Source: Neorhizobium huautlense (GTDB lineage Bacteria > Pseudomonadota > Alphaproteobacteria > Rhizobiales > Rhizobiaceae). Taken from it: DNA of 64,000 bases. Under the pieces are notes generated by a model, which saw only the letters and a list, made by a program, of their open reading frames with translations, ran no database searches and was not told the DNA's origin. Shown piece by piece: positions 1-64,000 of the stretch. Positions within the stretch are counted from its first letter, which is position 1; the number at the start of each line of letters is the position of its first letter. The stretch lies in contig NZ_PVBM01000020.1 of assembly GCF_002968575.1 (NCBI RefSeq), forward strand, positions 1 to 64,000. Direction: 5' to 3'. A program made the position numbers and the translations under genes.

Positions 1-264
1 CTACCCCGCCCCATGCAGGTGAGCCAAGTATCAACCGGCGACGGAATAATTGCTATCGAGAAAGCTAAAGCCGAAGGGGGTGCCCCTCACCCGCCCCCGC
101 TCCGCCCTTTCAACCCGGCCCAGCCGGCCGGATCGGGGGCTGATCATCAGAGCCAGTGTCGCGCTTCTAACTGGATAACAGCGTCGCAGCCCTATTCAGC
201 TTTGACATTGTATCATGCAGCGAGTGCGCGGCGAATGGCTTGCCCTCCTCGGGTTACAACGCTC
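1..264. other. Left-edge stretch with no gene I can support
   Basis: The first 264 bases carry no recognisable coding region. An open plus-strand frame runs through here, but it continues through the whole antisense of the acetyltransferase gene at 265-744 and its translation resembles nothing, so I treat it as a shadow. The stretch is GC-rich, with a CCGGCCGG palindrome near 122-130. It may be the downstream region of the minus-strand gene at 265-744 or the tail of a gene that begins outside the window. Confidence 0.4.
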
Positions 265-744
265 TCAGCTGTTTGCGAAAGACCTCAGCCTGTCGCCGGT
301 CAGCCGATAGCGAATCCACTCGTTCATCGGATCGGCGCCGATCGCTTCGTAGACACGGATCGCCGGCTCGTTCCAATCGAGCACGCTCCATTCGAAGCGG
401 CCGCAGCCTTTCTCCAATGCGATCTGCGCCAGCCGTTTCAACATAGCTTTCCCGGCACCCAGACCGCGGGCCTTCGGCGTAACATAGAGGTCCTCGAGGT
501 AAAGTCCGTTCCTGGCCTGCCAAGTGGAATAGCTGAAGAACCAGATGGCCATGCCGACCGGTTCGCCATGATGTTCGCATATCAAGGCGCGTGTCACCGA
601 CTTGGATCCAAAGATCGATTCCTCGATTGTCTCGACAGTCGCGGCAACTTCGTGTTCGGCCTTCTCGTAGATCGCCAGTTCGCGAATGAAACCGAGAAGC
701 GTCGCCGCATCTTCACGGACTGCCTCACGTAAGGTCAGCGTCAT
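265..744 (-). CDS. GNAT-family N-acetyltransferase (diamine/SSAT-like)
   Basis: A single-domain acetyltransferase of 159 residues, predicted to move an acetyl group from acetyl-CoA to a small amine. The acetyl-CoA loop is visible as RGLGAGKAM (residues 93-101), directly after the beta-4 strand LEDLYVTP (83-90) typical of GNAT folds. The overall pattern (short N-terminal helix pair, then EHHGEPVGMAIWF) most resembles spermidine/spermine or thialysine acetyltransferases. That substrate assignment is inference from family resemblance. It is the last minus-strand gene before the window edge, about 75 bases downstream of the J-domain gene and possibly co-transcribed with it. Confidence 0.85.
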   Translation of the reverse strand: MTLTLREAVREDAATLLGFIRELAIYEKAEHEVAATVETIEESIFGSKSVTRALICEHHGEPVGMAIWFFSYSTWQARNGLYLEDLYVTPKARGLGAGKAMLKRLAQIALEKGCGRFEWSVLDWNEPAIRVYEAIGADPMNEWIRYRLTGDRLRSFANS

Positions 745-819
745 GGAAAATCCTTTGGAAATAACCAGCTAAGACTGTTTTTGGAAGCAAGGCACGATGT
801 CAGGTCCGCCTCGCGAACA

Positions 820-1404
820 TTACTCGGCGGCACTCTTGATCTCCGGCGCTTCGAGTTCGTAGGAATATCCGTCGAGCATGCCATAAGCCTGCTCGATATT
901 CCCGATTTCCGTCTCCGCCTTGCTGATTGCATCGTCGATGGCTTCGCAGCGCGATTTCAGCATGCGCCCGAGGACGTCCGCATCCGGCTTTCTGCCGATA
1001 CGGTCGATGTGGTTGCGGATTCTCGCCCTGTGCCGCTCCATTTCGAGAATATGGAAGCGCGCATTGACGATCTTGTCGGTCAGCTTTCGGCGCATGGCCG
1101 CGACCGGATCGAAACTGCCCGGTTCACGTTCGTCCAGGATGATCTCGTTGACCAGCGTCTCCAGGATCACAAGCCCCTGCAGGTCTTTGGTATCGGCAAG
1201 TTCAGGATCGTAGCCGGTATCGTCATAGACTTTGCGCCGGACCGGGTCTGACAGCAATTCATAGGACATGGTGAGCTTACTGAAGGCGTCGACGTCGCCG
1301 CCGGTATCGGGGTGGACGCTTTTCGCACGTCTGCGATAGGCCGATTTGATGGCAGCGCCATCCGCCTCGCGGGAAACACCAAGCATCTCATAAGGGTCGA
1401 TCAC
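820..1404 (-). CDS. J-domain co-chaperone (DnaJ-like)
   Basis: A small cytoplasmic protein whose N-terminus is a J-domain (DPYEMLGVSREA onward, with the diagnostic HPD tripeptide near residue 32), the part that stimulates DnaK ATPase. After the J-domain there is no Gly/Phe region or Cys-rich zinc domain. The remaining 130 or so residues are predicted helical and charged, so this is a type III J-protein, not DnaJ itself. I chose the GTG at 1404 because AGGTGA lies 4 bases upstream. An in-frame TTG at 1425 would add seven residues but has no good ribosome site. The client and pathway are unknown. Confidence 0.8.
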   Translation of the reverse strand: MIDPYEMLGVSREADGAAIKSAYRRRAKSVHPDTGGDVDAFSKLTMSYELLSDPVRRKVYDDTGYDPELADTKDLQGLVILETLVNEIILDEREPGSFDPVAAMRRKLTDKIVNARFHILEMERHRARIRNHIDRIGRKPDADVLGRMLKSRCEAIDDAISKAETEIGNIEQAYGMLDGYSYELEAPEIKSAAE

Positions 1405-1527
1405 AGTGTCACCTGCTTTCGGCAATCAATTTCATCGTCGTAACGGCTAAGGCCCACGGGCTCAACCCATTATCCATTCTTGTGGCCAATTTAGGGGCAC
1501 CCGCGCCCTGCCCGCTTTTCCCACACT

Positions 1528-2682
1528 CTATTTGAACCGCCAAAACCGCGATGGACGCCGGCCGTCAGAAACGGGCGCCATTAGGAAGCTTACGACAACG
1601 CAGGGCAACAGGACCAGGAATGTCGCGACGAGGCTGACGTGCTCGGCAATGAACCCCAGAAGCGGCGGGACACCGATGGTCGAGAGCATCAATGTCAGCG
1701 ATAGCGCCGCGAGATTTTCCGAGGGCTTCCCATTGCCGAGCGTGATAGTCGCCGAGACGGCCAAAGGAAAGGCGAGTGCCACACCGCAACCGATCAGAAA
1801 AAGCGCTATTCCTGCAGATATAGGGCCGAGCGCGGTTACCAGAAGCGCGATGCCCATGGCAACCGAAACAGCCGACGCCCGCACCAGGATGATGGGGCCG
1901 AAACGGTCCCTCAGCATATCCCCCGAGAGCCGGGTCAAGCCCATGCCGATCGTGAAGGCGGCGTAGAGCACGCCCGCGACTGCCGGATCGGCGCCAAGCT
2001 CCTCCCGGAGGAAGAATATCCCCCAATCGTAAATTGCGCCTTCGACGATGCAGAGACCGAACACCATCACGCAGATCAGCAGGATTGTACGGTCCGGCAG
2101 GACGTAAGCCGATCGTTTTCGGTCCGGTTGGGTTTCGGGAGAGACGTCTCTTGGCGTAACAGCGAATACCAGCAGACAGGCTACGATCACGAACCCAGCC
2201 GCCAGCGTCTGCTGGACAAAGGGCGTTATCGCCTTCTCGGCCAGAAAGCCTGAGCACAGGGAGCCGACCAGAAGCCCAACCGACCAGAAGCCGTGGGAGC
2301 GCGCCAGCACCTTCGTCCCGCTGCGCTGCTCTATACCCGCCGAAATCATGTTGGCCGCAACATCGAAAATCGTGCGAAAGAACCCGAAGAGAAAGAAGCA
2401 CAGAACGAAACCGCCGACCGGCAGAATGGTCAGCGCGGGCGTCAGCAAGGCGCAAAGCGGCAAAGTGGCGAGCGCCGTCAGCCTCGGGGTGAATCTATCC
2501 GTGACGCGACCGGCGATCGGCAGCGCCAGAAACGTCCCGACGGGCGCACTCAACAAGGCAAATCCGAGAACAGCCTTGTCGATGCCCATCGAAGCCTGGA
2601 TGGCCGGCAGCCGCGTAAAGAGCGAAATGAACAGTATGGCGTTGCTGAAATAAAGCAGCGCGGGAGGCAAAAGAAACTTCAT
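1528..2682 (-). CDS. MFS transporter, substrate unknown
   Basis: Inner-membrane major facilitator superfamily protein of about 384 residues with roughly twelve hydrophobic segments. The loop after transmembrane segment 2 carries GRVTDRFTPR, the family signature region (G-x-x-x-D-R), and the central loop near residues 185-200 is hydrophilic. I place the start at the ATG beginning MKFLLPP because the first transmembrane helix follows immediately. The open frame extends upstream to 2895, but those 71 residues are not membrane-like and look spurious. Substrate cannot be told from the sequence. It is transcribed toward the J-domain gene and divergently from the DUF4864 gene. Confidence 0.8.
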   Translation of the reverse strand: MKFLLPPALLYFSNAILFISLFTRLPAIQASMGIDKAVLGFALLSAPVGTFLALPIAGRVTDRFTPRLTALATLPLCALLTPALTILPVGGFVLCFFLFGFFRTIFDVAANMISAGIEQRSGTKVLARSHGFWSVGLLVGSLCSGFLAEKAITPFVQQTLAAGFVIVACLLVFAVTPRDVSPETQPDRKRSAYVLPDRTILLICVMVFGLCIVEGAIYDWGIFFLREELGADPAVAGVLYAAFTIGMGLTRLSGDMLRDRFGPIILVRASAVSVAMGIALLVTALGPISAGIALFLIGCGVALAFPLAVSATITLGNGKPSENLAALSLTLMLSTIGVPPLLGFIAEHVSLVATFLVLLPCVVVSFLMAPVSDGRRPSRFWRFK

Positions 2683-2951
2683 GAAATTGCTGTCCGGGCG
2701 AATCACAGATCCCGAACCATTCCTGCCAGCGGCGGAGGAAGCCGACAAGAACTGATAACGGAAGGCAGCCTTGCATCGGCAAGAGAAGAGGAAAATCGGC
2801 GAGAGGCTGATTGAGACACCCTCGCCCGCAGCGGCCATCGTTTTGGGTTCGGCTGCTGTTTCCAAGGCTCTGCTCGAAAAATTTGCAGGCGCCATCTTCC
2901 CCTTCCACGGAAAGGCGCTACGCTTCTTATACCCGCACCTGGAGAGAGCCG

Positions 2952-3377
2952 ATGTCCGTTCGATTTATTGCCGTCGTTCTGAGTTTCGTTTTCTTTTCCG
3001 CCACCTCTCCCAGAGCGGAAGACCCGGTTGCGGAAGCTCAGGCCGTTATTTCCGACCAGATCGATGCATTGAAGAAAAATGACGCGGAGAAAGCCTATTC
3101 TTTCGCCTCACCCGGCATCCGCAGCCTTTATCCGAGCCAAGATCAGTTCCTGAACATGGTGCGCGAGACTTACGAGCCCGTCTATCACGCCGGCAACTAT
3201 GCTTTCGGCCGCTCAAAAATGATCGGCGGCGGCGAGGTCGTGCTGCAGGAGGTGATGATCAGCGCCAAGGAAGGCAAGGACTGGACCGCCATCTACGAGA
3301 TGCGGCTGATGGATGATGGAAGCTACAAGGTCAATGGCGTGCGGATGATCCGCAATACCGCAAGCCAGGGCATCTGA
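2952..3377 (+). CDS. DUF4864-family secreted protein
   Basis: A protein of 141 residues with an N-terminal signal peptide (MSVRFIAVVLSFVFFSATSP, cleavage likely just after ARA near residue 21), so probably periplasmic. The mature part matches my recollection of the DUF4864 family: a helical start (AEAQAVISDQIDALKKND), then YSFASPGIRSLYPSQ and a C-terminal sheet ending in KVNGVRMIRN. The fold may be NTF2/SnoaL-like, but no function is established. The ATG at 2952 is preceded by GGAGAGAGCCG, a good ribosome site. It runs convergently toward tgt, leaving 24 bases between stop codons. Confidence 0.75.
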   Translation: MSVRFIAVVLSFVFFSATSPRAEDPVAEAQAVISDQIDALKKNDAEKAYSFASPGIRSLYPSQDQFLNMVRETYEPVYHAGNYAFGRSKMIGGGEVVLQEVMISAKEGKDWTAIYEMRLMDDGSYKVNGVRMIRNTASQGI

Positions 3378-3401
3378 TCCTTCCGTTCCTTGCCCGCAGC
3401 C

Positions 3402-4532
3402 TCACACCGGGTCGATATCGCCCTTTGCCCAGGTTTCCTGGGTCTCCGCATAAAAATCGCCAAAACGGCCTTCTGCAATCGACTGGCGAATGCCCTTCAT
3501 CAGATCCTGGTAATAATGCAGGTTGTTCCAGGAGAGCAGCATGCCGCCGAGGGCTTCGTCGGAACGGACCAGGTGGTGCAGATAGGCGCGGGAATAGTCG
3601 CGTGCAGCCGGGCAGTCCGACTCCTCGTCCAGCGGGCGCAAGTCCTCCGCATGACGGGCATTGCGGATATTGACCTTGCCCCGCCGCGTGAATGCCAGCC
3701 CATGACGGCCGGAGCGGGTCGGCATGACACAGTCGAACATGTCGATACCGCGGGCCACGGATTTCAGGATGTCATCGGGAGTACCGACGCCCATCAGGTA
3801 ACGCGGTTTTTCCGCCGGCAGCACCGGCAGCGTGGTTTCCAGCATCTTCAGCATGACGTCCTGCGGCTCTCCGACAGCAAGGCCGCCGACGGCATATCCC
3901 TTGAGGTCCAGCTGTCTCAGGCCTTCCGCCGACCGAATTCGCAGATCCGGCTGATCGCCGCCCTGCACAATGCCGAACATTGCCTTGCCTGGCTGGTCCC
4001 CAAAAGCGACGCGGCAACGCTCCGCCCAGCGCAGGGACAATTCCATAGCCCTTTCGATCTCCTTGGGCTCCGCCGGCAGGGCCACGCATTCGTCGAGCTG
4101 CATCTGGATGTCGGAGCCCAGCAGACCCTGGATCTCGATCGAACGCTCCGGGGACATATGGTGCAGGCTGCCGTCCACATGACTCTTGAAGGTGACGCCC
4201 TTCTCATCGAGCTTGCGCAGGCCCGAAAGGGACATGACTTGAAACCCGCCGCTATCGGTCAGGATCGGATGGGACCAGCGGATAAGGTTGTGGAGGCCAC
4301 CCAGACGTGCGACCCGTTCCGCGCCCGGACGCAGCATCAGGTGATAGGTATTGCCGAGTATGATATCGGCGCCGGTATCGCGTACCTGGTCCAGGTACAT
4401 CGCCTTGACAGTGCCGACAGTCCCAACCGGCATGAAGGCCGGTGTCCGTATCGCGCCGCGAGGCATGGTGATCTCGCCGAGACGCGCGCCGCCATCGGTA
4501 GCCTTGAGATTGAACTGAAACGTCTCGGTCAT
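3402..4532 (-). CDS. tgt: tRNA-guanine(34) transglycosylase with degenerate zinc site
   Basis: Exchanges guanine 34 in the anticodon of Asp, Asn, His and Tyr tRNAs for the queuine precursor preQ1. The 376 residues fit the bacterial family. D93 in LTDSGGFQ and D264 in [12 protein letters not shown] match the catalytic aspartates. In the Escherichia coli enzyme the zinc is held by Cys302, Cys304, Cys307 and His333. Here the aligned positions are Ser305, Cys307, Ala310 and Asn336, so three of four ligands are missing. The rest of the protein is well conserved, so activity is likely but the zinc site is doubtful. Its start overlaps the queA stop by four bases (ATGA), so the two are translationally coupled. 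Confidence 0.95.
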
Positions 4533-5614
4533 TTTGAGGCCCGGAAAAGAAGGCTTGCGTCGCCGTAGGAATAAAAGCGGTAGCCGGATTGGATTGCGTG
4601 GGTATAGGCCGAGCGCATGGTCTCGAGCCCCGAAAAAGCCGACACCAGCATGAAAAGCGTCGACCTTGGTAGGTGGAAATTGGTCATAAGGATATCTACG
4701 GCCTTGAAGCGATAACCGGGCGTGATGAAAATATCCGTCGCTCCGCTCCAGGCGTGAATTCGGCCGTCTTCACTCGCGGCGCTTTCGATGAGACGTAGCG
4801 AGGTCGTGCCGACGCAGACGATCCGGCCGCCCCTCGCCTTTACGGCATTCAGCCGCGCCGCCGTCTCGGCGCTCACGTGACCGATTTCCTCATGCATCTT
4901 GTGATCGGCCGTATCATCGGCTTTGACCGGCAAAAATGTACCGGCGCCGACATGGAGCGTCACGAAATGTCGCTCGATACCTGCAGCGTCCAGCGCCGCA
5001 AACAGCTCCGGCGTGAAATGCAGGCCAGCGGTAGGAGCTGCGACGGCGCCTTTCTCCCTGGCATAGATGGTCTGGTAGTCCTTCCGGTCGCGATCGTCCT
5101 CGGGCCGCTTGTCAGCGATATAGGGTGGCAGCGGGATGTGCCCTACGGCCATGATCGCCTCGTCGAGCGCAGGTCCAGTGAGATCAAACAGCAAGGTGAT
5201 TTCACCCCCCTCGCCCTTTGCCTCGACCGTTGCGTTCAAAGTCCCGAGCAGACAGGCATTGCCGGTATGGCCGAAGGCGATGCGGTCGCCGACCTTGATA
5301 CGCTTGCCAGGTCTGGCAAATGCCTTCCAGCGTTCGGGGCCGGCACGCATGTGAAGGGTCGCAGACACCGGAAGTTCGTTGCCACCCTCCCTGATCCGCT
5401 GGCCTTCGAGCTGCGCCGGGATCACTTTCGTGTCGTTGAAAACCAGCGCGTCGCCGGCCCTGAGGAAGCGCGCCAAGTCGGACACGCAGTGATCGGCAAG
5501 CAGCGGCTCGCCATCGGGCCGGACGACGAGCAGCCGTGCACTGTCGCGAGGGCTGGCAGGCCGCAGCGCAATATTCTCCTCCGGCAGATCGAAATCGAAC
5601 AGATCAACGCGCAT
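4529..5614 (-). CDS. queA: S-adenosylmethionine:tRNA ribosyltransferase-isomerase QueA
   Basis: Transfers and rearranges the ribosyl group of S-adenosylmethionine onto preQ1-tRNA to form epoxyqueuosine, the step after Tgt. The 361 residues show family hallmarks: [13 protein letters not shown] at the N-terminus, [14 protein letters not shown] near residue 60, [10 protein letters not shown] near 200, [11 protein letters not shown] near 230 and [17 protein letters not shown] near 310. It precedes tgt in one transcription unit with overlapping stop and start codons, and follows the cytoplasmic cyclophilin gene by 66 bases. The start is the ATG directly before [10 protein letters not shown], the usual N-terminus. 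Confidence 0.96.
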
Positions 5615-5680
5615 TGAAAAATCCAGAAAAGCGAAACCCGCCCCGCCGAAAAGGCAGAGCGGGCCTTCGTTCGATTGATA

Positions 5681-6190
5681 TCAGACGTCTGCAGCGACCC
5701 GCAGCGAAACGATCGAATCCGGATCCTTGACGGGCTCGCCCTTCTTGATCTGGTCGACGAAGTCCATGCCTTCGATAACCTGCCCCCAGACCGTGTACTG
5801 CTTGTTGAGCCACGGAGCATCCGTAAAGCAGATGAAGAACTGCGAGTTTGCCGAGTTCGGGTTTTGCGAGCGGGCCATGGAGCAGGTGCCGCGGACATGA
5901 GGCACGGCGGAAAATTCAGCCTTCAGATCCGGCTTTTCGGAGCCGCCCATGCCGGCACGGGCCGGGTTGAAGCTCTCGCCCCCCTGCTTGCCGAACTTCA
6001 CGTCGCCGGTCTGGGCCATGAAATCCGGGATGACGCGGTGGAATACCACGCCGTCATAGGCATTTTCGCGAGCAAGCTCCTTGATGCGCGCGACATGGCC
6101 GGGAGCCAGATCCGGCAGGAGCGAGATGACGACCTTGCCCTTGGTCGTTTCCATGATGAGAGTGTTTTCCGGATCCTTGATCTCGGCCAT
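5681..6190 (-). CDS. ppiB: Cyclophilin-type peptidyl-prolyl isomerase, cytoplasmic
   Basis: Catalyses cis-trans isomerisation of peptide bonds before proline. The 169 residues form one cyclophilin domain. FHRVIPDFMAQTGD (50-63) carries the catalytic His51-Arg52 and Gln60, and MARSQNPNSANSQFFICF is the second active-site strand. There is no signal peptide, so it is cytoplasmic. The position that binds cyclosporin in human cyclophilin A (Trp121) is Trp here (APWLNKQ), unlike the sister protein upstream, which has Phe. It lies 58 bases downstream of that secreted paralogue, so the pair looks like a tandem duplication that split by compartment. Confidence 0.93.
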   Translation of the reverse strand: MAEIKDPENTLIMETTKGKVVISLLPDLAPGHVARIKELARENAYDGVVFHRVIPDFMAQTGDVKFGKQGGESFNPARAGMGGSEKPDLKAEFSAVPHVRGTCSMARSQNPNSANSQFFICFTDAPWLNKQYTVWGQVIEGMDFVDQIKKGEPVKDPDSIVSLRVAADV

Positions 6191-6248
6191 GTGCCTTCTC
6201 CTTTATACGGCGCCCGGGACGTTCGTCCGCGACTGGGCGACCTTTTGC

Positions 6249-6821
6249 CTACTTCTTGCCGACGGTGACCTTGATCATCTTGTCGGGGTTCGTCACCTCG
6301 CCGTTGCGGCCCTGGCCACGCTTGATCTTGTCGACGAATTCCATGCCGGACACGACCTTGCCGACCACCGTGTACTGTCCGTTCAGGAACGAACCCTCAT
6401 CGAACATGATAAAGAACTGCGAATTGGCGGAATTGGGATCCTGTGAACGCGCCATGCCGACGGTTCCACGCTGGAACGGCACCTTCGAGAATTCGGCCGG
6501 AAGGTCCGGCAGGTCGGAGCCGCCGGTGCCGGCGCGCGCCGGATTGAAGTTCTTGCCATCCTGCTTGCCGAACTCGACGTCGCCGGTCTGCGCCATGAAT
6601 CCATCGATCACCCGGTGGAACACGACATTGTCGTATGCTCCCTTGGCAGCAAGCGCCTTGACCTGGGCCACATGTTTGGGCGCCGTTTCCGGCATCAGCT
6701 GGATCACAACCGGCCCGTCCTTGAGTTGGACGGTCAGAAAGTCGTCAGGTGCTGCCGAAGCCGGCAGGATCATCGAAGCAAAGGCGAAAGCGCCGGCGAT
6801 AGCGAGACGAAACAGTTTCAT
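6249..6821 (-). CDS. ppiA: Cyclophilin-type peptidyl-prolyl isomerase, periplasmic
   Basis: A 190-residue cyclophilin with an N-terminal signal peptide (MKLFRLAIAGAFAFASMILP, cleavage probably after ASA near residue 23), so the mature enzyme should act on periplasmic or outer-membrane proteins. The active-site segments FHRVIDGFMAQTGD and MARSQDPNSANSQFFIMF are intact. It sits between coaD (27 bases upstream) and the cytoplasmic paralogue, all on one strand. The C-terminus ends in a short basic tail (VTVGKK). Symbols ppiA and ppiB are assigned by location of the product, not by direct orthology with Escherichia coli. Confidence 0.92.
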   Translation of the reverse strand: MKLFRLAIAGAFAFASMILPASAAPDDFLTVQLKDGPVVIQLMPETAPKHVAQVKALAAKGAYDNVVFHRVIDGFMAQTGDVEFGKQDGKNFNPARAGTGGSDLPDLPAEFSKVPFQRGTVGMARSQDPNSANSQFFIMFDEGSFLNGQYTVVGKVVSGMEFVDKIKRGQGRNGEVTNPDKMIKVTVGKK

Positions 6822-6848
6822 GACAAGAACTCCGGATTTCGGAAACGA

Positions 6849-7343
6849 TCAGCGTTTCAGCTTGTTGTTCAGCGCGTTAAGGACCGCCGCGGGAACGAAG
6901 GCACTCACATCGCCGCCCATGGAGGCGATCTGCCGGACCAATGTGCCGGTAATGGGGCGAGTGGCGACGCCAGCCGGCAGAAAGACGGTCTGGATATCCG
7001 GCGCCATCTGGCGGTTCATGCCGGCCATCTGCATTTCATAATCGAGATCGGTGCCATCGCGAAGGCCGCGGATCAGCAGCCCCGCACCGTTGGTGCGGGC
7101 AGCATCAACGACCAGCCGGTCGAAGGAGACGATGGACAGGCTGTCGGCACGCCCCGGCAACGCCTCCTCGAGTGAGGCCCGGATCAGGTCGGCCCTTTCC
7201 TCGAAGGAGAACATCGGCGCCTTGCCCGGATGAATGCCGATGGCGACAATGAGTTTATCGGCAACGTTCAACGCCTGCACAAGCACGTCCAGATGGCCGT
7301 TCGTCATCGGATCGAAGGAGCCGGGATAAAAAGCGGTCGTCAT
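6849..7343 (-). CDS. coaD: Phosphopantetheine adenylyltransferase
   Basis: Adenylates 4'-phosphopantetheine to dephospho-CoA, the fourth step of coenzyme A synthesis. The 164 residues match the family length. The nucleotidyltransferase motif is TNGHLD (residues 14-19, the T/H-x-G-H element) after [28 protein letters not shown] near 92-111 is the phosphopantetheine-binding segment. The C-terminal motif usually written ISSTLVR is ITGTLVR here, a mild variation. It heads the group coaD-ppiA-ppiB-queA-tgt, downstream of gyrA but separated from it by nearly 900 bases. Confidence 0.96.
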
Positions 7344-7530
7344 GCTTTACGTCTTGGCCTGTTTCAACAGAATTTCCTGCGCCTTTTGTCATGGAAGCGG
7401 GGCATCCGCAAGCGCCTCCCCCTTTCTGAACAGGAGATGAATGGCCCGTTCAAGCGCGTTTCACAGCGAGTATGGTCTATAGGCATCGTGACGGAGACAA
7501 TCCGTCCATACCGAGGGAGAAACGAAGGGA

Positions 7531-7617
7531 ATGCTGGCAGTCATGGTATTGACCGCGGTTGTTCTTGCCTTGGCTGCGGAAGCCATAGTCGTTGCTTACG
7601 AGACGAGCTGGGCCTGA
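7531..7617 (+). CDS. Possible 28-residue hydrophobic peptide
   Basis: A very short open frame, ATG to TGA, encoding one hydrophobic segment (MLAVMVLTAVVLALAAEAIV) followed by VAYETSWA. AGGGAG lies 11 bases upstream and AAGGGA directly abuts the ATG. An internal ATG at 7543 is the alternative start. It is the first of three tiny plus-strand frames between coaD and gyrA, each with one membrane-like stretch. I do not recognise it, and it may not be translated. Confidence 0.3.
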   Translation: MLAVMVLTAVVLALAAEAIVVAYETSWA

Positions 7618-7775
7618 CGAACCCAATTCTGAACGCCAGATGAACAGAGCGTTCAAGGATGCTTCAGAGCGGCCTAGGTAAGTTTCTCTCAAAATGCGGT
7701 GGAACCTGTTTGCGCGATGCGCGTTCAGGCAAACGAGAAGGACAGACGGAGATGATCGCGAAAAGGAAAACGGTC

Positions 7776-7931
7776 ATGCCTGACAAGATCACCATGATCA
7801 ACCTGGTGTGGACGGCAATGATCGCTGTAATGCTGACGGCAACAGTCACCCTTTATCAAGATAAATCCGATTTGGCAGATCTGAACTATCCGCAGGTGAC
7901 CGGTCGTTATAACGACCTCTCCTATTACTGA
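7776..7931 (+). CDS. Small single-pass membrane protein, function unknown
   Basis: An open frame of 51 residues with a hydrophobic span (MINLVWTAMIAVMLTATVTLY, residues about 7-27) and a polar, tyrosine-rich C-terminus ending YNDLSYY. The ATG at 7776 has AAGGA eight bases upstream. Another in-frame ATG at 7752, with AAGGA nine bases away, would add eight basic residues and is also plausible. The next small frame starts 27 bases downstream, suggesting one transcript that ends at the hairpin at 8161. I do not recognise a family. Positive-inside topology would place the C-terminus in the periplasm. Confidence 0.5.
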   Translation: MPDKITMINLVWTAMIAVMLTATVTLYQDKSDLADLNYPQVTGRYNDLSYY

Positions 7932-7958
7932 GCGATACGCTCGCGAGAAAGGATGACC

Positions 7959-8102
7959 ATGTTCGTGACGTTGACTGTACTTGCAGGCTTGATCAGCATC
8001 ATGTTCGTGGCATCCGTGGCCTCCACGATTTCCGAGCTTCGCCGCGAACGCGACGATATGAAGGATTTTCGGGACTTCGCAAAACGGCACAGCGCGTTCT
8101 GA
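7959..8102 (+). CDS. Small membrane-anchored protein with charged tail, function unknown
   Basis: An open frame of 47 residues: a hydrophobic segment (MFVTLTVLAGLISIMFVASV) followed by a highly charged, helix-prone tail (SELRRERDDMKDFRDFAKRH). AAAGGA lies six bases before the ATG, a strong ribosome site. The design, one membrane helix plus an amphipathic cytoplasmic tail, suits a small regulatory membrane protein, but no function can be named. It follows the 51-residue frame closely and precedes the hairpin terminator at 8161-8190. Confidence 0.5.
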   Translation: MFVTLTVLAGLISIMFVASVASTISELRRERDDMKDFRDFAKRHSAF

Positions 8103-8160
8103 CCATTTGACAGTAGCGAACTGAGCTTTAGCAGACTCCCGTCGCAATCAGTTCAAAGAA

Positions 8161-8193
8161 AAGCCGGAGGATCCTTGATCCTCCGGCTTTTAC
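8161..8193. terminator. Bidirectional hairpin terminator after gyrA and the small ORFs
   Basis: A perfect 13-bp stem (AAGCCGGAGGATC with its complement, 8161-8173 and 8177-8189) and a 3-base loop. It is followed on the plus strand by T-rich sequence and preceded by AAAGAAAA, giving a U-rich tail on the minus strand too. It sits 31 bases beyond the gyrA stop, so it can end gyrA transcripts and those of the small plus-strand frames. Confidence 0.88.
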
Positions 8194-8220
8194 TTTATTC
8201 ACTTTCCGGGACGGGCCGGC

Positions 8221-11037
8221 CTATTCTGCCGCACCCTCGTCATTTGCCGGACTTTCATCCGGAGCGGAGCCGAGATCGCCGGTTTCGGCGGTTATCTCTT
8301 CCGGCAGGCCGCTGCCGTTTTCGTCGTCGCTTTCCGGCTCGCTGATGCGCTCGACCGAGACGACCTTTTCATCCTTGGCGGTCGAGAAGATTGTCACGCC
8401 CTTGGTCGCACGGCTGGCTATACGGATGCCGTTGACCGGCACGCGGATCAGCACACCACCATCCGACACGAGCATGATCTGATCGGCGTCCTCGATCGGG
8501 AAGGCAGCCACAAGCTCGCCGATCTCCGCCGTCTTGGAGGTATCGGTGGCGCGGATGCCCTTGCCGCCGCGGCCCGAGGTGCGGAAGTCGTAGGAAGACG
8601 ACCGCTTGCCAAAACCCCTCTCCGAGACCGTGAGCACGAACTGCTCGCGCGCCTTGAGCTCCTCATAACGCTCGTCGGAAAGCTGCCCTTCCTCAGTGAC
8701 TTCCTCGCCCACGAGAGCGATATCCTCTTCATCCACACCAGCGGCGCGACGTTCGGCTGCAGAGCGCTTGAGATAGGCGGCACGCTCCCAGGGCTCTGCG
8801 TCCACATGGCCGACAATGGTCATGGAGATAATGCGGTCGTTATCGCCGAGCGTGATGCCGCGTACGCCGATCGAGTTGCGGCCGGCAAAGACGCGCACAT
8901 CGCCGACGGGGAAGCGAATGCACTGGCCGAGCGCGGTGGTCAGCAGCACGTCGTCCTGATCGGTACAGGTCTCGACCGAGAGGATTTCGTCGCCCTCTTC
9001 CTCGAGCTTCATGGCGATCTTGCCGTTGCGGTTCACCTGAACAAAATCCGACAGCTTGTTGCGGCGAACGGTGCCGCGAGTCGTCGAGAACATCACATCC
9101 AGGTTATCCCAGGTTGATTCATCCTCAGGCAGCGGCATGATCGTGGTGATGCGTTCGCCGGGTTCCAGCGGCAGCATGTTGATCAGCGCCTTGCCGCGCG
9201 ATTGCGGTGTACCGATCGGCAGACGCCAGACCTTTTCCTTGTACACGATGCCGCGCGAGGAGAAGAACAGAACCGGTGTGTGGGTGTTCGCGACGAACAG
9301 GCGCGTGACGAAATCCTCGTCGCGCGTCGCCATGCCGGACCGGCCTTTGCCGCCGCGGCGCTGGGCACGATAAGTGCCGAGCGCCACGCGCTTGATGTAA
9401 CCAAGATGGGAAACGGTCACGACCATGTCTTCACGGGCGATGAGATCCTCATCGTCCATGTCCGGACCGCCTTCCATGATTTCTGTGCGGCGCGGCGTGC
9501 CGAATTCGTCGCGCACCTCGGCCATTTCGTCCTTGACGATCTGCTGGATGCGCAGTCTCGACGACAGAATGTCCAGATAATCGCTGATCTCGGCCCCGAT
9601 CTTGTTAAGTTCGTCGCCGATTTCGTCGCGGCCGAGCGCCGTCAGGCGGGCCAGACGAAGCTCGAGGATGGCGCGGGCCTGTTCCTCGGACAGATTATAG
9701 GTGCCATCGTCATTGATCCGGTGGCGCGGATCGTCGATGAGGCGTATCAGCGCCTCGACATCCTGAGCAGGCCAGCGGCGTGTCATCAACTGCTCACGCG
9801 CAGTCTGCGGATCGGGCGCGCGGCGGATCAGAAGAATGATCTCGTCTATATTGGCGACGGCAATGGCCAGACCGACCAAGACATGCGCACGTTCACGCGC
9901 CTTGCGCAGCAAATACTTCGTGCGGCGGCTGACGACTTCCTCGCGGAAGGACACGAAAGCCCTCAGCATGTCGATCAGGGTGAGCTGTTCCGGCTTGCCG
10001 CCGTTGAGAGCCACCATGTTGCAGCCGAACGAGGTTTGCAGCGGCGTATAGCGATAAAGCTGATTGAGTATCACTTCCGCATTGGCGTCGCGCTTCAGCT
10101 CCACCACGACGCGATAGCCCTGGCGGTCGGACTCGTCACGCAGATCGGAAATGCCTTCGATACGCTTTTCGCGCACCAGTTCGCCGATCTTTTCGACCAT
10201 CGCCGCCTTGTTCACCTGAAAGGGAACTTCGGTGATGATGATCTGCTCGCGGTCGCCGCGCATCGGCTCGATCGTGGCGCGGCCGCGCATGATCACGGAT
10301 CCGCGCCCGGTTTCATAGGCCGACCGGATTCCGGAGCGTCCAAGGATCATCGCGCCGGTCGGGAAATCGGGACCCGGGATGATCTGCATCAGCTCGGGCA
10401 GTTCGATCGCCGGATTGTCGATCAGCGCGATACAGCCGTCGATAACCTCGGAAAGATTGTGCGGCGGTATGTTGGTCGCCATGCCGACGGCGATGCCGCC
10501 TGCACCATTGACCAAAAGGTTCGGGAATTTCGCCGGAACCACGACAGGCTCGGAGAGCGTGCCATCGTAGTTGTCGCGGAAATCGACGGTTTCCTTGTCG
10601 AGATCGTCGAGCAGGGCGTGGGCGGCTTTCTCGAGGCGGCATTCGGTGTAGCGTTCGGCCGCCGGCGGGTCGCCGTCGATCGAGCCGAAATTGCCCTGAC
10701 CATCGATCAGGGGCAGGCGGAGAGACCAATCCTGCGCCATGCGCGCCAGCGCGTCATAGATCGCCGAGTTGCCGTGCGGATGGAATTTACCCATCACGTC
10801 CCCGGTCACGCGGGCGCATTTGACATATTTCTTGTTCCAGTCGATGCCGAGTTCCGACATGCCGTAAAGGATGCGCCGGTGGACCGGTTTCAGTCCGTCG
10901 CGCACATCTGGAAGTGCGCGGCTGACGATCACGCTCATGGCGTAATCGAGGTAGGACCGCTGCATCTCTTCCATAATGGAAATGGGTTCAATGCCTGGAG
11001 GCAGCTTTCCGCCGCCGGGTGTGCTTTGCTCAGTCAA
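8221..11037 (-). CDS. gyrA: DNA gyrase subunit A
   Basis: Breakage-reunion subunit of gyrase, which introduces negative supercoils with GyrB. The 938 residues include the catalytic tyrosine Y130 in AERYTE and a C-terminal domain of beta-pinwheel repeats. The GyrA-box region appears as [11 protein letters not shown] near residue 560. The quinolone-determining region reads [10 protein letters not shown]: the equivalents of Escherichia coli Ser83 and Asp87 are Ser91 and Asp95, the unaltered residues, so no target-site resistance is evident. The C-terminus ends in an acidic tail ([10 protein letters not shown]). The upstream neighbour marC is divergent and the promoter should lie between 11038 and 11263. 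Confidence 0.98.
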
Positions 11038-11263
11038 ATCGGATCACGATCTCTGTTCGGAATCAGTTTCTTTTTTATAGCGGAAAGCGGTTCCGAGCGC
11101 CAATTTCCACCGTGGTTTTGAACAGCTTTTGCGGTCTTTTCCAGGCATTTCCCCTGGGACGCGATGACGGCGGAAAGCCGTGAGGCGGGCTTTCCTAAAC
11201 CGTGCGCCTGTCCTAACAATCTTCAAGTCCAACTGCAAGGATCGCAGAGGTCCAGGAGAAGAT

Positions 11264-11893
11264 ATGGCAAGCCCCGATATGCTGGTCAATGCGTTGACCA
11301 CGATGCTCGTAACGCTCGATCCACCGGGGCTGGCGCCGGTCTTTCTCGGCCTGACGGTCGGCATGACGGGAATCCAGCGCCGCCACGTCGCCTTTCGCGG
11401 CTCCCTGATCGCGTTCGGCATCCTGGCGCTCTTTGCCCTGTTCGGATCGAACGTCCTGGGTCTGCTCGGAATATCGATCGGCGCCTTCCGCATTGCGGGC
11501 GGCTTGCTGCTTTTCTGGATATCCTTCGAAATGGTCTTCGAAAAGCGCCAGGAACGGAAGGAAAAGACGTCCCAGGCCGCAATCACGATCGACCACCTTC
11601 ACAATATCGCTGTCTTTCCGCTGGCTCTTCCGTTGATAGCCGGGCCCGGTGCGATCTCCGCCACCGTACTGCTCGCCGGCGCCTTCCCGGGCCCACTCGA
11701 CCGGACTCTGCTGATCGGCGTCATCGCACTCATTATGGGGCTCGTCTACGTGACGCTTCTGGTGGCGGAACGGCTCGACCGTTTCCTCGGTGTGACCGGC
11801 CGCGCAATTCTCACGCGCCTGCTCGGCGTCATCCTGGCCGCTCTCTCGGTGCAGTTCGTGCTCGACGGCGTTCGCTCGGCCTTCAATCTCTAA
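11264..11893 (+). CDS. MarC-family integral membrane protein
   Basis: A 209-residue membrane protein with about six hydrophobic helices. The family signature segments are LVTLDPPGLAPVFLGLT near the start (the usual form is DPxGxxPxF) and FPLALPLIAGPGAIS in the middle, giving the two-fold repeat of the MarC/UPF0056 family. The physiological role of this family is not established, and an early link to multiple antibiotic resistance was not upheld. AGGAG lies five bases before the ATG at 11264. A longer upstream frame exists but lacks a ribosome site. It is divergent from gyrA and followed by the HPP-CBS gene. Confidence 0.88.
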   Translation: MASPDMLVNALTTMLVTLDPPGLAPVFLGLTVGMTGIQRRHVAFRGSLIAFGILALFALFGSNVLGLLGISIGAFRIAGGLLLFWISFEMVFEKRQERKEKTSQAAITIDHLHNIAVFPLALPLIAGPGAISATVLLAGAFPGPLDRTLLIGVIALIMGLVYVTLLVAERLDRFLGVTGRAILTRLLGVILAALSVQFVLDGVRSAFNL

Positions 11894-11975
11894 TATTTCG
11901 AAAACGTCATATGGCGCGACATTGCAGGTTTTTCTGCTAAAAGCCGCGGCAAAGAGAATCAAAGAAGGTTTTGCC

Positions 11976-13148
11976 ATGCGGCGTGTGTTGCGGCGGCTTT
12001 TTCCCGAAGCCACCTCCATCAGTGCGAAAGAACGGTTGCGCGCAGCCTCGGGAGCCCTGGCCGGGATCCTCGCAACAGGTTTGCTCGGCAGTCTGGCGCT
12101 GCGAGCTGACGCCTCTCTTCCGGCGCTGATCGCGCCGATGGGAGCCTCCGCCGTCCTTTTGTTCGCGGTCCCGTCCAGTCCCCTCGCCCAACCCTGGTCG
12201 ATTCTCTGCGGCAATATCGTTGCCGCATTTGTAGGAGTCACCACGGCGCTCGCGATAGAGGACCCGTTCCTGGCGTCCGCGATCGCCATTGGCGTCGCAA
12301 TCGCTGCGATGATGGCACTGCGATGCCTGCACCCGCCAAGCGGAGCCATCGCGCTGACCGCCGTTCTGGGCGGGCCTGCCATTCATGATCTGGGATACGG
12401 TTTCGTATTCTGGCCGGTCGCCGGCAACTCGCTCGCCCTGCTGCTTCTTGCCTTGGTCTTCAACAACCTGACGGGGCGCCCCTACCCTCATTCCATAAAG
12501 CCGCCGGCAACCGATCACGGTACCGCCGATCCCGCTCCGATGCAGCGGATCGGCTTTACTTCAGCCGACCTCGACGATGTCCTGAAGGAATACGATGAGT
12601 TTCTGGATATCGACCGCGAAGACCTGGAGACTATCCTCAGAAGAACCGAACTGCGATCCTACCGGAGACGCGCAACGCATCTCGACTGCGCCAGCATTAT
12701 GTCTCGCGATGTAGTGGCGGTTGCGCCCGACAATTCGCTGAAAGAAGCGCAGGACGTGATGCGCAGCCACCATTTCCGGGCGTTGCCAGTCACCAACGAT
12801 CGTGCCGAGGTCGTGGGCATCGTCACCCAGACGGATTTCCTGGATAAGGCGACCTGGACCAAGGGGCGCCCGAGAATTGGCCTTGCTCAGCGGATTAGGC
12901 TTGTGCTGTCGGGGGCAAGCGCCCCGAACGACACCGTCAAGGATATCATGACCACACCGGTCCGGACCGTTGCGCCCGACACGCCCATTGCCGACGCGAT
13001 CGTCATCTTTGCGGAAGAAGGGCTGCACTATCTGCCGGTGACCGGCGGAACCAACAAGCTGGTGGGGATACTATCGCAGTCGGACGTGCTGGTGGCGATG
13101 CTCGCAGACAGCGCCAACCAGAATTACGAAGCGCGCCTGACCGCCTGA
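11976..13148 (+). CDS. HPP-family membrane protein with two CBS domains
   Basis: About 390 residues. The N-terminal half (residues about 25-175) is a membrane domain of the HPP family, with the naming motif in RCLHPPSGAIAL. Members have been reported to act in nitrite transport in plastids and cyanobacteria, but the bacterial role is open. The C-terminal half holds two CBS repeats (IMSRDVVAVAP...IVTQTDFL and IMTTPVRTVAP...GILSQSDVL), which usually bind adenine nucleotides and gate or regulate the attached domain. The ATG at 11976 has AAGAAGG seven bases upstream. It lies 82 bases after marC on the same strand and may be co-transcribed. Confidence 0.85.
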   Translation: MRRVLRRLFPEATSISAKERLRAASGALAGILATGLLGSLALRADASLPALIAPMGASAVLLFAVPSSPLAQPWSILCGNIVAAFVGVTTALAIEDPFLASAIAIGVAIAAMMALRCLHPPSGAIALTAVLGGPAIHDLGYGFVFWPVAGNSLALLLLALVFNNLTGRPYPHSIKPPATDHGTADPAPMQRIGFTSADLDDVLKEYDEFLDIDREDLETILRRTELRSYRRRATHLDCASIMSRDVVAVAPDNSLKEAQDVMRSHHFRALPVTNDRAEVVGIVTQTDFLDKATWTKGRPRIGLAQRIRLVLSGASAPNDTVKDIMTTPVRTVAPDTPIADAIVIFAEEGLHYLPVTGGTNKLVGILSQSDVLVAMLADSANQNYEARLTA

Positions 13149-13205
13149 AAATAACGCGCGCGGGGCAATCCACAAGCAACACCGGATCGGCGAGTGCCGC
13201 TTGGA

Positions 13206-13748
13206 TCAGAACGGAATATCGTCGTCGAGATCGCGGGAAAAATTGCCGCCGGCAGGCTGATTGCCGCCGCGGCTCGAGCCGCTGGAACCGCCCGAGGACC
13301 GGCGGTCATGATCATTTCCACCGCCATAGCCGCCGCCGAAGTCGTCACCGCCGAAGTCATTGCCGCCGCGGGCTCCGCGGTCGCCACCGCCCTCACCCCG
13401 GCCGTCCAGCATGGTCAGCGTCGAGTTGAACCCCTGCAGCACAATTTCGGTCGAATACCGGTCGTTGCCGGTCTGATCCTGCCATTTGCGGGTCTGCAGC
13501 GCGCCTTCGATATAGAGCTTTGCGCCCTTCTTCACATACTGCTCGACCACCTTGCAGAGACCTTCGTTGAAGACCACTACGGTGTGCCATTCGGTCTTTT
13601 CCCGCCGCTCGCCGGAATTGCGGTCGCGCCAGGTCTCGGAAGTCGCGATGCGAAGATTGGCGATCGGCCGACCGTCTTGCGTGCGGCGAATTTCCGGATC
13701 GGCGCCTACATTTCCAATCAGGATCACCTTGTTCACGCTACCAGCCAT
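13206..13748 (-). CDS. ssb: Single-stranded DNA-binding protein
   Basis: Coats single-stranded DNA in replication, repair and recombination. The 180 residues comprise the OB-fold (AGSVNKVILIGNVGADPEIR to about residue 110), a long Gly/Asn/Asp-rich linker (many GGG and FGGDDFGGG repeats) and the acidic tip DLDDDIPF, which recruits partner proteins. The ATG at 13748 has GAGGTGA five bases upstream. A GTG three codons earlier is in frame but overlaps that ribosome site. It is divergent from uvrA across about 240 bases carrying a LexA box, an arrangement common in proteobacteria. Confidence 0.97.
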   Translation of the reverse strand: MAGSVNKVILIGNVGADPEIRRTQDGRPIANLRIATSETWRDRNSGERREKTEWHTVVVFNEGLCKVVEQYVKKGAKLYIEGALQTRKWQDQTGNDRYSTEIVLQGFNSTLTMLDGRGEGGGDRGARGGNDFGGDDFGGGYGGGNDHDRRSSGGSSGSSRGGNQPAGGNFSRDLDDDIPF

Positions 13749-13858
13749 AACTTTCACCTCATCCGCCGCCTGCTTTGCGGCCTTGAAACCAATCGTATCA
13801 CTTTAGCCCATCGACATGCCCGGTTGGGCATTCATGAATTTTAATCCACAGGCAAATT

Positions 13859-13873
13859 GTTCTTTATTTGTTC
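13859..13873. promoter_or_regulatory. LexA (SOS) box between ssb and uvrA
   Basis: GTTC-TTTATTT-GTTC matches exactly the alphaproteobacterial LexA operator, a direct repeat GTTC-N7-GTTC. It lies 115 bases before the uvrA start and 111 bases before the ssb start in the shared intergenic region, inside AT-rich sequence suited to promoters. It predicts DNA-damage induction of uvrA and possibly ssb. Confidence 0.88.
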
Positions 13874-13987
13874 TATTTTATTCCTATAGTGCTGTCAACC
13901 GACTCGGAACGGTCCGCAATCGCAGCAGTTTCGTCTCGACAGGCACGGATCAATCACTACATAAGGACCTCGATCCTCCCAAAGAGC

Positions 13988-16915
13988 ATGATGATGAGTG
14001 AACTCAAAACCATTTCCATACGTGGCGCGCGCGAGCATAATCTTAAGGGCATCGACCTCGATCTGCCGCGCAATTCGCTGATCGTCATGACGGGCCTTTC
14101 GGGGTCGGGCAAATCGTCGCTTGCCTTCGACACGATCTATGCGGAAGGCCAACGTCGTTATGTGGAGAGCCTGTCGGCCTATGCGCGCCAGTTTCTGGAA
14201 ATGATGCAGAAGCCGGATGTCGATCAGATCGACGGCCTTTCGCCGGCAATTTCGATCGAGCAGAAAACGACCTCGCGCAACCCGCGCTCGACGGTCGGCA
14301 CGGTCACCGAGATCTACGACTATATGCGCCTGCTTTTTGCGCGCGTCGGCGTGCCCTATTCGCCGGCAACAGGCCTGCCGATCGAAAGCCAGACCGTCAG
14401 CCAGATGGTCGACCGCATCCTCGCCTTCGAGGAGGGCACGCGCCTTTACATTCTGGCGCCGATGATCCGCGGACGAAAGGGCGAATATAAAAAAGAGCTC
14501 GCCGAGCTGATGAAGAAGGGTTTTCAGCGCGTCAAGGTCGACGGCCAGTTCTATGAGATCGCCGAGGTTCCGGCACTCGACAAGAAATACAAGCACGATA
14601 TCGACGTGGTCGTGGACCGCCTCGTGGTGCGCTCCGACATTTCCGCACGCCTGGCGGACAGTCTCGAGACCTCGCTGAAACTGGCCGACGGGCTGGCGGT
14701 CGCCGAATTCGCCGACAAACCGCTGCGCGCCGAGGATACCGCAGCCGGTGGCTCCGCCAACAAGTCGCTCAACGAGACCCACGAGCGGGTGCTGTTTTCG
14801 GAGAAATTCGCCTGCCCGGTCTCCGGCTTCACCATTCCGGAAATCGAGCCGCGGCTTTTCTCGTTCAACAATCCCTTCGGCGCCTGCCCGACCTGCGACG
14901 GCCTCGGTTCGCAGCAGAAGGTGGATGAGGCGCTGATCGTGCCGGAACCCGCCCGCACGCTGCGCGACGGCGCGATTGCGCCATGGGCGAAATCCACCTC
15001 CCCCTATTACAACCAGACGCTGGAAGCGCTCGGAAAAGCCTTCGGTTTCAAGCTGTCCAGCCGTTGGAACGAGCTTTCCGAGGAGGCTCAGAAGGCCATC
15101 CTGCAGGGAACCGAAGAGAAGATCGAATTCCACTATGCCGACGGCGCACGCTCCTACAAGACGGTCAAGAACTTCGAAGGCATCGTGCCGAACCTCGAAC
15201 GCCGCTGGAAGGAAACCGACAGCGCCTGGGCGCGCGAAGAGATCGAACGCTACATGTCGGCCGCTCCCTGCCCGGCCTGCAACGGTTTTCGCCTGAAGCC
15301 GGAAGCTCTCGCGGTGAAGATCAACAAGCTGCATATCGGACAGGTCACGGATATGTCGATCCGGCTTGCGCGCGACTGGTTCGAAGTGCTGCCGGAACAG
15401 CTGAACGCCAAGCAGAACGAGATCGCCGTCCGCATCCTCAAGGAGATCCGCGAGCGTCTGCGGTTCCTCAATGACGTGGGCCTCGATTATCTCAGCCTCT
15501 CGCGCAATTCCGGCACGCTTTCGGGCGGCGAGAGCCAGCGCATTCGGCTCGCCTCGCAGATCGGCTCCGGCCTCACGGGCGTGCTTTACGTATTGGACGA
15601 ACCCTCGATCGGCCTGCACCAGCGGGACAATGCGCGGCTGCTCGATACGTTGAAGCACCTGCGTGACATCGGCAACACCGTGATTGTCGTCGAGCATGAC
15701 GAGGACGCTATTTTGACGGCGGACTATGTGGTCGACATCGGCCCGGCCGCCGGTATCCACGGCGGTCAGGTGGTGGCACAGGGCGGGCCGAAGGACATCA
15801 TGGCCAATCCCAAGTCGCTGACCGGCAAATATCTCTCGGGCGAACTCGGCGTGCCGGTTCCCATGGAGCGCCGCAAGCCCAAGAAGGGCAAGGAGATCAA
15901 GGTTTTCGGTGCTCGCGGCAACAATCTCAAGAATGTCACGGCCGCCATTCCGCTCGGCGTCTTCACGGCCGTTACCGGCGTATCCGGCGGGGGCAAGTCC
16001 ACGTTCCTCATCGAGACGCTCTACAAGGCTGCCGCACGCCGTGTCATGGGCGCCCGCGAAATACCTGCCGAACACGACAAGATCGACGGTTTCGAATTCA
16101 TCGACAAGGTGATCGACATCGACCAATCGCCGATCGGCCGCACGCCGCGTTCCAACCCGGCGACCTATACCGGCGCCTTCACGCCGATTCGTGACTGGTT
16201 TGCCGGCCTGCCGGAAGCCAAGGCACGGGGTTATGCGCCTGGCCGCTTCTCGTTCAACGTCAAGGGTGGCCGTTGCGAAGCCTGCCAAGGCGACGGTGTT
16301 ATCAAGATCGAGATGCACTTCCTGCCGGACGTCTATGTCACCTGCGATGTCTGCCATGGCAAGCGCTACAATCGCGAGACGCTTGACGTGCATTTCAAGG
16401 GTAAATCGATCGCCGACGTGCTGGACATGACGGTTGAGGAAGGGGTGGAGTTCTTCTCCGCGGTGCCGGCGGTGCGCGACAAGCTGCAGTCGCTCTTTGA
16501 TGTCGGCCTCGGTTATATCAAGGTGGGGCAGCAGGCCAACACGCTTTCGGGTGGCGAGGCGCAGCGCGTCAAGCTAGCCAAGGAACTGTCGAAACGCTCG
16601 ACCGGACGTACGCTCTACATCCTCGACGAGCCGACGACGGGCCTGCATTTCCACGACGTGGCCAAGCTCCTGGAAATGTTGCATGAGCTTGTGAACCAGG
16701 GCAATTCGGTGGTGGTGATCGAGCACAATCTCGAGGTCATCAAGACGGCCGACTGGATCATCGATATCGGTCCGGAAGGCGGCACGGGCGGCGGTGAAGT
16801 GGTCGCGTCCGGCACGCCCGAGCAGATCGTCAAGGAAAAGCGGTCCTATACCGGCCACTTCCTCAAGGAACTGCTGGATCGCCGGCCAGCGAAGAAGGTG
16901 GAAGCGGCGGAATAG
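13988..16915 (+). CDS. uvrA: Excinuclease ABC subunit A
   Basis: Damage-recognition ATPase of nucleotide excision repair, loading UvrB at lesions. About 975 residues with two ABC ATPase modules: Walker A GLSGSGKS at 36-43 and a second, GVSGGGKST, near residue 680, each with its signature LSGGE. The C-terminal zinc finger (CEACQGDG...CDVCHGKR) is complete. The first zinc module reads CPVSG where Escherichia coli has CPICG, so one cysteine is serine. Three ATG codons in a row (13988, 13991, 13994) make the exact start uncertain, and the natural N-terminus is near [17 protein letters not shown] LexA box upstream predicts SOS control. Confidence 0.97.
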
Positions 16916-16941
16916 CAGTATTGCGTCATGGAGGGGAATTC

Positions 16942-17760
16942 ATGAAGAAAGCCGGCACTATTCGCACAGGCATCGGCGGCTGGACCTTCGAGCCTTGGGA
17001 AGGAACGTTCTATCCGGAAAAACTGGCGAAGAAGAAACAGCTCGAATATGCGGCCAGCAAACTGAAGGTGATCGAGGTCAACGGAACCTATTACGGCTCG
17101 CAAAAGCCGGAGACTTTTGCCAAATGGGCTTCCGAAGTGCCGGATGGTTTCATCTTTTCGCTGAAGGCGAGCCGCTTCACCACCAATCGCAAGGTTTTGG
17201 CAGAAGCCGGAGAGTCCATCGAGAAGTTCCTGACCCAGGGTCTGACGGAACTCGGCGATCATCTCGGGCCGCTGCTGTGGCAGTTCGCGCCGACCAAGAA
17301 GTTCGAGGCCGACGATTTCGAGGCCTTCTTGAAACTCTTGCCGAACAAGCTCGATGGCTTGAAGCTGACCCATGCCGTCGAAGTCCGCAACGACACATTC
17401 AAGGTGCCGGAATTCATCGCGCTGCTGGCGAAATACAATATCGCCCCGGTTTGTGCCGACCATTTCGACTATCCCATGATCGCCGATGTGACCGCCGATT
17501 TCGTTTATGCCCGGCTGCAGAAAGGGTCCGACGATATCAAGACCTGTTATCCCGAAAAGGATATGAAGGCGTGGGCGCACCGGCTTGAAATTTGGGCGGA
17601 AGGCGGCGTGCCGGACGATCTGCCGCTGATCGACGAAAGCCACAAGCCGAAGAAGGAGCCGCGCGACGTCTTCGCCTTCTTTATCCATGAAGGCAAAGTC
17701 AACGCCCCCTACGGCGCAATGGCCATGAGCGAACTTCTGGAAACCAAAACTAACCGGTGA
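16942..17760 (+). CDS. DUF72-family (YecE-like) protein
   Basis: A 272-residue TIM-barrel protein of the DUF72 family, marked by the N-terminal IRTGIGGWTFEPWEGTFYP, then VEVNGTYYGSQKPETFAKWASEVPDGFIFSLKASR and VEVRNDTF near residue 145. Function is not established, and no catalytic role has been shown to my knowledge. GGAGGGG lies five bases before the ATG at 16942. It follows uvrA closely on the same strand and overlaps the 3' end of the convergent NAD(P)HX repair gene by 11 bases, so the two messages are complementary at their ends. Confidence 0.87.
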   Translation: MKKAGTIRTGIGGWTFEPWEGTFYPEKLAKKKQLEYAASKLKVIEVNGTYYGSQKPETFAKWASEVPDGFIFSLKASRFTTNRKVLAEAGESIEKFLTQGLTELGDHLGPLLWQFAPTKKFEADDFEAFLKLLPNKLDGLKLTHAVEVRNDTFKVPEFIALLAKYNIAPVCADHFDYPMIADVTADFVYARLQKGSDDIKTCYPEKDMKAWAHRLEIWAEGGVPDDLPLIDESHKPKKEPRDVFAFFIHEGKVNAPYGAMAMSELLETKTNR

Positions 17761-19231
17761 GTGTGACACTCGCATGGGCGGCCAGATCTTCAGCCGTCAT
17801 GCCCCTGCCCACGCGCTTTGCCGCCTCGGCATGCAGGTAGACGCCAGCGGCTGCCGCTTCGAAGGCGGGCATGCCTTGCGCCAAGAGGGCGCCGATCATG
17901 CCCGCCAGCACATCGCCGGAACCCGCGGTCGCCAGCCATGGCGGTCCGTTGGCGTTAATGCAGGCACGGCCGTCCGGGCCCGCTATAACCGTATCCGCCC
18001 CCTTGTATACAATCACCGCGTGAGCGCGCTCGGCCGCTCTTAAGGCCTTCTCGACCTTGCTCTGATCCTGTTCGCGGGCGAGGTCGGGAAATAGCCGGCC
18101 GAATTCGCCCTCGTGCGGCGTCAGCACCAGGCGTGTTTCACCCCCGGCAAACGCATCGAACAATTCCGAGGGACGTTCTTTAAAGGACGTAATGCCATCG
18201 GCATCCAGCACCAATGGCCGATCCTTGAACGCCAGGACGAATTGACGAGCCTTCTCGCCAACGCTAAAGCCGGGGCCGAGCACGAAGGCGGAGAGTTTTG
18301 CCGAAGCCGTCCAGTTCTGGAGGTCGTCCAGGTCGTCGATCTGATGCAGCATGACGGCAGTGAGCGAGGAGGCATTGACGGGCAAGGCATCGGCGGGCGA
18401 TCCAATGGTCACCAGTCCGGCCCCGGCTTTCAGGCCCGCTGTGGCGGCAAGCCGGGCGGCCCCCGTCTTCGTCCCCTCCCCGGAGAAGACAACCAGATGT
18501 CCGCGACGGTATTTATGCGTTGCCGCTTCCGGCGCCGGAACCAGATCGCGCCAGAGAAGCGGGCTGTTTTCGCAGATCCTGCCCGCGACGGAACGGATGA
18601 TCCGAGCCGGAATACCGATATCGAAGACTTCGATGTCTCCGCAGAGTGACCGTCCCGGTAAAAGCAGATGTCCGGGTTTGCGGGCCATGAAGGTGACCGT
18701 ATGTCGGGCTGTGAAAGACGCGCCGAGCGGCACGCCGCGGCGGCCGCAGAGGCCTGAGGGCAGATCGACCGCCAGGACCGGGACTTTGGCTCCGTCCACC
18801 TTGCCGATCACCAGTTGCACCGCTTCAGGTACGTCCCGCGCCAAGCCGGCACCGAAAAGGGCGTCAACGACGATATCACTCTGCTCGGGTTGATAGGATT
18901 CGAGCGGTTCGGACGATCCGCCCCAGAGATGGCGTGCATGGCGCGCATCTCCCTTCAGTCTCTCCGGGTCGCCAAGATGGAAGACATCGACGGAAGCACC
19001 GGCCTCTACCAGTGCGCGGGCGGCCACATAGCCGTCGCCGCCGTTATTGCCCGGCCCACACAGGACGGCGAAGCGCAATGCGCCGGGAAAATTCCGCAGG
19101 GCCGACGCTGCGACAGCTCGCCCTGCCCTTTCCATCAGATCGAACGAGACAATACCGGACCGGGCAGCGGCGGTGTCGGCTGCGGTCATTTCGTTCGGCG
19201 TCAGCAGTAGATGATCGATGGGAAAGCTCAT
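17750..19231 (-). CDS. nnr: Bifunctional NAD(P)HX epimerase / dehydratase
   Basis: Repairs hydrated NADH and NADPH: the N-terminal domain (residues about 1-210) epimerises the R and S hydrates, and the C-terminal ribokinase-like domain dehydrates S-NAD(P)HX using ADP or ATP. Visible motifs are CGPGNNGGDGYVAARAL in the epimerase and TAGSGDVLAGMIGALLAQG in the dehydratase. The start MSFPIDHLLLTPNEMTAADTAA gives 493 residues, the usual length. An upstream extension to 19291 is possible but has no homologous character. It is the last minus-strand gene before the divergent glnB promoter region. Confidence 0.95.
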   Translation of the reverse strand: MSFPIDHLLLTPNEMTAADTAAARSGIVSFDLMERAGRAVAASALRNFPGALRFAVLCGPGNNGGDGYVAARALVEAGASVDVFHLGDPERLKGDARHARHLWGGSSEPLESYQPEQSDIVVDALFGAGLARDVPEAVQLVIGKVDGAKVPVLAVDLPSGLCGRRGVPLGASFTARHTVTFMARKPGHLLLPGRSLCGDIEVFDIGIPARIIRSVAGRICENSPLLWRDLVPAPEAATHKYRRGHLVVFSGEGTKTGAARLAATAGLKAGAGLVTIGSPADALPVNASSLTAVMLHQIDDLDDLQNWTASAKLSAFVLGPGFSVGEKARQFVLAFKDRPLVLDADGITSFKERPSELFDAFAGGETRLVLTPHEGEFGRLFPDLAREQDQSKVEKALRAAERAHAVIVYKGADTVIAGPDGRACINANGPPWLATAGSGDVLAGMIGALLAQGMPAFEAAAAGVYLHAEAAKRVGRGMTAEDLAAHASVTLTG

Positions 19232-19498
19232 ACTGCTATTGAATGGAAACGTGATCAGAAAACAAGCGGCGATGTCGGCTCTTGATAGCATATTTAATAT
19301 GCATTTGCCTAAATAATAGGCTCTATCGCGCTTCTATTTACATCTGCTTACATTCCGCAAAAACGAGGCAAAACGCTCGTTCCTGCGCCGCACCGCACAA
19401 GAATCAGAAAAAATGGAAGCATTTCGGCCACGGAACACGCCGTTCTGCGGGGATTTCGCCCAAAAACACATTATTTTTTTGAAAGTCCCTTCCGAGTT

Positions 19499-19514
19499 TG
19501 GCACGATAACTGCA
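19499..19514 (+). promoter_or_regulatory. Sigma-54 promoter of glnB-glnA
   Basis: TGGCAC-GATAA-CTGCA matches the RpoN -24/-12 consensus (TGGCAC-N5-TTGCA) with one mismatch. It lies 60 bases before the glnB ATG, as expected for a nitrogen-regulated glnBA operon activated by NtrC. The rest of the 342-base gap between nnr and glnB is AT-rich near 19290-19330, and I could not pick out convincing NtrC sites in it. Confidence 0.85.
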
Positions 19515-19567
19515 TTGGCATGGCCGAGCGGGTAAAGGCCTGCTTCAAGGGAGAAGCGGAGAGATAG

Positions 19568-19912
<345 letters not shown>

Positions 19913-19969
19913 TCCGCCCCGCGGCCGCCGGCCCGGGCTCAATCGTCATCTTACATCGAGGAAGGTCAT

Positions 19970-21379
19970 ATGACGAGCGCAAGCGAAATCATGAAACAAA
20001 TCAAGGAAAACGACGTCAAGTTCGTGGACCTGCGCTTTACCGACCCGCGCGGCAAGCTGCAGCACGTCACCATGGACATTGCGTCGGTCGATGAGGACAT
20101 GTTCGCCGACGGCGTCATGTTCGACGGTTCCTCGATCGGTGGCTGGAAGGCCATCAACGAGTCCGACATGGTACTCATGCCTGACCCGGCCACTGTCCAT
20201 ATGGACCCCTTCTTCGCGCAGTCGACGATGGTCATCTTCTGCGACATTCTCGATCCAATTTCGGGCGAAGCCTATAACCGCGACCCGCGCGGAACTGCCA
20301 AGAAGGCTGAAGCCTACCTGAAGGCATCCGGCATCGGCGACACCATCTTCGTCGGGCCCGAGCCTGAATTCTTCGTCTTCGACGACGTCAAATACAAGGC
20401 CGACCCCTATAACACCGGCTTCAAGCTGGATTCGTCGGAACTGCCGTCCAACGACGATACCGACTACGAGACCGGCAACCTCGGCCACCGTCCGCGCGTC
20501 AAGGGGGGCTATTTCCCGGTTCCGCCGGTCGACAGCCTGCAGGATATGCGCTCCGAAATGCTGACCGTGCTCGCCGAAATGGGCGTCGTCGTCGAAAAGC
20601 ATCACCACGAAGTCGCCTCCGCCCAGCACGAGCTCGGCGTCAAATTCGACACGCTGGTGCGCAACGCCGATAAGATCCAGATCTACAAATACGTCGTGCA
20701 TCAGGTCGCCAATGCCTATGGCAAGACCGCGACCTTCATGCCAAAGCCGGTGTTTGGCGACAATGGTTCGGGCATGCACGTGCATCAGTCGATCTGGAAG
20801 GACGGGAAGCCGACCTTTGCGGGTGATGAATATGCCGGCCTCTCCGAGAGCTGCCTTTATTACATCGGCGGCATTATCAAGCATGCCAAGGCAATCAATG
20901 CCTTCACCAACCCGACGACCAACTCCTACAAGCGTCTCGTTCCGGGTTATGAAGCGCCGGTGCTGCTCGCCTATTCGGCGCGCAACCGCTCTGCTTCGTG
21001 CCGCATCCCGTTCGGGACCGGGCCGAAGTCGAAGCGGGTGGAAGTTCGCTTCCCCGATCCGCTGGCAAACCCCTATCTCGGCTTCGCCGCCATGCTGATG
21101 GCCGGCCTCGATGGCATCAAGAACAAGATCCATCCGGGCAAGGCCATGGACAAGGACCTTTACGATCTGCCGCCGAAGGAGCTCAAGAAGATCCCGACTG
21201 TCTGCGGATCACTGCGCGAAGCGCTCGAAAACCTCGACCGCGACCGTAAGTTCCTGACCGCCGGCGGCGTGTTCGACGACGATCAGATCGACGCCTATAT
21301 CGAACTGAAGATGACGGAAGTCATGCGCTTCGAAATGACCCCGCATCCGGTCGAATTCGACATGTACTACTCGGCCTGA
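19970..21379 (+). CDS. glnA: Glutamine synthetase type I
   Basis: Makes glutamine from glutamate, ammonia and ATP. The 469 residues match the GSI-beta class that is regulated by adenylylation: Tyr398 in [10 protein letters not shown] is the modification site. Other landmarks are [10 protein letters not shown] near 45-55, [12 protein letters not shown] near 128, [19 protein letters not shown] near 258 (ATP and metal site) and NRSASCRIP near 340. AGGAAGG lies seven bases before the ATG. It is the second gene of the glnBA operon and ends at a strong hairpin terminator. Confidence 0.99.
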
Positions 21380-21406
21380 TCCGGCGATTCTGCCACTGGC
21401 GTTTTC

Positions 21407-21440
21407 GAACGGCGGGCTCAGGCCCGCCGTTCTTTTTTTG
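21407..21440 (+). terminator. Rho-independent terminator of glnBA
   Basis: An 11-bp GC-rich stem (GAACGGCGGGC with its complement, 21407-21417 and 21422-21432), a TCAG loop and then seven T residues. It lies 28 bases after the glnA stop and is a textbook terminator. Between it and the hspQ promoter at 21631 I see no gene. Confidence 0.95.
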
Positions 21441-21632
21441 GCGCGGCATCGCCTCAGCGGCAGGGAATACCAGGGCCATAGCGGCGAACCGGTTTGAAGG
21501 CAGGATTCTCGATTATTGCCGGACCTCGGAATGCTCAGCCGTCGCAGGAAGTAATTTTGCGATTCCAGATCCGTCGGCCACAGATGACGCAAGTCTATCC
21601 TTGGAACAATGAAGGGCGGTGCGCATTACTCT

Positions 21633-21661
21633 CTTGATGTCAGAGAATTCTATTCCCACAT
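21633..21661 (+). promoter_or_regulatory. Sigma-32 (RpoH)-like promoter of hspQ
   Basis: CTTGAT at 21633-21638 and CCCACAT at 21655-21661, spaced by 16 bases, fit the heat-shock sigma consensus (CTTGAA and CCCCAT/CCAnAT types). Transcription would start near 21669, leaving a short leader before the hspQ ATG at 21686. The product's family is heat-induced in Escherichia coli, which agrees. Confidence 0.65.
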
Positions 21662-21685
21662 TAGGATGCGAAAGGACATCGCACC

Positions 21686-22015
21686 ATGAAACAACGCAAC
21701 GCTAAGTTTACAATCGGAGAGGTGGTCCGCCACAAGGTCTTTCCGTTTCGGGGCGTCGTGTTCGATGTGGATCCGGAATACGCCAATTCTGAAGAATGGT
21801 GGAATGCCATTCCGGTCGAAATCCGGCCAAACAAGGACCAGCCCTTCTATCACCTGCTCGCCGAAAACGACGAGACGGAATATGTCGCATACGTTTCGGA
21901 GCAAAACCTGGAGCATGACGAGAGCGATACTCCCTTGCGCAATCCTCAGGTCTATCAGATCTTCGATCGCGGTCCATCAGGCCAGCTGAAACCCAAGGTC
22001 ATCCTGGCCCACTGA
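21686..22015 (+). CDS. hspQ: Heat shock protein HspQ (YccV-like)
   Basis: A 109-residue single-domain protein. In Escherichia coli HspQ is heat-induced, binds hemimethylated DNA and enhances Lon protease specificity. Family features are FTIGEVVRHKVFPFRGVVFDVDPEY at the N-terminus, EEWW, RPNKDQPFYHLLAEN and YVAYVSEQNLEHDE. The start is supported by AAAGGA about ten bases upstream. It is monocistronic: a terminator lies after glnA upstream and another hairpin lies downstream at 22071. A heat-shock-type promoter is visible upstream. Confidence 0.92.
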   Translation: MKQRNAKFTIGEVVRHKVFPFRGVVFDVDPEYANSEEWWNAIPVEIRPNKDQPFYHLLAENDETEYVAYVSEQNLEHDESDTPLRNPQVYQIFDRGPSGQLKPKVILAH

Positions 22016-22070
22016 CTGGCGGCGACAATCAAAAAAGACGCCTGCATCTCCCGGCGTCCTGCCTACAAAA

Positions 22071-22096
22071 AAGCCGGCATCTCTGCCGGCTTTTTC
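22071..22096. terminator. Bidirectional terminator between hspQ and the IalB-like gene
   Basis: A 9-bp stem (AAGCCGGCA with its complement, 22071-22079 and 22084-22092) with a TCTC loop, flanked by AAAAAA on the left and TTTTT on the right. It can end transcripts from both convergent neighbours, hspQ and the gene at 22117. Confidence 0.9.
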
Positions 22097-22116
22097 TCAG
22101 ATGAACATCAAGACGG

Positions 22117-22770
22117 TTACTGGCCCTGCTTGGCCGCGTTCTGTGCGTCTTCCAGCTTCTTGCGGGTTTCTTCCGCCTTCTTCTGCAGGCCTTCTTCGAG
22201 GCTGCGCTGACTCTGGGCGATCTGCTCCTGCGGCATGGCCGGGCCATCGAACACGCCGGTGAAGCCGGAGAGCGAAACCTTGATCGGGTTCGGCGCGCGG
22301 CGGAAATTGATTGACGTGAAGACCACGTCGTTGCCCTTCTTGAGGCTGGCGATCATCGCGTCCGTCAAGGGAACTTCCGCAGTGCATTTATCCGGCAGGC
22401 AGACGACATAATCCAGCTTCTGGCCCTTGCCGCCATCGATCTGCATGATGACGCCCGGCGGCACGAGGCGCGCGGTCGGAACCGAAACCTGCAGGATCTT
22501 GCGGTTTACCTTGCCTTCAACGGTGATCAGGCCAACAGCCGTGACCAACTGCCCGTTCTGGGCGGCGATGATGTTCTGCACGACGCAGATGTCGCTGTCA
22601 TCCTGCTTGCTGCAAGTCTTGAACCAGCCGAGCGGCGGCGCACCCGGAGCGGCAGCGGCAGGTGCCGCGGCATCCTGTGCAAGGGCTGCAGCCGGCAGCG
22701 CACTTGCGCCAACCGAGAGAGCGAGAACGGACATTGCCGTCCGCAGAACTTGGGTTGCCTTAAGCATCAT
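22117..22770 (-). CDS. Invasion-associated locus B (IalB) family protein
   Basis: A 218-residue exported protein. A signal peptide is clear (VLRTAMSVLALSVGASALP, cleavage likely after ALA near residue 32), followed by an Ala/Pro-rich spacer. The mature domain has the family's four cysteines in two pairs (FKTCSKQDDSDIC and VVCLPDKC), suited to disulfides in the periplasm. A helical, charged Gln/Lys-rich tail ends the protein. The name comes from a Bartonella gene linked to erythrocyte invasion. In free-living rhizobia the role is unknown, so no pathogenic function should be inferred. Two adjacent ATGs (22770 and 22767) make the start uncertain by one codon. Confidence 0.88.
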   Translation of the reverse strand: MMLKATQVLRTAMSVLALSVGASALPAAALAQDAAAPAAAAPGAPPLGWFKTCSKQDDSDICVVQNIIAAQNGQLVTAVGLITVEGKVNRKILQVSVPTARLVPPGVIMQIDGGKGQKLDYVVCLPDKCTAEVPLTDAMIASLKKGNDVVFTSINFRRAPNPIKVSLSGFTGVFDGPAMPQEQIAQSQRSLEEGLQKKAEETRKKLEDAQNAAKQGQ

Positions 22771-23049
22771 AACGAGATCCGTCTCCTGAAATCCGTGGGG
22801 CGGCAAGACGCCGTTCAAATCCCTCGGGGTGTCCTACTGCCCGTCACCTGTCGGCGAAATGAGGCATTTGAATGACCCGCCCGTCCGGCAAACCTGTTAC
22901 ATCGCGACGGCCACGATATCCAGCCCCCTCTTTCGTATTTTTTCACAAGGCGTTAACGCGCCTGTTCAATCTTTCGCGGGCGGTGCCGGGTTGGTCCCCC
23001 TAGGGGTATGCGTTATCTTGCCTTCGAATCAGCGAGGACATCTCCCACC

Positions 23050-24864
23050 ATGAGTTCGATGCGACGCTTTGTTCCCCTTATCGCGGCCCTTTTGATCGGC
23101 GGGCCCGCAACAGCCGAGCCCCTGCACGGGATCGCAATGCACGGATCGCCGACCCTGCCACGAGACTATAAGCACTTTTCTTACGTCAATCCGGAGGTCA
23201 AAAAGGGCGGCAGAGTGGCCTATGGGGTGGTCGGCACGTTCGACAGCCTCAATCCGTTCGTCCTCAAAAGCATGCGCACGACCGCACGCGGCCTCTGGGA
23301 CACCATCTTCGGGCATCTCCTCTACGAACCCCTGATGACTCGTTCCAGCGATGAACCATTCACGCTTTATGGTCTGCTCGCCGAGAGCGTCGAATGGGAC
23401 GAAGACCGCACCTTCATACAGTTCAACATCAACCCGAAGGCAAAGTGGTCGGACGGCCAGCCGGTGACCCCGGAGGACGTGATTTTCACGTTCGAAATTC
23501 TGCGCGACAAAGGCCGAATTCCCTTTTCCAACCGGCTTGCGCCCGTGGAAAAGATGGAAAAGGTGGGCGAACGCAGCGTACGTTTCACCTTCAACGACAA
23601 GGCCGACCGCGAGTTCCCGCTCATCCTCGCTACCTCCACTCCAATCCTGCCGAAACACGTCATCGATCCTGCGACTTTCGACCAGTCGACTTTGAAGCCC
23701 CCTGTGGGCTCGGGCCCCTATCTCGTCAAATCCGTGTCACCCGGCGAACGCATCGTTTATGAGCGAAATCGGGATTATTGGGGCAAGGACATTCCATCGA
23801 AGATCGGTTTCGATAACTACGATCAGATCTCGGTAGAATATTTCCTCCAGGAAAACACTCTCTTCGAAGCCTTCAAGAAGGGCGTAATCGATGTCTATCT
23901 GGAAGGCAGCCCGACTCACTGGGCTCGTGCTTATGACTTTCCCGCTGTACAGAAAGGCGAAGTCATAAAAGACGCCTTCAAGCCGCAGCTTCCAACGGGC
24001 ATGCTCGGCTTCGTGTTCAACACCCGTCGTCCAGTCTTTGCCGATGTCAATGTGCGCGCGGGTCTGTCTCTGGCCCTGGATTTCGAATGGGCCAACAAAA
24101 ACCTCTTCGAAGGCGCCTATACCCGTACAGAAAGCTATTGGCAGGACTCGCCGCTCTCTTCCCTCGGCAGAGCCGCCGATGAGCGCGAACTTGCCATTCT
24201 CGGACCGGCCAAGGAGAGGATCGAACCTGCGGTTCTCGACGGCACCTATCGCCTGCCGAGAACAGACGGCTCCGGCGCCGATCGGAAGGTGATGAGAGAC
24301 GCTGTCGACCTTCTGAAAAAAGGCGGCTACACGATCAAGAACGGCAAGATGTCCGATGCCAAGGGAAAACCGCTCGTCTTCGAGGTGATGACGCAGACCC
24401 AGGACCAGGAAAAGCTGGCGATCGCCTATCAGCGCACGCTGAAGATGATCGGCGTCGACATGGCGATCCGCACTGTCGACGACGCACAGTACCAGGCCCG
24501 CTCCGGCAGTTTCGACTACGACATGATCGTCAAGTCCTATCCGTCGACGCTGTCACCCGGCATCGAGCAGGTAGGCCGCTGGGGATCCTCTTCGCGCGAC
24601 CGGCCGGGCAGCTTCAATTTCGCTGGCGTGGCCGACCCGGATGTCGACAAGCTCATCGGGTCCATCCTCTCCGCCCGTAGCAAGGAGGATTTCGAAGCGG
24701 CGGTGCGCGCCTATGATCGGTTGCTGATTTCCGGTCACTATATGGTGCCGCTCTATCACATACCGGAGCAATGGCTGGCGCGCCGCAGCTACATCAGCTA
24801 TCCGGAGAAACTGCCGCTTTATGGCTACCAGCTCAACACCTGGTGGGACAAACGGGCGCAATAG
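23050..24864 (+). CDS. Family 5 extracellular solute-binding protein (YejA-like)
   Basis: A periplasmic substrate-binding protein for an oligopeptide-type ABC importer, about 604 residues. A signal peptide (RFVPLIAALLIGGPATA) precedes the mature N-terminus EPLHGIAMHGSPTLPRDYKHFSYVNP, which is characteristic of the YejA subgroup. Family landmarks include WSDGQPVTPEDVIFTFE near residue 140 and GSGPYLV near 225. No permease or ATPase gene is adjacent: the next gene is a DsbA-like oxidoreductase, so the partner transporter must be elsewhere. Ligand preference (peptides in the Yej system) is inference. The ATG at 23050 precedes the signal peptide, and the in-frame ATG at 23059 is an alternative. 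Confidence 0.9.
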   Translation: MSSMRRFVPLIAALLIGGPATAEPLHGIAMHGSPTLPRDYKHFSYVNPEVKKGGRVAYGVVGTFDSLNPFVLKSMRTTARGLWDTIFGHLLYEPLMTRSSDEPFTLYGLLAESVEWDEDRTFIQFNINPKAKWSDGQPVTPEDVIFTFEILRDKGRIPFSNRLAPVEKMEKVGERSVRFTFNDKADREFPLILATSTPILPKHVIDPATFDQSTLKPPVGSGPYLVKSVSPGERIVYERNRDYWGKDIPSKIGFDNYDQISVEYFLQENTLFEAFKKGVIDVYLEGSPTHWARAYDFPAVQKGEVIKDAFKPQLPTGMLGFVFNTRRPVFADVNVRAGLSLALDFEWANKNLFEGAYTRTESYWQDSPLSSLGRAADERELAILGPAKERIEPAVLDGTYRLPRTDGSGADRKVMRDAVDLLKKGGYTIKNGKMSDAKGKPLVFEVMTQTQDQEKLAIAYQRTLKMIGVDMAIRTVDDAQYQARSGSFDYDMIVKSYPSTLSPGIEQVGRWGSSSRDRPGSFNFAGVADPDVDKLIGSILSARSKEDFEAAVRAYDRLLISGHYMVPLYHIPEQWLARRSYISYPEKLPLYGYQLNTWWDKRAQ

Positions 24865-24899
24865 CCGAATTCAGGTCGATCAAGTAAAGGAAGCCCGTC

Positions 24900-25571
24900 A
24901 TGGAGCGCGTGACCATAGACATCGTTTCGGACGTCGTTTGCCCCTGGTGCTATCTGGGAAAGGCGCGGCTGGAGCTCGCCATCGCCGAAGTGCAGGACGA
25001 GATCGGGGTGGACATCAACTGGCGCCCCTATCGGCTCAATCCGGACCATCCGCCGGAAGGCGTCGATCACCAGAGCGATCTGGCCCGCAAGCTTGGGGGC
25101 AAGGACGCGGTGGATCGCGCCCATGCCATGCTGCAAAAGCTCGGCGAGGACGTTGGCATCCGCTACAATTTCGAGGCAATCAAGATCGGGCCGAATACGC
25201 TCGATGCACATCGGCTGCTGCATTGGGCAATGACCGAGGGGCGCGAAGTTCAGGACAAGGTCGCAACAGCCCTCTTCAAGGCAAATTTCGAGGAAGGACG
25301 AAATGTCGGCGATCCCGCAGTGCTGGCAGATATTGCCGAGCAATCTGGCCTTGACCGAAAGGTGATCGAAAACCTTCTGGCGACGGATGCGGACAAGGAC
25401 ACGGTTCTTTCCGAGATCGACGCGGCCCAGAAGATGGGCGTCACCGGCGTTCCTTTTTTCATTATCGACGGACAATATGCGGTGAGCGGGGCGCAGACAC
25501 CGGATGTCTTCGTCAACACCTTGCGCGAGATTGCCAAGCTCAAGGCAGATGCCCGCAAAGGCATGATCTGA
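24900..25571 (+). CDS. DsbA-family oxidoreductase (FrnE-like)
   Basis: A 223-residue thioredoxin-fold protein with the active-site pair C14-P-W-C17 in SDVVCPWCYLGKARLE and the cis-proline loop TGVPFFIIDGQYAVSGAQ near residue 180. It lacks a signal peptide, so it is cytoplasmic. This agrees with the FrnE/2-hydroxychromene-2-carboxylate isomerase-like subgroup rather than periplasmic DsbA. Members have been linked to oxidative stress and polyketide or aromatic metabolism, but the substrate here is unknown. It begins 35 bases after the solute-binding gene on the same strand and converges on mfd. Confidence 0.9.
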   Translation: MERVTIDIVSDVVCPWCYLGKARLELAIAEVQDEIGVDINWRPYRLNPDHPPEGVDHQSDLARKLGGKDAVDRAHAMLQKLGEDVGIRYNFEAIKIGPNTLDAHRLLHWAMTEGREVQDKVATALFKANFEEGRNVGDPAVLADIAEQSGLDRKVIENLLATDADKDTVLSEIDAAQKMGVTGVPFFIIDGQYAVSGAQTPDVFVNTLREIAKLKADARKGMI

Positions 25572-25653
25572 TCCAGGGTCCCCTCGCCCGCAGACCAAAG
25601 GGGCTCGCAAGGCCCGATACCCGCGACACCCTGTCCATTCGTGACGTGCAGGA

Positions 25654-28600
25654 TCAGGCTTTCGCCAGCTCCGCGAACTGTGTCATCACCTGCGCTGCAG
25701 CCGTCAGCCTTTTTTCCGGCGTGGGAAGCTCCCGCGTCAGGAATACGCTCTGATCCGGCCGAATCTTCGCGAGCGTTCCCTGCTTGGCGATATATCCCAC
25801 GAGCGCTGCAGGATTCGGGAACTGCTTGTCGCGGAAGGTGACGACCACGCCCTTCGGCCCTGCCTCCAGCTTCTCGACATTTGCCTTCCGGCAAAGGGAC
25901 TTGATGAAGACGACCTTCAGAAGGTTCTGCACCTCCGGCGGCATCGGGCCGAAACGATCCACCATTTCCGCGCCGAAACCGTCGATCTCAGAGAGTTCGG
26001 AGACCTCACCAAGACGGCGATAGAGCCCCATGCGCAGATGCAGATCCGGCACATAGGATTCCGGGATCATCACAGTGATGCCAGCGGAAATCTGCGGTGA
26101 CCAGCCGGTATCGACGATCTCGTCGTCGCCCTTCACTTCCGCCACCGCCTCCTCCAGCATCTGCTGGTAGAGCTCGAAACCGACTTCCTTGATATGACCG
26201 GATTGTTCTTCGCCGAGCAGGTTTCCGGCGCCGCGGATATCAAGGTCGTGGCTTGCAAGCTGGAATCCGGCCCCGAGAGTGTCGAGCGACTGCAGCACTT
26301 TCAGGCGACGTTCCGCCGTCGTGGTGAGCGGCTTGTTGACCGGCAGGGTGAACAGCGCGAAGGCGCGCACCTTGGAGCGGCCAACGCGGCCGCGAAGCTG
26401 ATAGAGCTGCGCCAGTCCGAACATGTCGGCGCGATGCACCACCAGCGTATTGGCGGTCGGCACGTCGAGACCGGATTCGACGATGGTCGTCGAGAGAAGC
26501 ACGTCGTACTTGCCGTCGTAGAAGGCATTCATGATGTCTTCCAGCTCACCGGCCGGCATCTGACCATGGGCGACGGCCACCTTCAGCTCCGGAACGTCCG
26601 ACTGAAGGAAAGCCTGAATCTCCGGCAGATCGGCGACCCGGGGACAAACATAGAAACTTTGGCCGCCGCGGTAATGCTCGCGCATCAGCGTCTCGCGGAT
26701 GACGAGCGGATCGAAGGGCGAGATGAAAGTGCGGACCGCCATGCGGTCGACCGGCGGCGTGGTGATGAGCGAAAGTTCGCGAACACCCGTCATGGCAAGC
26801 TGCAGCGTGCGAGGGATAGGCGTCGCCGAGAGCGTCAGAACATGCACGTCGCTCTTTAGCTCCTTCAGCCGCTCCTTGTGCTTGACGCCGAAATGCTGCT
26901 CTTCGTCGATGATCAGCAGGCTGAGATTGGCGAACTTGATGCCGGCGCCGAGCAGTGCGTGGGTGCCGACGACGATATCCACCTTGCCCTCGGTCAGACC
27001 TTTCTTGGTTTCCGCCAGTTCCTTGGCAGATACCAGACGGGATGCCTGCGCAACGGTGATCGGCAAGCCGCGAAAACGGTCGCGGAAGGTCTTGTAGTGC
27101 TGGCGGGCAAGCAGCGTGGTCGGCACGACGACTGCGACCTGCGCGCCGTTCATCGCCGCAAAAAACGCCGCCCGCAGCGCAACCTCGGTCTTACCAAATC
27201 CCACATCCCCGCAAACCAGACGATCCATCGGCCGGCCCGCTCCCAGGTCGTCCCGCACGGCGTCGATGGCATTCGCCTGGTCGTCCGTCTCGTCGTAGGG
27301 AAAACGTGCGGCGAATTCGTCGTAGAGCCCTTCCGGCGTGGTCAATACAGGCGCACGGCGGGTGATGCGGGTCGCGGCAATGCGGATAAGCGCATCCGCC
27401 ATGTCCAGCAGGCGCTTCTTGAGCTTGGCCTTGCGGGCCTGCCAGGCGCCGCCGCCGAGCTTGTCCAATTGCGCTTCGGCGGCATCCGAACCATAGCGCG
27501 ACAAGAGATCGATATTTTCGACAGGCAGGAAGAGCTTAGCCTGATCGGCATAGTGCAGTTCCAGGCATGCCCGCGGCGCGCCGGCTGCCTCGATGGTCAC
27601 GAGGCCGACGAAGCGGCCGATGCCGTGTTCTGCGTGGACGACCAGCGAACCTTCGTCGAGGCCCGCCACTTCCGTCAGGAAATCCGCTCCGCGCTTGCGG
27701 CGTTTGCCGCGGCGGACCATGCGGTCGCCGAGGATATCCTGCTCGCCGATGACGGCGATCTTGTCGGTTTCGAAGCCCGCCTCCAGGCTCAGCACCGCCG
27801 AGGCCGCTTCACCTTTTTCGAGTGTATCGAGATCGGAGAGCTTCTCGATCTGTTTGATACGCTTCAGGCCGCGCTCGTCGAGCACCTGCAACAGACGATC
27901 GAGCGAGCCGGCCGACCAGCCCGTCACCAGCACCTTGATGCCGGCCGCCCGCTTGTCGGCAATATGCTTGACGACCAGGTCGAATACATTGATCCGTTCG
28001 TCTCGCTCCTTGTCCTCGGTCTGCGATTTGGCCCAGCGCGGCCCTGCATGCGCATCGAGAGTCACCACCCGGCGACCTTCGGCATCCATTTCATTAAATG
28101 GCGTAAGACGCAGCGCATTGACCGCATCGAGAGCAGAGGCGAAAGCCTTGCCGTCGAGGTAGAGCTGGCCGGGAGAAACCGGCTTGTAAGGCGCGGCCTG
28201 CGCCGCGGCTCCTTTGCCCTGCGTCCCGCTGTCGCGCCGCGCCTCGTAATAGTCGAGGACAAGCTTGGAACGCTCGTTCGCAGCCTCTTTGGCAGTGTGA
28301 TCGGTAACGATGCAAAAACCGTCGAGATAGTCGAAGGCCGTCTCGAGCCTCTCGTAAAAGAGAGGCAGCCAATGCTCCATGCCGGCATAACGCCGTCCTT
28401 CCGAGACCGCCTGATAGAGCGCATCGTCGCGAGTGGCTGCGCCGAAAAGGGAGAGGTAGTTCTTCCGGAAGCGGCTGATCGTGTCCGGCGTCAGCGTCAC
28501 CTCGCTCATGGGATTGAGATCGAGAGAACGGGTCTGGCCGGTGGTCCGCTGGCTGGCAGGGTCAAATGAACGAATCGATTCCAACGTATCCCCGAAGAAA

Positions 28601-29160
28601 TCCAGCCGCACAGGCTCTTCCGTGCCCGGCACGAAGACGTCCAGAATGCCGCCGCGAACGGCGAATTCGCCCACTTCGCGCACGGTCGCGACGCGCTCGA
28701 AGCCGTTGCGCTCCAACCGCGCTGCAATGTCGTCCATGCGGATCTGATTGCCGGGCCTCGCCGAAAAGGCAAGGCTCTCGATAATCTCCGAGGGAGCGAT
28801 CTTCTGCAGCATCGCGTTGACCGTCACCAGTACGATCGCGGCATGAGGCTTCTTGCGATGCGAGATCAGACCGGAAAGGGCCGCAAGTCTGCGGGCGGAG
28901 ACATCCGCGCTTGGCGAAACCCGGTCGTAAGGCAAACAGTCCCAGGCAGGCAGCGTCAAGACCGGGATTTCCGGCGCGACGAAGGACAGCATCTGCTCGA
29001 GATCGGGCATGCGCTGGCCGTCGGACATGATATAGGCCACCGGCTGGCCCGCCCTTGCCAGTTCGGCCAGCACCAGCGGTTCCATGCCGGGAGGCACATT
29101 GCCAATGGTCAGCGGCGTCTGCGCCGCCGCGATTTTCTTTGCATCAAATCCTGGAATCAT
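25654..29160 (-). CDS. mfd: Transcription-repair coupling factor Mfd
   Basis: Removes RNA polymerase stalled at lesions and recruits UvrA. The 1168 residues show the UvrB-homology region in the N-terminal third, the CarD-like RNA polymerase-interacting domain (EGSLVVHAEHGIGRFVGL near residue 500) and the superfamily 2 motor: Walker A GDVGFGKTEVAL near 645-656 and motif II DEEQHFG. The C-terminal TRCF domain is followed by a short tail. The start overlaps the sdhE stop by four bases (ATGA), so the two genes are coupled. Confidence 0.97.
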   Translation of the reverse strand: MIPGFDAKKIAAAQTPLTIGNVPPGMEPLVLAELARAGQPVAYIMSDGQRMPDLEQMLSFVAPEIPVLTLPAWDCLPYDRVSPSADVSARRLAALSGLISHRKKPHAAIVLVTVNAMLQKIAPSEIIESLAFSARPGNQIRMDDIAARLERNGFERVATVREVGEFAVRGGILDVFVPGTEEPVRLDFFGDTLESIRSFDPASQRTTGQTRSLDLNPMSEVTLTPDTISRFRKNYLSLFGAATRDDALYQAVSEGRRYAGMEHWLPLFYERLETAFDYLDGFCIVTDHTAKEAANERSKLVLDYYEARRDSGTQGKGAAAQAAPYKPVSPGQLYLDGKAFASALDAVNALRLTPFNEMDAEGRRVVTLDAHAGPRWAKSQTEDKERDERINVFDLVVKHIADKRAAGIKVLVTGWSAGSLDRLLQVLDERGLKRIKQIEKLSDLDTLEKGEAASAVLSLEAGFETDKIAVIGEQDILGDRMVRRGKRRKRGADFLTEVAGLDEGSLVVHAEHGIGRFVGLVTIEAAGAPRACLELHYADQAKLFLPVENIDLLSRYGSDAAEAQLDKLGGGAWQARKAKLKKRLLDMADALIRIAATRITRRAPVLTTPEGLYDEFAARFPYDETDDQANAIDAVRDDLGAGRPMDRLVCGDVGFGKTEVALRAAFFAAMNGAQVAVVVPTTLLARQHYKTFRDRFRGLPITVAQASRLVSAKELAETKKGLTEGKVDIVVGTHALLGAGIKFANLSLLIIDEEQHFGVKHKERLKELKSDVHVLTLSATPIPRTLQLAMTGVRELSLITTPPVDRMAVRTFISPFDPLVIRETLMREHYRGGQSFYVCPRVADLPEIQAFLQSDVPELKVAVAHGQMPAGELEDIMNAFYDGKYDVLLSTTIVESGLDVPTANTLVVHRADMFGLAQLYQLRGRVGRSKVRAFALFTLPVNKPLTTTAERRLKVLQSLDTLGAGFQLASHDLDIRGAGNLLGEEQSGHIKEVGFELYQQMLEEAVAEVKGDDEIVDTGWSPQISAGITVMIPESYVPDLHLRMGLYRRLGEVSELSEIDGFGAEMVDRFGPMPPEVQNLLKVVFIKSLCRKANVEKLEAGPKGVVVTFRDKQFPNPAALVGYIAKQGTLAKIRPDQSVFLTRELPTPEKRLTAAAQVMTQFAELAKA

Positions 29161-29486
29161 TGCGTCGGCCCGCGCCTTGCTTCGAGCGAAGCTTTGGTGA
29201 CAGGATCAAAATCGGGCTTGTAGGCTGCGACCCGCGCAAAAAGCGGCGTCCGCCTGTGTTCCGGCAGCGGCTTGGCCCCTGTGAGCCAGGCATGCAGATC
29301 ATGATCGTCTTCGCCCATGATCGTCTCGAATTCGTCGAGTTCTTCGTCCGAAAGCCGGGCTATCTCGGCCTCCGCAAAGCTTCCGAAAACGAGGTCCATT
29401 TCGCGGATACCACGATGCCAGCAGCGATAAAGGATGCGGCGGCGGCGCGGGTCGAGATCCGCGCTGGTGCGCGATAGTCCTGTCAT
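29157..29486 (-). CDS. sdhE: FAD assembly factor SdhE
   Basis: A small protein of 109 residues that promotes covalent attachment of FAD to succinate dehydrogenase. The diagnostic motif is RGIREMDLVFGSFA (residues about 25-38, the R-G-x-x-E-x-D conserved core), preceded by RRRRILYRCWH, with DEFETIMGEDDHDLHAWL in the helical bundle. Family members run 85-110 residues, and the C-terminal extension here is typical of alphaproteobacteria. It is the first gene of the sdhE-mfd pair, divergent from recG across 90 bases. Confidence 0.92.
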   Translation of the reverse strand: MTGLSRTSADLDPRRRRILYRCWHRGIREMDLVFGSFAEAEIARLSDEELDEFETIMGEDDHDLHAWLTGAKPLPEHRRTPLFARVAAYKPDFDPVTKASLEARRGPTQ

Positions 29487-29576
29487 ATCGGTGTCCTTGT
29501 TCCGCGGTTCATATAGGACGGAAATACGGCCTCGTCACCTTGCCAAATAGCCAAAGTTCATCGCATTTTGCACGCC

Positions 29577-31685
29577 ATGCGTCCTGCCATCCTCGATCCG
29601 CTCTTCTCACCGGTCGCCTCTCTTGCGGGCGTCGGCCCGAAGCTTGCCGACCTGATCGCCCGCGTGACCGGCCGAGAGGACGCGGACGACTGCCGTGTCG
29701 TCGACCTGCTCTTCCATGCCCCTCATTCCTTGATCGACCGGCGCAATCGGCCAGGGATCGCCCTTGCGCCGCAGGGCGCGATCGTGACGATCGAGGGCCG
29801 TGTCGATCGACACCAGCCGCCGCCAAGGGGTAAACCCAACCTGCCCTACCGCGTCTTTCTGCATGATGATACGGGCGAACTGGCGCTGACATTCTTTCGG
29901 GCCAAGGGCAACTGGCTGGAGAAATCGCTGCCGATCGACGAGACGGTCATGGTGAGCGGCAAGGTCGAGTGGTTCAACGGCCGTCCATCCATGGTGCATC
30001 CGGACTTCATCGTGAAATCTTCGGAAGCGGAGAACCTGCCGCTGGTCGAACCCGTCTACCCGCTGACGGCAGGCCTTTCCCCGAAAATCTTGCGCAAGGC
30101 AATCGATGGTGCGGTCGCGCGCCTGCCGATTCTGCCGGAATGGGCCGATGCCAACCTGACGTTACGTCAGGGCTTTCCTTCCGTTACGGATTCCTTCCAA
30201 AGGCTGCACGATCCGCGCGACGAGACGGATGTCGATGCACAATCGCCCGCCCGCCGGCGGCTTGCCTATGACGAATTCCTGGCGGGTCAGGTGTCGCTTG
30301 CTCTCGTTAGGCAACGCATCCGCAAAGTGCCCGGTCAACCGATTCGCGTGAGGGGTGATCTGGCAGCAGAGATCATAGCCCACCTGCCTTTCTCGCTGAC
30401 CCCGAGCCAGAAGAAGGCGGTCGACGATATTCTGAAGGACATGGCGGGTGAGGACCGCATGCTGAGGCTGCTGCAAGGCGATGTCGGTGCCGGCAAGACG
30501 CTGGTCGCCCTGCTGGCCATGGCGGCTGCCGTCGAGGCCGGCGGCCAGGCGGTTCTGATGGCGCCGACTGAAATCCTCGCGCGCCAGCATTTTTCTACGA
30601 TCTCGAGGCTTGCAGGCGCCGCAGGCGTGACCGTCGAAGTGCTGACGGGTCGAACGAAGGGCCGCGAGCGCGATCAGATCGTCGAACGCATCGCATCCGG
30701 CGAAGCCCAGATCGTCATCGGCACCCATGCCCTCTTCCAAGATGCGATCAATTATCACAATCTGCTCCTGGCCGTTGTAGACGAACAGCATCGGTTCGGT
30801 GTCCACCAACGCCTGCGGCTGACGGCCAAGGGTATCTCGCCGCATATGCTGGTGATGACCGCGACGCCCATCCCGCGCACACTGGTGCTCGCCGCCTTTG
30901 GCGACATGGATGTCTCCAAGCTGACCGAAAAGCCAGCCGGCCGAAAACCTATCCAGACGGTTACCATTCCTACGGAGCGCATCGGGGAGATCGTTTCCCG
31001 CCTTAGAACGGCGATCGCCGACGGAAAGAAAGGCTACTGGATCTGCCCGCTCGTTGAAGAATCGGACATTTCAGACCTGATGTCGGCGGAGGAGCGCTAT
31101 CAGGTGCTGGCGCAGGAACTTGGCCGCGACAATGTCGGTCTGGTGCACGGACGCATGAGCGGACCGGAAAAAGATGCGGTCATGAGTGCCTTCAAGAACG
31201 GCGAACTGCGGTTGCTGGTGGCGACGACGGTGGTGGAAGTCGGCGTCGACGTTCCGGATGCGACTATCATGGTGATCGAGCATGCCGAACGTTTCGGCCT
31301 TGCCCAACTCCACCAGCTTCGCGGCCGGGTCGGACGTGGCGACGAGGCCTCGACCTGCATCCTTCTATACAAGGGTCCCTTAAGCGAGACCGGCCGCGCA
31401 CGGCTGTCGATATTGCGCGACAGCGAGGATGGGTTTCTGATTGCGGAAGAAGATCTGCGCCTGCGTGGTGAGGGAGAGCTTCTCGGGACTCGGCAATCCG
31501 GCACGCCCGGTTTTCGCATTGCGAGCCTCGAAGCGCACGCCGACCTATTGGAGATCGCCCGCAAGGACGCAACCTATCTGCTGGAACGGGACCCGGAGCT
31601 CACCAGCGAGCGTGGGCAGAATATGCGCGTGCTGCTCTACCTCCACCGCCGCGACGAGGCGATCCGCTTCCTGAGAGCCGGATAA
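29577..31685 (+). CDS. recG: ATP-dependent DNA helicase RecG
   Basis: Branch-migration helicase that remodels stalled forks and Holliday junctions. The 702 residues include the N-terminal wedge/OB domain (VDRHQPPPRGKPNLPYRVFLHDDTGELALTFF region near residues 80-110) and an SF2 motor with Walker A GDVGAGKT near 301-308, DEQHRFGVHQR (motif II) and QLRGRVGRG near 585. Its motor closely resembles that of Mfd, encoded divergently just upstream. The ATG at 29577 is preferred over an in-frame TTG three codons earlier. The ribosome site is weak. It ends one base before the stop of the convergent DUF502 gene. Confidence 0.97.
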   Translation: MRPAILDPLFSPVASLAGVGPKLADLIARVTGREDADDCRVVDLLFHAPHSLIDRRNRPGIALAPQGAIVTIEGRVDRHQPPPRGKPNLPYRVFLHDDTGELALTFFRAKGNWLEKSLPIDETVMVSGKVEWFNGRPSMVHPDFIVKSSEAENLPLVEPVYPLTAGLSPKILRKAIDGAVARLPILPEWADANLTLRQGFPSVTDSFQRLHDPRDETDVDAQSPARRRLAYDEFLAGQVSLALVRQRIRKVPGQPIRVRGDLAAEIIAHLPFSLTPSQKKAVDDILKDMAGEDRMLRLLQGDVGAGKTLVALLAMAAAVEAGGQAVLMAPTEILARQHFSTISRLAGAAGVTVEVLTGRTKGRERDQIVERIASGEAQIVIGTHALFQDAINYHNLLLAVVDEQHRFGVHQRLRLTAKGISPHMLVMTATPIPRTLVLAAFGDMDVSKLTEKPAGRKPIQTVTIPTERIGEIVSRLRTAIADGKKGYWICPLVEESDISDLMSAEERYQVLAQELGRDNVGLVHGRMSGPEKDAVMSAFKNGELRLLVATTVVEVGVDVPDATIMVIEHAERFGLAQLHQLRGRVGRGDEASTCILLYKGPLSETGRARLSILRDSEDGFLIAEEDLRLRGEGELLGTRQSGTPGFRIASLEAHADLLEIARKDATYLLERDPELTSERGQNMRVLLYLHRRDEAIRFLRAG

Positions 31686-31686
31686 T

Positions 31687-32382
31687 TTACCCCTGAACGA
31701 CGGGCGGCGGCAAAACCGCGGTCGGCGCTCCGGCACTCGGCCTGTAGTCCGGCGCAATCAGGCCGCCGGAAATCAGCAGCTTGGCTCCCTCTTCCGGCGT
31801 CATGTTCAGCATGATGACCTTGCTTCGCGGGACAAACATCAGAAAGCCCGCTGTCGGCACCGGCGTCGGCGGCAGGAAGACCCCGACCATTTCCTCGCCG
31901 TCCGCATTGAGCTTCGCCGCGATCTCGCCCTGCGCATCCCCGGAAATGAAGACCAGCGCCCACATGCCGGGACTGGGAAACTCGATCAGTCCGCATTTCT
32001 TGAAGGAGGTGGACTGTTCCTTCAGCACGGTCTCCAGGATCTGTTTGACGCTCCTGTAGATGGTGCGGACCAGCGGCATGCGATGCAGGATCGATTCGCC
32101 GAAATTGACGATGGAGCGGCCGATCAGGTTTTTGCCGAGAAAACCGATAATGGTAATCAGGACCACCGCCATCACCAGTCCGGTGCCAGGAATGGTGATG
32201 TTGAAATAGTATTGCGGGTCGTAGCGTTGCGGAATGTAGGGCGTGACCCAGCTATCGGCCCAGTCGATAAAGGCGAAGGTCAGCCAGATGGTAATGGCCA
32301 GAGGCGCGCAGATGATGAGCCCGGTCAGGAAGTTGTTCCGGAGGCGGCCGGCCAGCGATATTCGCTCTGGACTGTCGCTCAT
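31687..32382 (-). CDS. DUF502 membrane protein
   Basis: A 231-residue integral membrane protein of the DUF502 family, with two strong hydrophobic helices (FLTGLIICAPLAITIWLTFAF and LVMAVVLITIIGFLGKNLIG) and a C-terminal soluble domain containing RMPLVRTIYRSVKQILETV and VGVFLPPTPVPTAGFLMFVP. The family occurs in bacteria and plants (LIKE COV), where it affects vascular patterning or trafficking. The bacterial function is not known. AAGGA precedes the ATG at 32382 by eight bases. A GTG six codons upstream is an alternative. It is convergent with recG and downstream of glmS, with a 93-base gap. Confidence 0.87.
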   Translation of the reverse strand: MSDSPERISLAGRLRNNFLTGLIICAPLAITIWLTFAFIDWADSWVTPYIPQRYDPQYYFNITIPGTGLVMAVVLITIIGFLGKNLIGRSIVNFGESILHRMPLVRTIYRSVKQILETVLKEQSTSFKKCGLIEFPSPGMWALVFISGDAQGEIAAKLNADGEEMVGVFLPPTPVPTAGFLMFVPRSKVIMLNMTPEEGAKLLISGGLIAPDYRPSAGAPTAVLPPPVVQG

Positions 32383-32475
32383 TCCGCTTCCTTGAATCAC
32401 CTAAAGCACTGCCGCATTCATTTGAATGCGACAATGCAGGATGCGATGGTGCGATGCAAGGAAAAGCGGCGGATA

Positions 32476-34302
32476 TCACTCGACGGTGACGGATTTCGCG
32501 AGGTTGCGCGGCTGGTCGACGTCGGTCCCCATGAAAACTGCTGTGTGATAGGCCAGCAACTGGATCGGCAGCGAAAAGATCATCGGCGCAATGATCTCAT
32601 CGACATTCGGCAGCGCGATTGTCGCCATGGTCGGCAGTCGCGACGCGGCGGCGCCCTTTTCGTCGGTGATGAAAATGATCTTGCCGCCGCGGGCCGCCAC
32701 TTCCTGCATGTTCGAAACGGTCTTTTCGAAGAACCGGTCATGGGGCGCAATGACGATTACCGGCATGTTCTCGTCGATCAACGCGATCGGCCCATGCTTG
32801 AGCTCGCCGGCAGCATAACCTTCGGCGTGGATATAGGAGATTTCCTTGAGCTTCAGCGCGCCTTCCATGGCGAGCGGAAAGCTCGTGCCGCGACCGAGAT
32901 AAAGCACGTCCTTGAAACGGGAGAGATCGCGCGAAAGAACCTCGATCTGCGGCTGGATCTCGTTCAACACCCGGCTCATGATGCGCGGCATTTCAGCGAG
33001 ATGCTTGACCATCGCCCTTTCGTCGCCGGCCGTCACGGTGCCGCGGGCACGACCGGCGCCAATCGAAAGCGCGGCCAGCACCGCAAGTTGGCAGGTGAAG
33101 GCCTTGGTGGAGGCGACGCCGATTTCCGGGCCTGCCAGGATCGGAAAGATCGCATCCGATTCACGCGCTATGGTCGATTCCCTGACGTTGACGACCGCAC
33201 CGATCTTCAGACCCTGGTCCTTGCAGTACCGAAGCGAGGCAAGCGTGTCCGCCGTCTCGCCGGATTGCGAGATGAAGAGCGCCGCCTGGCTTGGCGACAG
33301 CGGCAGTTCGCGGTAGCGGAATTCGGAGGCGACGTCGATCTCGACCGGCAGGCGCGCATAACGTTCGAACCAGTATTTGCCGACCAGACCGGAGAGATAG
33401 GCCGTGCCGCAGGCGGAAATGGCAAGGCCGGAGACCTTGCCGAAATCAATCGCCGTTTCATTCGACTTCACCGTATAGGAGGCGAAATCGATATAGTGGC
33501 TGAGCGCGTGGGAAATGATCTCGGGCTGCTCGTAGATCTCCTTCTCCATGAAATGGCGATGGTTGCCCTTGTCGACCATGAAGGCGGAAGCTTGCGAAAT
33601 CTGGCTTGGCCGCTTCAGGGGTTTGCCCTCGTAGTCGATGATCTCGACGCCGTTGTGGGTGATGATTGCGCAGTCGCCATCGACAAGATAAGTGATCTCG
33701 TTCGTGAAGGGCGACAGCGCTATGGCATCCGAACCCAAAAACATCTCGCCGCGGCCGTGGCCGATGGCGAGCGGCGGTCCGAAGCGGGCTGCCATGATCG
33801 TGGCCGGGTCGTCCTCGAAAATCACCACCAGCGCATAGGCGCCGGAAACGCGGTTCAGCATCGCGAGCATGGCCTCGCGGTGATCGAGCCCCTGGCGGAC
33901 ATATTTCGCCAGAAGATGGGCAACGACTTCGGTATCCGTCTGGCTCTGGAAAACCGCGCCTTCAGCCAGCAGTTCATCCTTCAGCTCGGAAAAATTCTCG
34001 ATAATTCCGTTATGGACGACGGCGACGCCTTCGACGAAATGCGGGTGGGCGTTGGTCTCGTTCGGCACGCCGTGGGTCGCCCAACGGGTATGGGCAATGC
34101 CTATGGTGCCCGGCAGAGGCTCCGCATCAAGCTTCTTTTCGAGGTTGAAGAGCTTTCCTTCGGCGCGACGGCGGTCCATTTTTCCGTCGTGGATGGTCGC
34201 GACGCCGGCGGAATCATAACCGCGATATTCGAGCCGCCGCAGCGCATCGACCAGGCGCGCCGCCACCGGTTCTTTTCCGACGATCCCGACAATCCCGCAC
34301 AT
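32476..34302 (-). CDS. glmS: Glutamine--fructose-6-phosphate aminotransferase (isomerizing)
   Basis: First step of the hexosamine pathway: glutamine plus fructose-6-phosphate to glucosamine-6-phosphate for peptidoglycan and lipopolysaccharide. The 608 residues start MCGIVGIVG, placing the catalytic cysteine at position 2. The glutaminase domain shows TRWATHG and GVVHNGIIEN-type segments (here VAVVHNGIIENFSEL), and two SIS domains follow (SACGTAYLSG, SQSGETADTLASL). The C-terminus DQPRNLAKSVTVE is canonical. It is downstream of glmU by about 120 bases on the same strand, so two enzymes of UDP-N-acetylglucosamine synthesis are adjacent. Confidence 0.98.
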   Translation of the reverse strand: MCGIVGIVGKEPVAARLVDALRRLEYRGYDSAGVATIHDGKMDRRRAEGKLFNLEKKLDAEPLPGTIGIAHTRWATHGVPNETNAHPHFVEGVAVVHNGIIENFSELKDELLAEGAVFQSQTDTEVVAHLLAKYVRQGLDHREAMLAMLNRVSGAYALVVIFEDDPATIMAARFGPPLAIGHGRGEMFLGSDAIALSPFTNEITYLVDGDCAIITHNGVEIIDYEGKPLKRPSQISQASAFMVDKGNHRHFMEKEIYEQPEIISHALSHYIDFASYTVKSNETAIDFGKVSGLAISACGTAYLSGLVGKYWFERYARLPVEIDVASEFRYRELPLSPSQAALFISQSGETADTLASLRYCKDQGLKIGAVVNVRESTIARESDAIFPILAGPEIGVASTKAFTCQLAVLAALSIGAGRARGTVTAGDERAMVKHLAEMPRIMSRVLNEIQPQIEVLSRDLSRFKDVLYLGRGTSFPLAMEGALKLKEISYIHAEGYAAGELKHGPIALIDENMPVIVIAPHDRFFEKTVSNMQEVAARGGKIIFITDEKGAAASRLPTMATIALPNVDEIIAPMIFSLPIQLLAYHTAVFMGTDVDQPRNLAKSVTVE

Positions 34303-34424
34303 AAACCACCCTCTTCGTTTCGTTGGAACCCGCGCAGTCCTAGCCGATTGCCGGCCCGACGCAATCGGCCCGGCGGTCACTTTCGATGTCGGAAAGTAAT
34401 GCTCGGCAGTTAAGGCGCAATTGT

Positions 34425-35786
34425 TTATTTTGTTGCTTTTTTAGCGGCCTTGAACGCAAGGGCGCGTTCGCGGATCACTTTGGCACGCTCGAGCTTTACT
34501 TCCTGGCGTGCCCGACCGAAAGCCAATGCGTCCGCCGGCACATTCTCGGTAATGACGCTGCCGGAGGCGACGTAAGCGCCGTCACCGATCGACACCGGTG
34601 CGACGAGGGCCGAATTCGAGCCAATAAAGGTGTTCGCGCCGATGCGCGTTTCGTGCTTGTTCACGCCGTCGTAGTTGCAGGTGATGGTTCCTGCGCCGAT
34701 ATTCGCATGCGCGCCGATCACGGCATCGCCGATATAGGTCAGGTGATTGACCTTGGCCCCCTCGCCGATTTTACCGTTCTTGACCTCGCAGAAATTGCCG
34801 ACCTTGGCGCCTGCCGAAAGATCTGCTCCGGGGCGCAGACGGGCAAACGGCCCGACCGTCGCCCCGGCACTGACATGCGCGCCTTCAAGATGCGAGAAGG
34901 CATGAATCACCGCGCCCGTTTCCACAGCCACCCCCGGCCCGAACACGACGTTCGGCTCGATCAGCGCGTCCTGGCCGATCTTGGTGTCGTAGGAGAGGAA
35001 GACCGTCTCCGGCGCGATCATGGTGACGCCCGAGACCATCAGTTCGTGACGACGGCGCTCCTGCCAGAGCTTTTCCAGAAAGGCGAGTTCGGCGCGGTTG
35101 TTGCAGCCGGCAACTTCCGTTTCCGGAGCATCGACGGCCACGACCCTGCCCCCGGCGGCACGGGCGATTTCCACGATATCAGTAAGGTAATACTCACCCT
35201 TTGCGTTGTGGTTGTTGATCTTTTCGAGAAACGACAATGCCTTCCGGCCGTCGATCGCCATCAACCCGCTATTGCACCAGGTGATCTTCCGCTCTTCCTC
35301 GGTGGCGTCCTTCTCTTCGCGGATCGCGATCAGCTCGTCATTTTCCACCAGGAGGCGACCGTAGCCGGTCGGCTTCTCGGTGCGGAATCCGATGACCACG
35401 ACATCGGCACCTTGCGCCAACTTTTCGCGCGCCGCAGCAAAGGGCGCTGATGTCACGAGGGGAACATCACCATAGGCAATCAGAACATCATCATAGCTGC
35501 GGGCAATCGCCTGCTTTGCCATCAGCACTGCATGGCCCGTTCCAAGACGCTCGGTCTGAAGGAATGTCTCGACGGAAACGCCTTCCACCGCGCCGGCCCT
35601 GGCGACGGCCTCCGCGTCGCGCCCGACGACCAGCGCGGCCTCGGAAACGCCGGTCGATGCGATCGCCGCCATCACATGCGCGATCATCGGCCGGCCGGCG
35701 ACCGGGTGCAGCACTTTCGACATCGACGATTTCATCCGCGTGCTATCGCCAGCGGCGAGGATGACGGCAAGGCAAGAACGGCTCAT
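34425..35786 (-). CDS. glmU: Bifunctional N-acetylglucosamine-1-phosphate uridyltransferase / glucosamine-1-phosphate acetyltransferase
   Basis: Carries out the last two steps to UDP-N-acetylglucosamine. The 453 residues show the N-terminal nucleotidyltransferase ([26 protein letters not shown], with [13 protein letters not shown] near 75) and the C-terminal left-handed beta-helix with hexapeptide repeats ([25 protein letters not shown]). In the usual signature the segment reads S-x-x-P-K-V-L-H. Here the proline is serine, a mild change. AAGGAG lies eight bases before the ATG at 35786. It precedes glmS on the same strand. Confidence 0.97.
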
Positions 35787-35997
35787 CGGGAATCTCCTTC
35801 CATGCGATTGCACGGGCTTTTAGCAGCAAGATTGTTGAAGCGCGATAAACGGCTTGTGTGCGGCCGCAACAAAAAGGGCCGGCTCGCGGCCTGTGTCGAA
35901 CGTCCGGGCTACGGATTAACCGGGGCTTTTCGGGATATTCGGTGGTCCCACGCCGGCTTGTCTCTTGCTGAGGCAACATTCGCCTGCCCGTCTCAGA

Positions 35998-36408
35998 TCA
36001 AGCCAATTCGCCCTCGTCATATTTTGCGCGGGCGGCCTTGACCGACGAGTGATTCTCTTCGGCCCATCGCAGAACTTTGGAGAGCGGTTCGAAGAGCGAG
36101 CGTCCAAGCTCCGTCATCCGATATTCGACGCTTGGTGGTTTTGTCGGGAAGACTTCCCGTTCGATATAACCGTCCCGTTGCAGATCGCGCAGCGTCTGGG
36201 TGAGCATGCGCTGGGAAATATCCGGCACCAGCCGCCGTAACTCCCCGAACCGATAGGGCCGACGCGACAGCGCTTCCAGCAGCAACGTCGACCATTTGCC
36301 GGCGATGCGGTCGATCACGTCGCGCACCGGACAATTTCCTGCATCCCACCCGGACATATCGCATTCCTGACCGTCGAGGACACGCTTATGCGCCGCCTTG
36401 AACACCAT
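35998..36408 (-). CDS. HxlR-family winged-helix regulator
   Basis: A 136-residue MarR-like repressor of the HxlR type. The signature starts NCPVRDVIDRIAGKWSTLLLEAL, followed by RFGELRRLVPDISQRMLTQTLRDLQRDGYIER (the winged helix) and VEYRMTELG. The cysteine of CPV aligns with the redox-sensing cysteine of YodB/QorR-type members, and more cysteine lies just upstream. It is divergent from a QorB-like reductase gene, the usual regulator-target pair. A GTCTC-N5-GAGAC palindrome lies between them. AAGGGA precedes the ATG at 36408 by nine bases. The open frame continues upstream to 36471. Confidence 0.88.
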   Translation of the reverse strand: MVFKAAHKRVLDGQECDMSGWDAGNCPVRDVIDRIAGKWSTLLLEALSRRPYRFGELRRLVPDISQRMLTQTLRDLQRDGYIEREVFPTKPPSVEYRMTELGRSLFEPLSKVLRWAEENHSSVKAARAKYDEGELA

Positions 36409-36488
36409 GACGGTGGTTCCCTTCAGATAACCATCTCCCCCAAAACTGCCTTCTTTACAGTCAGTCGTCAATTCCTATTTTAGCGCTA

Positions 36489-36503
36489 GTCTCTTTTTGA
36501 GAC
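36489..36503. promoter_or_regulatory. Candidate HxlR operator
   Basis: GTCTC-TTTTT-GAGAC is a perfect 5-bp inverted repeat around an AT spacer, centred 65 bases before the reductase ATG and 88 bases before the regulator ATG. Size, symmetry and place suit a winged-helix dimer site controlling both divergent genes. No binding data exist here, so it is a prediction. Confidence 0.5.
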
Positions 36504-36560
36504 CAACATTTACACCCGCGCTGGAGCGCCGGTTTCATCGATAGAAGGATAAGATTTGAG

Positions 36561-37445
36561 ATGACCAGACTTCTCGTCACCGGCGCCGCCGGACAACTCG
36601 GTCGCGCCGTCCTGCGTCACCTGACGCAGACCTTCAAAGTCGCGCCTGGCGATATCGTCGCGGCAAGCCGCGATCCTCAAAAACTGGCCGGGCTTGCAGC
36701 CGAGGGAATTGAAACCCGCGCTGCCGACTTCGACGATGAGGCAGGTCTGGTAAAGGCCTTCACGGGCATCGACCGCGTGCTGATCATCTCGACGGACGAA
36801 CTCGCTGTCCCGGGAAAGCGACTCAACCAGCACAGGAACGCCGTCGCTGCTGCAGCCAAGGCCGGCGTGAAGCACATCGTCTACACCTCAATGCCCAACC
36901 CGGACAAATCGCTTGTCACCTTCGCTCCGGATCACCTCGGGACCGAAGAGGCGATAAAGGCGAGCGGTGTCGCCTACACCATCCTGCGCAATTCCTGGTA
37001 TAGCGACAACTATCTCATGTCGATGCCGCACAATCTGCAGGTCGGACGGTGGTATACGGCCATGGGCGCCGGCAAGGTGGCAAACATCAGCCGCGACGAT
37101 TGCGCGCGCGCTGCAGCCGCTGCGCTCGCCAATCCGCCCGCCGGCAATCAGACGCTGACGCTTACCGGTCCCGAATCGCTGTCGGCCGAAGACATCGCGG
37201 CACGCGTTTCAAAGGCTGCCGGAAAGCCACTTGAGGTCGTTCACGTCACGGATGAGCAACTCTCTCACGGTCTTGCCGGCGCTGGACTTCCGCCCTTTGT
37301 CGTAGAAATGCTGGTTTCGGCGGACGCCAACATTCGCGCCGGCAATTTCGACCTGCTGACGGACGCTTTCGAAAAGCTGACGGGAGCCGCGCCGCAACCG
37401 CTTGACACTTATCTGGAAACGCAGAAAGCAGCACTCTCCGGTTAA
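36561..37445 (+). CDS. NmrA/SDR-family NAD(P)H:quinone oxidoreductase (QorB-like)
   Basis: A 294-residue Rossmann-fold protein starting LLVTGAAGQLGRAVLRHL, the G-x-x-G-x-x-G dinucleotide motif at about residues 7-12. The body follows Escherichia coli QorB (YtfG) closely in order: ASRDPQKLAGLAAEGIETRAADFDD, VLIISTDE, QHRNAVAAAAKAGVKHIVYTS, ILRNSWYSDNYL. That protein reduces quinones with NADPH. It is divergent from the HxlR regulator, the same pairing as QorR and its target elsewhere. A role in quinone or electrophile detoxification is inferred from both facts. Confidence 0.88.
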   Translation: MTRLLVTGAAGQLGRAVLRHLTQTFKVAPGDIVAASRDPQKLAGLAAEGIETRAADFDDEAGLVKAFTGIDRVLIISTDELAVPGKRLNQHRNAVAAAAKAGVKHIVYTSMPNPDKSLVTFAPDHLGTEEAIKASGVAYTILRNSWYSDNYLMSMPHNLQVGRWYTAMGAGKVANISRDDCARAAAAALANPPAGNQTLTLTGPESLSAEDIAARVSKAAGKPLEVVHVTDEQLSHGLAGAGLPPFVVEMLVSADANIRAGNFDLLTDAFEKLTGAAPQPLDTYLETQKAALSG

Positions 37446-37526
37446 TTCGGACGCGAAGGATTGCAAATCTCCAAAATCCGCGATAATTAGATAGAGTTGC
37501 TAAATTCCATCTGATTTGGAGAAAAA

Positions 37527-38243
37527 ATGCGCGCTATTGGCTTGATTGGTGGGATGAGCTTCGAGAGCACCGCGGTCTATTACCGGCTCATCAACGAGAT
37601 GGTCCGCGACCGCCTCGGCGGTCTGGCCTCCGCCAACGTTTTCCTCCATTCGGTCAATTTTTCCGAAGTCGTCGACATGCAGAAAGCCGGCCGCTGGGAT
37701 CTGGCGGCCGAGCATCTCGCAAACAGCGCAAGCAGCCTCCAGAGCGCTGGCGCCGAATGCGTCCTGATCTGCACCAATACCATGCACCTCGTCGCGCCAG
37801 AGGTCCAGGCAGCAGTTGACGTACCCGTCATCCATATCATCGACGAAACGGCCAAAGCGCTGAAATCGCTGGGCCTGTCGCGTCCGCTTCTGCTCGCGAC
37901 CCGATACACCATGGAACATGGATTCTACGGAGAGCGCATGAAATCGCTCGGCATCAACGTCATGGTTCCGGACGCCGATGACCGCATGGATATCCATAAC
38001 ATCATCTTTAATGAACTGTGCGCCGGGACCGTTGCCGAGGCGTCCCGCCACCGCGCGATTGCCATGATCGAAAAGGCAAAGGCCGAGGGCGCCGACAGCA
38101 TCATCCTAGGCTGTACTGAAATCTGCCTCCTTCTCGATCCGGAAAACCTGCCGCTTCCGGGCGTTGATTCCACAACAGTCCACGCAAAAGTTGCCGTGGA
38201 TTTCGCTCTCGGCGACGCGACAGCAAGTCAGGCCGCAGCTTAA
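37527..38243 (+). CDS. Aspartate/glutamate racemase family protein (YgeA-like)
   Basis: A 238-residue PLP-independent racemase. The two catalytic cysteines are in CTNTMH (Cys82) and GCTEIC (Cys196), the pair that removes and returns the alpha proton from opposite faces. The N-terminus MRAIGLIGGMSFESTAVYYRLINE is typical. The CTNTMH form resembles the broad-specificity amino-acid racemase YgeA rather than strict aspartate racemase, so the substrate is open. GGAG lies five bases before the ATG. It precedes a MarR-GNAT fusion gene by 59 bases on the same strand, with a palindromic operator-like site between. Confidence 0.9.
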   Translation: MRAIGLIGGMSFESTAVYYRLINEMVRDRLGGLASANVFLHSVNFSEVVDMQKAGRWDLAAEHLANSASSLQSAGAECVLICTNTMHLVAPEVQAAVDVPVIHIIDETAKALKSLGLSRPLLLATRYTMEHGFYGERMKSLGINVMVPDADDRMDIHNIIFNELCAGTVAEASRHRAIAMIEKAKAEGADSIILGCTEICLLLDPENLPLPGVDSTTVHAKVAVDFALGDATASQAAA

Positions 38244-38247
38244 TTAG

Positions 38248-38260
38248 TTGACTCAGTCAA
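38248..38260. promoter_or_regulatory. Candidate MarR operator
   Basis: TTGACTCAGTCAA is a perfect 6-bp inverted repeat about a central C, sitting 43 bases before the MarR-GNAT start within AT-rich sequence. The form resembles MarR-family sites, and its place suits autoregulation. It begins five bases after the racemase stop. Confidence 0.6.
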
Positions 38261-38302
38261 ATATTTGGTGGAGAAAAAATCTCTTGATCTGAGGTTTTTG
38301 CC

Positions 38303-39250
38303 ATGACTGACCTTGCCTTCCTGGACACCGTTCGCGCCTTCAACCGATTTTACACGAACAAACTCGGCTTGCTCGCGAAGGGCTATCTCGAGTCTCCTTA
38401 CACACTGACGGAAGCGCGCATCCTTTACGAGATGGGGTCGCGCAAGCGCGTGTCCGCCACGGAACTCAACCATGATCTCGGCCTCGATCCCGCTTATCTC
38501 AGCCGGGTGCTGAAAAAGTTTCGAGAGAAGGGCTTTGTCGACAGCCAGCCCGATCCTTCAGACAAGCGAAGCCAGGTATTGGCTATCACGGCGAAGGGAC
38601 GAGCCGAATACGAAATGCTCGGCGAGCGTTCGCGTCGGCAGATCGAAAACGATCTTGGCAATGTGGACGAGACCGACCGCGAAAAGCTGATCGACTCCAT
38701 GCAGGCGATCCGTACGATCCTCGACCCCCAATCGACGATGCCCTCGCCGCCTGTGGTCATTCGGTCCCACCGGGTCGGCGATATAGGATGGCTCATTGAA
38801 GCCCAGGCGACCGCCTATGCCCGCGAATACGGCTGGAACGAAAAGTTCGAAGGACTGATCGCGGAAGTGGCCGGCAAGTTCATCGCCAATTTCAATCCGG
38901 AGCGCGAGCGCTGCTGGATCGCGGAACGCAACGGCCGCAGAGTTGGCTCGGTGCTGGTGGCCGATGGTGGCGACGGCGTCGCAAAACTACGCCTCCTCTA
39001 CCTCGATCCGGCTGCCCGTGGCCTCGGCCTCGGCCGCACACTGGTGGATCAATGCATCAAATTCTCAACCTTGGCCGGCTACGGAAAACTGTCCCTCTGG
39101 ACTAACGACGTGCTGTCGGCCGCCATCCACATCTATGAGAAGACAGGCTTCAAACTTGTCTCCGAGGAGAGGCATGCGATGTTCGGGCCGGAATGCACCG
39201 GTCAGACCTGGGAGCTTGAGCTCGGCGAGGCAAAACTCTCGGCTGCTTAG
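38303..39250 (+). CDS. MarR transcriptional regulator fused to GNAT acetyltransferase
   Basis: A 315-residue two-domain protein. The N-terminal 145 residues form a MarR winged helix ([16 protein letters not shown], then [35 protein letters not shown], the recognition helix and wing). The C-terminal 150 residues are a GNAT acetyltransferase ([24 protein letters not shown], with the acetyl-CoA loop, and [14 protein letters not shown] [13 protein letters not shown]). Such fusions are widespread, with the acetyltransferase substrate seldom known, so ligand control of an enzyme-regulator is inference. A TTGACTCAGTCAA palindrome upstream suggests autoregulation. It converges on pdxJ with a 4-base overlap of the stop regions. 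Confidence 0.92.
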
Positions 39251-39999
39251 ACTGCTTGTCCACATGCGCGGCGGAAACGGCGCACGGTTTCCGCCATGCC
39301 ATATTCCAAGGCATCCGCGGTCAATCCGTGGCCGATCGAAACTTCGGCCAGGTGTGGGATCCGCCTCACGAGCGCGGGCAGATTGGCGACCGTCAGATCG
39401 TGGCCGGCGTTGACCCCGAGCCCTTCGCTCAATGCCGCGTCCGCAGTACGCCCGAGCATTTCAAGGATCTCTGCGCCGCGCTGCGGGTCATCGAAGCAGC
39501 CGCCGTAAGGGCCGGTATAAAGCTCGATGCGATCCGCTCCCGTCGCCTTCGCCAGCTTGATCGCCTCCACGTCTCCATCGCCATCGGCAAATAGCGAAAC
39601 CCGCATGCCTTTCCTCTTGAGGCGCGCGACAATCGGCTTCAGCATTTCACCGGTGGCACGGAAGTCAAACCCGTGGTCCGACGTCGCCTGGCTCGGATCG
39701 TCCGGCACCAAGGTCACCTGTTGCGGTTCGGTCTTCTCGCAGAGCGCCAGAAAGTCTTCGCTGGGATAACCTTCGATGTTGAATTCCGCCGTCGGGAATT
39801 CGTCGTCGATCAAAGCGCGGATTACCGGCAGGTCGGAAAAACGGATGTGCCGTTGATCAGGACGCGGATGCACGGTCAGCCCGGCCGCTCCCGCCTGAAG
39901 CGCAATCCGCCCCAGTCCCTCGACGCTTGGCCAGGGAAGGTCCCGGCGGTTGCGCAACATGGCGACGGCGTTGAGATTTACGGAGAGCTTGGTCGGCAT
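39247..39999 (-). CDS. pdxJ: Pyridoxine 5'-phosphate synthase
   Basis: Condenses 1-deoxyxylulose-5-phosphate with 3-amino-2-oxopropyl phosphate to pyridoxine phosphate, the ring-closing step of the DXP-dependent vitamin B6 route. The 250 residues form one TIM barrel: [22 protein letters not shown] at the start, [18 protein letters not shown] near residue 40 (phosphate site), then SLFADGD and ELYTGPY, and [12 protein letters not shown] near 200. All expected segments are present. The stop overlaps the convergent MarR-GNAT gene by four bases, and the start faces the unusual palindrome-rich gap at 40000-40332. Confidence 0.97.
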
Positions 40000-40129
40000 G
40001 GCAATATCCGTTTTTCAGAGGAGGTGCCGAGCTTTTAGGGCATGGATCGCGCAAACGCCACCGGCTTTGAGGAATTACACCTATAAAGAGTTTTCATCGA
40101 CGAGAATCCACGTGGCTTGAGGGGCTATC

Positions 40130-40154
40130 ATTTTCGAAAATTTTACATAATGTA
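40130..40154. promoter_or_regulatory. Two adjacent AT-rich palindromes, operator-like
   Basis: ATTTTCGAAAAT (40130-40141) is a perfect 12-base palindrome and TACATAATGTA (40144-40154) a near-perfect 11-base one, placed side by side between divergent pdxJ and the MerR-LuxR hybrid gene. MerR regulators bind such sites between promoter elements, so this may be an operator, but it is 180 bases from the gene start. Confidence 0.4.
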
Positions 40155-40156
40155 TT

Positions 40157-40223
40157 GCTAACAGAATTCGCCGGCCGGACCGAAGGCGGCGGGATACAGG
40201 GCTTGCCGGCGAATTCTGTTAGC
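40157..40223. repeat. 19-bp perfect inverted repeat in the pdxJ/MerR gap
   Basis: GCTAACAGAATTCGCCGGC (40157-40175) and its exact complement (40205-40223) flank a 29-base spacer. Each arm holds GAATTC. No T-run follows on either strand, so it is not a standard terminator. It could be a cruciform-forming regulatory site or a copy of a dispersed palindromic intergenic element of the kind known in rhizobia. The rest of the 333-base gap (40000-40332) contains no gene I can support. Confidence 0.8.
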
Positions 40224-40332
40224 CAATCATATCGGGTCCGCGTTTTCAGTACCGAGCGCTCAACCGAAGACGCGCCATACTCGTGCAACTCTGGGGTGAG
40301 CTGTAGATAGACGCCATTCGCAGGGAGGCCCG

Positions 40333-41019
40333 ATGCGAAGCGACGCCAGATACCCGACAGCCGGACTCAATGCAGTGACAGCCGGTGGACAGACCAAGTT
40401 TCTTCCCCAGGTTTCCTTGCCCTTCGAATTACCGGAGGAACCGCTGGCGATTGCCGAGATGGCAGACCTCTTCGGCGTCACCCATCGCACCTTGCACTTT
40501 TACGAGGAAAAGGGACTGATCACCGCCGAACGGTCAGGCACCATGCGGGTCTATGGCAGCGAACATATCCAGCGCATGGCGGTGATCAATGCCTGCCGGG
40601 AGATCGGCATGTCGGTCGCGGTGATCCAGGAACTGATGGATGAACTGGCCGGCGCAGCCTCCCAGGCGGAAGCGGACGATCTGTTCCAGAACATGCTGTC
40701 GCGGCGCAAGCGAGAGTTGACCGCTGACATATCCAATATCCGCCGGCAGATGCAGCAGATCGAAAGCCTTCTTTCGACGGAAGATGAGGATGGCACGAGT
40801 GAGGCGGCGCGCCCCATGTCGCTGGTCTTGTCCGACATCGAGAAACGATGTCTGGCGCTGATGGCCGAAGGTTATTCCGCACCACGCCTTGCACGCACCC
40901 TCGATCTGCCATTCGAAGAACTCCGCGAGATGGAAGACGGCATCATCCGGAAATTTCAGGCCACCAACCGTTTCCAGGCTGTCGCGAAGGCGCTGCTGCT
41001 TGGCATGGTGCCGAATTGA
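40333..41019 (+). CDS. MerR-type regulator with LuxR-like C-terminal domain
   Basis: A 228-residue regulator of mixed design. After about 37 unassigned residues comes a MerR helix-turn-helix and wing (PLAIAEMADLFGVTHRTLHFYEEKGLI, then MRVYGSEHIQRMAVINACREIGMSV), a coiled-coil helix with many charged residues (residues about 115-155), then a region that reads as a LuxR/GerE helix-turn-helix (LSDIEKRCLALMAEGYSAPRLARTLDLP, ending NRFQAVAKALLLGMV). Two DNA-binding-type domains in one chain are unusual. No effector-binding cysteines are seen. GGGAGG precedes the ATG by five bases. Its stop abuts that of the convergent helicase gene. Confidence 0.85.
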   Translation: MRSDARYPTAGLNAVTAGGQTKFLPQVSLPFELPEEPLAIAEMADLFGVTHRTLHFYEEKGLITAERSGTMRVYGSEHIQRMAVINACREIGMSVAVIQELMDELAGAASQAEADDLFQNMLSRRKRELTADISNIRRQMQQIESLLSTEDEDGTSEAARPMSLVLSDIEKRCLALMAEGYSAPRLARTLDLPFEELREMEDGIIRKFQATNRFQAVAKALLLGMVPN

Positions 41020-42144
41020 TCAGCGCACAATGGTCAATGTCTCGGCCGCACGGGTGATCGCGGTATAGAGCCAGCGCTCGCGCGTATCGCGAAAGGCAAA
41101 GCTCTCGTCGAACAGCACGACATTGTTCCATTGAGAGCCCTGCGCCTTGTGAACCGTCAGAGCGTAGCCGTAGTCGAACTCGTCGTAGCGCTTGCGTGTC
41201 GACCAGGGGATTTCCTCGTCGCTTTCGAACGCCTGCTTGAGGAGTTTGATCTTCGCCGCACCGCGATCCATGTCGTCGTCTTCGGGCCGGATCATGAGAT
41301 TGATCCCGGGTTTTACGGTCTCCCGGGAGGAGCTCATCACCTGCCAGAGCGAACCGTTGAGCAAGCCCTTCACCTGATCGTTGCGCAGGCAGACCAGCTT
41401 GTCGCCGGATTGGGGGTAGTCTGCCGTAAAGCCCTTCAGCTCCCGGAGCCTTTGGTTGTAGCGCTTGCGGGTCTTGTTGGTGCCGACCAATACCTGGTCC
41501 GCCTCCAGCACCAGCGGCTGGGTCACCTCGTCGCGTGAGATTACTTTCGCCGTCCCGTAGTCGCCATACATGATCTCCTTGCCTTCGCGAACATTCATGG
41601 CGAGCTGGATGATCGGGTTGTCGCGAGCCTGACGGTGGATATCGGTGAGCAGATAATCCGGCTCCTGCTCGGTGAAGAAACCGCCCCCTGAAACCGGCGG
41701 CAGCTGGCCTGGGTCGCCGAGCACCAGGATCGGCGTACCGAAGCTCATCAAATCCTTGCCCAAAGCCTCGTCCACCATCGAGCATTCGTCGATGATGATC
41801 AGTGCAGCCTTGGCGACCGGGCTCTGGCGATTGATCGAAAACATCGGCGCGATCGACGTCTTGCCGGTTTCCTCGTCCTCCACGGCCTCCTCGCCGCGCG
41901 GGCGGTAGATCAACGAATGGATGGTCTTTGCATTCCGCGCACCCTTCGAACGCAGCACCTGAGCGGCCTTGCCGGTGAAGGCGGCGAACAGAACGTCACC
42001 ATCGACATTTTCGGCAAAATGCTTGGCGAGTGTCGTCTTGCCTGTGCCGGCATAACCGAACAGCCGGAAAATCTGGCTACGGCCGTCCTTCAGCCAGCGT
42101 GAAACGGCTTTGAGAGCCTCGTCCTGTTGCGGTGCAAATTGCAT
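41020..42144 (-). CDS. RecD/Dda-like superfamily 1 DNA helicase
   Basis: A 374-residue single-motor helicase: Walker A GYAGTGKT (residues 30-37), motif Ia FAAFTGKAAQVLR, motif II IIIDECSMV, motif III LVLGDPGQLPPV and the C-terminal UvrD_C_2 motif YALTVHKAQGSQWNNVVLF with TAITRAAETL. It resembles RecD2 or phage Dda helicases stripped of N-terminal domains. RecB or RecC partners are not nearby. Likely a stand-alone helicase in repair or recombination, the exact role being unknown. I use the ATG at 42144 because residues upstream (to 42180) look non-homologous. No clear ribosome site is seen. Confidence 0.9.
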   Translation of the reverse strand: MQFAPQQDEALKAVSRWLKDGRSQIFRLFGYAGTGKTTLAKHFAENVDGDVLFAAFTGKAAQVLRSKGARNAKTIHSLIYRPRGEEAVEDEETGKTSIAPMFSINRQSPVAKAALIIIDECSMVDEALGKDLMSFGTPILVLGDPGQLPPVSGGGFFTEQEPDYLLTDIHRQARDNPIIQLAMNVREGKEIMYGDYGTAKVISRDEVTQPLVLEADQVLVGTNKTRKRYNQRLRELKGFTADYPQSGDKLVCLRNDQVKGLLNGSLWQVMSSSRETVKPGINLMIRPEDDDMDRGAAKIKLLKQAFESDEEIPWSTRKRYDEFDYGYALTVHKAQGSQWNNVVLFDESFAFRDTRERWLYTAITRAAETLTIVR

Positions 42145-42274
42145 GGGCGCGACTTGGCAGGATTCGAGGAGGAATCGCAACAGAAAAAGAACGAAAGTAG
42201 ATCAAGCTGAGACGAAGACGTTCAACTGCTAGCAGATACATGCCGCGTAGACGGAAAATTCCGAGCCTGGGCCT

Positions 42275-42646
42275 TCACCGCAGCGGGTCGTTCTCAAGCT
42301 CAATCGGTCGGCCATGGGGTGTCGCTTCCGCCGCCCGCTGCCAGCTTTTCTGGAGAGAAAGAATGGCATCGGCGTCCGCAATGCCTTTATCGACCAGAAG
42401 ACCGGACAGCGCGGTCACCCAGCAGTTGAAATAGTCGCTGCCGTCCTCGGCGCGGCCGGGCTTGTGCACCTCTGTGGAAAGCGCCTCCGCCCATTCGCTC
42501 CAGGTAAAGACACCCCTCTCGTGCAGATGCACGGTCATTGCGAAGGCTTCCGCGGCCCAGGGTTCGGGAAAGGTCGGATCTCCTTCCGGAGACTTCGGCA
42601 AACCGGGTGAACGCGCAAGCGGCGACGGAATTTTACAGGCGCTCAA
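42275..42646 (-). CDS. Nitrile hydratase accessory (metallochaperone) protein
   Basis: A 123-residue protein of the nitrile hydratase accessory/activator family, which delivers metal and drives subunit maturation. Matching segments are PTFPEPWAAEAFAMTVHLHERGVFTWSEWAEAL and YFNCWVTALSGLLVDKGI, which mirror the N-terminal part of nitrile hydratase beta subunits. The start is a TTG at 42646 with GGGAGAG seven bases upstream, inside the end of the beta gene (14-base overlap). No ATG occurs before residue 37. It is the last gene of the operon LysE-alpha-beta-accessory. Confidence 0.87.
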   Translation of the reverse strand: MSACKIPSPLARSPGLPKSPEGDPTFPEPWAAEAFAMTVHLHERGVFTWSEWAEALSTEVHKPGRAEDGSDYFNCWVTALSGLLVDKGIADADAILSLQKSWQRAAEATPHGRPIELENDPLR

Positions 42647-43292
42647 GGTAACTCTCCCAGGCGTCGACCGAGATGGTCAATGTCGGATCGGCGCCCTCGC
42701 CCCAGATCTCGCCAGCGCCGAAGACGACCGTATAGACCCATTGCGGATTTTCGCCCTTACGGTGAGCATTGTCGTCTGGAAAGACGTAAGAACCCTGCAC
42801 GGCCTCCACGACACCGACCTTGGCGCGGGCGTACCGCGGCAGCCGTGTATGGGTTTTCGGATTGAAATTTTTCGTCCTGACCTTGTCGCCCCGCCGGAAG
42901 AGCGGCTCGGTCTCCACCGGGCGGTCGCAAGGTCCGCCGCGGGCGAGCGCCGCCGGCACCATGTCGGCCTTCAGAATACGCTTCGGCGTTGCCGGCTCCA
43001 TCTGCTTTACGCCTGCGTCGATCTCGCCTCTTGTGGCAAAACCATGCCTTTCGAGCAGCATTTCCAGTCCCCGCGTCCAAATCTCGTAATAGCTGGCGGA
43101 GAGATAATCCGCCGGCGGGATGTTTTCGCGCGCATGGCGGCTTTCGTCGATAGTCCAGGCACCGAAGGCGCCACAGGAGAGCGTAATCCCGAGTGCCCGC
43201 TTTTCCCACTCGGCGTGAAAATAGGGCTCGTCCTTTTCGGGCGCTACGGGGCCGAAGCCCATCTGCCCACCAAGATCATGTGGTCCGTTCAT
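42633..43292 (-). CDS. Nitrile hydratase subunit beta
   Basis: Partner of the alpha subunit in the enzyme that hydrates nitriles to amides. The 219 residues start [16 protein letters not shown], the classic beta-subunit N-terminus, and contain [34 protein letters not shown] and the C-terminal beta-barrel segment [26 protein letters not shown] with [20 protein letters not shown]. The start codon overlaps the alpha stop by four bases (ATGA), so synthesis is coupled. The frame runs on upstream to 43583 but that part is antisense-like. Symbols differ between species, so none is given. Confidence 0.95.
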
Positions 43293-43930
43293 GCCGGCAC
43301 CCCCGCAATCGCCGTGCCGATCATCGCGTCGCGGCTGACGAGTTTCGCAAGCTCCTCCTCGCTCATGTTCTCGGTGCCGTCCGGCCGTTCGGGAATGACG
43401 AGATAGCGAAGTTCGGCGGTCGAATCCCACACCCGTATCTTCTTGTCGTCCGGCAGCGTGAGCCCAAATTCGGCAAGCACGCCGCGCGGATCGATGACCG
43501 CCCGGGATCGATAGGGCGGCGCCTTGTACCAGACGGGCGGAAGGCCAAGCACCGCCCAGGGATAACAGGAGCAGAGCGTGCAAACGACGAGGTTATGCGT
43601 TTCCGGCGTGTTGAACACCGCCCGCATGTGTTCGCCCTGGCGGCCGGCATAGCCCAGACTCGCGATTGCAGCTGTCGCGTCCTCTTTCAGCCACTCGGCG
43701 AATTGCGGATCGCTCCAGGCCTTGGCGACAACGTGAGCGCCATTGCGAGGCCCGACCTTTGTTTCGTAAGTCTCGACGATCACGTCGATCGCCGCCGGGT
43801 CGATCAACCCCTTTTCCGTCAGGACGGTTTCCAGCGCCCTGACCCGCGCCTGCATGTCGCTATAGCGGTTGTCGTGGTGATGATCATGGTGATGGTGATG
43901 ATGGTCTGCAGACATGCCCATTTCTTTCAT
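43289..43930 (-). CDS. Nitrile hydratase subunit alpha, cobalt-type, with His-rich N-terminus
   Basis: Holds the catalytic metal: C117-T-L-C120-S-C122 in [11 protein letters not shown] is the metal-binding loop, and Thr after the first Cys marks cobalt-type enzymes (iron types have Ser). Arg-containing [23 protein letters not shown] follows as usual. The N-terminus has a natural run [11 protein letters not shown], unusual in length and suited to metal binding. I use the ATG at 43930, which overlaps the LysE-type gene's stop as ATGA. Two more in-frame ATGs (43921, 43915) are possible. 213 residues, the usual length. No amidase gene is adjacent. Confidence 0.94.
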
Positions 43931-44520
43931 CGCAGCATCGGCCAGAGGCTTGCGACGAGCAAGACGGCCATCGTGATATTGAACCATTTCAGCCGGACCG
44001 GCACGGACAACCACTCCCGCAAGGCGGATCCAAAACCCGCCCAGGTGGATACGCTCGGCACGTTGACGGCTGCAAATGCGAGCCCCACCAGGAGCACGGT
44101 CGGTACGTAATATTCAGGGTTGGTATAGGTCGCCATGGCGGTCACTGCCATGACCCAGGCTTTCGGATTGACCCACTGGAAGGCGGCGGCACCGAAAAAG
44201 GTCATCGGTCGCGCGCCGGTCTTGCCGTCCGAGAGGCTGCGCGAAGTGCCGATCTTCCAGGCGATCCACACCAGGTACAGCCCGCCTGCGAATTTCAACG
44301 TGGTATAGACGACCGGGACGGTCTGCAGCAGCGCCCCGAGCCCCAGCCCGACGGCGATCAGCAGCGAAAGAAAACCGACGCCGATGCCCAGCATGTGCGG
44401 GATCGTTCGCGCAAATCCGAAATTCACACCCGACGCGAAAAGCATCATGTTGTTCGGCCCTGGCGTGATCGAGGTGGTGAAGGCGAACAGGACAAGGGCC
44501 AGAAAGGTTTCCAGCGGCAT
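43927..44520 (-). CDS. LysE/RhtB-family exporter
   Basis: A 197-residue inner-membrane protein with about six hydrophobic helices and the LysE/RhtB signature [20 protein letters not shown] near residues 16-35. Members export amino acids or related small molecules, and the substrate here is unknown. GGGAG lies six bases before the ATG at 44520. Its stop codon overlaps the start of the nitrile hydratase alpha gene (ATGA), so it appears to be the first gene of that operon. A link to export of an amide or amino acid product is speculation. Divergent from the aldo/keto reductase gene. Confidence 0.88.
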
Positions 44521-44690
44521 AAGAACTCCCGAGCGCCAATCCGATCCCGTTATCTGCGTCGCCTCCTCTGCGGAAGGCCTTATGCCGTTGATAGGATCGT
44601 TCCGGTCGATCCGCAAGCGGAACTTGGAAGCTTGGGTTAAAGCTATATCTGAATAGCACGAACGCCTGCAATCGATAGGCCGAGGTCCCA

Positions 44691-45533
44691 ATGCCCGATA
44701 TCCCTACAGTCACTCTGCCCTCTGGCGTCTCCGTGCCGGCCCTCGGCCTTGGCACCTGGAACATGGGGGAGGACGTCCGCAAGGCAAGTGCCGAGATCGA
44801 AAGCCTGAAACGCGGCCTCGATCTCGGGATGACCTTGATCGACACCGCCGAAATGTATGCCGAAGGCGGAGCCGAGAAGATCACCGGCGCAGCCATTGCC
44901 GCCCGCCGCGACGAAGTATTCCTGGTCAGCAAGGTCTATCCGTGGAACGCAAGCCGCCAGGGCGTGATCGATGCCTGTGAACGCAGCCTGAAACGGCTGA
45001 GAACCGACCGTCTCGATCTTTATCTTCTGCACTGGCGCGGCGAACATCCGCTTGCCGAAACCGTCGCCGGTTTCGAGGAGCTGCGCCGAGCCGGCAAGAT
45101 CGGCGCCTGGGGCGTCTCGAATTTCGATGTCGCGGATATGGAAGAACTGATGATCGTACCGGAGGGCAAGAATTGCGCCGCCAATCAGGTCCTCTATAAT
45201 CTCTCCCGCCGCGGCGTCGAATATGATCTCCTGCCCTGGTGCCAGCAACGCGAAATCGCCATCATGGCCTATTCGCCGATCGAGCAAGGGCGGCTCGTCC
45301 GCAACGACACCCTGATCCACATTTCCAAGGCCTATCAGGCGACGCCGGCGCAAGTGGCTCTCGCCTTCCTGCTGGAGCGCGAGGGTGTGATCGCCATTCC
45401 CAAATCCGCCAATCCGGATCGGGTTGCCGAAAATGCCGCCGCCGCGGAGCTGGAGATCAGCGACGAGGACTGGGCAGCCCTCGATGCCGCCTTTCCACCG
45501 CCAACGGAAAAAAGACCATTGGCTATGATCTAG
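44691..45533 (+). CDS. Aldo/keto reductase
   Basis: A 280-residue NADPH-dependent reductase of carbonyl compounds. The tetrad is visible: Asp51 and Tyr56 in [10 protein letters not shown], Lys81 in LVSKVYPWN and His114 in LLHWRG. The C-terminal cofactor-binding segment is [16 protein letters not shown]. It is of the prokaryotic YeaE/2,5-diketogluconate-reductase-like group. The natural substrate cannot be read from the sequence. GAGGT lies five bases before the ATG. It is divergent from the LysE gene and convergent with the KpsC-like gene (6 bases between stops). Confidence 0.92.
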
Positions 45534-45539
45534 ACGTTC

Positions 45540-46592
45540 TCAGTCCAGATCGAGCGCCTTCCGCCCGGCGGCCAACGCATCCACCGCCCGGAAGACGTCG
45601 ATCTCTGCCCATGTCCGTGTGTCGCGGTAGCTGGGATAGAGCGCGAAGGTCGCGGCGACCAGTTGATCAACCGTCGGCCGCGCCTGCCGGCGCGGCACCA
45701 TTGCCTTCGAAAACCGGCTTAGCCTGTCCTCTGTCAGTCCCCAGCCGGAGTAGAAGGGCGCGCCATAACAACGCACAGGCAGACCGCGTAGCAAGGCGTC
45801 CAGCCCGAACTGGCTGGAAACGGTCCAGACCTCGTCCACTGCCGCCAGTATGGAAGACACCGAGACCGCATCCGAGAGCAGGATCACGCCCGGCGTCCGG
45901 GCTGCTTTTTCCGTCAGATAGCCCTTGCGGAAACCGGCCATCACATCCGGATGCGTGCGCACCACGCATTGAGCGCCGCTTGCCACGGCATCATCGAGCA
46001 TCCGTGCGAAGCTTTCCGGCGAGCCGCCGGACATCGGAACGGAAACGTCGCCGAACACCTGGTCCACCAAGAGAATACGACGCTTCGTCGTCCGCTCCAG
46101 TTTAAGCTCCCGATGCGGCAGGTTGTTGTATTTCGAGAGCCTGTTTTCCACGAGCGCGTTGCGGATATCCGACCCAAGCGCTCCCACATCCATCTGCGCC
46201 GAACCCGCGATCAATTGCTCCAGGCGAGACGCCCTGGAAGCATCCACCGGCATGCCCAGATCGTCGACAGCGATGGAAATCGGCAAGGTATTCTCCTTGC
46301 CTAGTCCCACGGAGCGAATGTACCCATCTTCGAGATACCAATATGGCAGCCTGCGGACCCAGGCTATGCGGCGCGCCAGCTTGGCGGTGGATCGTCCACC
46401 CCAGAACACGATACCCCTGATCCCCGGAGTAAATGCAGACTCCAATTTCTGCAAGCTGAAATAGTGCTTCAGCCATGGAGCAGATCGCGTCACATAATGG
46501 GTGGCGCCGAGGCGCATGCCGACAGGAGGGTACCAATCTTTCATGAAGTCGATCCCGACCCTCTCCCCGAACATTCCTGAACGGCTGCTCAC
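45540..46592 (-). CDS. KpsC-like capsule polysaccharide protein (beta-Kdo transferase family)
   Basis: A 350-residue protein of the Capsule_synth family that includes KpsC and KpsS. Those enzymes add beta-Kdo residues that form the lipid linker of group 2 capsules. Family landmarks are YWYLEDGYIRSVGLG near residue 85, RRILLVDQVFGDVS, VVRTHPDV, VSSQFGLDALL near 270 and FYSGWGLTEDR. It is one catalytic module, roughly half of a full KpsC. The GTG start overlaps the ilvH stop (GTGA). An ATG at 46574 is the alternative. No other capsule gene is in the window, and its coupling to a branched-chain amino acid operon is odd. Confidence 0.82.
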   Translation of the reverse strand: MSSRSGMFGERVGIDFMKDWYPPVGMRLGATHYVTRSAPWLKHYFSLQKLESAFTPGIRGIVFWGGRSTAKLARRIAWVRRLPYWYLEDGYIRSVGLGKENTLPISIAVDDLGMPVDASRASRLEQLIAGSAQMDVGALGSDIRNALVENRLSKYNNLPHRELKLERTTKRRILLVDQVFGDVSVPMSGGSPESFARMLDDAVASGAQCVVRTHPDVMAGFRKGYLTEKAARTPGVILLSDAVSVSSILAAVDEVWTVSSQFGLDALLRGLPVRCYGAPFYSGWGLTEDRLSRFSKAMVPRRQARPTVDQLVAATFALYPSYRDTRTWAEIDVFRAVDALAAGRKALDLD

Positions 46593-47161
46593 ATTCCCTG
46601 GGGACCGCGGTTCATAGCGGCAATGCCGGTACGGCAGACCTCGACCAGGCCGAGCGGCTTCATGACCGCGACGAACTGATCGATCTTGGAGGACTTGCCG
46701 GTGATCTCGAGGATGAAATGCTCGACCGTGGCATCGACCACCTTGGCGTGGAAGGCGTCCGCGAGCCGCAAGGCCTCGGCGCGATGCTCTCCCCGCCCGA
46801 CGACCTTGACCAGGGCGACCTCGCGCTCGATCGGCCGCTCCTGACCGAGTTCGCGAGCGCGCACGGTCAGATCGACGACGCGATGGACCGGCACGATCCG
46901 TTCCAGCTGTGCCTTGATCTGCTCCAGAACCGTCGGCGTGCCGCGCGTCACGATGGTGATGCGGGAAAGATGGGCCTCGTGTTCAGTTTCCGAAACCGTG
47001 AGGCTTTCGATATTGTAGCCGCGCCCGGAGAAAAGCCCGATCACCCGGGCAAGCACTCCCGGCTCATTGTTGACGAGAACGGAGAGCGTGTGGCTCTCCG
47101 CCTTAGCCGTTTCCGGCGCAATGAAATAGGCAGATCCGGTCGGTTGCTGATGCGCATTCAT
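46589..47161 (-). CDS. ilvH: Acetolactate synthase small (regulatory) subunit
   Basis: Regulatory subunit that activates the catalytic subunit and makes it valine-sensitive. The 190 residues begin with a short extension, then the ACT domain (SHTLSVLVNNEPGVLARVIGLFSGRGYNIESLTVSET, residues about 23-60), where valine binds in homologues, and a C-terminal ACT-like domain (RAEALRLADAFHAKVVDATVEHFILEITG). It follows ilvB by 48 bases in the same operon and overlaps the next gene, a KpsC-like protein. Expression should follow the attenuator before ilvB. Confidence 0.97.
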   Translation of the reverse strand: MNAHQQPTGSAYFIAPETAKAESHTLSVLVNNEPGVLARVIGLFSGRGYNIESLTVSETEHEAHLSRITIVTRGTPTVLEQIKAQLERIVPVHRVVDLTVRARELGQERPIEREVALVKVVGRGEHRAEALRLADAFHAKVVDATVEHFILEITGKSSKIDQFVAVMKPLGLVEVCRTGIAAMNRGPQGM

Positions 47162-47209
47162 GGTATTGGGTCCGTTTCTCAGAATTCAGTTTAAGGTTCG
47201 CAGCTCGCT

Positions 47210-49003
47210 TCAGACGAGCTGGCGGCCCTTCGCATCGATCGCATTGGCAACCGCTTCGTCACTTGCTTCGTCCGGCAGCAGCATCTCGTTATGCGCCTTG
47301 CCCGAGGGAATCATCGGGAAGCAGTTGGCGAGATTGGCAACGCGGCAGTCGAAGATGACCGGCTTCTTGACCGCTACCATCTCCTCGATCTTACCGTCCA
47401 GTTCCTTCGGATCGTCGCAGTACATGCCAACGGCGCCGTAGGCTTCAGCAAGCTTCACGAAGTCCGGCATCGCTTCCGTATAGGAGTTTGACAGGCGGTT
47501 GCCATGCAGCAGCTGCTGCCACTGGCGCACCATGCCCATATACTGGTTGTTCAGGATGAAGATCTTGACCGGCAGATTGTACTGGATCGCCGTCGACATT
47601 TCCTGGATGCACATCTGGATCGACGCGTCGCCGGCAACGTCGATGACGAGTGCATCCGGATGGGCGACCTGAACGCCGATTGCGGCCGGGAAGCCGTAGC
47701 CCATAGTGCCGAGGCCGCCGGAGGTCATCCAGCGATTGGGTTCCTCGAAGTCGATGAACTGCGCCGCCCACATCTGATGCTGGCCGACCTCGGTGGTGAT
47801 GTAGGTATTGCGGCCTTTCGTCAATTCATGGAGCCGCTGCAGCGCATATTGCGGCATGATGACATCGTTGGAGTTCTTATAGGAGAAGGACTTGCGGGCC
47901 CGCCAGCGGGCGATCTCCTGCCACCATTCTTCCGTCTGCGCTTTCGCCGGCTTCTTTGGCAGAGCCCGCCACAACCGAACCATGTCCTCCAGGACGCTGC
48001 CGACATCGCCGAGGACCGGGATATCGACGTGAACATTCTTGTTGATCGAGGACGGATCGATGTCGATGTGAACCTTGCGCGAGTTCGGCGAGAATGCGTT
48101 GAGGCGGCCGGTGATGCGATCGTCGAAACGGGCGCCGATGCAGACCATCACGTCGCAATCGTGCATCGCCATGTTGGCCTCGTAGGAGCCATGCATGCCG
48201 AGCATACCGAGCCAGTTCGTGCCGGACGCAGGATAGGCGCCCAGTCCCATCAGCGTGGAGGTGATCGGGAAACCGGTGAGCTCGACCAGTTCGCGCAGCA
48301 GGCGCGAGGCCTCCGGTCCGGAGTTGATGACGCCGCCGCCGGTATAGAGGATCGGGCGGCGCGCCGTGGCCATCAGATCGATCGCGGCCTGGATGGCCTT
48401 CAGATCGCCCTGCGTCCTCGGCTGATAGCTGATATTTGCAGCAATTTCGGGTTTCGGCGTATAGGTGCCCGTCGCGAACTGGATGTCTTTCGGGATATCG
48501 ACGACGACCGGACCCGGACGGCCGGTCTGGGCGATCCGGAAGGCTTCGTGGATGATGCCGGCGAGTTCGTTGACATCCTTGACCAGCCAGTTGTGCTTGG
48601 TGCAGGGGCGCGTAATGCCGACCGTATCGCATTCCTGGAAAGCATCCGAACCGATGAGCGTGGTCGGTACCTGGCCGGTCAAGCAGACCAGCGGCACAGA
48701 ATCCATCAATGCGTCCTGAAGCGGCGTGACTGCATTCGTCGCACCCGGGCCCGACGTCACCAGCATGACGCCGACCTTGCCGGTGGAGCGGGCGTAACCT
48801 TCAGCCGCGTGGCCGGCGCCCTGCTCGTGACGCACGAGAATGTGCTGAACCTCCTCCTGCTGAAAGATCTCGTCATAGATCGGTAGAACGGCACCGCCGG
48901 GATATCCGAAAATGTGCTCGACGCCGTTGTCCTTCAGCGCTCTCAGAACGATCTCTGCGCCAGTCATCCGGTTATCTGGCATCTGGTTATTGCTGTCCGT
49001 CAT
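47210..49003 (-). CDS. ilvB: Acetolactate synthase large (catalytic) subunit
   Basis: Thiamine-diphosphate enzyme that condenses two pyruvates, or pyruvate with 2-oxobutyrate, in the first common step to valine, leucine and isoleucine. The 597 residues show the glutamate region (GYPGGAVLPIYDE near 35-47), the PYR domain (HEQGAGHAAEGYARSTGKVG), the FAD-like middle domain and the ThDP site GDASIQMCIQEMSTAIQYNLPVKIFILNNQYMGMVRQWQ. It leads the ilvB-ilvH operon and is preceded by a leader peptide and attenuator at 49066-49180. The start follows a 62-base leader after the terminator hairpin. Confidence 0.98.
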   Translation of the reverse strand: MTDSNNQMPDNRMTGAEIVLRALKDNGVEHIFGYPGGAVLPIYDEIFQQEEVQHILVRHEQGAGHAAEGYARSTGKVGVMLVTSGPGATNAVTPLQDALMDSVPLVCLTGQVPTTLIGSDAFQECDTVGITRPCTKHNWLVKDVNELAGIIHEAFRIAQTGRPGPVVVDIPKDIQFATGTYTPKPEIAANISYQPRTQGDLKAIQAAIDLMATARRPILYTGGGVINSGPEASRLLRELVELTGFPITSTLMGLGAYPASGTNWLGMLGMHGSYEANMAMHDCDVMVCIGARFDDRITGRLNAFSPNSRKVHIDIDPSSINKNVHVDIPVLGDVGSVLEDMVRLWRALPKKPAKAQTEEWWQEIARWRARKSFSYKNSNDVIMPQYALQRLHELTKGRNTYITTEVGQHQMWAAQFIDFEEPNRWMTSGGLGTMGYGFPAAIGVQVAHPDALVIDVAGDASIQMCIQEMSTAIQYNLPVKIFILNNQYMGMVRQWQQLLHGNRLSNSYTEAMPDFVKLAEAYGAVGMYCDDPKELDGKIEEMVAVKKPVIFDCRVANLANCFPMIPSGKAHNEMLLPDEASDEAVANAIDAKGRQLV

Positions 49004-49037
49004 TGTCTTGGTCCATTCGCTGCTGGATTTTTACCGG

Positions 49038-49053
49038 CGGCTCCTCCGAGCCG
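49038..49053 (-). promoter_or_regulatory. Hairpin between the ilv attenuator and ilvB
   Basis: CGGCTC-CTCC-GAGCCG forms a 6-bp GC-rich hairpin in the ilvB leader, between the attenuator terminator and the start codon. It has no U-run and lies 34 bases before ilvB. Since its sequence GGAGCC could also pair with the 5' arm of the terminator, it may take part in alternative folding. That is inference. Confidence 0.4.
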
Positions 49054-49065
49054 GATTGAAGGCAC

Positions 49066-49089
49066 AAAAAAAGGCCCCTTGAGGAGCCT
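49066..49089 (-). terminator. Attenuator terminator upstream of ilvB
   Basis: In the minus-strand transcript, AGGCTCC-TCAA-GGGGCCT (one G-U pair in a 7-bp stem) is followed directly by a run of U (49066-49071). It lies between the leader peptide and ilvB, 62 bases before the start, so it is an intrinsic terminator inside an operon leader: the mark of transcription attenuation. Confidence 0.85.
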
Positions 49090-49096
49090 GTCTTTC

Positions 49097-49146
49097 CGCG
49101 CATGGGTGGCTGTCGCCGGATGGTTACACCATCCTGCCCATGCGCG
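49097..49146 (-). promoter_or_regulatory. Pause/antiterminator hairpins overlapping the ilv leader peptide stop
   Basis: A perfect 10-bp inverted repeat (CCCATGCGCG and CGCGCATGGG, 49097-49106 and 49137-49146) encloses a 6-bp hairpin (GGATGG, 49118-49123, with CCATCC, 49129-49134). The leader stop codon lies in the inner loop, so a ribosome's position decides which hairpin can form, as attenuation requires. I could not derive the exact exclusive pairing with the terminator arm by eye. Confidence 0.65.
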
Positions 49147-49180
49147 TTCCCACCACAATAAGAGCGATCGATATTTTCAT
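49124..49180 (-). CDS. Branched-chain amino acid leader peptide of the ilvBH operon
   Basis: An 18-codon open frame translating MKISIALIVVGTRMGRMV. Six of residues 3-10 are Ile, Leu or Val (codons ATA, ATC, CTT, ATT, GTG, GTG), the control codons expected of a leader that senses charged Ile-, Leu- and Val-tRNA. It ends in TAA inside a hairpin loop, 34 bases before the attenuator terminator. No ribosome site precedes the ATG. The predicted -10 element lies only eight bases upstream, so the message probably starts at or within two bases of the AUG. That leaderless arrangement is known for the trpL peptide of Sinorhizobium meliloti. Confidence 0.82.
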   Translation of the reverse strand: MKISIALIVVGTRMGRMV

Positions 49181-49188
49181 GGCGCGAA

Positions 49189-49217
49189 GTGTTAGCCAGA
49201 TAAATTGCATTCGTCAA
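49189..49217 (-). promoter_or_regulatory. Promoter of the ilv leader transcript
   Basis: On the minus strand TTGACG (49217-49212) and TAACAC (49194-49189) are spaced 17 bases, a good sigma-70 pattern. The spacing to the leader peptide ATG at 49180 puts the transcription start at about 49182-49180. In the gap beyond, up to 49397, I see only the AT-rich and G-rich leader of the divergent ATPase gene. Confidence 0.65.
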
Positions 49218-49397
49218 CGCCACCTTGCACCAAAAAAAGCCATCCGCCTGATTTTGCTGCCCGTTACGCATTCGAGGCGACATCCCCCTATACCAGTTGT
49301 TAAGCCGGGACACCTATATTCGACATGTTGGAGGGTTACGACCCGGCCGACGGATGAGCCATGACCCGACCTCCACCCCAATGATAGGGGGTTACGT

Positions 49398-51491
49398 TTG
49401 CCGAACAATGATCCCCTCCGTTCCTCCTCTGCGGGAGAGCAGGATCGCCGCGATCTCCATAAACCGGGCAATCGCTTGCTCGGCCGTGTGGTCGCGTGCA
49501 ACGGCGCTCATGCCACCATTTCAGCGATCGCCGAAGGTGGTGAGACCGACCTCACTGAGCTCTGGTCAGTGGGCCGGCTGATCTCGATCAGCGTTGGCGA
49601 AAACCGCGTCGTGGCATTGGCCTATGCCATGGAAACTGGCAGTCGTGGCTGGCGCGAGGGGGAAGACACAGGGTTCCAGATCGAAGCCGAACTGCTGGGC
49701 GAAGTCCGCAAGGGACCGAACGGCCGGGATGAGTTCTCCCGCGGCATCTCCCGTTATCCCTATCTCGGCGCCGTAGCGCACCGCATCCGGGCTGCCGATC
49801 TCCTGCGCATCTACGATACCGGCAAGGACGACACCTGCGCGATCGGCAAGCTCACGCAGGACGAGAACATCGACGCTGCAATCCACATCCCCTCGATGTT
49901 GTCGAAACACTTCGCTATTGTCGGCTCCACCGGGGTGGGCAAGTCGACGGCAGTCTCGCTGCTTCTCCACAAGGCGATCGAGGTGGACCCGAAGCTGCGC
50001 GTCCTGATTCTCGATCCGCACAACGAATTCGCCTCTGCCTTTCCCGAGCACGCCGTCGTCATCGACACGGATACGCTCGACCTGCCCTTCTGGCTGATGC
50101 GGCTTGAAGAGTTTTCCGAAGTGGTCTTCCGTGGCCGCCCCGCCGTGCCTGAAGAGCTCGACATCCTCCGCGACCTCATTCCGGACGCCAAGCGGGCCTT
50201 TCGCGGAAGCGATTCGTCGCTGATGCGGCGCACGACCGAAAAAAGCTCCGTGACCGCCGATACCCCCGTGCCTTACCGCATGGCGGATCTTCTGGCGCTG
50301 ATAGACGAACGCATAGGACGCCTGGAAGGCCGGAACGAGAAGCCGTACCTGCGTTCACTGAAGATGCGCGTCATGTCGGCCATCAACGACCCGCGCTACC
50401 ACTTCATGTTCTCCAACAATACGATCCATGACACGATCATGGAGACGATCGCGCATATCTTCCGCATTCCAGGCGGGGATAAGCCAATCTCCACCTTCCA
50501 GCTTGCGGGCATCCCCTCGGAAGTGGTCAATTCCGTCGCCTCGATTCTGTGCCGCATGGCGTTCGAACTGGCGCTCTGGAGCAACGGCGCCATTCATATG
50601 CTGGTCGTCTGCGAGGAAGCGCACCGCTACGTGCCAGCCGATCGCGAGCTCGGTTTCTTCCCGACGCGCCAGGCTATTTCCCGCATTGCCAAGGAAGGCC
50701 GAAAATACGGGGTCTCGCTCGGGATCATCACCCAGCGCCCCGGCGAACTGGATCAGACGATCCTGTCGCAGTGCTCGACCCTCTTCGCCATGCGCCTTTC
50801 CAACGACCGGGACCAGGAAATTATCAAGTCGGCCATTCCCAACTCGTCGATTTCGACCACCAGCTTCCTTTCCTCGATCGGAAACGGCGAGGCGATCGCC
50901 TTCGGTGAGGCCATAGCCGTGCCGATGCGCATGAAGTTCGCGCGTGTCGAGGAAAGATATCTGCCGAAGGCCAATGGCGTTGCCGACAAGGGCTGCGAAG
51001 ACACACCTGATACGGTCGATCTGCGCGCCGTGGTCGCGCGCCTGCGGTCCGTCACCGGACCTGATATCGCTGCGTTTCAGCAGAGCTACGCTGCCGCCAA
51101 CCCTGCATTCGGCGACAACACACCGGCGCCCGACGACGAAACGGATACCGACTTCCCGCCGGCAGATGAAGCCGAACTGGAACGATGGGCGCAGGAAATC
51201 CGGACCAACGGCCACGTCGTGATAAACCGCACGACGCCTCTCGACGACCCGCAGCCCGAACCCTACAGGCCGGACATGCTGCCGCGCCCGACTTTGTCGG
51301 AGCCGCCGATGCCGCGCCCGGATCGTTTCGCCGATCTGCGCCGTGAACGCGGTGGCGAGCCTTCGCAGCCGATATTTCAACGCCCACCCGCATCTCAAAA
51401 CCCGCGTCCAAATCCGCTTCTCCGACGCGAAGGATCGCTCCGCGAGAGTTTGCTGAAGAAACCGCTCAGCAGCCTCTACGATAAAGACTAA
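49398..51491 (+). CDS. HerA-like DUF87 ATPase
   Basis: A 697-residue P-loop ATPase of the HerA/FtsK superfamily, presumably a hexameric DNA-translocating motor. An N-terminal HAS-barrel-like domain (residues about 25-150) precedes Walker A GSTGVGKST (176-184) and Walker B with paired glutamates (VVCEEAHRY, E406-E407), then an arginine-finger region around GLIITQRPGELDQ. The last 130 residues are Pro/Asp-rich and look disordered. The start is a TTG with GGGGG six bases upstream, and no ATG occurs for 75 codons. The NurA nuclease that partners archaeal HerA is absent nearby. Function in this group is not established. Confidence 0.85.
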   Translation: MPNNDPLRSSSAGEQDRRDLHKPGNRLLGRVVACNGAHATISAIAEGGETDLTELWSVGRLISISVGENRVVALAYAMETGSRGWREGEDTGFQIEAELLGEVRKGPNGRDEFSRGISRYPYLGAVAHRIRAADLLRIYDTGKDDTCAIGKLTQDENIDAAIHIPSMLSKHFAIVGSTGVGKSTAVSLLLHKAIEVDPKLRVLILDPHNEFASAFPEHAVVIDTDTLDLPFWLMRLEEFSEVVFRGRPAVPEELDILRDLIPDAKRAFRGSDSSLMRRTTEKSSVTADTPVPYRMADLLALIDERIGRLEGRNEKPYLRSLKMRVMSAINDPRYHFMFSNNTIHDTIMETIAHIFRIPGGDKPISTFQLAGIPSEVVNSVASILCRMAFELALWSNGAIHMLVVCEEAHRYVPADRELGFFPTRQAISRIAKEGRKYGVSLGIITQRPGELDQTILSQCSTLFAMRLSNDRDQEIIKSAIPNSSISTTSFLSSIGNGEAIAFGEAIAVPMRMKFARVEERYLPKANGVADKGCEDTPDTVDLRAVVARLRSVTGPDIAAFQQSYAAANPAFGDNTPAPDDETDTDFPPADEAELERWAQEIRTNGHVVINRTTPLDDPQPEPYRPDMLPRPTLSEPPMPRPDRFADLRRERGGEPSQPIFQRPPASQNPRPNPLLRREGSLRESLLKKPLSSLYDKD

Positions 51492-52382
51492 TCATACGAT
51501 CCTCTCCCAGCTTTCGTCCATCTGGTTGCGGAACCAGGTCATCTGCCGCTTGGCATACTGGCGCGTCAAAGCAGAGCCGCGCTCTATAACCTCCTCCCGG
51601 CTCATCCGGCCTTCGAGCATCTCCGCGATCTGTGCCACGCCGATCGCCTTCATGACCGGCGCGTCAGGAGCGGGATGGAGCGCCATCAGCGCCCTCACCT
51701 CATCGACGGCGCCGCTGTCGAGCATCTTCTCGAAGCGTCTGTCGATCCTTTCATGGAGGATGTTGCGGTCCGGCAGGACCACGAGCTTTTTCGCCCGTGC
51801 AGGGTCGATCACCTTCGGCCCCTGTTTTCCCTGCAACTTTGAAATGGACCGCCCCGTTTCTTCCAGCACTTCCAAGGCCCGGACGATCCGCTGGCCATCT
51901 CTCGGCTTAAGACTTTCGGCAACCGCCGGGTCGCGGCGCGACAGTTCCGTATAGAGGGCTTCCGGTCCCTCCTCCTTCAACCGCAGCCGCAGCCGGCAAC
52001 GGAGATCCTGGGAAATTTCCGGCATATCGGAGAGGCCACCCGTCAGCGCTTTGAAATAAAGCCCGGTGCCGCCCACGAAAACCGGCAGGCGCCCTCCGGC
52101 TCTCAATTCTGGCAGAAGCGCCGTCACGTCGCGCAACCACGCCCCCGTCGAATAGGTGCTTGTCGCCGGCACGTGCCCGTAAAGCAGATGCGGCACTCCC
52201 TCCATCTCCTCTTCCGAAGGCCGGGCGGTCAGGACCCTTAGAGTATCGTAGACCTGCATGCTGTCGGCATTGACGACGACACCATTCGCCTCTCGCGCCA
52301 GCCGAAGAGCAAGGGCCGACTTGCCGCTTGCCGTCGGCCCGGTTATCAGGATCGCGTCCAAATCATCCATAAGGTCGGTCAT
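51492..52382 (-). CDS. miaA: tRNA dimethylallyltransferase
   Basis: Adds a dimethylallyl group to A37 next to the anticodon of tRNAs reading U-starting codons. The 296 residues start near MTDLMDDLDAILITGPTASGKS, the P-loop being GPTASGKS (15-22). They contain NADSMQVYDTLRVLTARP (37-54), VGGTGLYFKALTGGLSDMP and the C-terminal QYAKRQMTWFRNQM. The ATG at 52382 directly abuts the ATG of divergent serB within one CATATG. Another ATG four codons on (52370) is possible. Either way the promoter must lie inside serB. Confidence 0.96.
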   Translation of the reverse strand: MTDLMDDLDAILITGPTASGKSALALRLAREANGVVVNADSMQVYDTLRVLTARPSEEEMEGVPHLLYGHVPATSTYSTGAWLRDVTALLPELRAGGRLPVFVGGTGLYFKALTGGLSDMPEISQDLRCRLRLRLKEEGPEALYTELSRRDPAVAESLKPRDGQRIVRALEVLEETGRSISKLQGKQGPKVIDPARAKKLVVLPDRNILHERIDRRFEKMLDSGAVDEVRALMALHPAPDAPVMKAIGVAQIAEMLEGRMSREEVIERGSALTRQYAKRQMTWFRNQMDESWERIV

Positions 52383-53273
52383 ATGGCTTTCGTTGCCACG
52401 CTCATTGCCCATCCGTCAAACCCTGTTCTCACATCGAAGCTCGGAGAGCAGGCGGCCGAGGCGGCGAAAGCCTCCGGTCTCTACTGGCTGGCGGATGGCG
52501 TCGCCTGCGATATCGCGCTTCGTGACGATGCCGACCCGCGGGCCGCCGAGGCAAATCTGCGCGCCGTGATTGCCGGCGCGCCCATCGATGTCGTCGTGCA
52601 GGAGGCCGAGACCCGGCGGAAGAAATTCCTGATCGCCGACATGGATTCCACGATGATCGGGCAGGAATGCATCGACGAGCTCGCCGATGTGGTCGGCTTG
52701 AAGGACAAGGTCTCTGCGATCACTGCTCGGGCCATGAACGGCGAAATCGCCTTCGAGCCGGCATTGCGGGAGCGCGTGGCGCTTTTGAAGGGCCTGCCGA
52801 TCACCGTGGTGGACGACGTGATCGCACAACGCATCACCCTCACATCCGGCGGCCCGCAGCTGATCGCCACGATGAAAGCCAAAGGGTTCTATACGGCGCT
52901 GGTTTCCGGCGGATTCACCGTCTTCACAAGCCGCATCGCGGAAACATTGGGTTTCGACGAAAATCAGGCGAATATCCTCATTGAAAGAGACGGCATTCTC
53001 ACTGGCGAAGTCGCCGAACCCATTCTCGGCAAGCAGGCCAAGGTCGATGCGCTTCTGGCGATCAGCGAGAAACTCGGCATATCGCCGGACGAAGCCCTCG
53101 CGGTCGGTGACGGCGCCAATGACCTCGGCATGCTCGGCATCGCCGGCTCGGGCATTGCGCTGCATGCCAAGCCTACCGTTGCGGCCCAGGCGAAGATGCG
53201 GATCGACCATGGCGACCTCACCGCCCTCCTCTATATCCAAGGTTATCGCAAAACGGATTTCGTAACACTGTGA
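52383..53273 (+). CDS. serB: Phosphoserine phosphatase
   Basis: Hydrolyses phosphoserine to serine, the last step of serine synthesis. The 296 residues hold an N-terminal ACT-like part and a HAD phosphatase core: nucleophile Asp86 and Asp88 in ADMDSTMIGQECIDELAD, the Ser of SGGFTVFTS (motif II), Lys in GKQAKVDALL and GDGANDLGML (motif IV). All catalytic residues are present. Start codons of serB and miaA sit back to back, so the serB promoter must be inside miaA. The stop overlaps the GTG start of the next gene (GTGA). Confidence 0.97.
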   Translation: MAFVATLIAHPSNPVLTSKLGEQAAEAAKASGLYWLADGVACDIALRDDADPRAAEANLRAVIAGAPIDVVVQEAETRRKKFLIADMDSTMIGQECIDELADVVGLKDKVSAITARAMNGEIAFEPALRERVALLKGLPITVVDDVIAQRITLTSGGPQLIATMKAKGFYTALVSGGFTVFTSRIAETLGFDENQANILIERDGILTGEVAEPILGKQAKVDALLAISEKLGISPDEALAVGDGANDLGMLGIAGSGIALHAKPTVAAQAKMRIDHGDLTALLYIQGYRKTDFVTL

Positions 53274-53863
53274 AAGAAGCAAAGATCATCCTCGAAACGG
53301 AACGCCTCCGGCTGCGCAGCTGGCTCGACACCGACCGCAATCTGTTTCGCGAGATCAATGCCGATTCCAAGGTTATGGAGTTCTTTCCGTTTCGACGAAC
53401 CCACGAGGAGGCGGATGCGCTTCTCAAACGGCTGAACGCGTCGATCATCGAAACCGGCCTCGGCTTTTATGCGCTGGAACTGAAGGCGACCGGCGAGCCG
53501 ATCGGCTTCTGCGGCCTGTCGCTTGCCAACATGCCGGAGATCTTTCCGGCGGAAACAGTGGAAATCGGCTGGAGGCTTGCCACGCGTTTCTGGGGCAAAG
53601 GCTATATTTCGGAAGCCGCTCGCGCGCTCCTCGATTTCGCCTTCGACAACAAGCATCTGGACGCCGTCGTGTCCTTCGCAGTCGCCGAAAATCACCGGTC
53701 GACCGCGGTCATGAAGCGGCTTGGCTTACACCGTGTCGCAAGCCTCGACTTCGATCACCCACGCGTGCCCGACACCCATCCGCATCTGAAGCGTCACATC
53801 GTCTACGCTGTGACGCTGGACGAGTGGCAACGCCAGAAGCAGCATAGGCGTAGAAACCCGTAG
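53270..53863 (+). CDS. GNAT-family acetyltransferase (RimJ/RimL-like)
   Basis: A 197-residue acetyltransferase of the RimJ/RimL group, starting ILETERLRLRSWLDTD and containing EIGWRLATRFWGKGYISEAARALLDFAF, with the acetyl-CoA loop. AVAENHRSTAVMKRLGLHRV follows. Such enzymes acetylate protein N-termini, tRNA-bound or free amino groups, or antibiotics, and the substrate here is unknown. The GTG start overlaps serB's stop by four bases, so it is probably translated by re-initiation after serB. The C-terminus is unusually basic (WQRQKQHRRRNP). Confidence 0.9.
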   Translation: MKEAKIILETERLRLRSWLDTDRNLFREINADSKVMEFFPFRRTHEEADALLKRLNASIIETGLGFYALELKATGEPIGFCGLSLANMPEIFPAETVEIGWRLATRFWGKGYISEAARALLDFAFDNKHLDAVVSFAVAENHRSTAVMKRLGLHRVASLDFDHPRVPDTHPHLKRHIVYAVTLDEWQRQKQHRRRNP

Positions 53864-53867
53864 CGGG

Positions 53868-55508
53868 CTATTCCAGCGGCAAGGCCACGAAACGGAGGTT
53901 GCCGGCAGAATCTGCGATCATCACATGCGCGTTCCGGCGGCCTTCCGCCTTCAGTGCATTGATCCTCTTGACGACATCGGCGGGGTTCTCAACGAAGTCC
54001 TGCCCCACTTCCACGACAACTTCGCCGACCTTCAGGCCTTTCTGTGCCGCAGGCGAATTGGGTTCGACAGCGGTAATCACCACGCCCTCTACGCTTTCGG
54101 CGATGCTGAAAGCCTTGCGGCGTTCCTCGTCCAGCGCCGCAAGCGTCATCCCGAAGGTCGCCGCAGGTTTTTCAGCTGTCTCGCCGCCCTTCTGATCCCC
54201 CGGCGTGCCGTTGTCGGGTTCGAGGTTCTCGCCCTGTCCCTCGGGCAGACTCGGTTGCTCGGCATCCTCCTCAGGCTCGGCGCTGTCCTCCAGGCGTCCA
54301 AGCGTCACCTTGACGGTCTCTTCCTTTCCGTCCCGCATGATGACGACGTCGACTTCCTTGGCGACGGGGCTTTCGGCCACGATGCGTGGCAGGTCGCGCA
54401 TCTCGTTGACCGGGTGGCCGTCGAAGGTCAGGATCACGTCGCCCGCCTTGATCTCGCCCTTCTGAATCGGTCCGCCGTTGACAACGCCAGAAATCAGCGC
54501 GCCGCGTGCGCGATCGAGACCGAGGCTCGCCGCCACGTCGTCGGTTACCGGCTGGATGCGCACACCGAGCCAGCCGCGGCGCGTTTCGCCGAACTCTATG
54601 AGCTGGTGGACGATATTTTCCGCGAGTTCCGTCGGCACGGCAAAGCCGATGCCGATCGAGCCGCCGGACGGAGAGATGATGGCGGTATTGATGCCGATGA
54701 CCTCGCCGCTCATGTTGAACAACGGGCCGCCCGAATTGCCTTTGTTGATCGCCGCGTCCGTCTGGATGAAATTGTCATAAGGCCCGGCGTTGATGTTGCG
54801 GCCCCGGGCCGAAATGATGCCGAGCGTCACCGAGCCGCCGAGACCGAAGGGATTGCCGATCGCCATGACCCAATCCCCGATGCGCATCTTTCGGGAATCG
54901 CCGAAACGCGCGGCCTTCAATGGTGTCTTCGGCTCGACCTTCAGGACGGACAGATCGGTCTTCGTATCGGTTCCGACCAATCTGGCTTTGAGCTTGCTGC
55001 CGTTCGGGAAGATCACTTCGATGTCGTCGGCGCCTTCGATGACGTGGTTGTTGGTTACCACATAGCCGCTCGGATCGATCACGAAGCCGGAACCGAGCGA
55101 AGAAACCTTCTGGTTGCCGCCCTGGTTGCCCGGGCCGTCGAAGAAATCCTCGAAGAACTCCTGGAAAGGCGAGCCTTCCTGGATTTGCGGCTGCGGGCCT
55201 GCGCCTTGATCCTTGACGCTCTGCGAGGTCGAAATGTTGACCACCGCATCGAGCAGCCCTTCAGCCATATCGGCGATCGACGCCGGTCCTGCCGGGGCCA
55301 TCGGGCTCGGCGGCGGTGGCGGATTGATCGTCGGAGACGCTGTCGGCGGAGCTGGCAGCATCGGGCCGGGCGAATTTCCATTTTGCTCGGGTGCCGGAGG
55401 CGTCGGCGCCTGCGCCTGCGCGACCGCCTGCAGAGGGTTCGCCAATACGGCAAGAGAGGCCGTCAACGTGACGAAGCGCGTGAAGGACGATCGAACCGTC
55501 TGGGCCAT
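53868..55508 (-). CDS. degP: DegP/DegQ-type periplasmic serine protease
   Basis: Periplasmic HtrA-family protease and chaperone for misfolded envelope proteins. After a signal peptide (VTLTASLAVLANPLQAVA) comes a long Pro/Ala-rich linker (residues about 32-75), then the trypsin-like domain: His155 in VVTNNHVIEG, Asp185 in KTDLSVLKV, Ser259 in KGNSGGPLF. Two PDZ domains follow, separated by an acidic linker (SAEPEEDAEQPSLPEGQG). 546 residues, longer than the roughly 450-475 of Escherichia coli members because of the two linkers. It lies downstream of hflK-hflC, the standard alphaproteobacterial group, but with a hairpin between. Confidence 0.95.
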   Translation of the reverse strand: MAQTVRSSFTRFVTLTASLAVLANPLQAVAQAQAPTPPAPEQNGNSPGPMLPAPPTASPTINPPPPPSPMAPAGPASIADMAEGLLDAVVNISTSQSVKDQGAGPQPQIQEGSPFQEFFEDFFDGPGNQGGNQKVSSLGSGFVIDPSGYVVTNNHVIEGADDIEVIFPNGSKLKARLVGTDTKTDLSVLKVEPKTPLKAARFGDSRKMRIGDWVMAIGNPFGLGGSVTLGIISARGRNINAGPYDNFIQTDAAINKGNSGGPLFNMSGEVIGINTAIISPSGGSIGIGFAVPTELAENIVHQLIEFGETRRGWLGVRIQPVTDDVAASLGLDRARGALISGVVNGGPIQKGEIKAGDVILTFDGHPVNEMRDLPRIVAESPVAKEVDVVIMRDGKEETVKVTLGRLEDSAEPEEDAEQPSLPEGQGENLEPDNGTPGDQKGGETAEKPAATFGMTLAALDEERRKAFSIAESVEGVVITAVEPNSPAAQKGLKVGEVVVEVGQDFVENPADVVKRINALKAEGRRNAHVMIADSAGNLRFVALPLE

Positions 55509-55693
55509 CTGGCATCCTCGCTATTGGATTTGCTGCATCGCCCCCGACGAGCGACACTCACCCGGGAAGATCATTGGAGCCTTTGAATCGGGCAGAGTTT
55601 CGACAAAGCATAAGGCGGAATGCATGCCGGGGAAATTACCTTTTCGTGAGCATACTGCGCCCGAGCGGGTGTCGCCTGCCGATCATCTCGAAA

Positions 55694-55724
55694 CATGAGG
55701 GGCAGCTCGCCGCTGCCCCTCATG
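55694..55724. terminator. Inverted repeat (probable terminator) between hflC and degP
   Basis: A perfect 13-bp stem, CATGAGGGGCAGC with its complement (55694-55706 and 55712-55724), and a 5-base loop lie 10 bases beyond the hflC stop. Only a short T-run (TTT) follows in the hflC direction, so it may be a weak terminator or an RNA-stabilising hairpin. Confidence 0.65.
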
Positions 55725-55733
55725 CGCAGGATG

Positions 55734-56672
55734 TCAGTTGGCAGGTGCTGCGGGTACTGCAGGTGCCGCCGGCGCTTGCTGCTCCGGCCGCGTTCCCGTC
55801 GGAGAATTGAAGAAGCGCAGGAACTCCGAATTTGGCGACAGGACCATGGTCGTCCCGGTATCGGCAAGCGAAGCCACATAGGCCCGCATCGAGCGGTAGA
55901 ATTCGAAGAAGGCCGGGTCGCGCTTAAAGGCTTCGCCGAAGATCCGGTTGCGTTCCGCGTCGCCTTCACCGCGCAGGATTTCCGAATCCCTTTGCGCCTC
56001 GGAGACCAGTTCGACGACCTGACGATCGGCAATCGCCCGCCGACGCTGCCCCTGTTCATTGCCGCGCGCACGGATCAGTTCCGCCTCCGCAAGTCGCTCC
56101 GCCTTCATGCGCTGGAAGGTCTGCGCCGAGACTTCCTGCGTGAGATCGGTGCGACGGATCCGCACGTCCCGGATGGTGAGGCCCAAGGTCTCGGCCGCCG
56201 CGTTGAGATCGGTGTGAACCTCCTGCATCATCGAGGAGCGTTCGTCAGATAGCGCAGCATCGAAGTTGCGCAGGCCGTAGACTCGGCGAAGCGCCGCATC
56301 GAGACGAGTGCGCAGCCGAGATTCCGCCGATTCCCTGTCGCCGGACACCGTTTCACGGAACCGGCGTGGATCGGTGATCGAATAGACGACGAAGGCGTCG
56401 ACCTCATAGAAGGCGCCGCCGCGCACCTGCACGCGGATATTGTCGAGATCGAAACGCAGCGCGCGGTCTTCGAGATACTGAACGCGGTCCGCATCCATGA
56501 AGGCGAAGGGCAGCTTGAAATAGATGCCCGGCTCGCGCTTGACGTCTTGAATCTGGCCGAACCGAACCACGATCGCCTGTTCCCGTTCGTTGACCACGAA
56601 GACGGATGAATAGAGCAGGACAAGAATGACGGCGAGGCCGATCAGAATTGCCGGAAGTCGATTGGAGTTCAT
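55734..56672 (-). CDS. hflC: Modulator of FtsH protease, HflC
   Basis: SPFH/prohibitin-family membrane protein that with HflK forms a large complex around the FtsH protease and restrains it. The 312 residues start with one transmembrane helix (LPAILIGLAVILVLLYSSVFVVN, residues 5-27), followed by the SPFH domain (EREQAIVVRFGQIQDVKREPGIYFKLPF) and a long coiled coil (QRRRAIADRQVVELVSEAQRDSEI). The tail is Pro/Ala-rich. The start overlaps the hflK stop by four bases (ATGA). The small DUF2065 gene often found between hflC and degP is absent here. Confidence 0.95.
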   Translation of the reverse strand: MNSNRLPAILIGLAVILVLLYSSVFVVNEREQAIVVRFGQIQDVKREPGIYFKLPFAFMDADRVQYLEDRALRFDLDNIRVQVRGGAFYEVDAFVVYSITDPRRFRETVSGDRESAESRLRTRLDAALRRVYGLRNFDAALSDERSSMMQEVHTDLNAAAETLGLTIRDVRIRRTDLTQEVSAQTFQRMKAERLAEAELIRARGNEQGQRRRAIADRQVVELVSEAQRDSEILRGEGDAERNRIFGEAFKRDPAFFEFYRSMRAYVASLADTGTTMVLSPNSEFLRFFNSPTGTRPEQQAPAAPAVPAAPAN

Positions 56673-57763
56673 CGTGCAGCTCCCGGCTGGGCCTGGGGCC
56701 GGTTGATCTCGTTGAGCGGCAGGTAAGGAATGACGCCCTCCTTGTTCTCCAGGATGATCTTGTTTGAGCTCTTCAGCACCGCTTCCATTGTTTCGAGGAA
56801 GATGCGTTGACGGGTGACGTCGGGCGCATTGGCATATTCCTGATAGATGGAGATGAAGCGTTGCGCCTCACCCTGAGCCTCGTTCACGACACGGTCCTTG
56901 TAGGCGGACGCTTCTTCGCGAACCTGGGCGGCCTGTCCGCGGGCTTGGCCGAGCTTCTGGTTGGCGTATTGGTTCGCCTCTTCCACGAAACGGTCTTCGT
57001 CCTGTTCGGCGCGCTGCACTTCTTCGAAGGCATCGGCCACTTCACGCGGCGGCGCCGCATCCTCGATCGGCACCGCATTGATGGAAATGCCGGAACCGTA
57101 GGTGTCCATCGTGCCCTGGATGATGCCTCGCACCTCGGTCGAGATGTCTTCGCGGTTGTCGCGGAAAATGTCCTGCGCCGGACGGCGGCCGACAACTTCG
57201 CGCATGGCGCTTTCTGCGACCTGCTGCAGCGTCGAAGCGGGGCTTTCCAGGTTGAAGAGATAGGCCTTGGGATCGGTCACCGTGAACAGCACGGAAAACT
57301 GCACGTTGACGATGTTGGAGTCGCCCGTCAGCATCCAGCCGGCATTGGAGCTCGAACCCCGCGCCGCGCCGATATTCTGCTGCTGCTCCGTGACCTTGAC
57401 GATCTCGACGGACTCCAGCGGCCAGAGATGGAAATGCAGGCCCGGCATGGAGATCTCGTCCTTCGGACGGCCAAAACGCAACTCGACGCCGCGCTCGTCC
57501 GGCTGGACCGTATAGACAGACTGGAATGCAAGAAACGCCACGACGATAAGGAGCACGATGACGAAGGCGCCGCCGTTGAATCCGCCGGGCATTACGCCAC
57601 GCAAGCGATCCTGGCTGCGCCGGATGATGTCCTCCAGATCAGGTGGACCACCGCTGCCTCCCCCGCCGCGTGGGCGGTTCGGTCCCTGCCCCCAGGGTCC
57701 TTGATTATTACCGCCACCGCCGCCCCACGGGCCGCCGCCGCCATTCTGATTGCTCCAGGGCAT
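56669..57763 (-). CDS. hflK: Modulator of FtsH protease, HflK
   Basis: Partner of HflC. The 364 residues start with a very Gly/Asn/Pro-rich cytoplasmic tail (GGGGPWGGGGGNNQGPWGQG), then DLEDIIRRSQDRLR, a transmembrane helix (FVIVLLIVVAFLAFQSVYTV near residues 72-91), the SPFH domain (VQPDERGVELRFGR...MPGLHFHLWPLESVEIVKV) and a coiled coil. AAAGAGG lies seven bases before the ATG at 57763. An upstream extension in frame to 57859 has no homologous character. It leads hflK-hflC, downstream of folA by 137 bases. Confidence 0.95.
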   Translation of the reverse strand: MPWSNQNGGGGPWGGGGGNNQGPWGQGPNRPRGGGGSGGPPDLEDIIRRSQDRLRGVMPGGFNGGAFVIVLLIVVAFLAFQSVYTVQPDERGVELRFGRPKDEISMPGLHFHLWPLESVEIVKVTEQQQNIGAARGSSSNAGWMLTGDSNIVNVQFSVLFTVTDPKAYLFNLESPASTLQQVAESAMREVVGRRPAQDIFRDNREDISTEVRGIIQGTMDTYGSGISINAVPIEDAAPPREVADAFEEVQRAEQDEDRFVEEANQYANQKLGQARGQAAQVREEASAYKDRVVNEAQGEAQRFISIYQEYANAPDVTRQRIFLETMEAVLKSSNKIILENKEGVIPYLPLNEINRPQAQPGAAR

Positions 57764-57900
57764 CAAAACCTCTTTGTTCGTACCACTCCCATGCCGCGAC
57801 GATACCGCGTGACGGCAGCCGGGCCATGCCGTTATAGGTATCCCGCGCCCCGCTTTCAACGCAGCTTCAATAACTTCCCGTTGTTCGGTAACGAAATGTC

Positions 57901-58431
57901 TCAGTTTGTCGCGCTTCGGCGCCGATAGGTGACGAAATGCGTCGCATAGTTGTCCTTCTCGCCAGCCGGGACAGCAACCTCTTCCACCTTTTCGAAAACC
58001 TGCGGATCTATGTCCGGAAAGAAAGTATCGCCGTCTGAGATGTCCGCGTCGACATGCGTGACGTACAGCTTTTCCGCGAGTTTGATCGCCTGCGTATAGA
58101 TTTCACCACCCCCCAGCACGTACACCTCATCGGCGCCTATCTCAGCCGCCTTCTCCTCGGCCATGCGCAGGCCACTAGAGAATGAGGGCGCGACCGCAAC
58201 GCCGTCGTGCCGAAACTCCTGATTTCGGGTCACCACCACATGCGGACGTCCGGGCAGCGGCTTTCCGCCGAAGGAATCGAAAGTCTTGCGTCCGACGATG
58301 ACGGGTTTGCCGAGCGTGAGCGCCTTGAACCGTTTGAGATCGGTGGAGAGCCTCCATGGCATATCGCCATCACGCCCGATTACTCCATTGCGGGAGACTG
58401 CAACGACAATGACAAGGCGTGGTTTTGCCAT
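57901..58431 (-). CDS. folA: Dihydrofolate reductase
   Basis: Reduces dihydrofolate to tetrahydrofolate with NADPH. The 176 residues show VIVVAVSRNGVIGRDGDMPWRLSTDLKRFKALTLGKPVIVGRKTFDSFGGKPLPGR: the D/W-containing active-site strand (GDMPW) and the NADPH site (GRKTFDSFG) are intact. YVLGGGEIYTQAI and VDADISDGDTFFPDID follow. In many relatives thyA lies directly upstream. Here the next minus-strand gene is a small acetyltransferase-like protein and thyA is not in the window. The start with VAY... extension upstream is less likely than the ATG at 58431. Confidence 0.95.
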   Translation of the reverse strand: MAKPRLVIVVAVSRNGVIGRDGDMPWRLSTDLKRFKALTLGKPVIVGRKTFDSFGGKPLPGRPHVVVTRNQEFRHDGVAVAPSFSSGLRMAEEKAAEIGADEVYVLGGGEIYTQAIKLAEKLYVTHVDADISDGDTFFPDIDPQVFEKVEEVAVPAGEKDNYATHFVTYRRRSATN

Positions 58432-58615
58432 ATAGGCCACTTTCAAAAGGCCGGCGAGAGCGCCGATTGGCAACAAGGACGCCCAGCCGTATTGAAGCCT
58501 GCCCTTATGCGCAACAGGTTTTGAAGATGAAAATCCGGTTTTCAGACGCTATTGTCCGCGATGTCCGGGCAGGAGTATCGGCCGGGGGCCCGGCACTGAG
58601 TAGGGGCTACCCCCT

Positions 58616-59065
58616 TCAACAAAGAAAAGTCCGGTCGGTCTTGAGATGATACATCACGCCATCGTCCCACGGCGCAGCCTCCCTGAGTTTCGCGAGGCTT
58701 TCCCAGTCCATGGAGCCGGCGGCCCAGAAGTGGATGGTTTCGACACCCGCCTGTTTTGCGCGCGATTTGGCGAGCTCGAAAAGCTGGCGGGCCACACCGT
58801 GTTTGTCGACGAGGCTGACTGCCGCAAAGATCGGAACTTCCAGCTGAGACCCGCGTACCGGATGCTCCCGGGTGAAGACGTAACAAAGCCCGCGGATATA
58901 GCCGCGCGAATCCGTCACGGTCAGCCAGTCGTGACGGGAGGCGGCGGTTGCCGTCAGGGCCTTCCACTCCTCCAGATCGATACCCGGAATTACATGCTGA
59001 ATGACTGCGTAGGCGCGATGCACATCCGCCGCATCGAGCCCTCCCACATCGTATTCCATCTTCAT
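58616..59065 (-). CDS. GNAT-like acetyltransferase, function unknown
   Basis: A 149-residue protein with weak but visible GNAT character: a helical N-terminus (AADVHRAYAVIQHVIPGIDLEEWKALTA), then DSRGYIRGLCYVFTREHPVRGSQLEVPIFAAVSLVDKHGVARQLFELAKSRAKQAG, where DKHGVARQL stands where the acetyl-CoA loop is expected but lacks the usual second Gly. Calling it an acetyltransferase is inference. GGAACGG lies before the ATG at 59065. It is divergent from adhP across a 188-base gap with two FixK/FNR-type boxes, one of which is placed to control this gene. Confidence 0.65.
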   Translation of the reverse strand: MKMEYDVGGLDAADVHRAYAVIQHVIPGIDLEEWKALTATAASRHDWLTVTDSRGYIRGLCYVFTREHPVRGSQLEVPIFAAVSLVDKHGVARQLFELAKSRAKQAGVETIHFWAAGSMDWESLAKLREAAPWDDGVMYHLKTDRTFLC

Positions 59066-59140
59066 CTTGCCGTTCCGCCAAATGCTGAACCCAGGCCTTC
59101 GCCTGTTGTTCTCAATTTCGCAGATCCAGGGACATCGGCA

Positions 59141-59154
59141 TTGATCGGCGTCAA
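59141..59154. promoter_or_regulatory. FixK/FNR-type box TTGAT-CGGC-GTCAA
   Basis: TTGATCGGCGTCAA fits the FNR/FixK consensus TTGAT-N4-ATCAA with one substitution (G for A in the right half). Its centre lies about 83 bases before the divergent minus-strand gene. With activation at -41.5 this would give a leader of about 41 bases there. It could also serve as an upstream site for adhP. Confidence 0.7.
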
Positions 59155-59175
59155 CGGATAGCAATCCTCTCCTCA

Positions 59176-59189
59176 TTGCGTTGCGTCAA
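59176..59189. promoter_or_regulatory. Second FixK/FNR-type box TTGCG-TTGC-GTCAA
   Basis: TTGCGTTGCGTCAA keeps the invariant TTG and CAA halves of the FixK consensus. It lies 64 bases before the adhP ATG. A -41.5 position would put transcription start near 59224 with GACAAT as -10 at 59211-59216. Weaker than the first box on consensus but well placed. Confidence 0.5.
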
Positions 59190-59253
59190 TGAAACCACGG
59201 CAAAGTTGAGGACAATCGCCGCCGGACTTTATCTTTTTGCAAAGGAGCAATTG

Positions 59254-60291
59254 ATGGCAAGAACCATGAAAGCCGCGATAGTGCATCAATTCGGCAAGCC
59301 TCTTGCCATCGAATGCGTGCCGGTACCCGTTCCCGGCCCCGGCGAAATGCTGGTGAAGGTCATGGCCTGCGGTGTCTGCCACACGGATCTTCATGCCGCC
59401 GACGGCGATTGGCCGGTCAAGCCGACGCCTCCCTTCATCCCCGGGCATGAAGCTGCCGGCATCGTGGTCGAACTCGGCCCGGGCGTCACCGGTTTCAAGG
59501 AGGGCGATGCCGTCGGCGTTGCCTGGCTGCATGATGCCTGCCTCCGCTGCGAATATTGCGAAACCGGCTGGGAGACCCTTTGCGAGCATCAGCACAATAC
59601 CGGCTATAGCTGCAACGGCGGGTTCGCGGAATATGTGATTGCCGATGCGGCCTTTGCCGCGCGATTGCCGCAGAACGTCGATTTTGCTTCTATTTCCCCG
59701 ATCCTTTGCGCCGGTGTCACGACCTATAAAGGTCTCAAGGAAACCGAAGCCAGGCCGGGTGAATGGGTCGCAATCTCGGGTATCGGCGGTCTCGGTCACG
59801 TCGCCGTCCAATATGCCAAGGCAATGGGTCTGAAGGTTGCAGCGCTCGATGTCAGCGCCGACAAGCTCCAACTTGCCCGCAACTTAGGCGCCGATCTCGC
59901 CGTCGATGCTCGTGCCCTCACCGCCGTCGAGGAGGTCATGACCGCCACCGGCGGCGGCGCCCATGGCGTGCTGGTGACGGCGGTCTCGCCGCCGGCGTTT
60001 TCTCAGGCGATCCGCATGGTGCGACGCAAGGGCACCGTCAGCCTCGTGGGGCTGCCGCCCGGCGAATTCCCCACGCCGATCTTCGACGTGGTCTTGAAGC
60101 GCATCACGGTCCGTGGCTCGATCGTTGGAACGCGGCGTGACCTCGACGAGGCCATCGCCTTCGCGACCGAAGGCAAAGTCAGGACGGAAATCCACAAGGC
60201 GCCAATCGAGGACATCAACGACATCTTCACCCGCCTGAAGGATGGCAAGATCGAAGGGCGGATGGTGCTCGATTTCTCTTCCGCGGGTTGA
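59254..60291 (+). CDS. adhP: Zinc-dependent alcohol dehydrogenase
   Basis: A 345-residue medium-chain dehydrogenase of the AdhP (propanol-preferring) type, reducing acetaldehyde to ethanol or the reverse. Catalytic zinc ligands Cys42 and His65-Glu66 (CGVCHTDLH, PGHEAAG) with CAGVTTYKG near 149. Structural zinc is held by Cys96, Cys99, Cys102 and Cys110 in DACLRCEYCETGWETLC. The NAD site is SGIGGLGHVAVQYAKAMG. AAAGGAG precedes the ATG at 59254 by six bases. Two FixK/FNR-type boxes upstream suggest induction at low oxygen, in keeping with a fermentative role. A hairpin terminator follows the stop. Confidence 0.95.
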   Translation: MARTMKAAIVHQFGKPLAIECVPVPVPGPGEMLVKVMACGVCHTDLHAADGDWPVKPTPPFIPGHEAAGIVVELGPGVTGFKEGDAVGVAWLHDACLRCEYCETGWETLCEHQHNTGYSCNGGFAEYVIADAAFAARLPQNVDFASISPILCAGVTTYKGLKETEARPGEWVAISGIGGLGHVAVQYAKAMGLKVAALDVSADKLQLARNLGADLAVDARALTAVEEVMTATGGGAHGVLVTAVSPPAFSQAIRMVRRKGTVSLVGLPPGEFPTPIFDVVLKRITVRGSIVGTRRDLDEAIAFATEGKVRTEIHKAPIEDINDIFTRLKDGKIEGRMVLDFSSAG

Positions 60292-60300
60292 TCGAATGTG

Positions 60301-60329
60301 GGCGCCGGTTCAGGAGCCGGCGCCTTTTT
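60301..60329 (+). terminator. Terminator of adhP
   Basis: GGCGCCGG and CCGGCGCC (60301-60308 and 60317-60324) form a GC-rich stem directly followed by five T residues. It lies 10 bases after the adhP stop and overlaps the end of the convergent kinase gene. Confidence 0.9.
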
Positions 60330-61834
60330 CAGCGGCAAATGAGCTCGACGACCTCCTCCAGCGGCAGGGATGCATCGACATGCCGCCAGGAGATATCCGA
60401 CGGTTTGCGGGCAAGTTGTGCTTCCAATACGCCGGCATCCGCATCCGACGGGCCGCCGACGCGGCTGCGTACTCGCTGCAGGAGGATTGCCGGAACGGCA
60501 TCCAACCAGACACCCAGGAAATCCGCGCCGGCTGCGGCGCCTTCTATCAGCTTGCGGTTGGCCGGGTTGTCGAAAACGGCATCCGCCACCACGCAGCCGC
60601 CCTGCTCCAGAATGAGTTGGGAATGCCGCGCCATCTCCTGGTAGACTTTCCGCGAAACCTCCGGATCGTAGGCAGAAACAGGCAATCTCGTTTCCACCGA
60701 AACCCCGTAGAGGGCTTTGCGGATGCGGTCGCTTTCAAGAATCCGTGCGCCTGCGGGTGCTCCGACTCTCGCCGCCAGGCGGTCGGCCACGGCCGTCTTG
60801 CCGGAACCGCTCAAGCCGCCGATCGCAATCAGGCGGGCCGGCCTGTCCTGTAGCAGGACGTCGATCATATCGAAGTAGGATTTTGCCTCCGCCGTCAACC
60901 TGGAGAGATCCTGCCCCGGCTCTTCGGCCTGCGTCGCGGTGACATGCGCGCGGACGGCTGCCCGGATGGCCATGAAGAAAGGCAGCAGGCAGAAACCTTC
61001 CGCATCGCCGGTTTCGTCGAGATAACGGTTCATCGTGAGGTTGGCGAGTTCCGGGAAACCCCGGTGCCACATATCCATCAGAAGGAAGGCCAGATCGTAG
61101 AGCACGTCGATGGTGGCAATCTGCGCATTGAACTCGATGCAGTCGAAGAGGCGCGGCTCGCCCTCCAACAGGCACAGATTGCGCAGATGAAGGTCTCCAT
61201 GGCAGCGGCGGACCTTGCCGGCGGCCGCCCTTCTGTCCAGCAATGCAGCGTGACGCCGCAATCGTGACCGGAACGCCTCGCCGACCGAGGCCAGCGCGGT
61301 CCTGTCGAAGACCCGGCTGGTGGCGAAACCCGCGTCGTTGATGTCCAGAACGGCTGCGATATTGTCGGCGCCGCCGCCGGCAGCAACCACCGGCGCCTTT
61401 GCGTGGTAGACGGCGATCATGCGCGCGGCGGCGCTCATGAGTCCGGGCGTCAGTTTTCCGGATACCGCCATGCGGTCGAAAAGGTTCTCCTGCTCGAAAC
61501 GAACCATCTCGACGACGCAATCCACCGGGTCCCCGTCGCCGTCCCACTCGAGCGAACCGTCAGCCGCAGATGTGATCCGGCGAACTCCCAGGTAGAGGTT
61601 GGGTGCTGTCTCGCCATTCAGAGCGACCTCCTTGCGGCAGGCCTCTTCGCGGATTGCAGCGGTGGAAAAATCCACATAGGGAAGCTTCAGCGCCTTCTTC
61701 AGCTTGTATGCCCGTTCGCCGACCAGCACGACCACCGAAATATGCGTTTCGATCACCTCGACCGGACCTGTCAGGCCATAGGTGGCCGGATCTGTCAGGA
61801 AGGCGATCGTGCCGCTCTGATCTTCTGTCATCAT
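60329..61834 (-). CDS. APH-like kinase fused to P-loop kinase, function unknown
   Basis: A 501-residue two-domain protein. Residues about 30-325 resemble aminoglycoside/choline phosphotransferases: HGD at 212-214 in CHGDLHLRNLCL (catalytic loop) and FDCIEFN near 230 (metal site). Residues about 335-501 form a small P-loop kinase (Walker A GLSGSGKT at 340-347) of the zeta-toxin/gluconate-kinase type. The family is named bifunctional aminoglycoside phosphotransferase/ATP-binding protein, but resistance has not been shown and the substrate is unknown. It lies 89 bases downstream of the pyruvate kinase-like gene, probably one unit. GAGGGA precedes the ATG at 61834. Confidence 0.83.
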   Translation of the reverse strand: MMTEDQSGTIAFLTDPATYGLTGPVEVIETHISVVVLVGERAYKLKKALKLPYVDFSTAAIREEACRKEVALNGETAPNLYLGVRRITSAADGSLEWDGDGDPVDCVVEMVRFEQENLFDRMAVSGKLTPGLMSAAARMIAVYHAKAPVVAAGGGADNIAAVLDINDAGFATSRVFDRTALASVGEAFRSRLRRHAALLDRRAAAGKVRRCHGDLHLRNLCLLEGEPRLFDCIEFNAQIATIDVLYDLAFLLMDMWHRGFPELANLTMNRYLDETGDAEGFCLLPFFMAIRAAVRAHVTATQAEEPGQDLSRLTAEAKSYFDMIDVLLQDRPARLIAIGGLSGSGKTAVADRLAARVGAPAGARILESDRIRKALYGVSVETRLPVSAYDPEVSRKVYQEMARHSQLILEQGGCVVADAVFDNPANRKLIEGAAAGADFLGVWLDAVPAILLQRVRSRVGGPSDADAGVLEAQLARKPSDISWRHVDASLPLEEVVELICR

Positions 61835-61923
61835 CGTGCATTCCCTCACAGAATCGCTTCATCCAAAGAAGCCGTGCGACCCGACGCCACCTTTCATGGG
61901 TCAACTGCGAGGCTCCGCTTGCT

Positions 61924-63426
61924 CTACCAAGACTTCAGCGCCCGCAGCGTCGGGGTCTTCTTGAAGATATGTTCGTCCATCCGGGCGAGAAGGCTGTCAA
62001 GCAGGCTGACTGCCTCACCAACGGCAGGTCCCTTATTGAGCATGACGCATTCCGCGCGGGCAGCCATGGCTGCGTCGGTCATCTCGCCGCGGGATGGCAG
62101 GCCGTCTTTTACCAGATCCTCTAGAACCTGCGTCGCCCAGACCGTCGGCACGAAGGCGGCCTCGCAGATCCAGAGGATTTCCTCCTGCATTTCCGCCACC
62201 CGCTCGAAGCCGATCTCGGCGGCAAGATCGCCGCGGGCAATCATCACGCCGAAGGGGCGATTGCGGCAACGGGCACGTGCGATCAATGCCGGCAGATTTG
62301 TGACCGCTTGCGGCTGCTCGATCTTGGCGATGAGGCCAAGCGCATGCTCGCGCGGAGGATGTTCGCCAAGCGCCTCCTCCAGGAGGTCGATGTCGTCGGC
62401 ACGGCTCACAAAGGAATAGCCGAGCATATCGGCATGGCGAATGATGGTGGCGAGATCGCTTTGATCCTTGGCGGTCAAGGGAGACAGACCAAGCGCCGTA
62501 TCCGGCAGGTTCAGTCCTTTCTCTGCCTTCAACTTGGCACCGCCCGTTTTTGTATGCGTTATCCGAACGAGTGCCTCGCCGTCGCCAACGCTTTCGATCA
62601 CGCCTTCCAGCTTGCCGTCATCATAGCGGATCCGGTCGCCGACCGAAACGCGTGTGACGATCTCGGGCAGCGAGACAGCCGCGCAGAAAGCGACCTCGGG
62701 CGTTGCGTAAGGCGTGCCCTTCGCCACCAACCGCAACAGATCGCCTGTCTCGATCCGCGATCCCTTTTCCGTCGCGACGGCTTCCGTGCGGATTTTCGGG
62801 CCTGCTATATCCATCAAGATCGTCAGGCGGCGACCGATGTCGGTTCCAGCGGCGTGCACGTGTCGTGCCATCTCCGTCCAGGCCTGCTCATCGTCATGGG
62901 CGCAGTTGATCCGCGCCACATCCATTCCGCGCCTGGCAAGATCGAGGATAAAGTCCGGCCGGCTCGCGGCCTCGCTTGGAAGCGTTACCATAATACGCCC
63001 TCGCCGGTTGGCGCGGGGCGGCCCGAAAAGCTCGTCCGTCGCCTGCGCCAGAAGATTTTCGCCCCGGAAGAACTCGCCCTCCGACGGCGACGCAAATTGC
63101 GGGTCGACGCCGCGCATCGCCGCAAGCGCAGCCAGAACGGCATCGATCGTCGGCAAGACCCGGCTCTCCAAGCGACCGAGCGAGGACAACCCCCGCCGCA
63201 TCAGCTTTCTCTGCAGCGGCCTCAGATCATGGTGACGCAGCGAAAGATAGTGGCAGAGGTTTTCCAGCCCCGCCCGCTTGTCCCCGGCCAGTGGGTCTTC
63301 GCCCAGCAATCCGCCCAACATCGGTGCCCCTTGTTTGGCTATGTCGTGGCGCAGCGCAGACAGTTCTTCAGACAGATCGGCCAGGTCATCAGGCCTGGGA
63401 GCATTTTCCACCGCATGCTGCAGCAT
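61924..63426 (-). CDS. Divergent pyruvate kinase with N-terminal extension
   Basis: A 500-residue protein whose residues about 145-475 form a pyruvate kinase barrel: MVTLPSEAASRPDFILDLARRGMDVARIN (the strand and Arg171), GPKIRTE (209-215, potassium and phosphate site), catalytic Lys368 in IAKIEQ, metal-binding ARGDLAAEIG (397-406) and ATQVLED. The usual C-terminal regulatory domain is missing, and instead 140 helical residues precede the barrel. It is therefore not a standard Pyk. Activity is likely but allosteric control must differ. AAAGGAG lies eight bases before the ATG. A FixK/FNR-type box lies 73-86 bases upstream. Confidence 0.83.
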   Translation of the reverse strand: MLQHAVENAPRPDDLADLSEELSALRHDIAKQGAPMLGGLLGEDPLAGDKRAGLENLCHYLSLRHHDLRPLQRKLMRRGLSSLGRLESRVLPTIDAVLAALAAMRGVDPQFASPSEGEFFRGENLLAQATDELFGPPRANRRGRIMVTLPSEAASRPDFILDLARRGMDVARINCAHDDEQAWTEMARHVHAAGTDIGRRLTILMDIAGPKIRTEAVATEKGSRIETGDLLRLVAKGTPYATPEVAFCAAVSLPEIVTRVSVGDRIRYDDGKLEGVIESVGDGEALVRITHTKTGGAKLKAEKGLNLPDTALGLSPLTAKDQSDLATIIRHADMLGYSFVSRADDIDLLEEALGEHPPREHALGLIAKIEQPQAVTNLPALIARARCRNRPFGVMIARGDLAAEIGFERVAEMQEEILWICEAAFVPTVWATQVLEDLVKDGLPSRGEMTDAAMAARAECVMLNKGPAVGEAVSLLDSLLARMDEHIFKKTPTLRALKSW

Positions 63427-63498
63427 CGCTGTTCTCCTTTGGATGATTTCCTGCAGCCTGCATCGCGAAGAAAATTCTTCATGACGGCCGGCCGCGCC

Positions 63499-63512
63499 TT
63501 GCGCTGCGTCAA
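63499..63512. promoter_or_regulatory. FixK/FNR-type box between pyruvate kinase-like gene and ackA unit
   Basis: TTGCGCTGCGTCAA shares its halves with the box before adhP (TTGCG-N4-GTCAA). It is centred about 79 bases before the pyruvate kinase-like start and 84 bases before the pta remnant ATG, so each direction fits a -41.5 activator site with a leader of roughly 40 bases. Confidence 0.5.
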
Positions 63513-63577
63513 GGAAGCCGTGAACCCGGCATGCGACACAAAGGCCAAAGCCAGCCTCGCCTGGCGAATTCTTCGTT

Positions 63578-63766
63578 GGGGCCGGTAACATGCTTGCCAA
63601 ACAGCCGATCTATTTTGCCGAAGCCGACGCGGCGGGACTGGTCGGAGGCGCCCGCGTTCCTATCCTTCTGACAAATCGCGCCGAGCCGGCCGAGGTTCGC
63701 ACTGCATCGGCAGCTCTTGTGGCGCTCATGGCGGCCGGAAATCGCAAGACAATGGATATCCCATGA
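63578..63766 (+). pseudogene. C-terminal remnant of phosphate acetyltransferase (pta)
   Basis: An open stretch of about 60 codons ending in TGA that reads GAGNMLAKQPIYFAEADA then GLVGGARVPILLTNRAEPAE. This matches only the last part of phosphate acetyltransferase/butyryltransferase-type proteins (the usual form is EAGNMLAKQ...GARVPIVLTSRADS). No homologous sequence lies upstream: the frame meets a stop at 63521 and pyk's promoter region begins. So most of the gene has been deleted. An ATG at 63590 and overlap with the ackA start (ATGA) suggest the remnant may still be translated and help ackA translation. Confidence 0.8.
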
Positions 63767-64000
63767 CCGACAAACTCCTCCTGACCTTCAATGCCGGTTC
63801 ATCGACGGTGAAGATCGGCATCTTCAGGTTGGACGGCCATGGGGCCGCTCGTGTCGGCAAGGCGGTCGTCGATTTTGCAGATCAGCCCCCGGTGCTGCAT
63901 CTCAAGGAAGGTCCGGAGCAATTTGAACTGCCTTTGAAGGGCGAGGCCGGCGACGATCTTGCGGAACTCATCGGCGAAGTCTTCCGGGAACTCGGCAAGC
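63763..64000 (+). CDS. ackA: Acetate kinase (partial, runs off the right edge)
   Basis: The first 79 codons of acetate kinase, which converts acetyl phosphate and ADP to acetate and ATP. The N-terminal motif LLLTFNAGSSTVKIGIF (residues 5-21) is the phosphate-binding strand of the ASKHA fold. The rest lies beyond the window. It overlaps the stop of the pta remnant by four bases, keeping the ancestral pta-ackA operon order although pta is broken. A FixK/FNR-type box upstream would place acetate kinase under low-oxygen control. Confidence 0.92.
   Translation, partial: MTDKLLLTFNAGSSTVKIGIFRLDGHGAARVGKAVVDFADQPPVLHLKEGPEQFELPLKGEAGDDLAELIGEVFRELGK

Follow-up and report, generated by a model that had tools for sequence, protein, structure and literature searches.

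A predicted leaderless Ile/Leu/Val leader peptide and attenuator upstream of ilvB in Neorhizobium huautlense, and its two start layouts across the order

Leader attenuators of ilvB and ilvIH have been in print for alphaproteobacteria since 2004. The alphaproteobacterial ilvB leader peptide was credited by Corbino et al. 2005 (PMC1273637) to Vitreschak et al. 2004, a work that is also cited where a cis-regulatory element of the ilvIH genes of Sinorhizobium meliloti is listed (PMC2573895), and the Caulobacter ilv leader, which precedes ilvBN and combines tandem Ile/Val codons with a terminator, has been described with reference to Tarleton et al. 1994 (PMC4117421). A published near-leaderless precedent is ilvL of C. 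glutamicum, whose transcript starts one nucleotide from the start codon of a 15-residue ilv leader that is followed by a terminator; its antiterminator and terminator share three bases, whereas the stem and the terminator described here do not overlap (PMC11857589). Within the Rhizobiaceae, trpL of S. meliloti was found by experiment to be leaderless (PMC10117765), and like the locus described below, for which a leaderless start is predicted, it combines a leaderless leader peptide (peTrpL) with an attenuator sRNA (rnTrpL) (PMC10117765, PMC7298713). However, it senses Trp, and its trans roles have been demonstrated, whereas any such role of the ilv leader described here would be hypothetical. 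Leaderless short open reading frames that sense an amino acid also occur in mycobacteria, where poly-cysteine frames are described as attenuating the translation, not the transcription, of downstream genes (Canestrari 2020, in PMC13236596 and PMC9031893). In the open-access portions of the literature, no mention of a leaderless start or of a missing antiterminator was found for alphaproteobacterial ilv leaders.

The window analyzed here, a stretch of 64,000 nucleotides from Neorhizobium huautlense, carries an attenuator-type leader on the minus strand, upstream of ilvB and then ilvN (Table 1). The leader matches the Rfam family RF02502 (Atu_C8, a Rhizobiales sRNA) over its full length, positions 1-122 of 122, on the same strand and directly before ilvB, with a score of 121 bits (curated cut-off, 50 bits). 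The family differs in being typed as an sRNA gene, and the search output names neither a reading frame nor an attenuator. The name C8 reportedly comes from Wilms et al. 2012. The attenuator with a leader peptide that the initial annotation had assigned to ilvB was thus supported, but both Rfam and the literature already describe its kind: it is a further copy of a described element and not a new one.

Table 1. Features of the ilvB leader region and its downstream genes in the window
Feature	Position	Strand	Basis
−35 element TTGACG	49212..49217	−	sequence; TTGAC spacing in close leaders
−10-like element CTAACA, AUG 9 bases downstream	49190..49195	−	sequence; spacing shared with the genome's own trpL
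ilvL leader peptide frame, 18 codons and TAA, MKISIALIVVGTRMGRMV	49124..49180	−	sequence; frame conservation
Regulatory core Leu-Ile-Val-Val, codons 7-10	49151..49162	−	conservation; codon avoidance
Outer stem, 5′ strand	49137..49146	−	ViennaRNA MFE; own-versus-swapped strand pairing across families
Outer stem, 3′ strand	49097..49106	−	ViennaRNA MFE; own-versus-swapped strand pairing
Inner hairpin P2, contains the stop codon	49118..49134	−	compensatory changes, 103 unique leaders
Small inner hairpin GGC-GACA-GCC	49108..49117	−	MFE; small hairpin also in the RF02502 structure line
Intrinsic terminator AGGCTCC-TCAA-GGGGCCT and 7 U	49066..49089	−	sequence; MFE; pattern in relatives
Rfam RF02502 Atu_C8 match, 121 bits	49056..49178	−	covariance-model search
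ilvB, acetolactate synthase large subunit	47210..49003	−	NCBIfam NF006581, 1209 bits, cut-off 974
ilvN/ilvH, acetolactate synthase small subunit	46589..47161	−	NCBIfam NF008864, 225 bits, cut-off 119

Several elements were recovered as initially annotated. The 18-codon frame is rich in Ile, Leu and Val at positions 3-10 (residues 3, 5, 7, 8, 9 and 10, plus 18), so that a run of regulatory codons for the amino acids of the operon, the LIVV core, precedes ilvB, and no Shine-Dalgarno word was seen before the AUG in the sequence of the window. The predicted −10 element lies near the AUG, at 9 bases when read as CTAACA or at 8 bases when read as TAACAC. In the MFE fold, the stop codon falls within the inner hairpin of a branched stem, next to which the terminator hairpin forms. 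This intrinsic terminator, located between the leader frame and the first gene, consists of a 7-bp stem (49089-49083 / 49078-49072) and seven U residues. The last U is at 49066, which leaves 62 bases to the start codon of ilvB at 49003. On the other side of the leader, a divergent 697-codon open frame with a TTG start and a Walker-type GSTGVGKST motif (49398-51491, plus strand) faces away from the ilv promoter.

The comparison with close relatives that the initial annotation had called for found these elements retained. Among 81 close leaders, comprising the best 80 of at least 596 named ilvB loci and the window, a leader frame of 16-19 codons was present in 81/81, and pattern matching found the stem in 79/81 and the terminator in 80/81. 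The exceptions were L068, which has a variant stem, and L075, which partly lacks both. The latter, from a metagenome-assembled genome, keeps the leader frame but neither the 3′ stem half nor the 5′ arm of the terminator, and it is either misassembled or a constitutive variant. Adding more leaders of this family and discarding L075 and duplicates gave a set of 103 unique leaders, and the stem pattern matched all of them except the variant stem of L068 (102/103). The distance from the ATG to the stem was 29, 32, 35 or 38 nt, a single frame in all 102 pattern-matched leaders, and the observed element is therefore beyond chance. A run of four Ile, Leu or Val residues alone is weak evidence, being found in 4 of the 429 short ATG frames of the window. 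The core of the leaders reads Leu-Ile-Val-Val or Ile-Leu-Val-Val and has a distinct codon choice, although the counts are not independent because the leaders are related: across the 81 leaders, GTC was used for 0/177 core Val codons and CTG for 0/95 core Leu codons, against 48% and 41%, respectively, in seven genes of the window. CTT made up 65% of the Leu codons (11% in the window genes), GTA 24% of the Val codons (3%) and ATT 52% of 98 Ile codons (20%). The core codons GTG (68% versus 35%) and CTC (35% versus 34%) are not rare in the window genes.

We then considered where the message begins. TTGAC starts 35-38 bases upstream of the leader ATG in 81/81 close leaders, compared with 56 of 10,627 control ATGs (0.5%) in the same loci. 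In 70 of the 80 named loci, the peptide pattern left a single candidate ATG; the other 10 offered more than one, of which the ATG with the expected TTGAC spacing was taken, and the unbiased count is therefore 70/70 plus the window. A ribosome-site-like word preceded the frame in 1/81 leaders, and a C stood directly before the ATG in 79/81. As these 81 leaders were sought by ATG alone, they provide no test of AUG start codon use. In trpL of the same genome (L125, trpE upstream region; MTISMNIGNWWWARFARP), CTAACA is followed by 9 bases and the ATG, a spacing identical to that of the ilv leader, but the TTGAC box is missing from its usual place, which counts against the comparison. A terminator-like hairpin and a T-run lie downstream of this trpL. 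The RF02502 match begins with the G of the AUG, a position compatible with transcription from the A but no proof of it. The leaderless start of the initial annotation thus stands as a prediction, backed by the promoter spacing, the missing ribosome site, the −10 spacing of trpL and the ATG starts of comparable leaders described below, and transcription probably starts at the leader AUG.

Across the order, 60 ilvB upstream regions from 48 families were sampled, mostly one or two per family; 6 of the 60 were picked since an earlier search had matched those genomes. Leaders with an Ile/Leu/Val core were found in 40 regions from 29 families. In 10 of the 40 (families f1, f22, f23, f28 and f42), TTGAC is located 35-41 bases before the start codon, a layout that we call near; all 10 start with ATG, and one has a ribosome-site-like word. 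In 26 leaders, TTGAC is located 53-68 bases before the start codon (far layout), and here a ribosome-site-like word was present in 20/26 and the start codon was GTG or TTG in 4/26. L137, a far-layout leader, carries an additional TTGAC at −21. Neither layout fits the remaining four of the 40 leaders, one of which has a GTG start, and GTG or TTG starts accounted for 5 of the 30 leaders outside the near layout. Because none of the 40 leaders was intermediate between the −35 to −41 and −53 to −68 groups, we regard them as one attenuator in two start layouts, for which no report from rhizobia was found in the portions of the open-access literature at hand. The leaderless layout is uniform in the examined leaders of the window's family and scattered in other families, most leaders of which have a 5′ UTR instead, usually with a ribosome site, a distribution which suggests that the start layout may have switched repeatedly.

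In the remaining 20 of the 60 order regions (L131-L133, L138-L140, L142, L145, L147, L149, L159-L162, L166-L168, L175, L176 and L179), our simple rule found no Ile/Leu/Val leader. A TTGACC box persists in several of these 20 regions, a trace that a lost attenuator might leave. Across the class, outside the order, the rule fired in 5 of 31 ilvB upstream regions (the L213 region is incomplete). One of these, L207 (MHRLVVIVGKWRMGR), is a plausible ilv leader candidate, and the other four matches were judged to be due to chance. This outcome is no evidence of absence, because the rule is crude and the Caulobacter ilvBN leader has been published. Under strict filters, RF02502 matched 240 of 247 genomes drawn from the window's family, the seven without a match having listed sizes of 1.2-2.0 Mb. 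It also matched 47 of 60 relatives from the genus, family and order.

The stem structure was examined by covariation and by strand swapping. Across the 103 unique leaders, compensatory double changes at three pairs of the inner hairpin P2 numbered 35, 24 and 3. Covariation elsewhere (17-30, 17-27, 40-61, 74-115 and three weaker pairs, each with 3 double changes) was read as a clade effect, since the pairs concerned are isolated and have no stacked neighbor. For the outer stem, the two strands of a leader paired better with each other than with those of another family in 37 leaders from 29 families (Mann-Whitney p of about 4e-16, a value that ignores relatedness). The stem starts 0-14 nt past the last core codon (5 nt in 18/37 leaders), and its distance to the terminator is 0-18 nt (4 nt in 10/37 and 0-7 nt in 36/37). 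These spacings are bounded by the search itself, which covered 22 bases downstream of the core and 30 bases upstream of the terminator. The values of L134 (13 and 18) probably reflect an inner hairpin caught as the stem. L151, the terminator of which was unrecognised by the script, was lost from this set, and L129 and L130 were not included.

The initial annotation had also proposed a search for mutually exclusive hairpins. Equilibrium folding with a ribosome mask formed the terminator in every state, in the E. coli trp control likewise (0.82-0.83), and was for this reason dropped for truncated transcripts, which were cut just before the 3′ arm of the terminator and folded statically. L081 and L151 were lost from this set, as the script did not recognise their terminators, and L075 was kept. 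The E. coli trp control was positive, with the 5′ arm of the terminator paired at 0.71 with the ribosome at the Trp codons and at 0.00 with the ribosome at the stop codon. In the 80 family leaders, mean pairing of the 5′ arm was 0.36 at the best stall position, 0.46 at the stop codon and 0.22 without a ribosome, and in 35 leaders of other families the corresponding means were 0.39, 0.45 and 0.40. Pairing of at least 0.5 at some stall position was seen in 9/80 family leaders and 8/35 leaders of other families. Mutually exclusive hairpins were thus not found, in that the static folds of these 80 and 35 leaders revealed no stall-specific pairing of the terminator arm of the kind expected from a trp-type antiterminator; a kinetic switch could escape such folds.

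Other pairings were inspected as well. In the 81 leaders, pairing of the U-run and the bases following it with upstream RNA averaged 0.98 when a ribosome at the stop codon opened the stem, 0.63 when the ribosome stood at codon 8 and the stem was closed, and 1.06 without a ribosome. In this model, the terminator stem appears to be longer on average when the upstream stem is open, clearly so in the window, but the meaning is uncertain and the index separates the states poorly, because the ribosome-free leader scores highest. A pairing between the Val codons and the 3′ strand of the stem was rejected since, as judged by eye on the alignment, Rhizobium- and Mesorhizobium-type leaders do not share it. 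An interaction of the 5′ AUGAAAA with the U-run was rejected as well, as it is expected anyway from an A-rich start and a U-run; it is predicted without a ribosome in, for example, L041 and L055, where it may be trivial. Pairing of the window's terminator arm with the downstream GAGGAGCC was seen by eye solely in L002-L004 among the best 80 of at least 596 loci, and it cannot act as an antiterminator because this segment is located past the terminator.

The frame, core, codon choice, stem, terminator and promoter spacing are all read directly from the sequence, and a ribosome-sensed transcription attenuator of ilvB(N) is probably the explanation that covers them as a whole, with a probable response to branched-chain amino acids (BCAA). 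Transcription would begin at the leader AUG or at most about 3 bases from it, and a ribosome would load at the 5′ AUG and translate Leu-Ile-Val-Val. When charged tRNAs are plentiful, the ribosome would reach the stop codon inside the branched stem and open the stem, the terminator would halt the polymerase, and the terminated short product would be the RNA known as Atu_C8. When charged tRNAs are scarce, the ribosome would pause on the core codons, some 5 bases short of the stem, which would stay closed as the polymerase proceeds into ilvBN. If the regulatory sign is the usual one, the closed stem would have to favor read-through without overlapping the terminator. We regard this last step as doubtful, and a ribosome held on the last Val codons would mask part of the stem, which counts against the model.

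In a classical three-hairpin attenuator, a stalled ribosome would release a segment for pairing with the 5′ arm of the terminator, and this 2:3 antiterminator would be too weak or too kinetic for the folds used here to reveal. We give this alternative serious weight while leaning somewhat against it. The ilvBNC switch of C. glutamicum works with an overlap of only 3 bases, M. tuberculosis ilvB1 has been modelled with such a switch, and the 9/80 and 8/35 leaders that reached 0.5 arm pairing at some stall position point the same way. However, mean pairing at the stall was no higher than at the stop codon in either the 80 or the 35 leaders, although the control works, and covariation in the 103 leaders backs the inner hairpin, the other covarying pairs being isolated. 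Conversely, the leaders could form a two-hairpin class, present in 29 of the 48 sampled families, that has no antiterminator at all. The stem, some 5 bases after the codons and some 4 before the terminator, would hinder termination by its nearness, translation to the stop codon would be needed for termination so that an untranslated leader would read through (the opposite of trp), and leaderless and ribosome-site-led starts would have replaced each other several times within the class. Taken as a whole, we consider this reading unlikely.

Both the start of the message and the role of its products can be read differently too. A start of the leader further upstream, with the AUG-proximal promoter as a chance match, would fit the room for a 5′ UTR that exists in 26/40 order leaders. 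This is very improbable given that the spacing is kept in 81/81 close leaders at a control rate of 0.5%, that ribosome-site-like words precede 1/81 close and 1/10 near-layout leaders versus 20/26 far-layout leaders, and that ATG is the start codon of 10/10 near-layout leaders. Similarly improbable, if slightly less so, is an RNA that acts chiefly in trans, as an sRNA or small mRNA comparable to rnTrpL/peTrpL, with a second role for its peptide. Such a role would agree with the filing of RF02502 as an sRNA gene in Rfam and with the trans-acting sRNA and peptide that arise from the S. meliloti trpL attenuator. The peptide itself argues otherwise: residues 3-6 and 12 are highly variable, residues 13-18 fall together with the RNA stem, position 17 (M, T, V or A) changes together with its pairing partners, and the peptides of other families share mostly the Ile/Leu/Val run and usually a basic residue after it. 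Conservation among the 82 leaders with 18 codons is found mainly in the core and at Gly11, and position 2 is Lys in 63/82. The trans-acting ilv peptide suggested by the initial annotation therefore found no support, as residues beyond the core are either variable or overlap the stem, and conservation at the sequence level lends none to a peptide with a function of its own. The ribosome-sensed attenuator of ilvB(N) with a leaderless start remains our preferred reading.

Additional copies of the element were found in a few genomes. Two RF02502 matches per genome were present in 9 of the 247 family genomes and in G015, one of the 60 relatives, and the second copy was read in 6 of these 10 genomes. 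In G060 (L187), G255 (L192/L193) and G339 (L194/L195), it lies before a second ilvB, identified by a check in G060 and judged from the translation in G255 and G339; each of the two ilvB genes in these genomes is thus preceded by a separate attenuator. In G015 (L112/L230), G319 (L188/L228) and G383 (L190/L229), an ilv attenuator is located directly before an MFS exporter gene and not before ilvB. These exporter-linked copies carry a promoter, a leader peptide and a terminator, and the neighboring frames differ by eye. For all three exporters, the nearest model was that of Bcr/CflA efflux proteins, with scores (179, 163 and 173 bits) below its cut-off of 200.9 bits.

The absence of an antiterminator, if confirmed, would mean that the textbook switch is not universal for amino-acid attenuators. 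The exporter-linked copies indicate that the device can pass to other genes. Finally, one attenuator in two start layouts amounts to a natural experiment and could serve as a test bed for leaderless initiation in attenuation.
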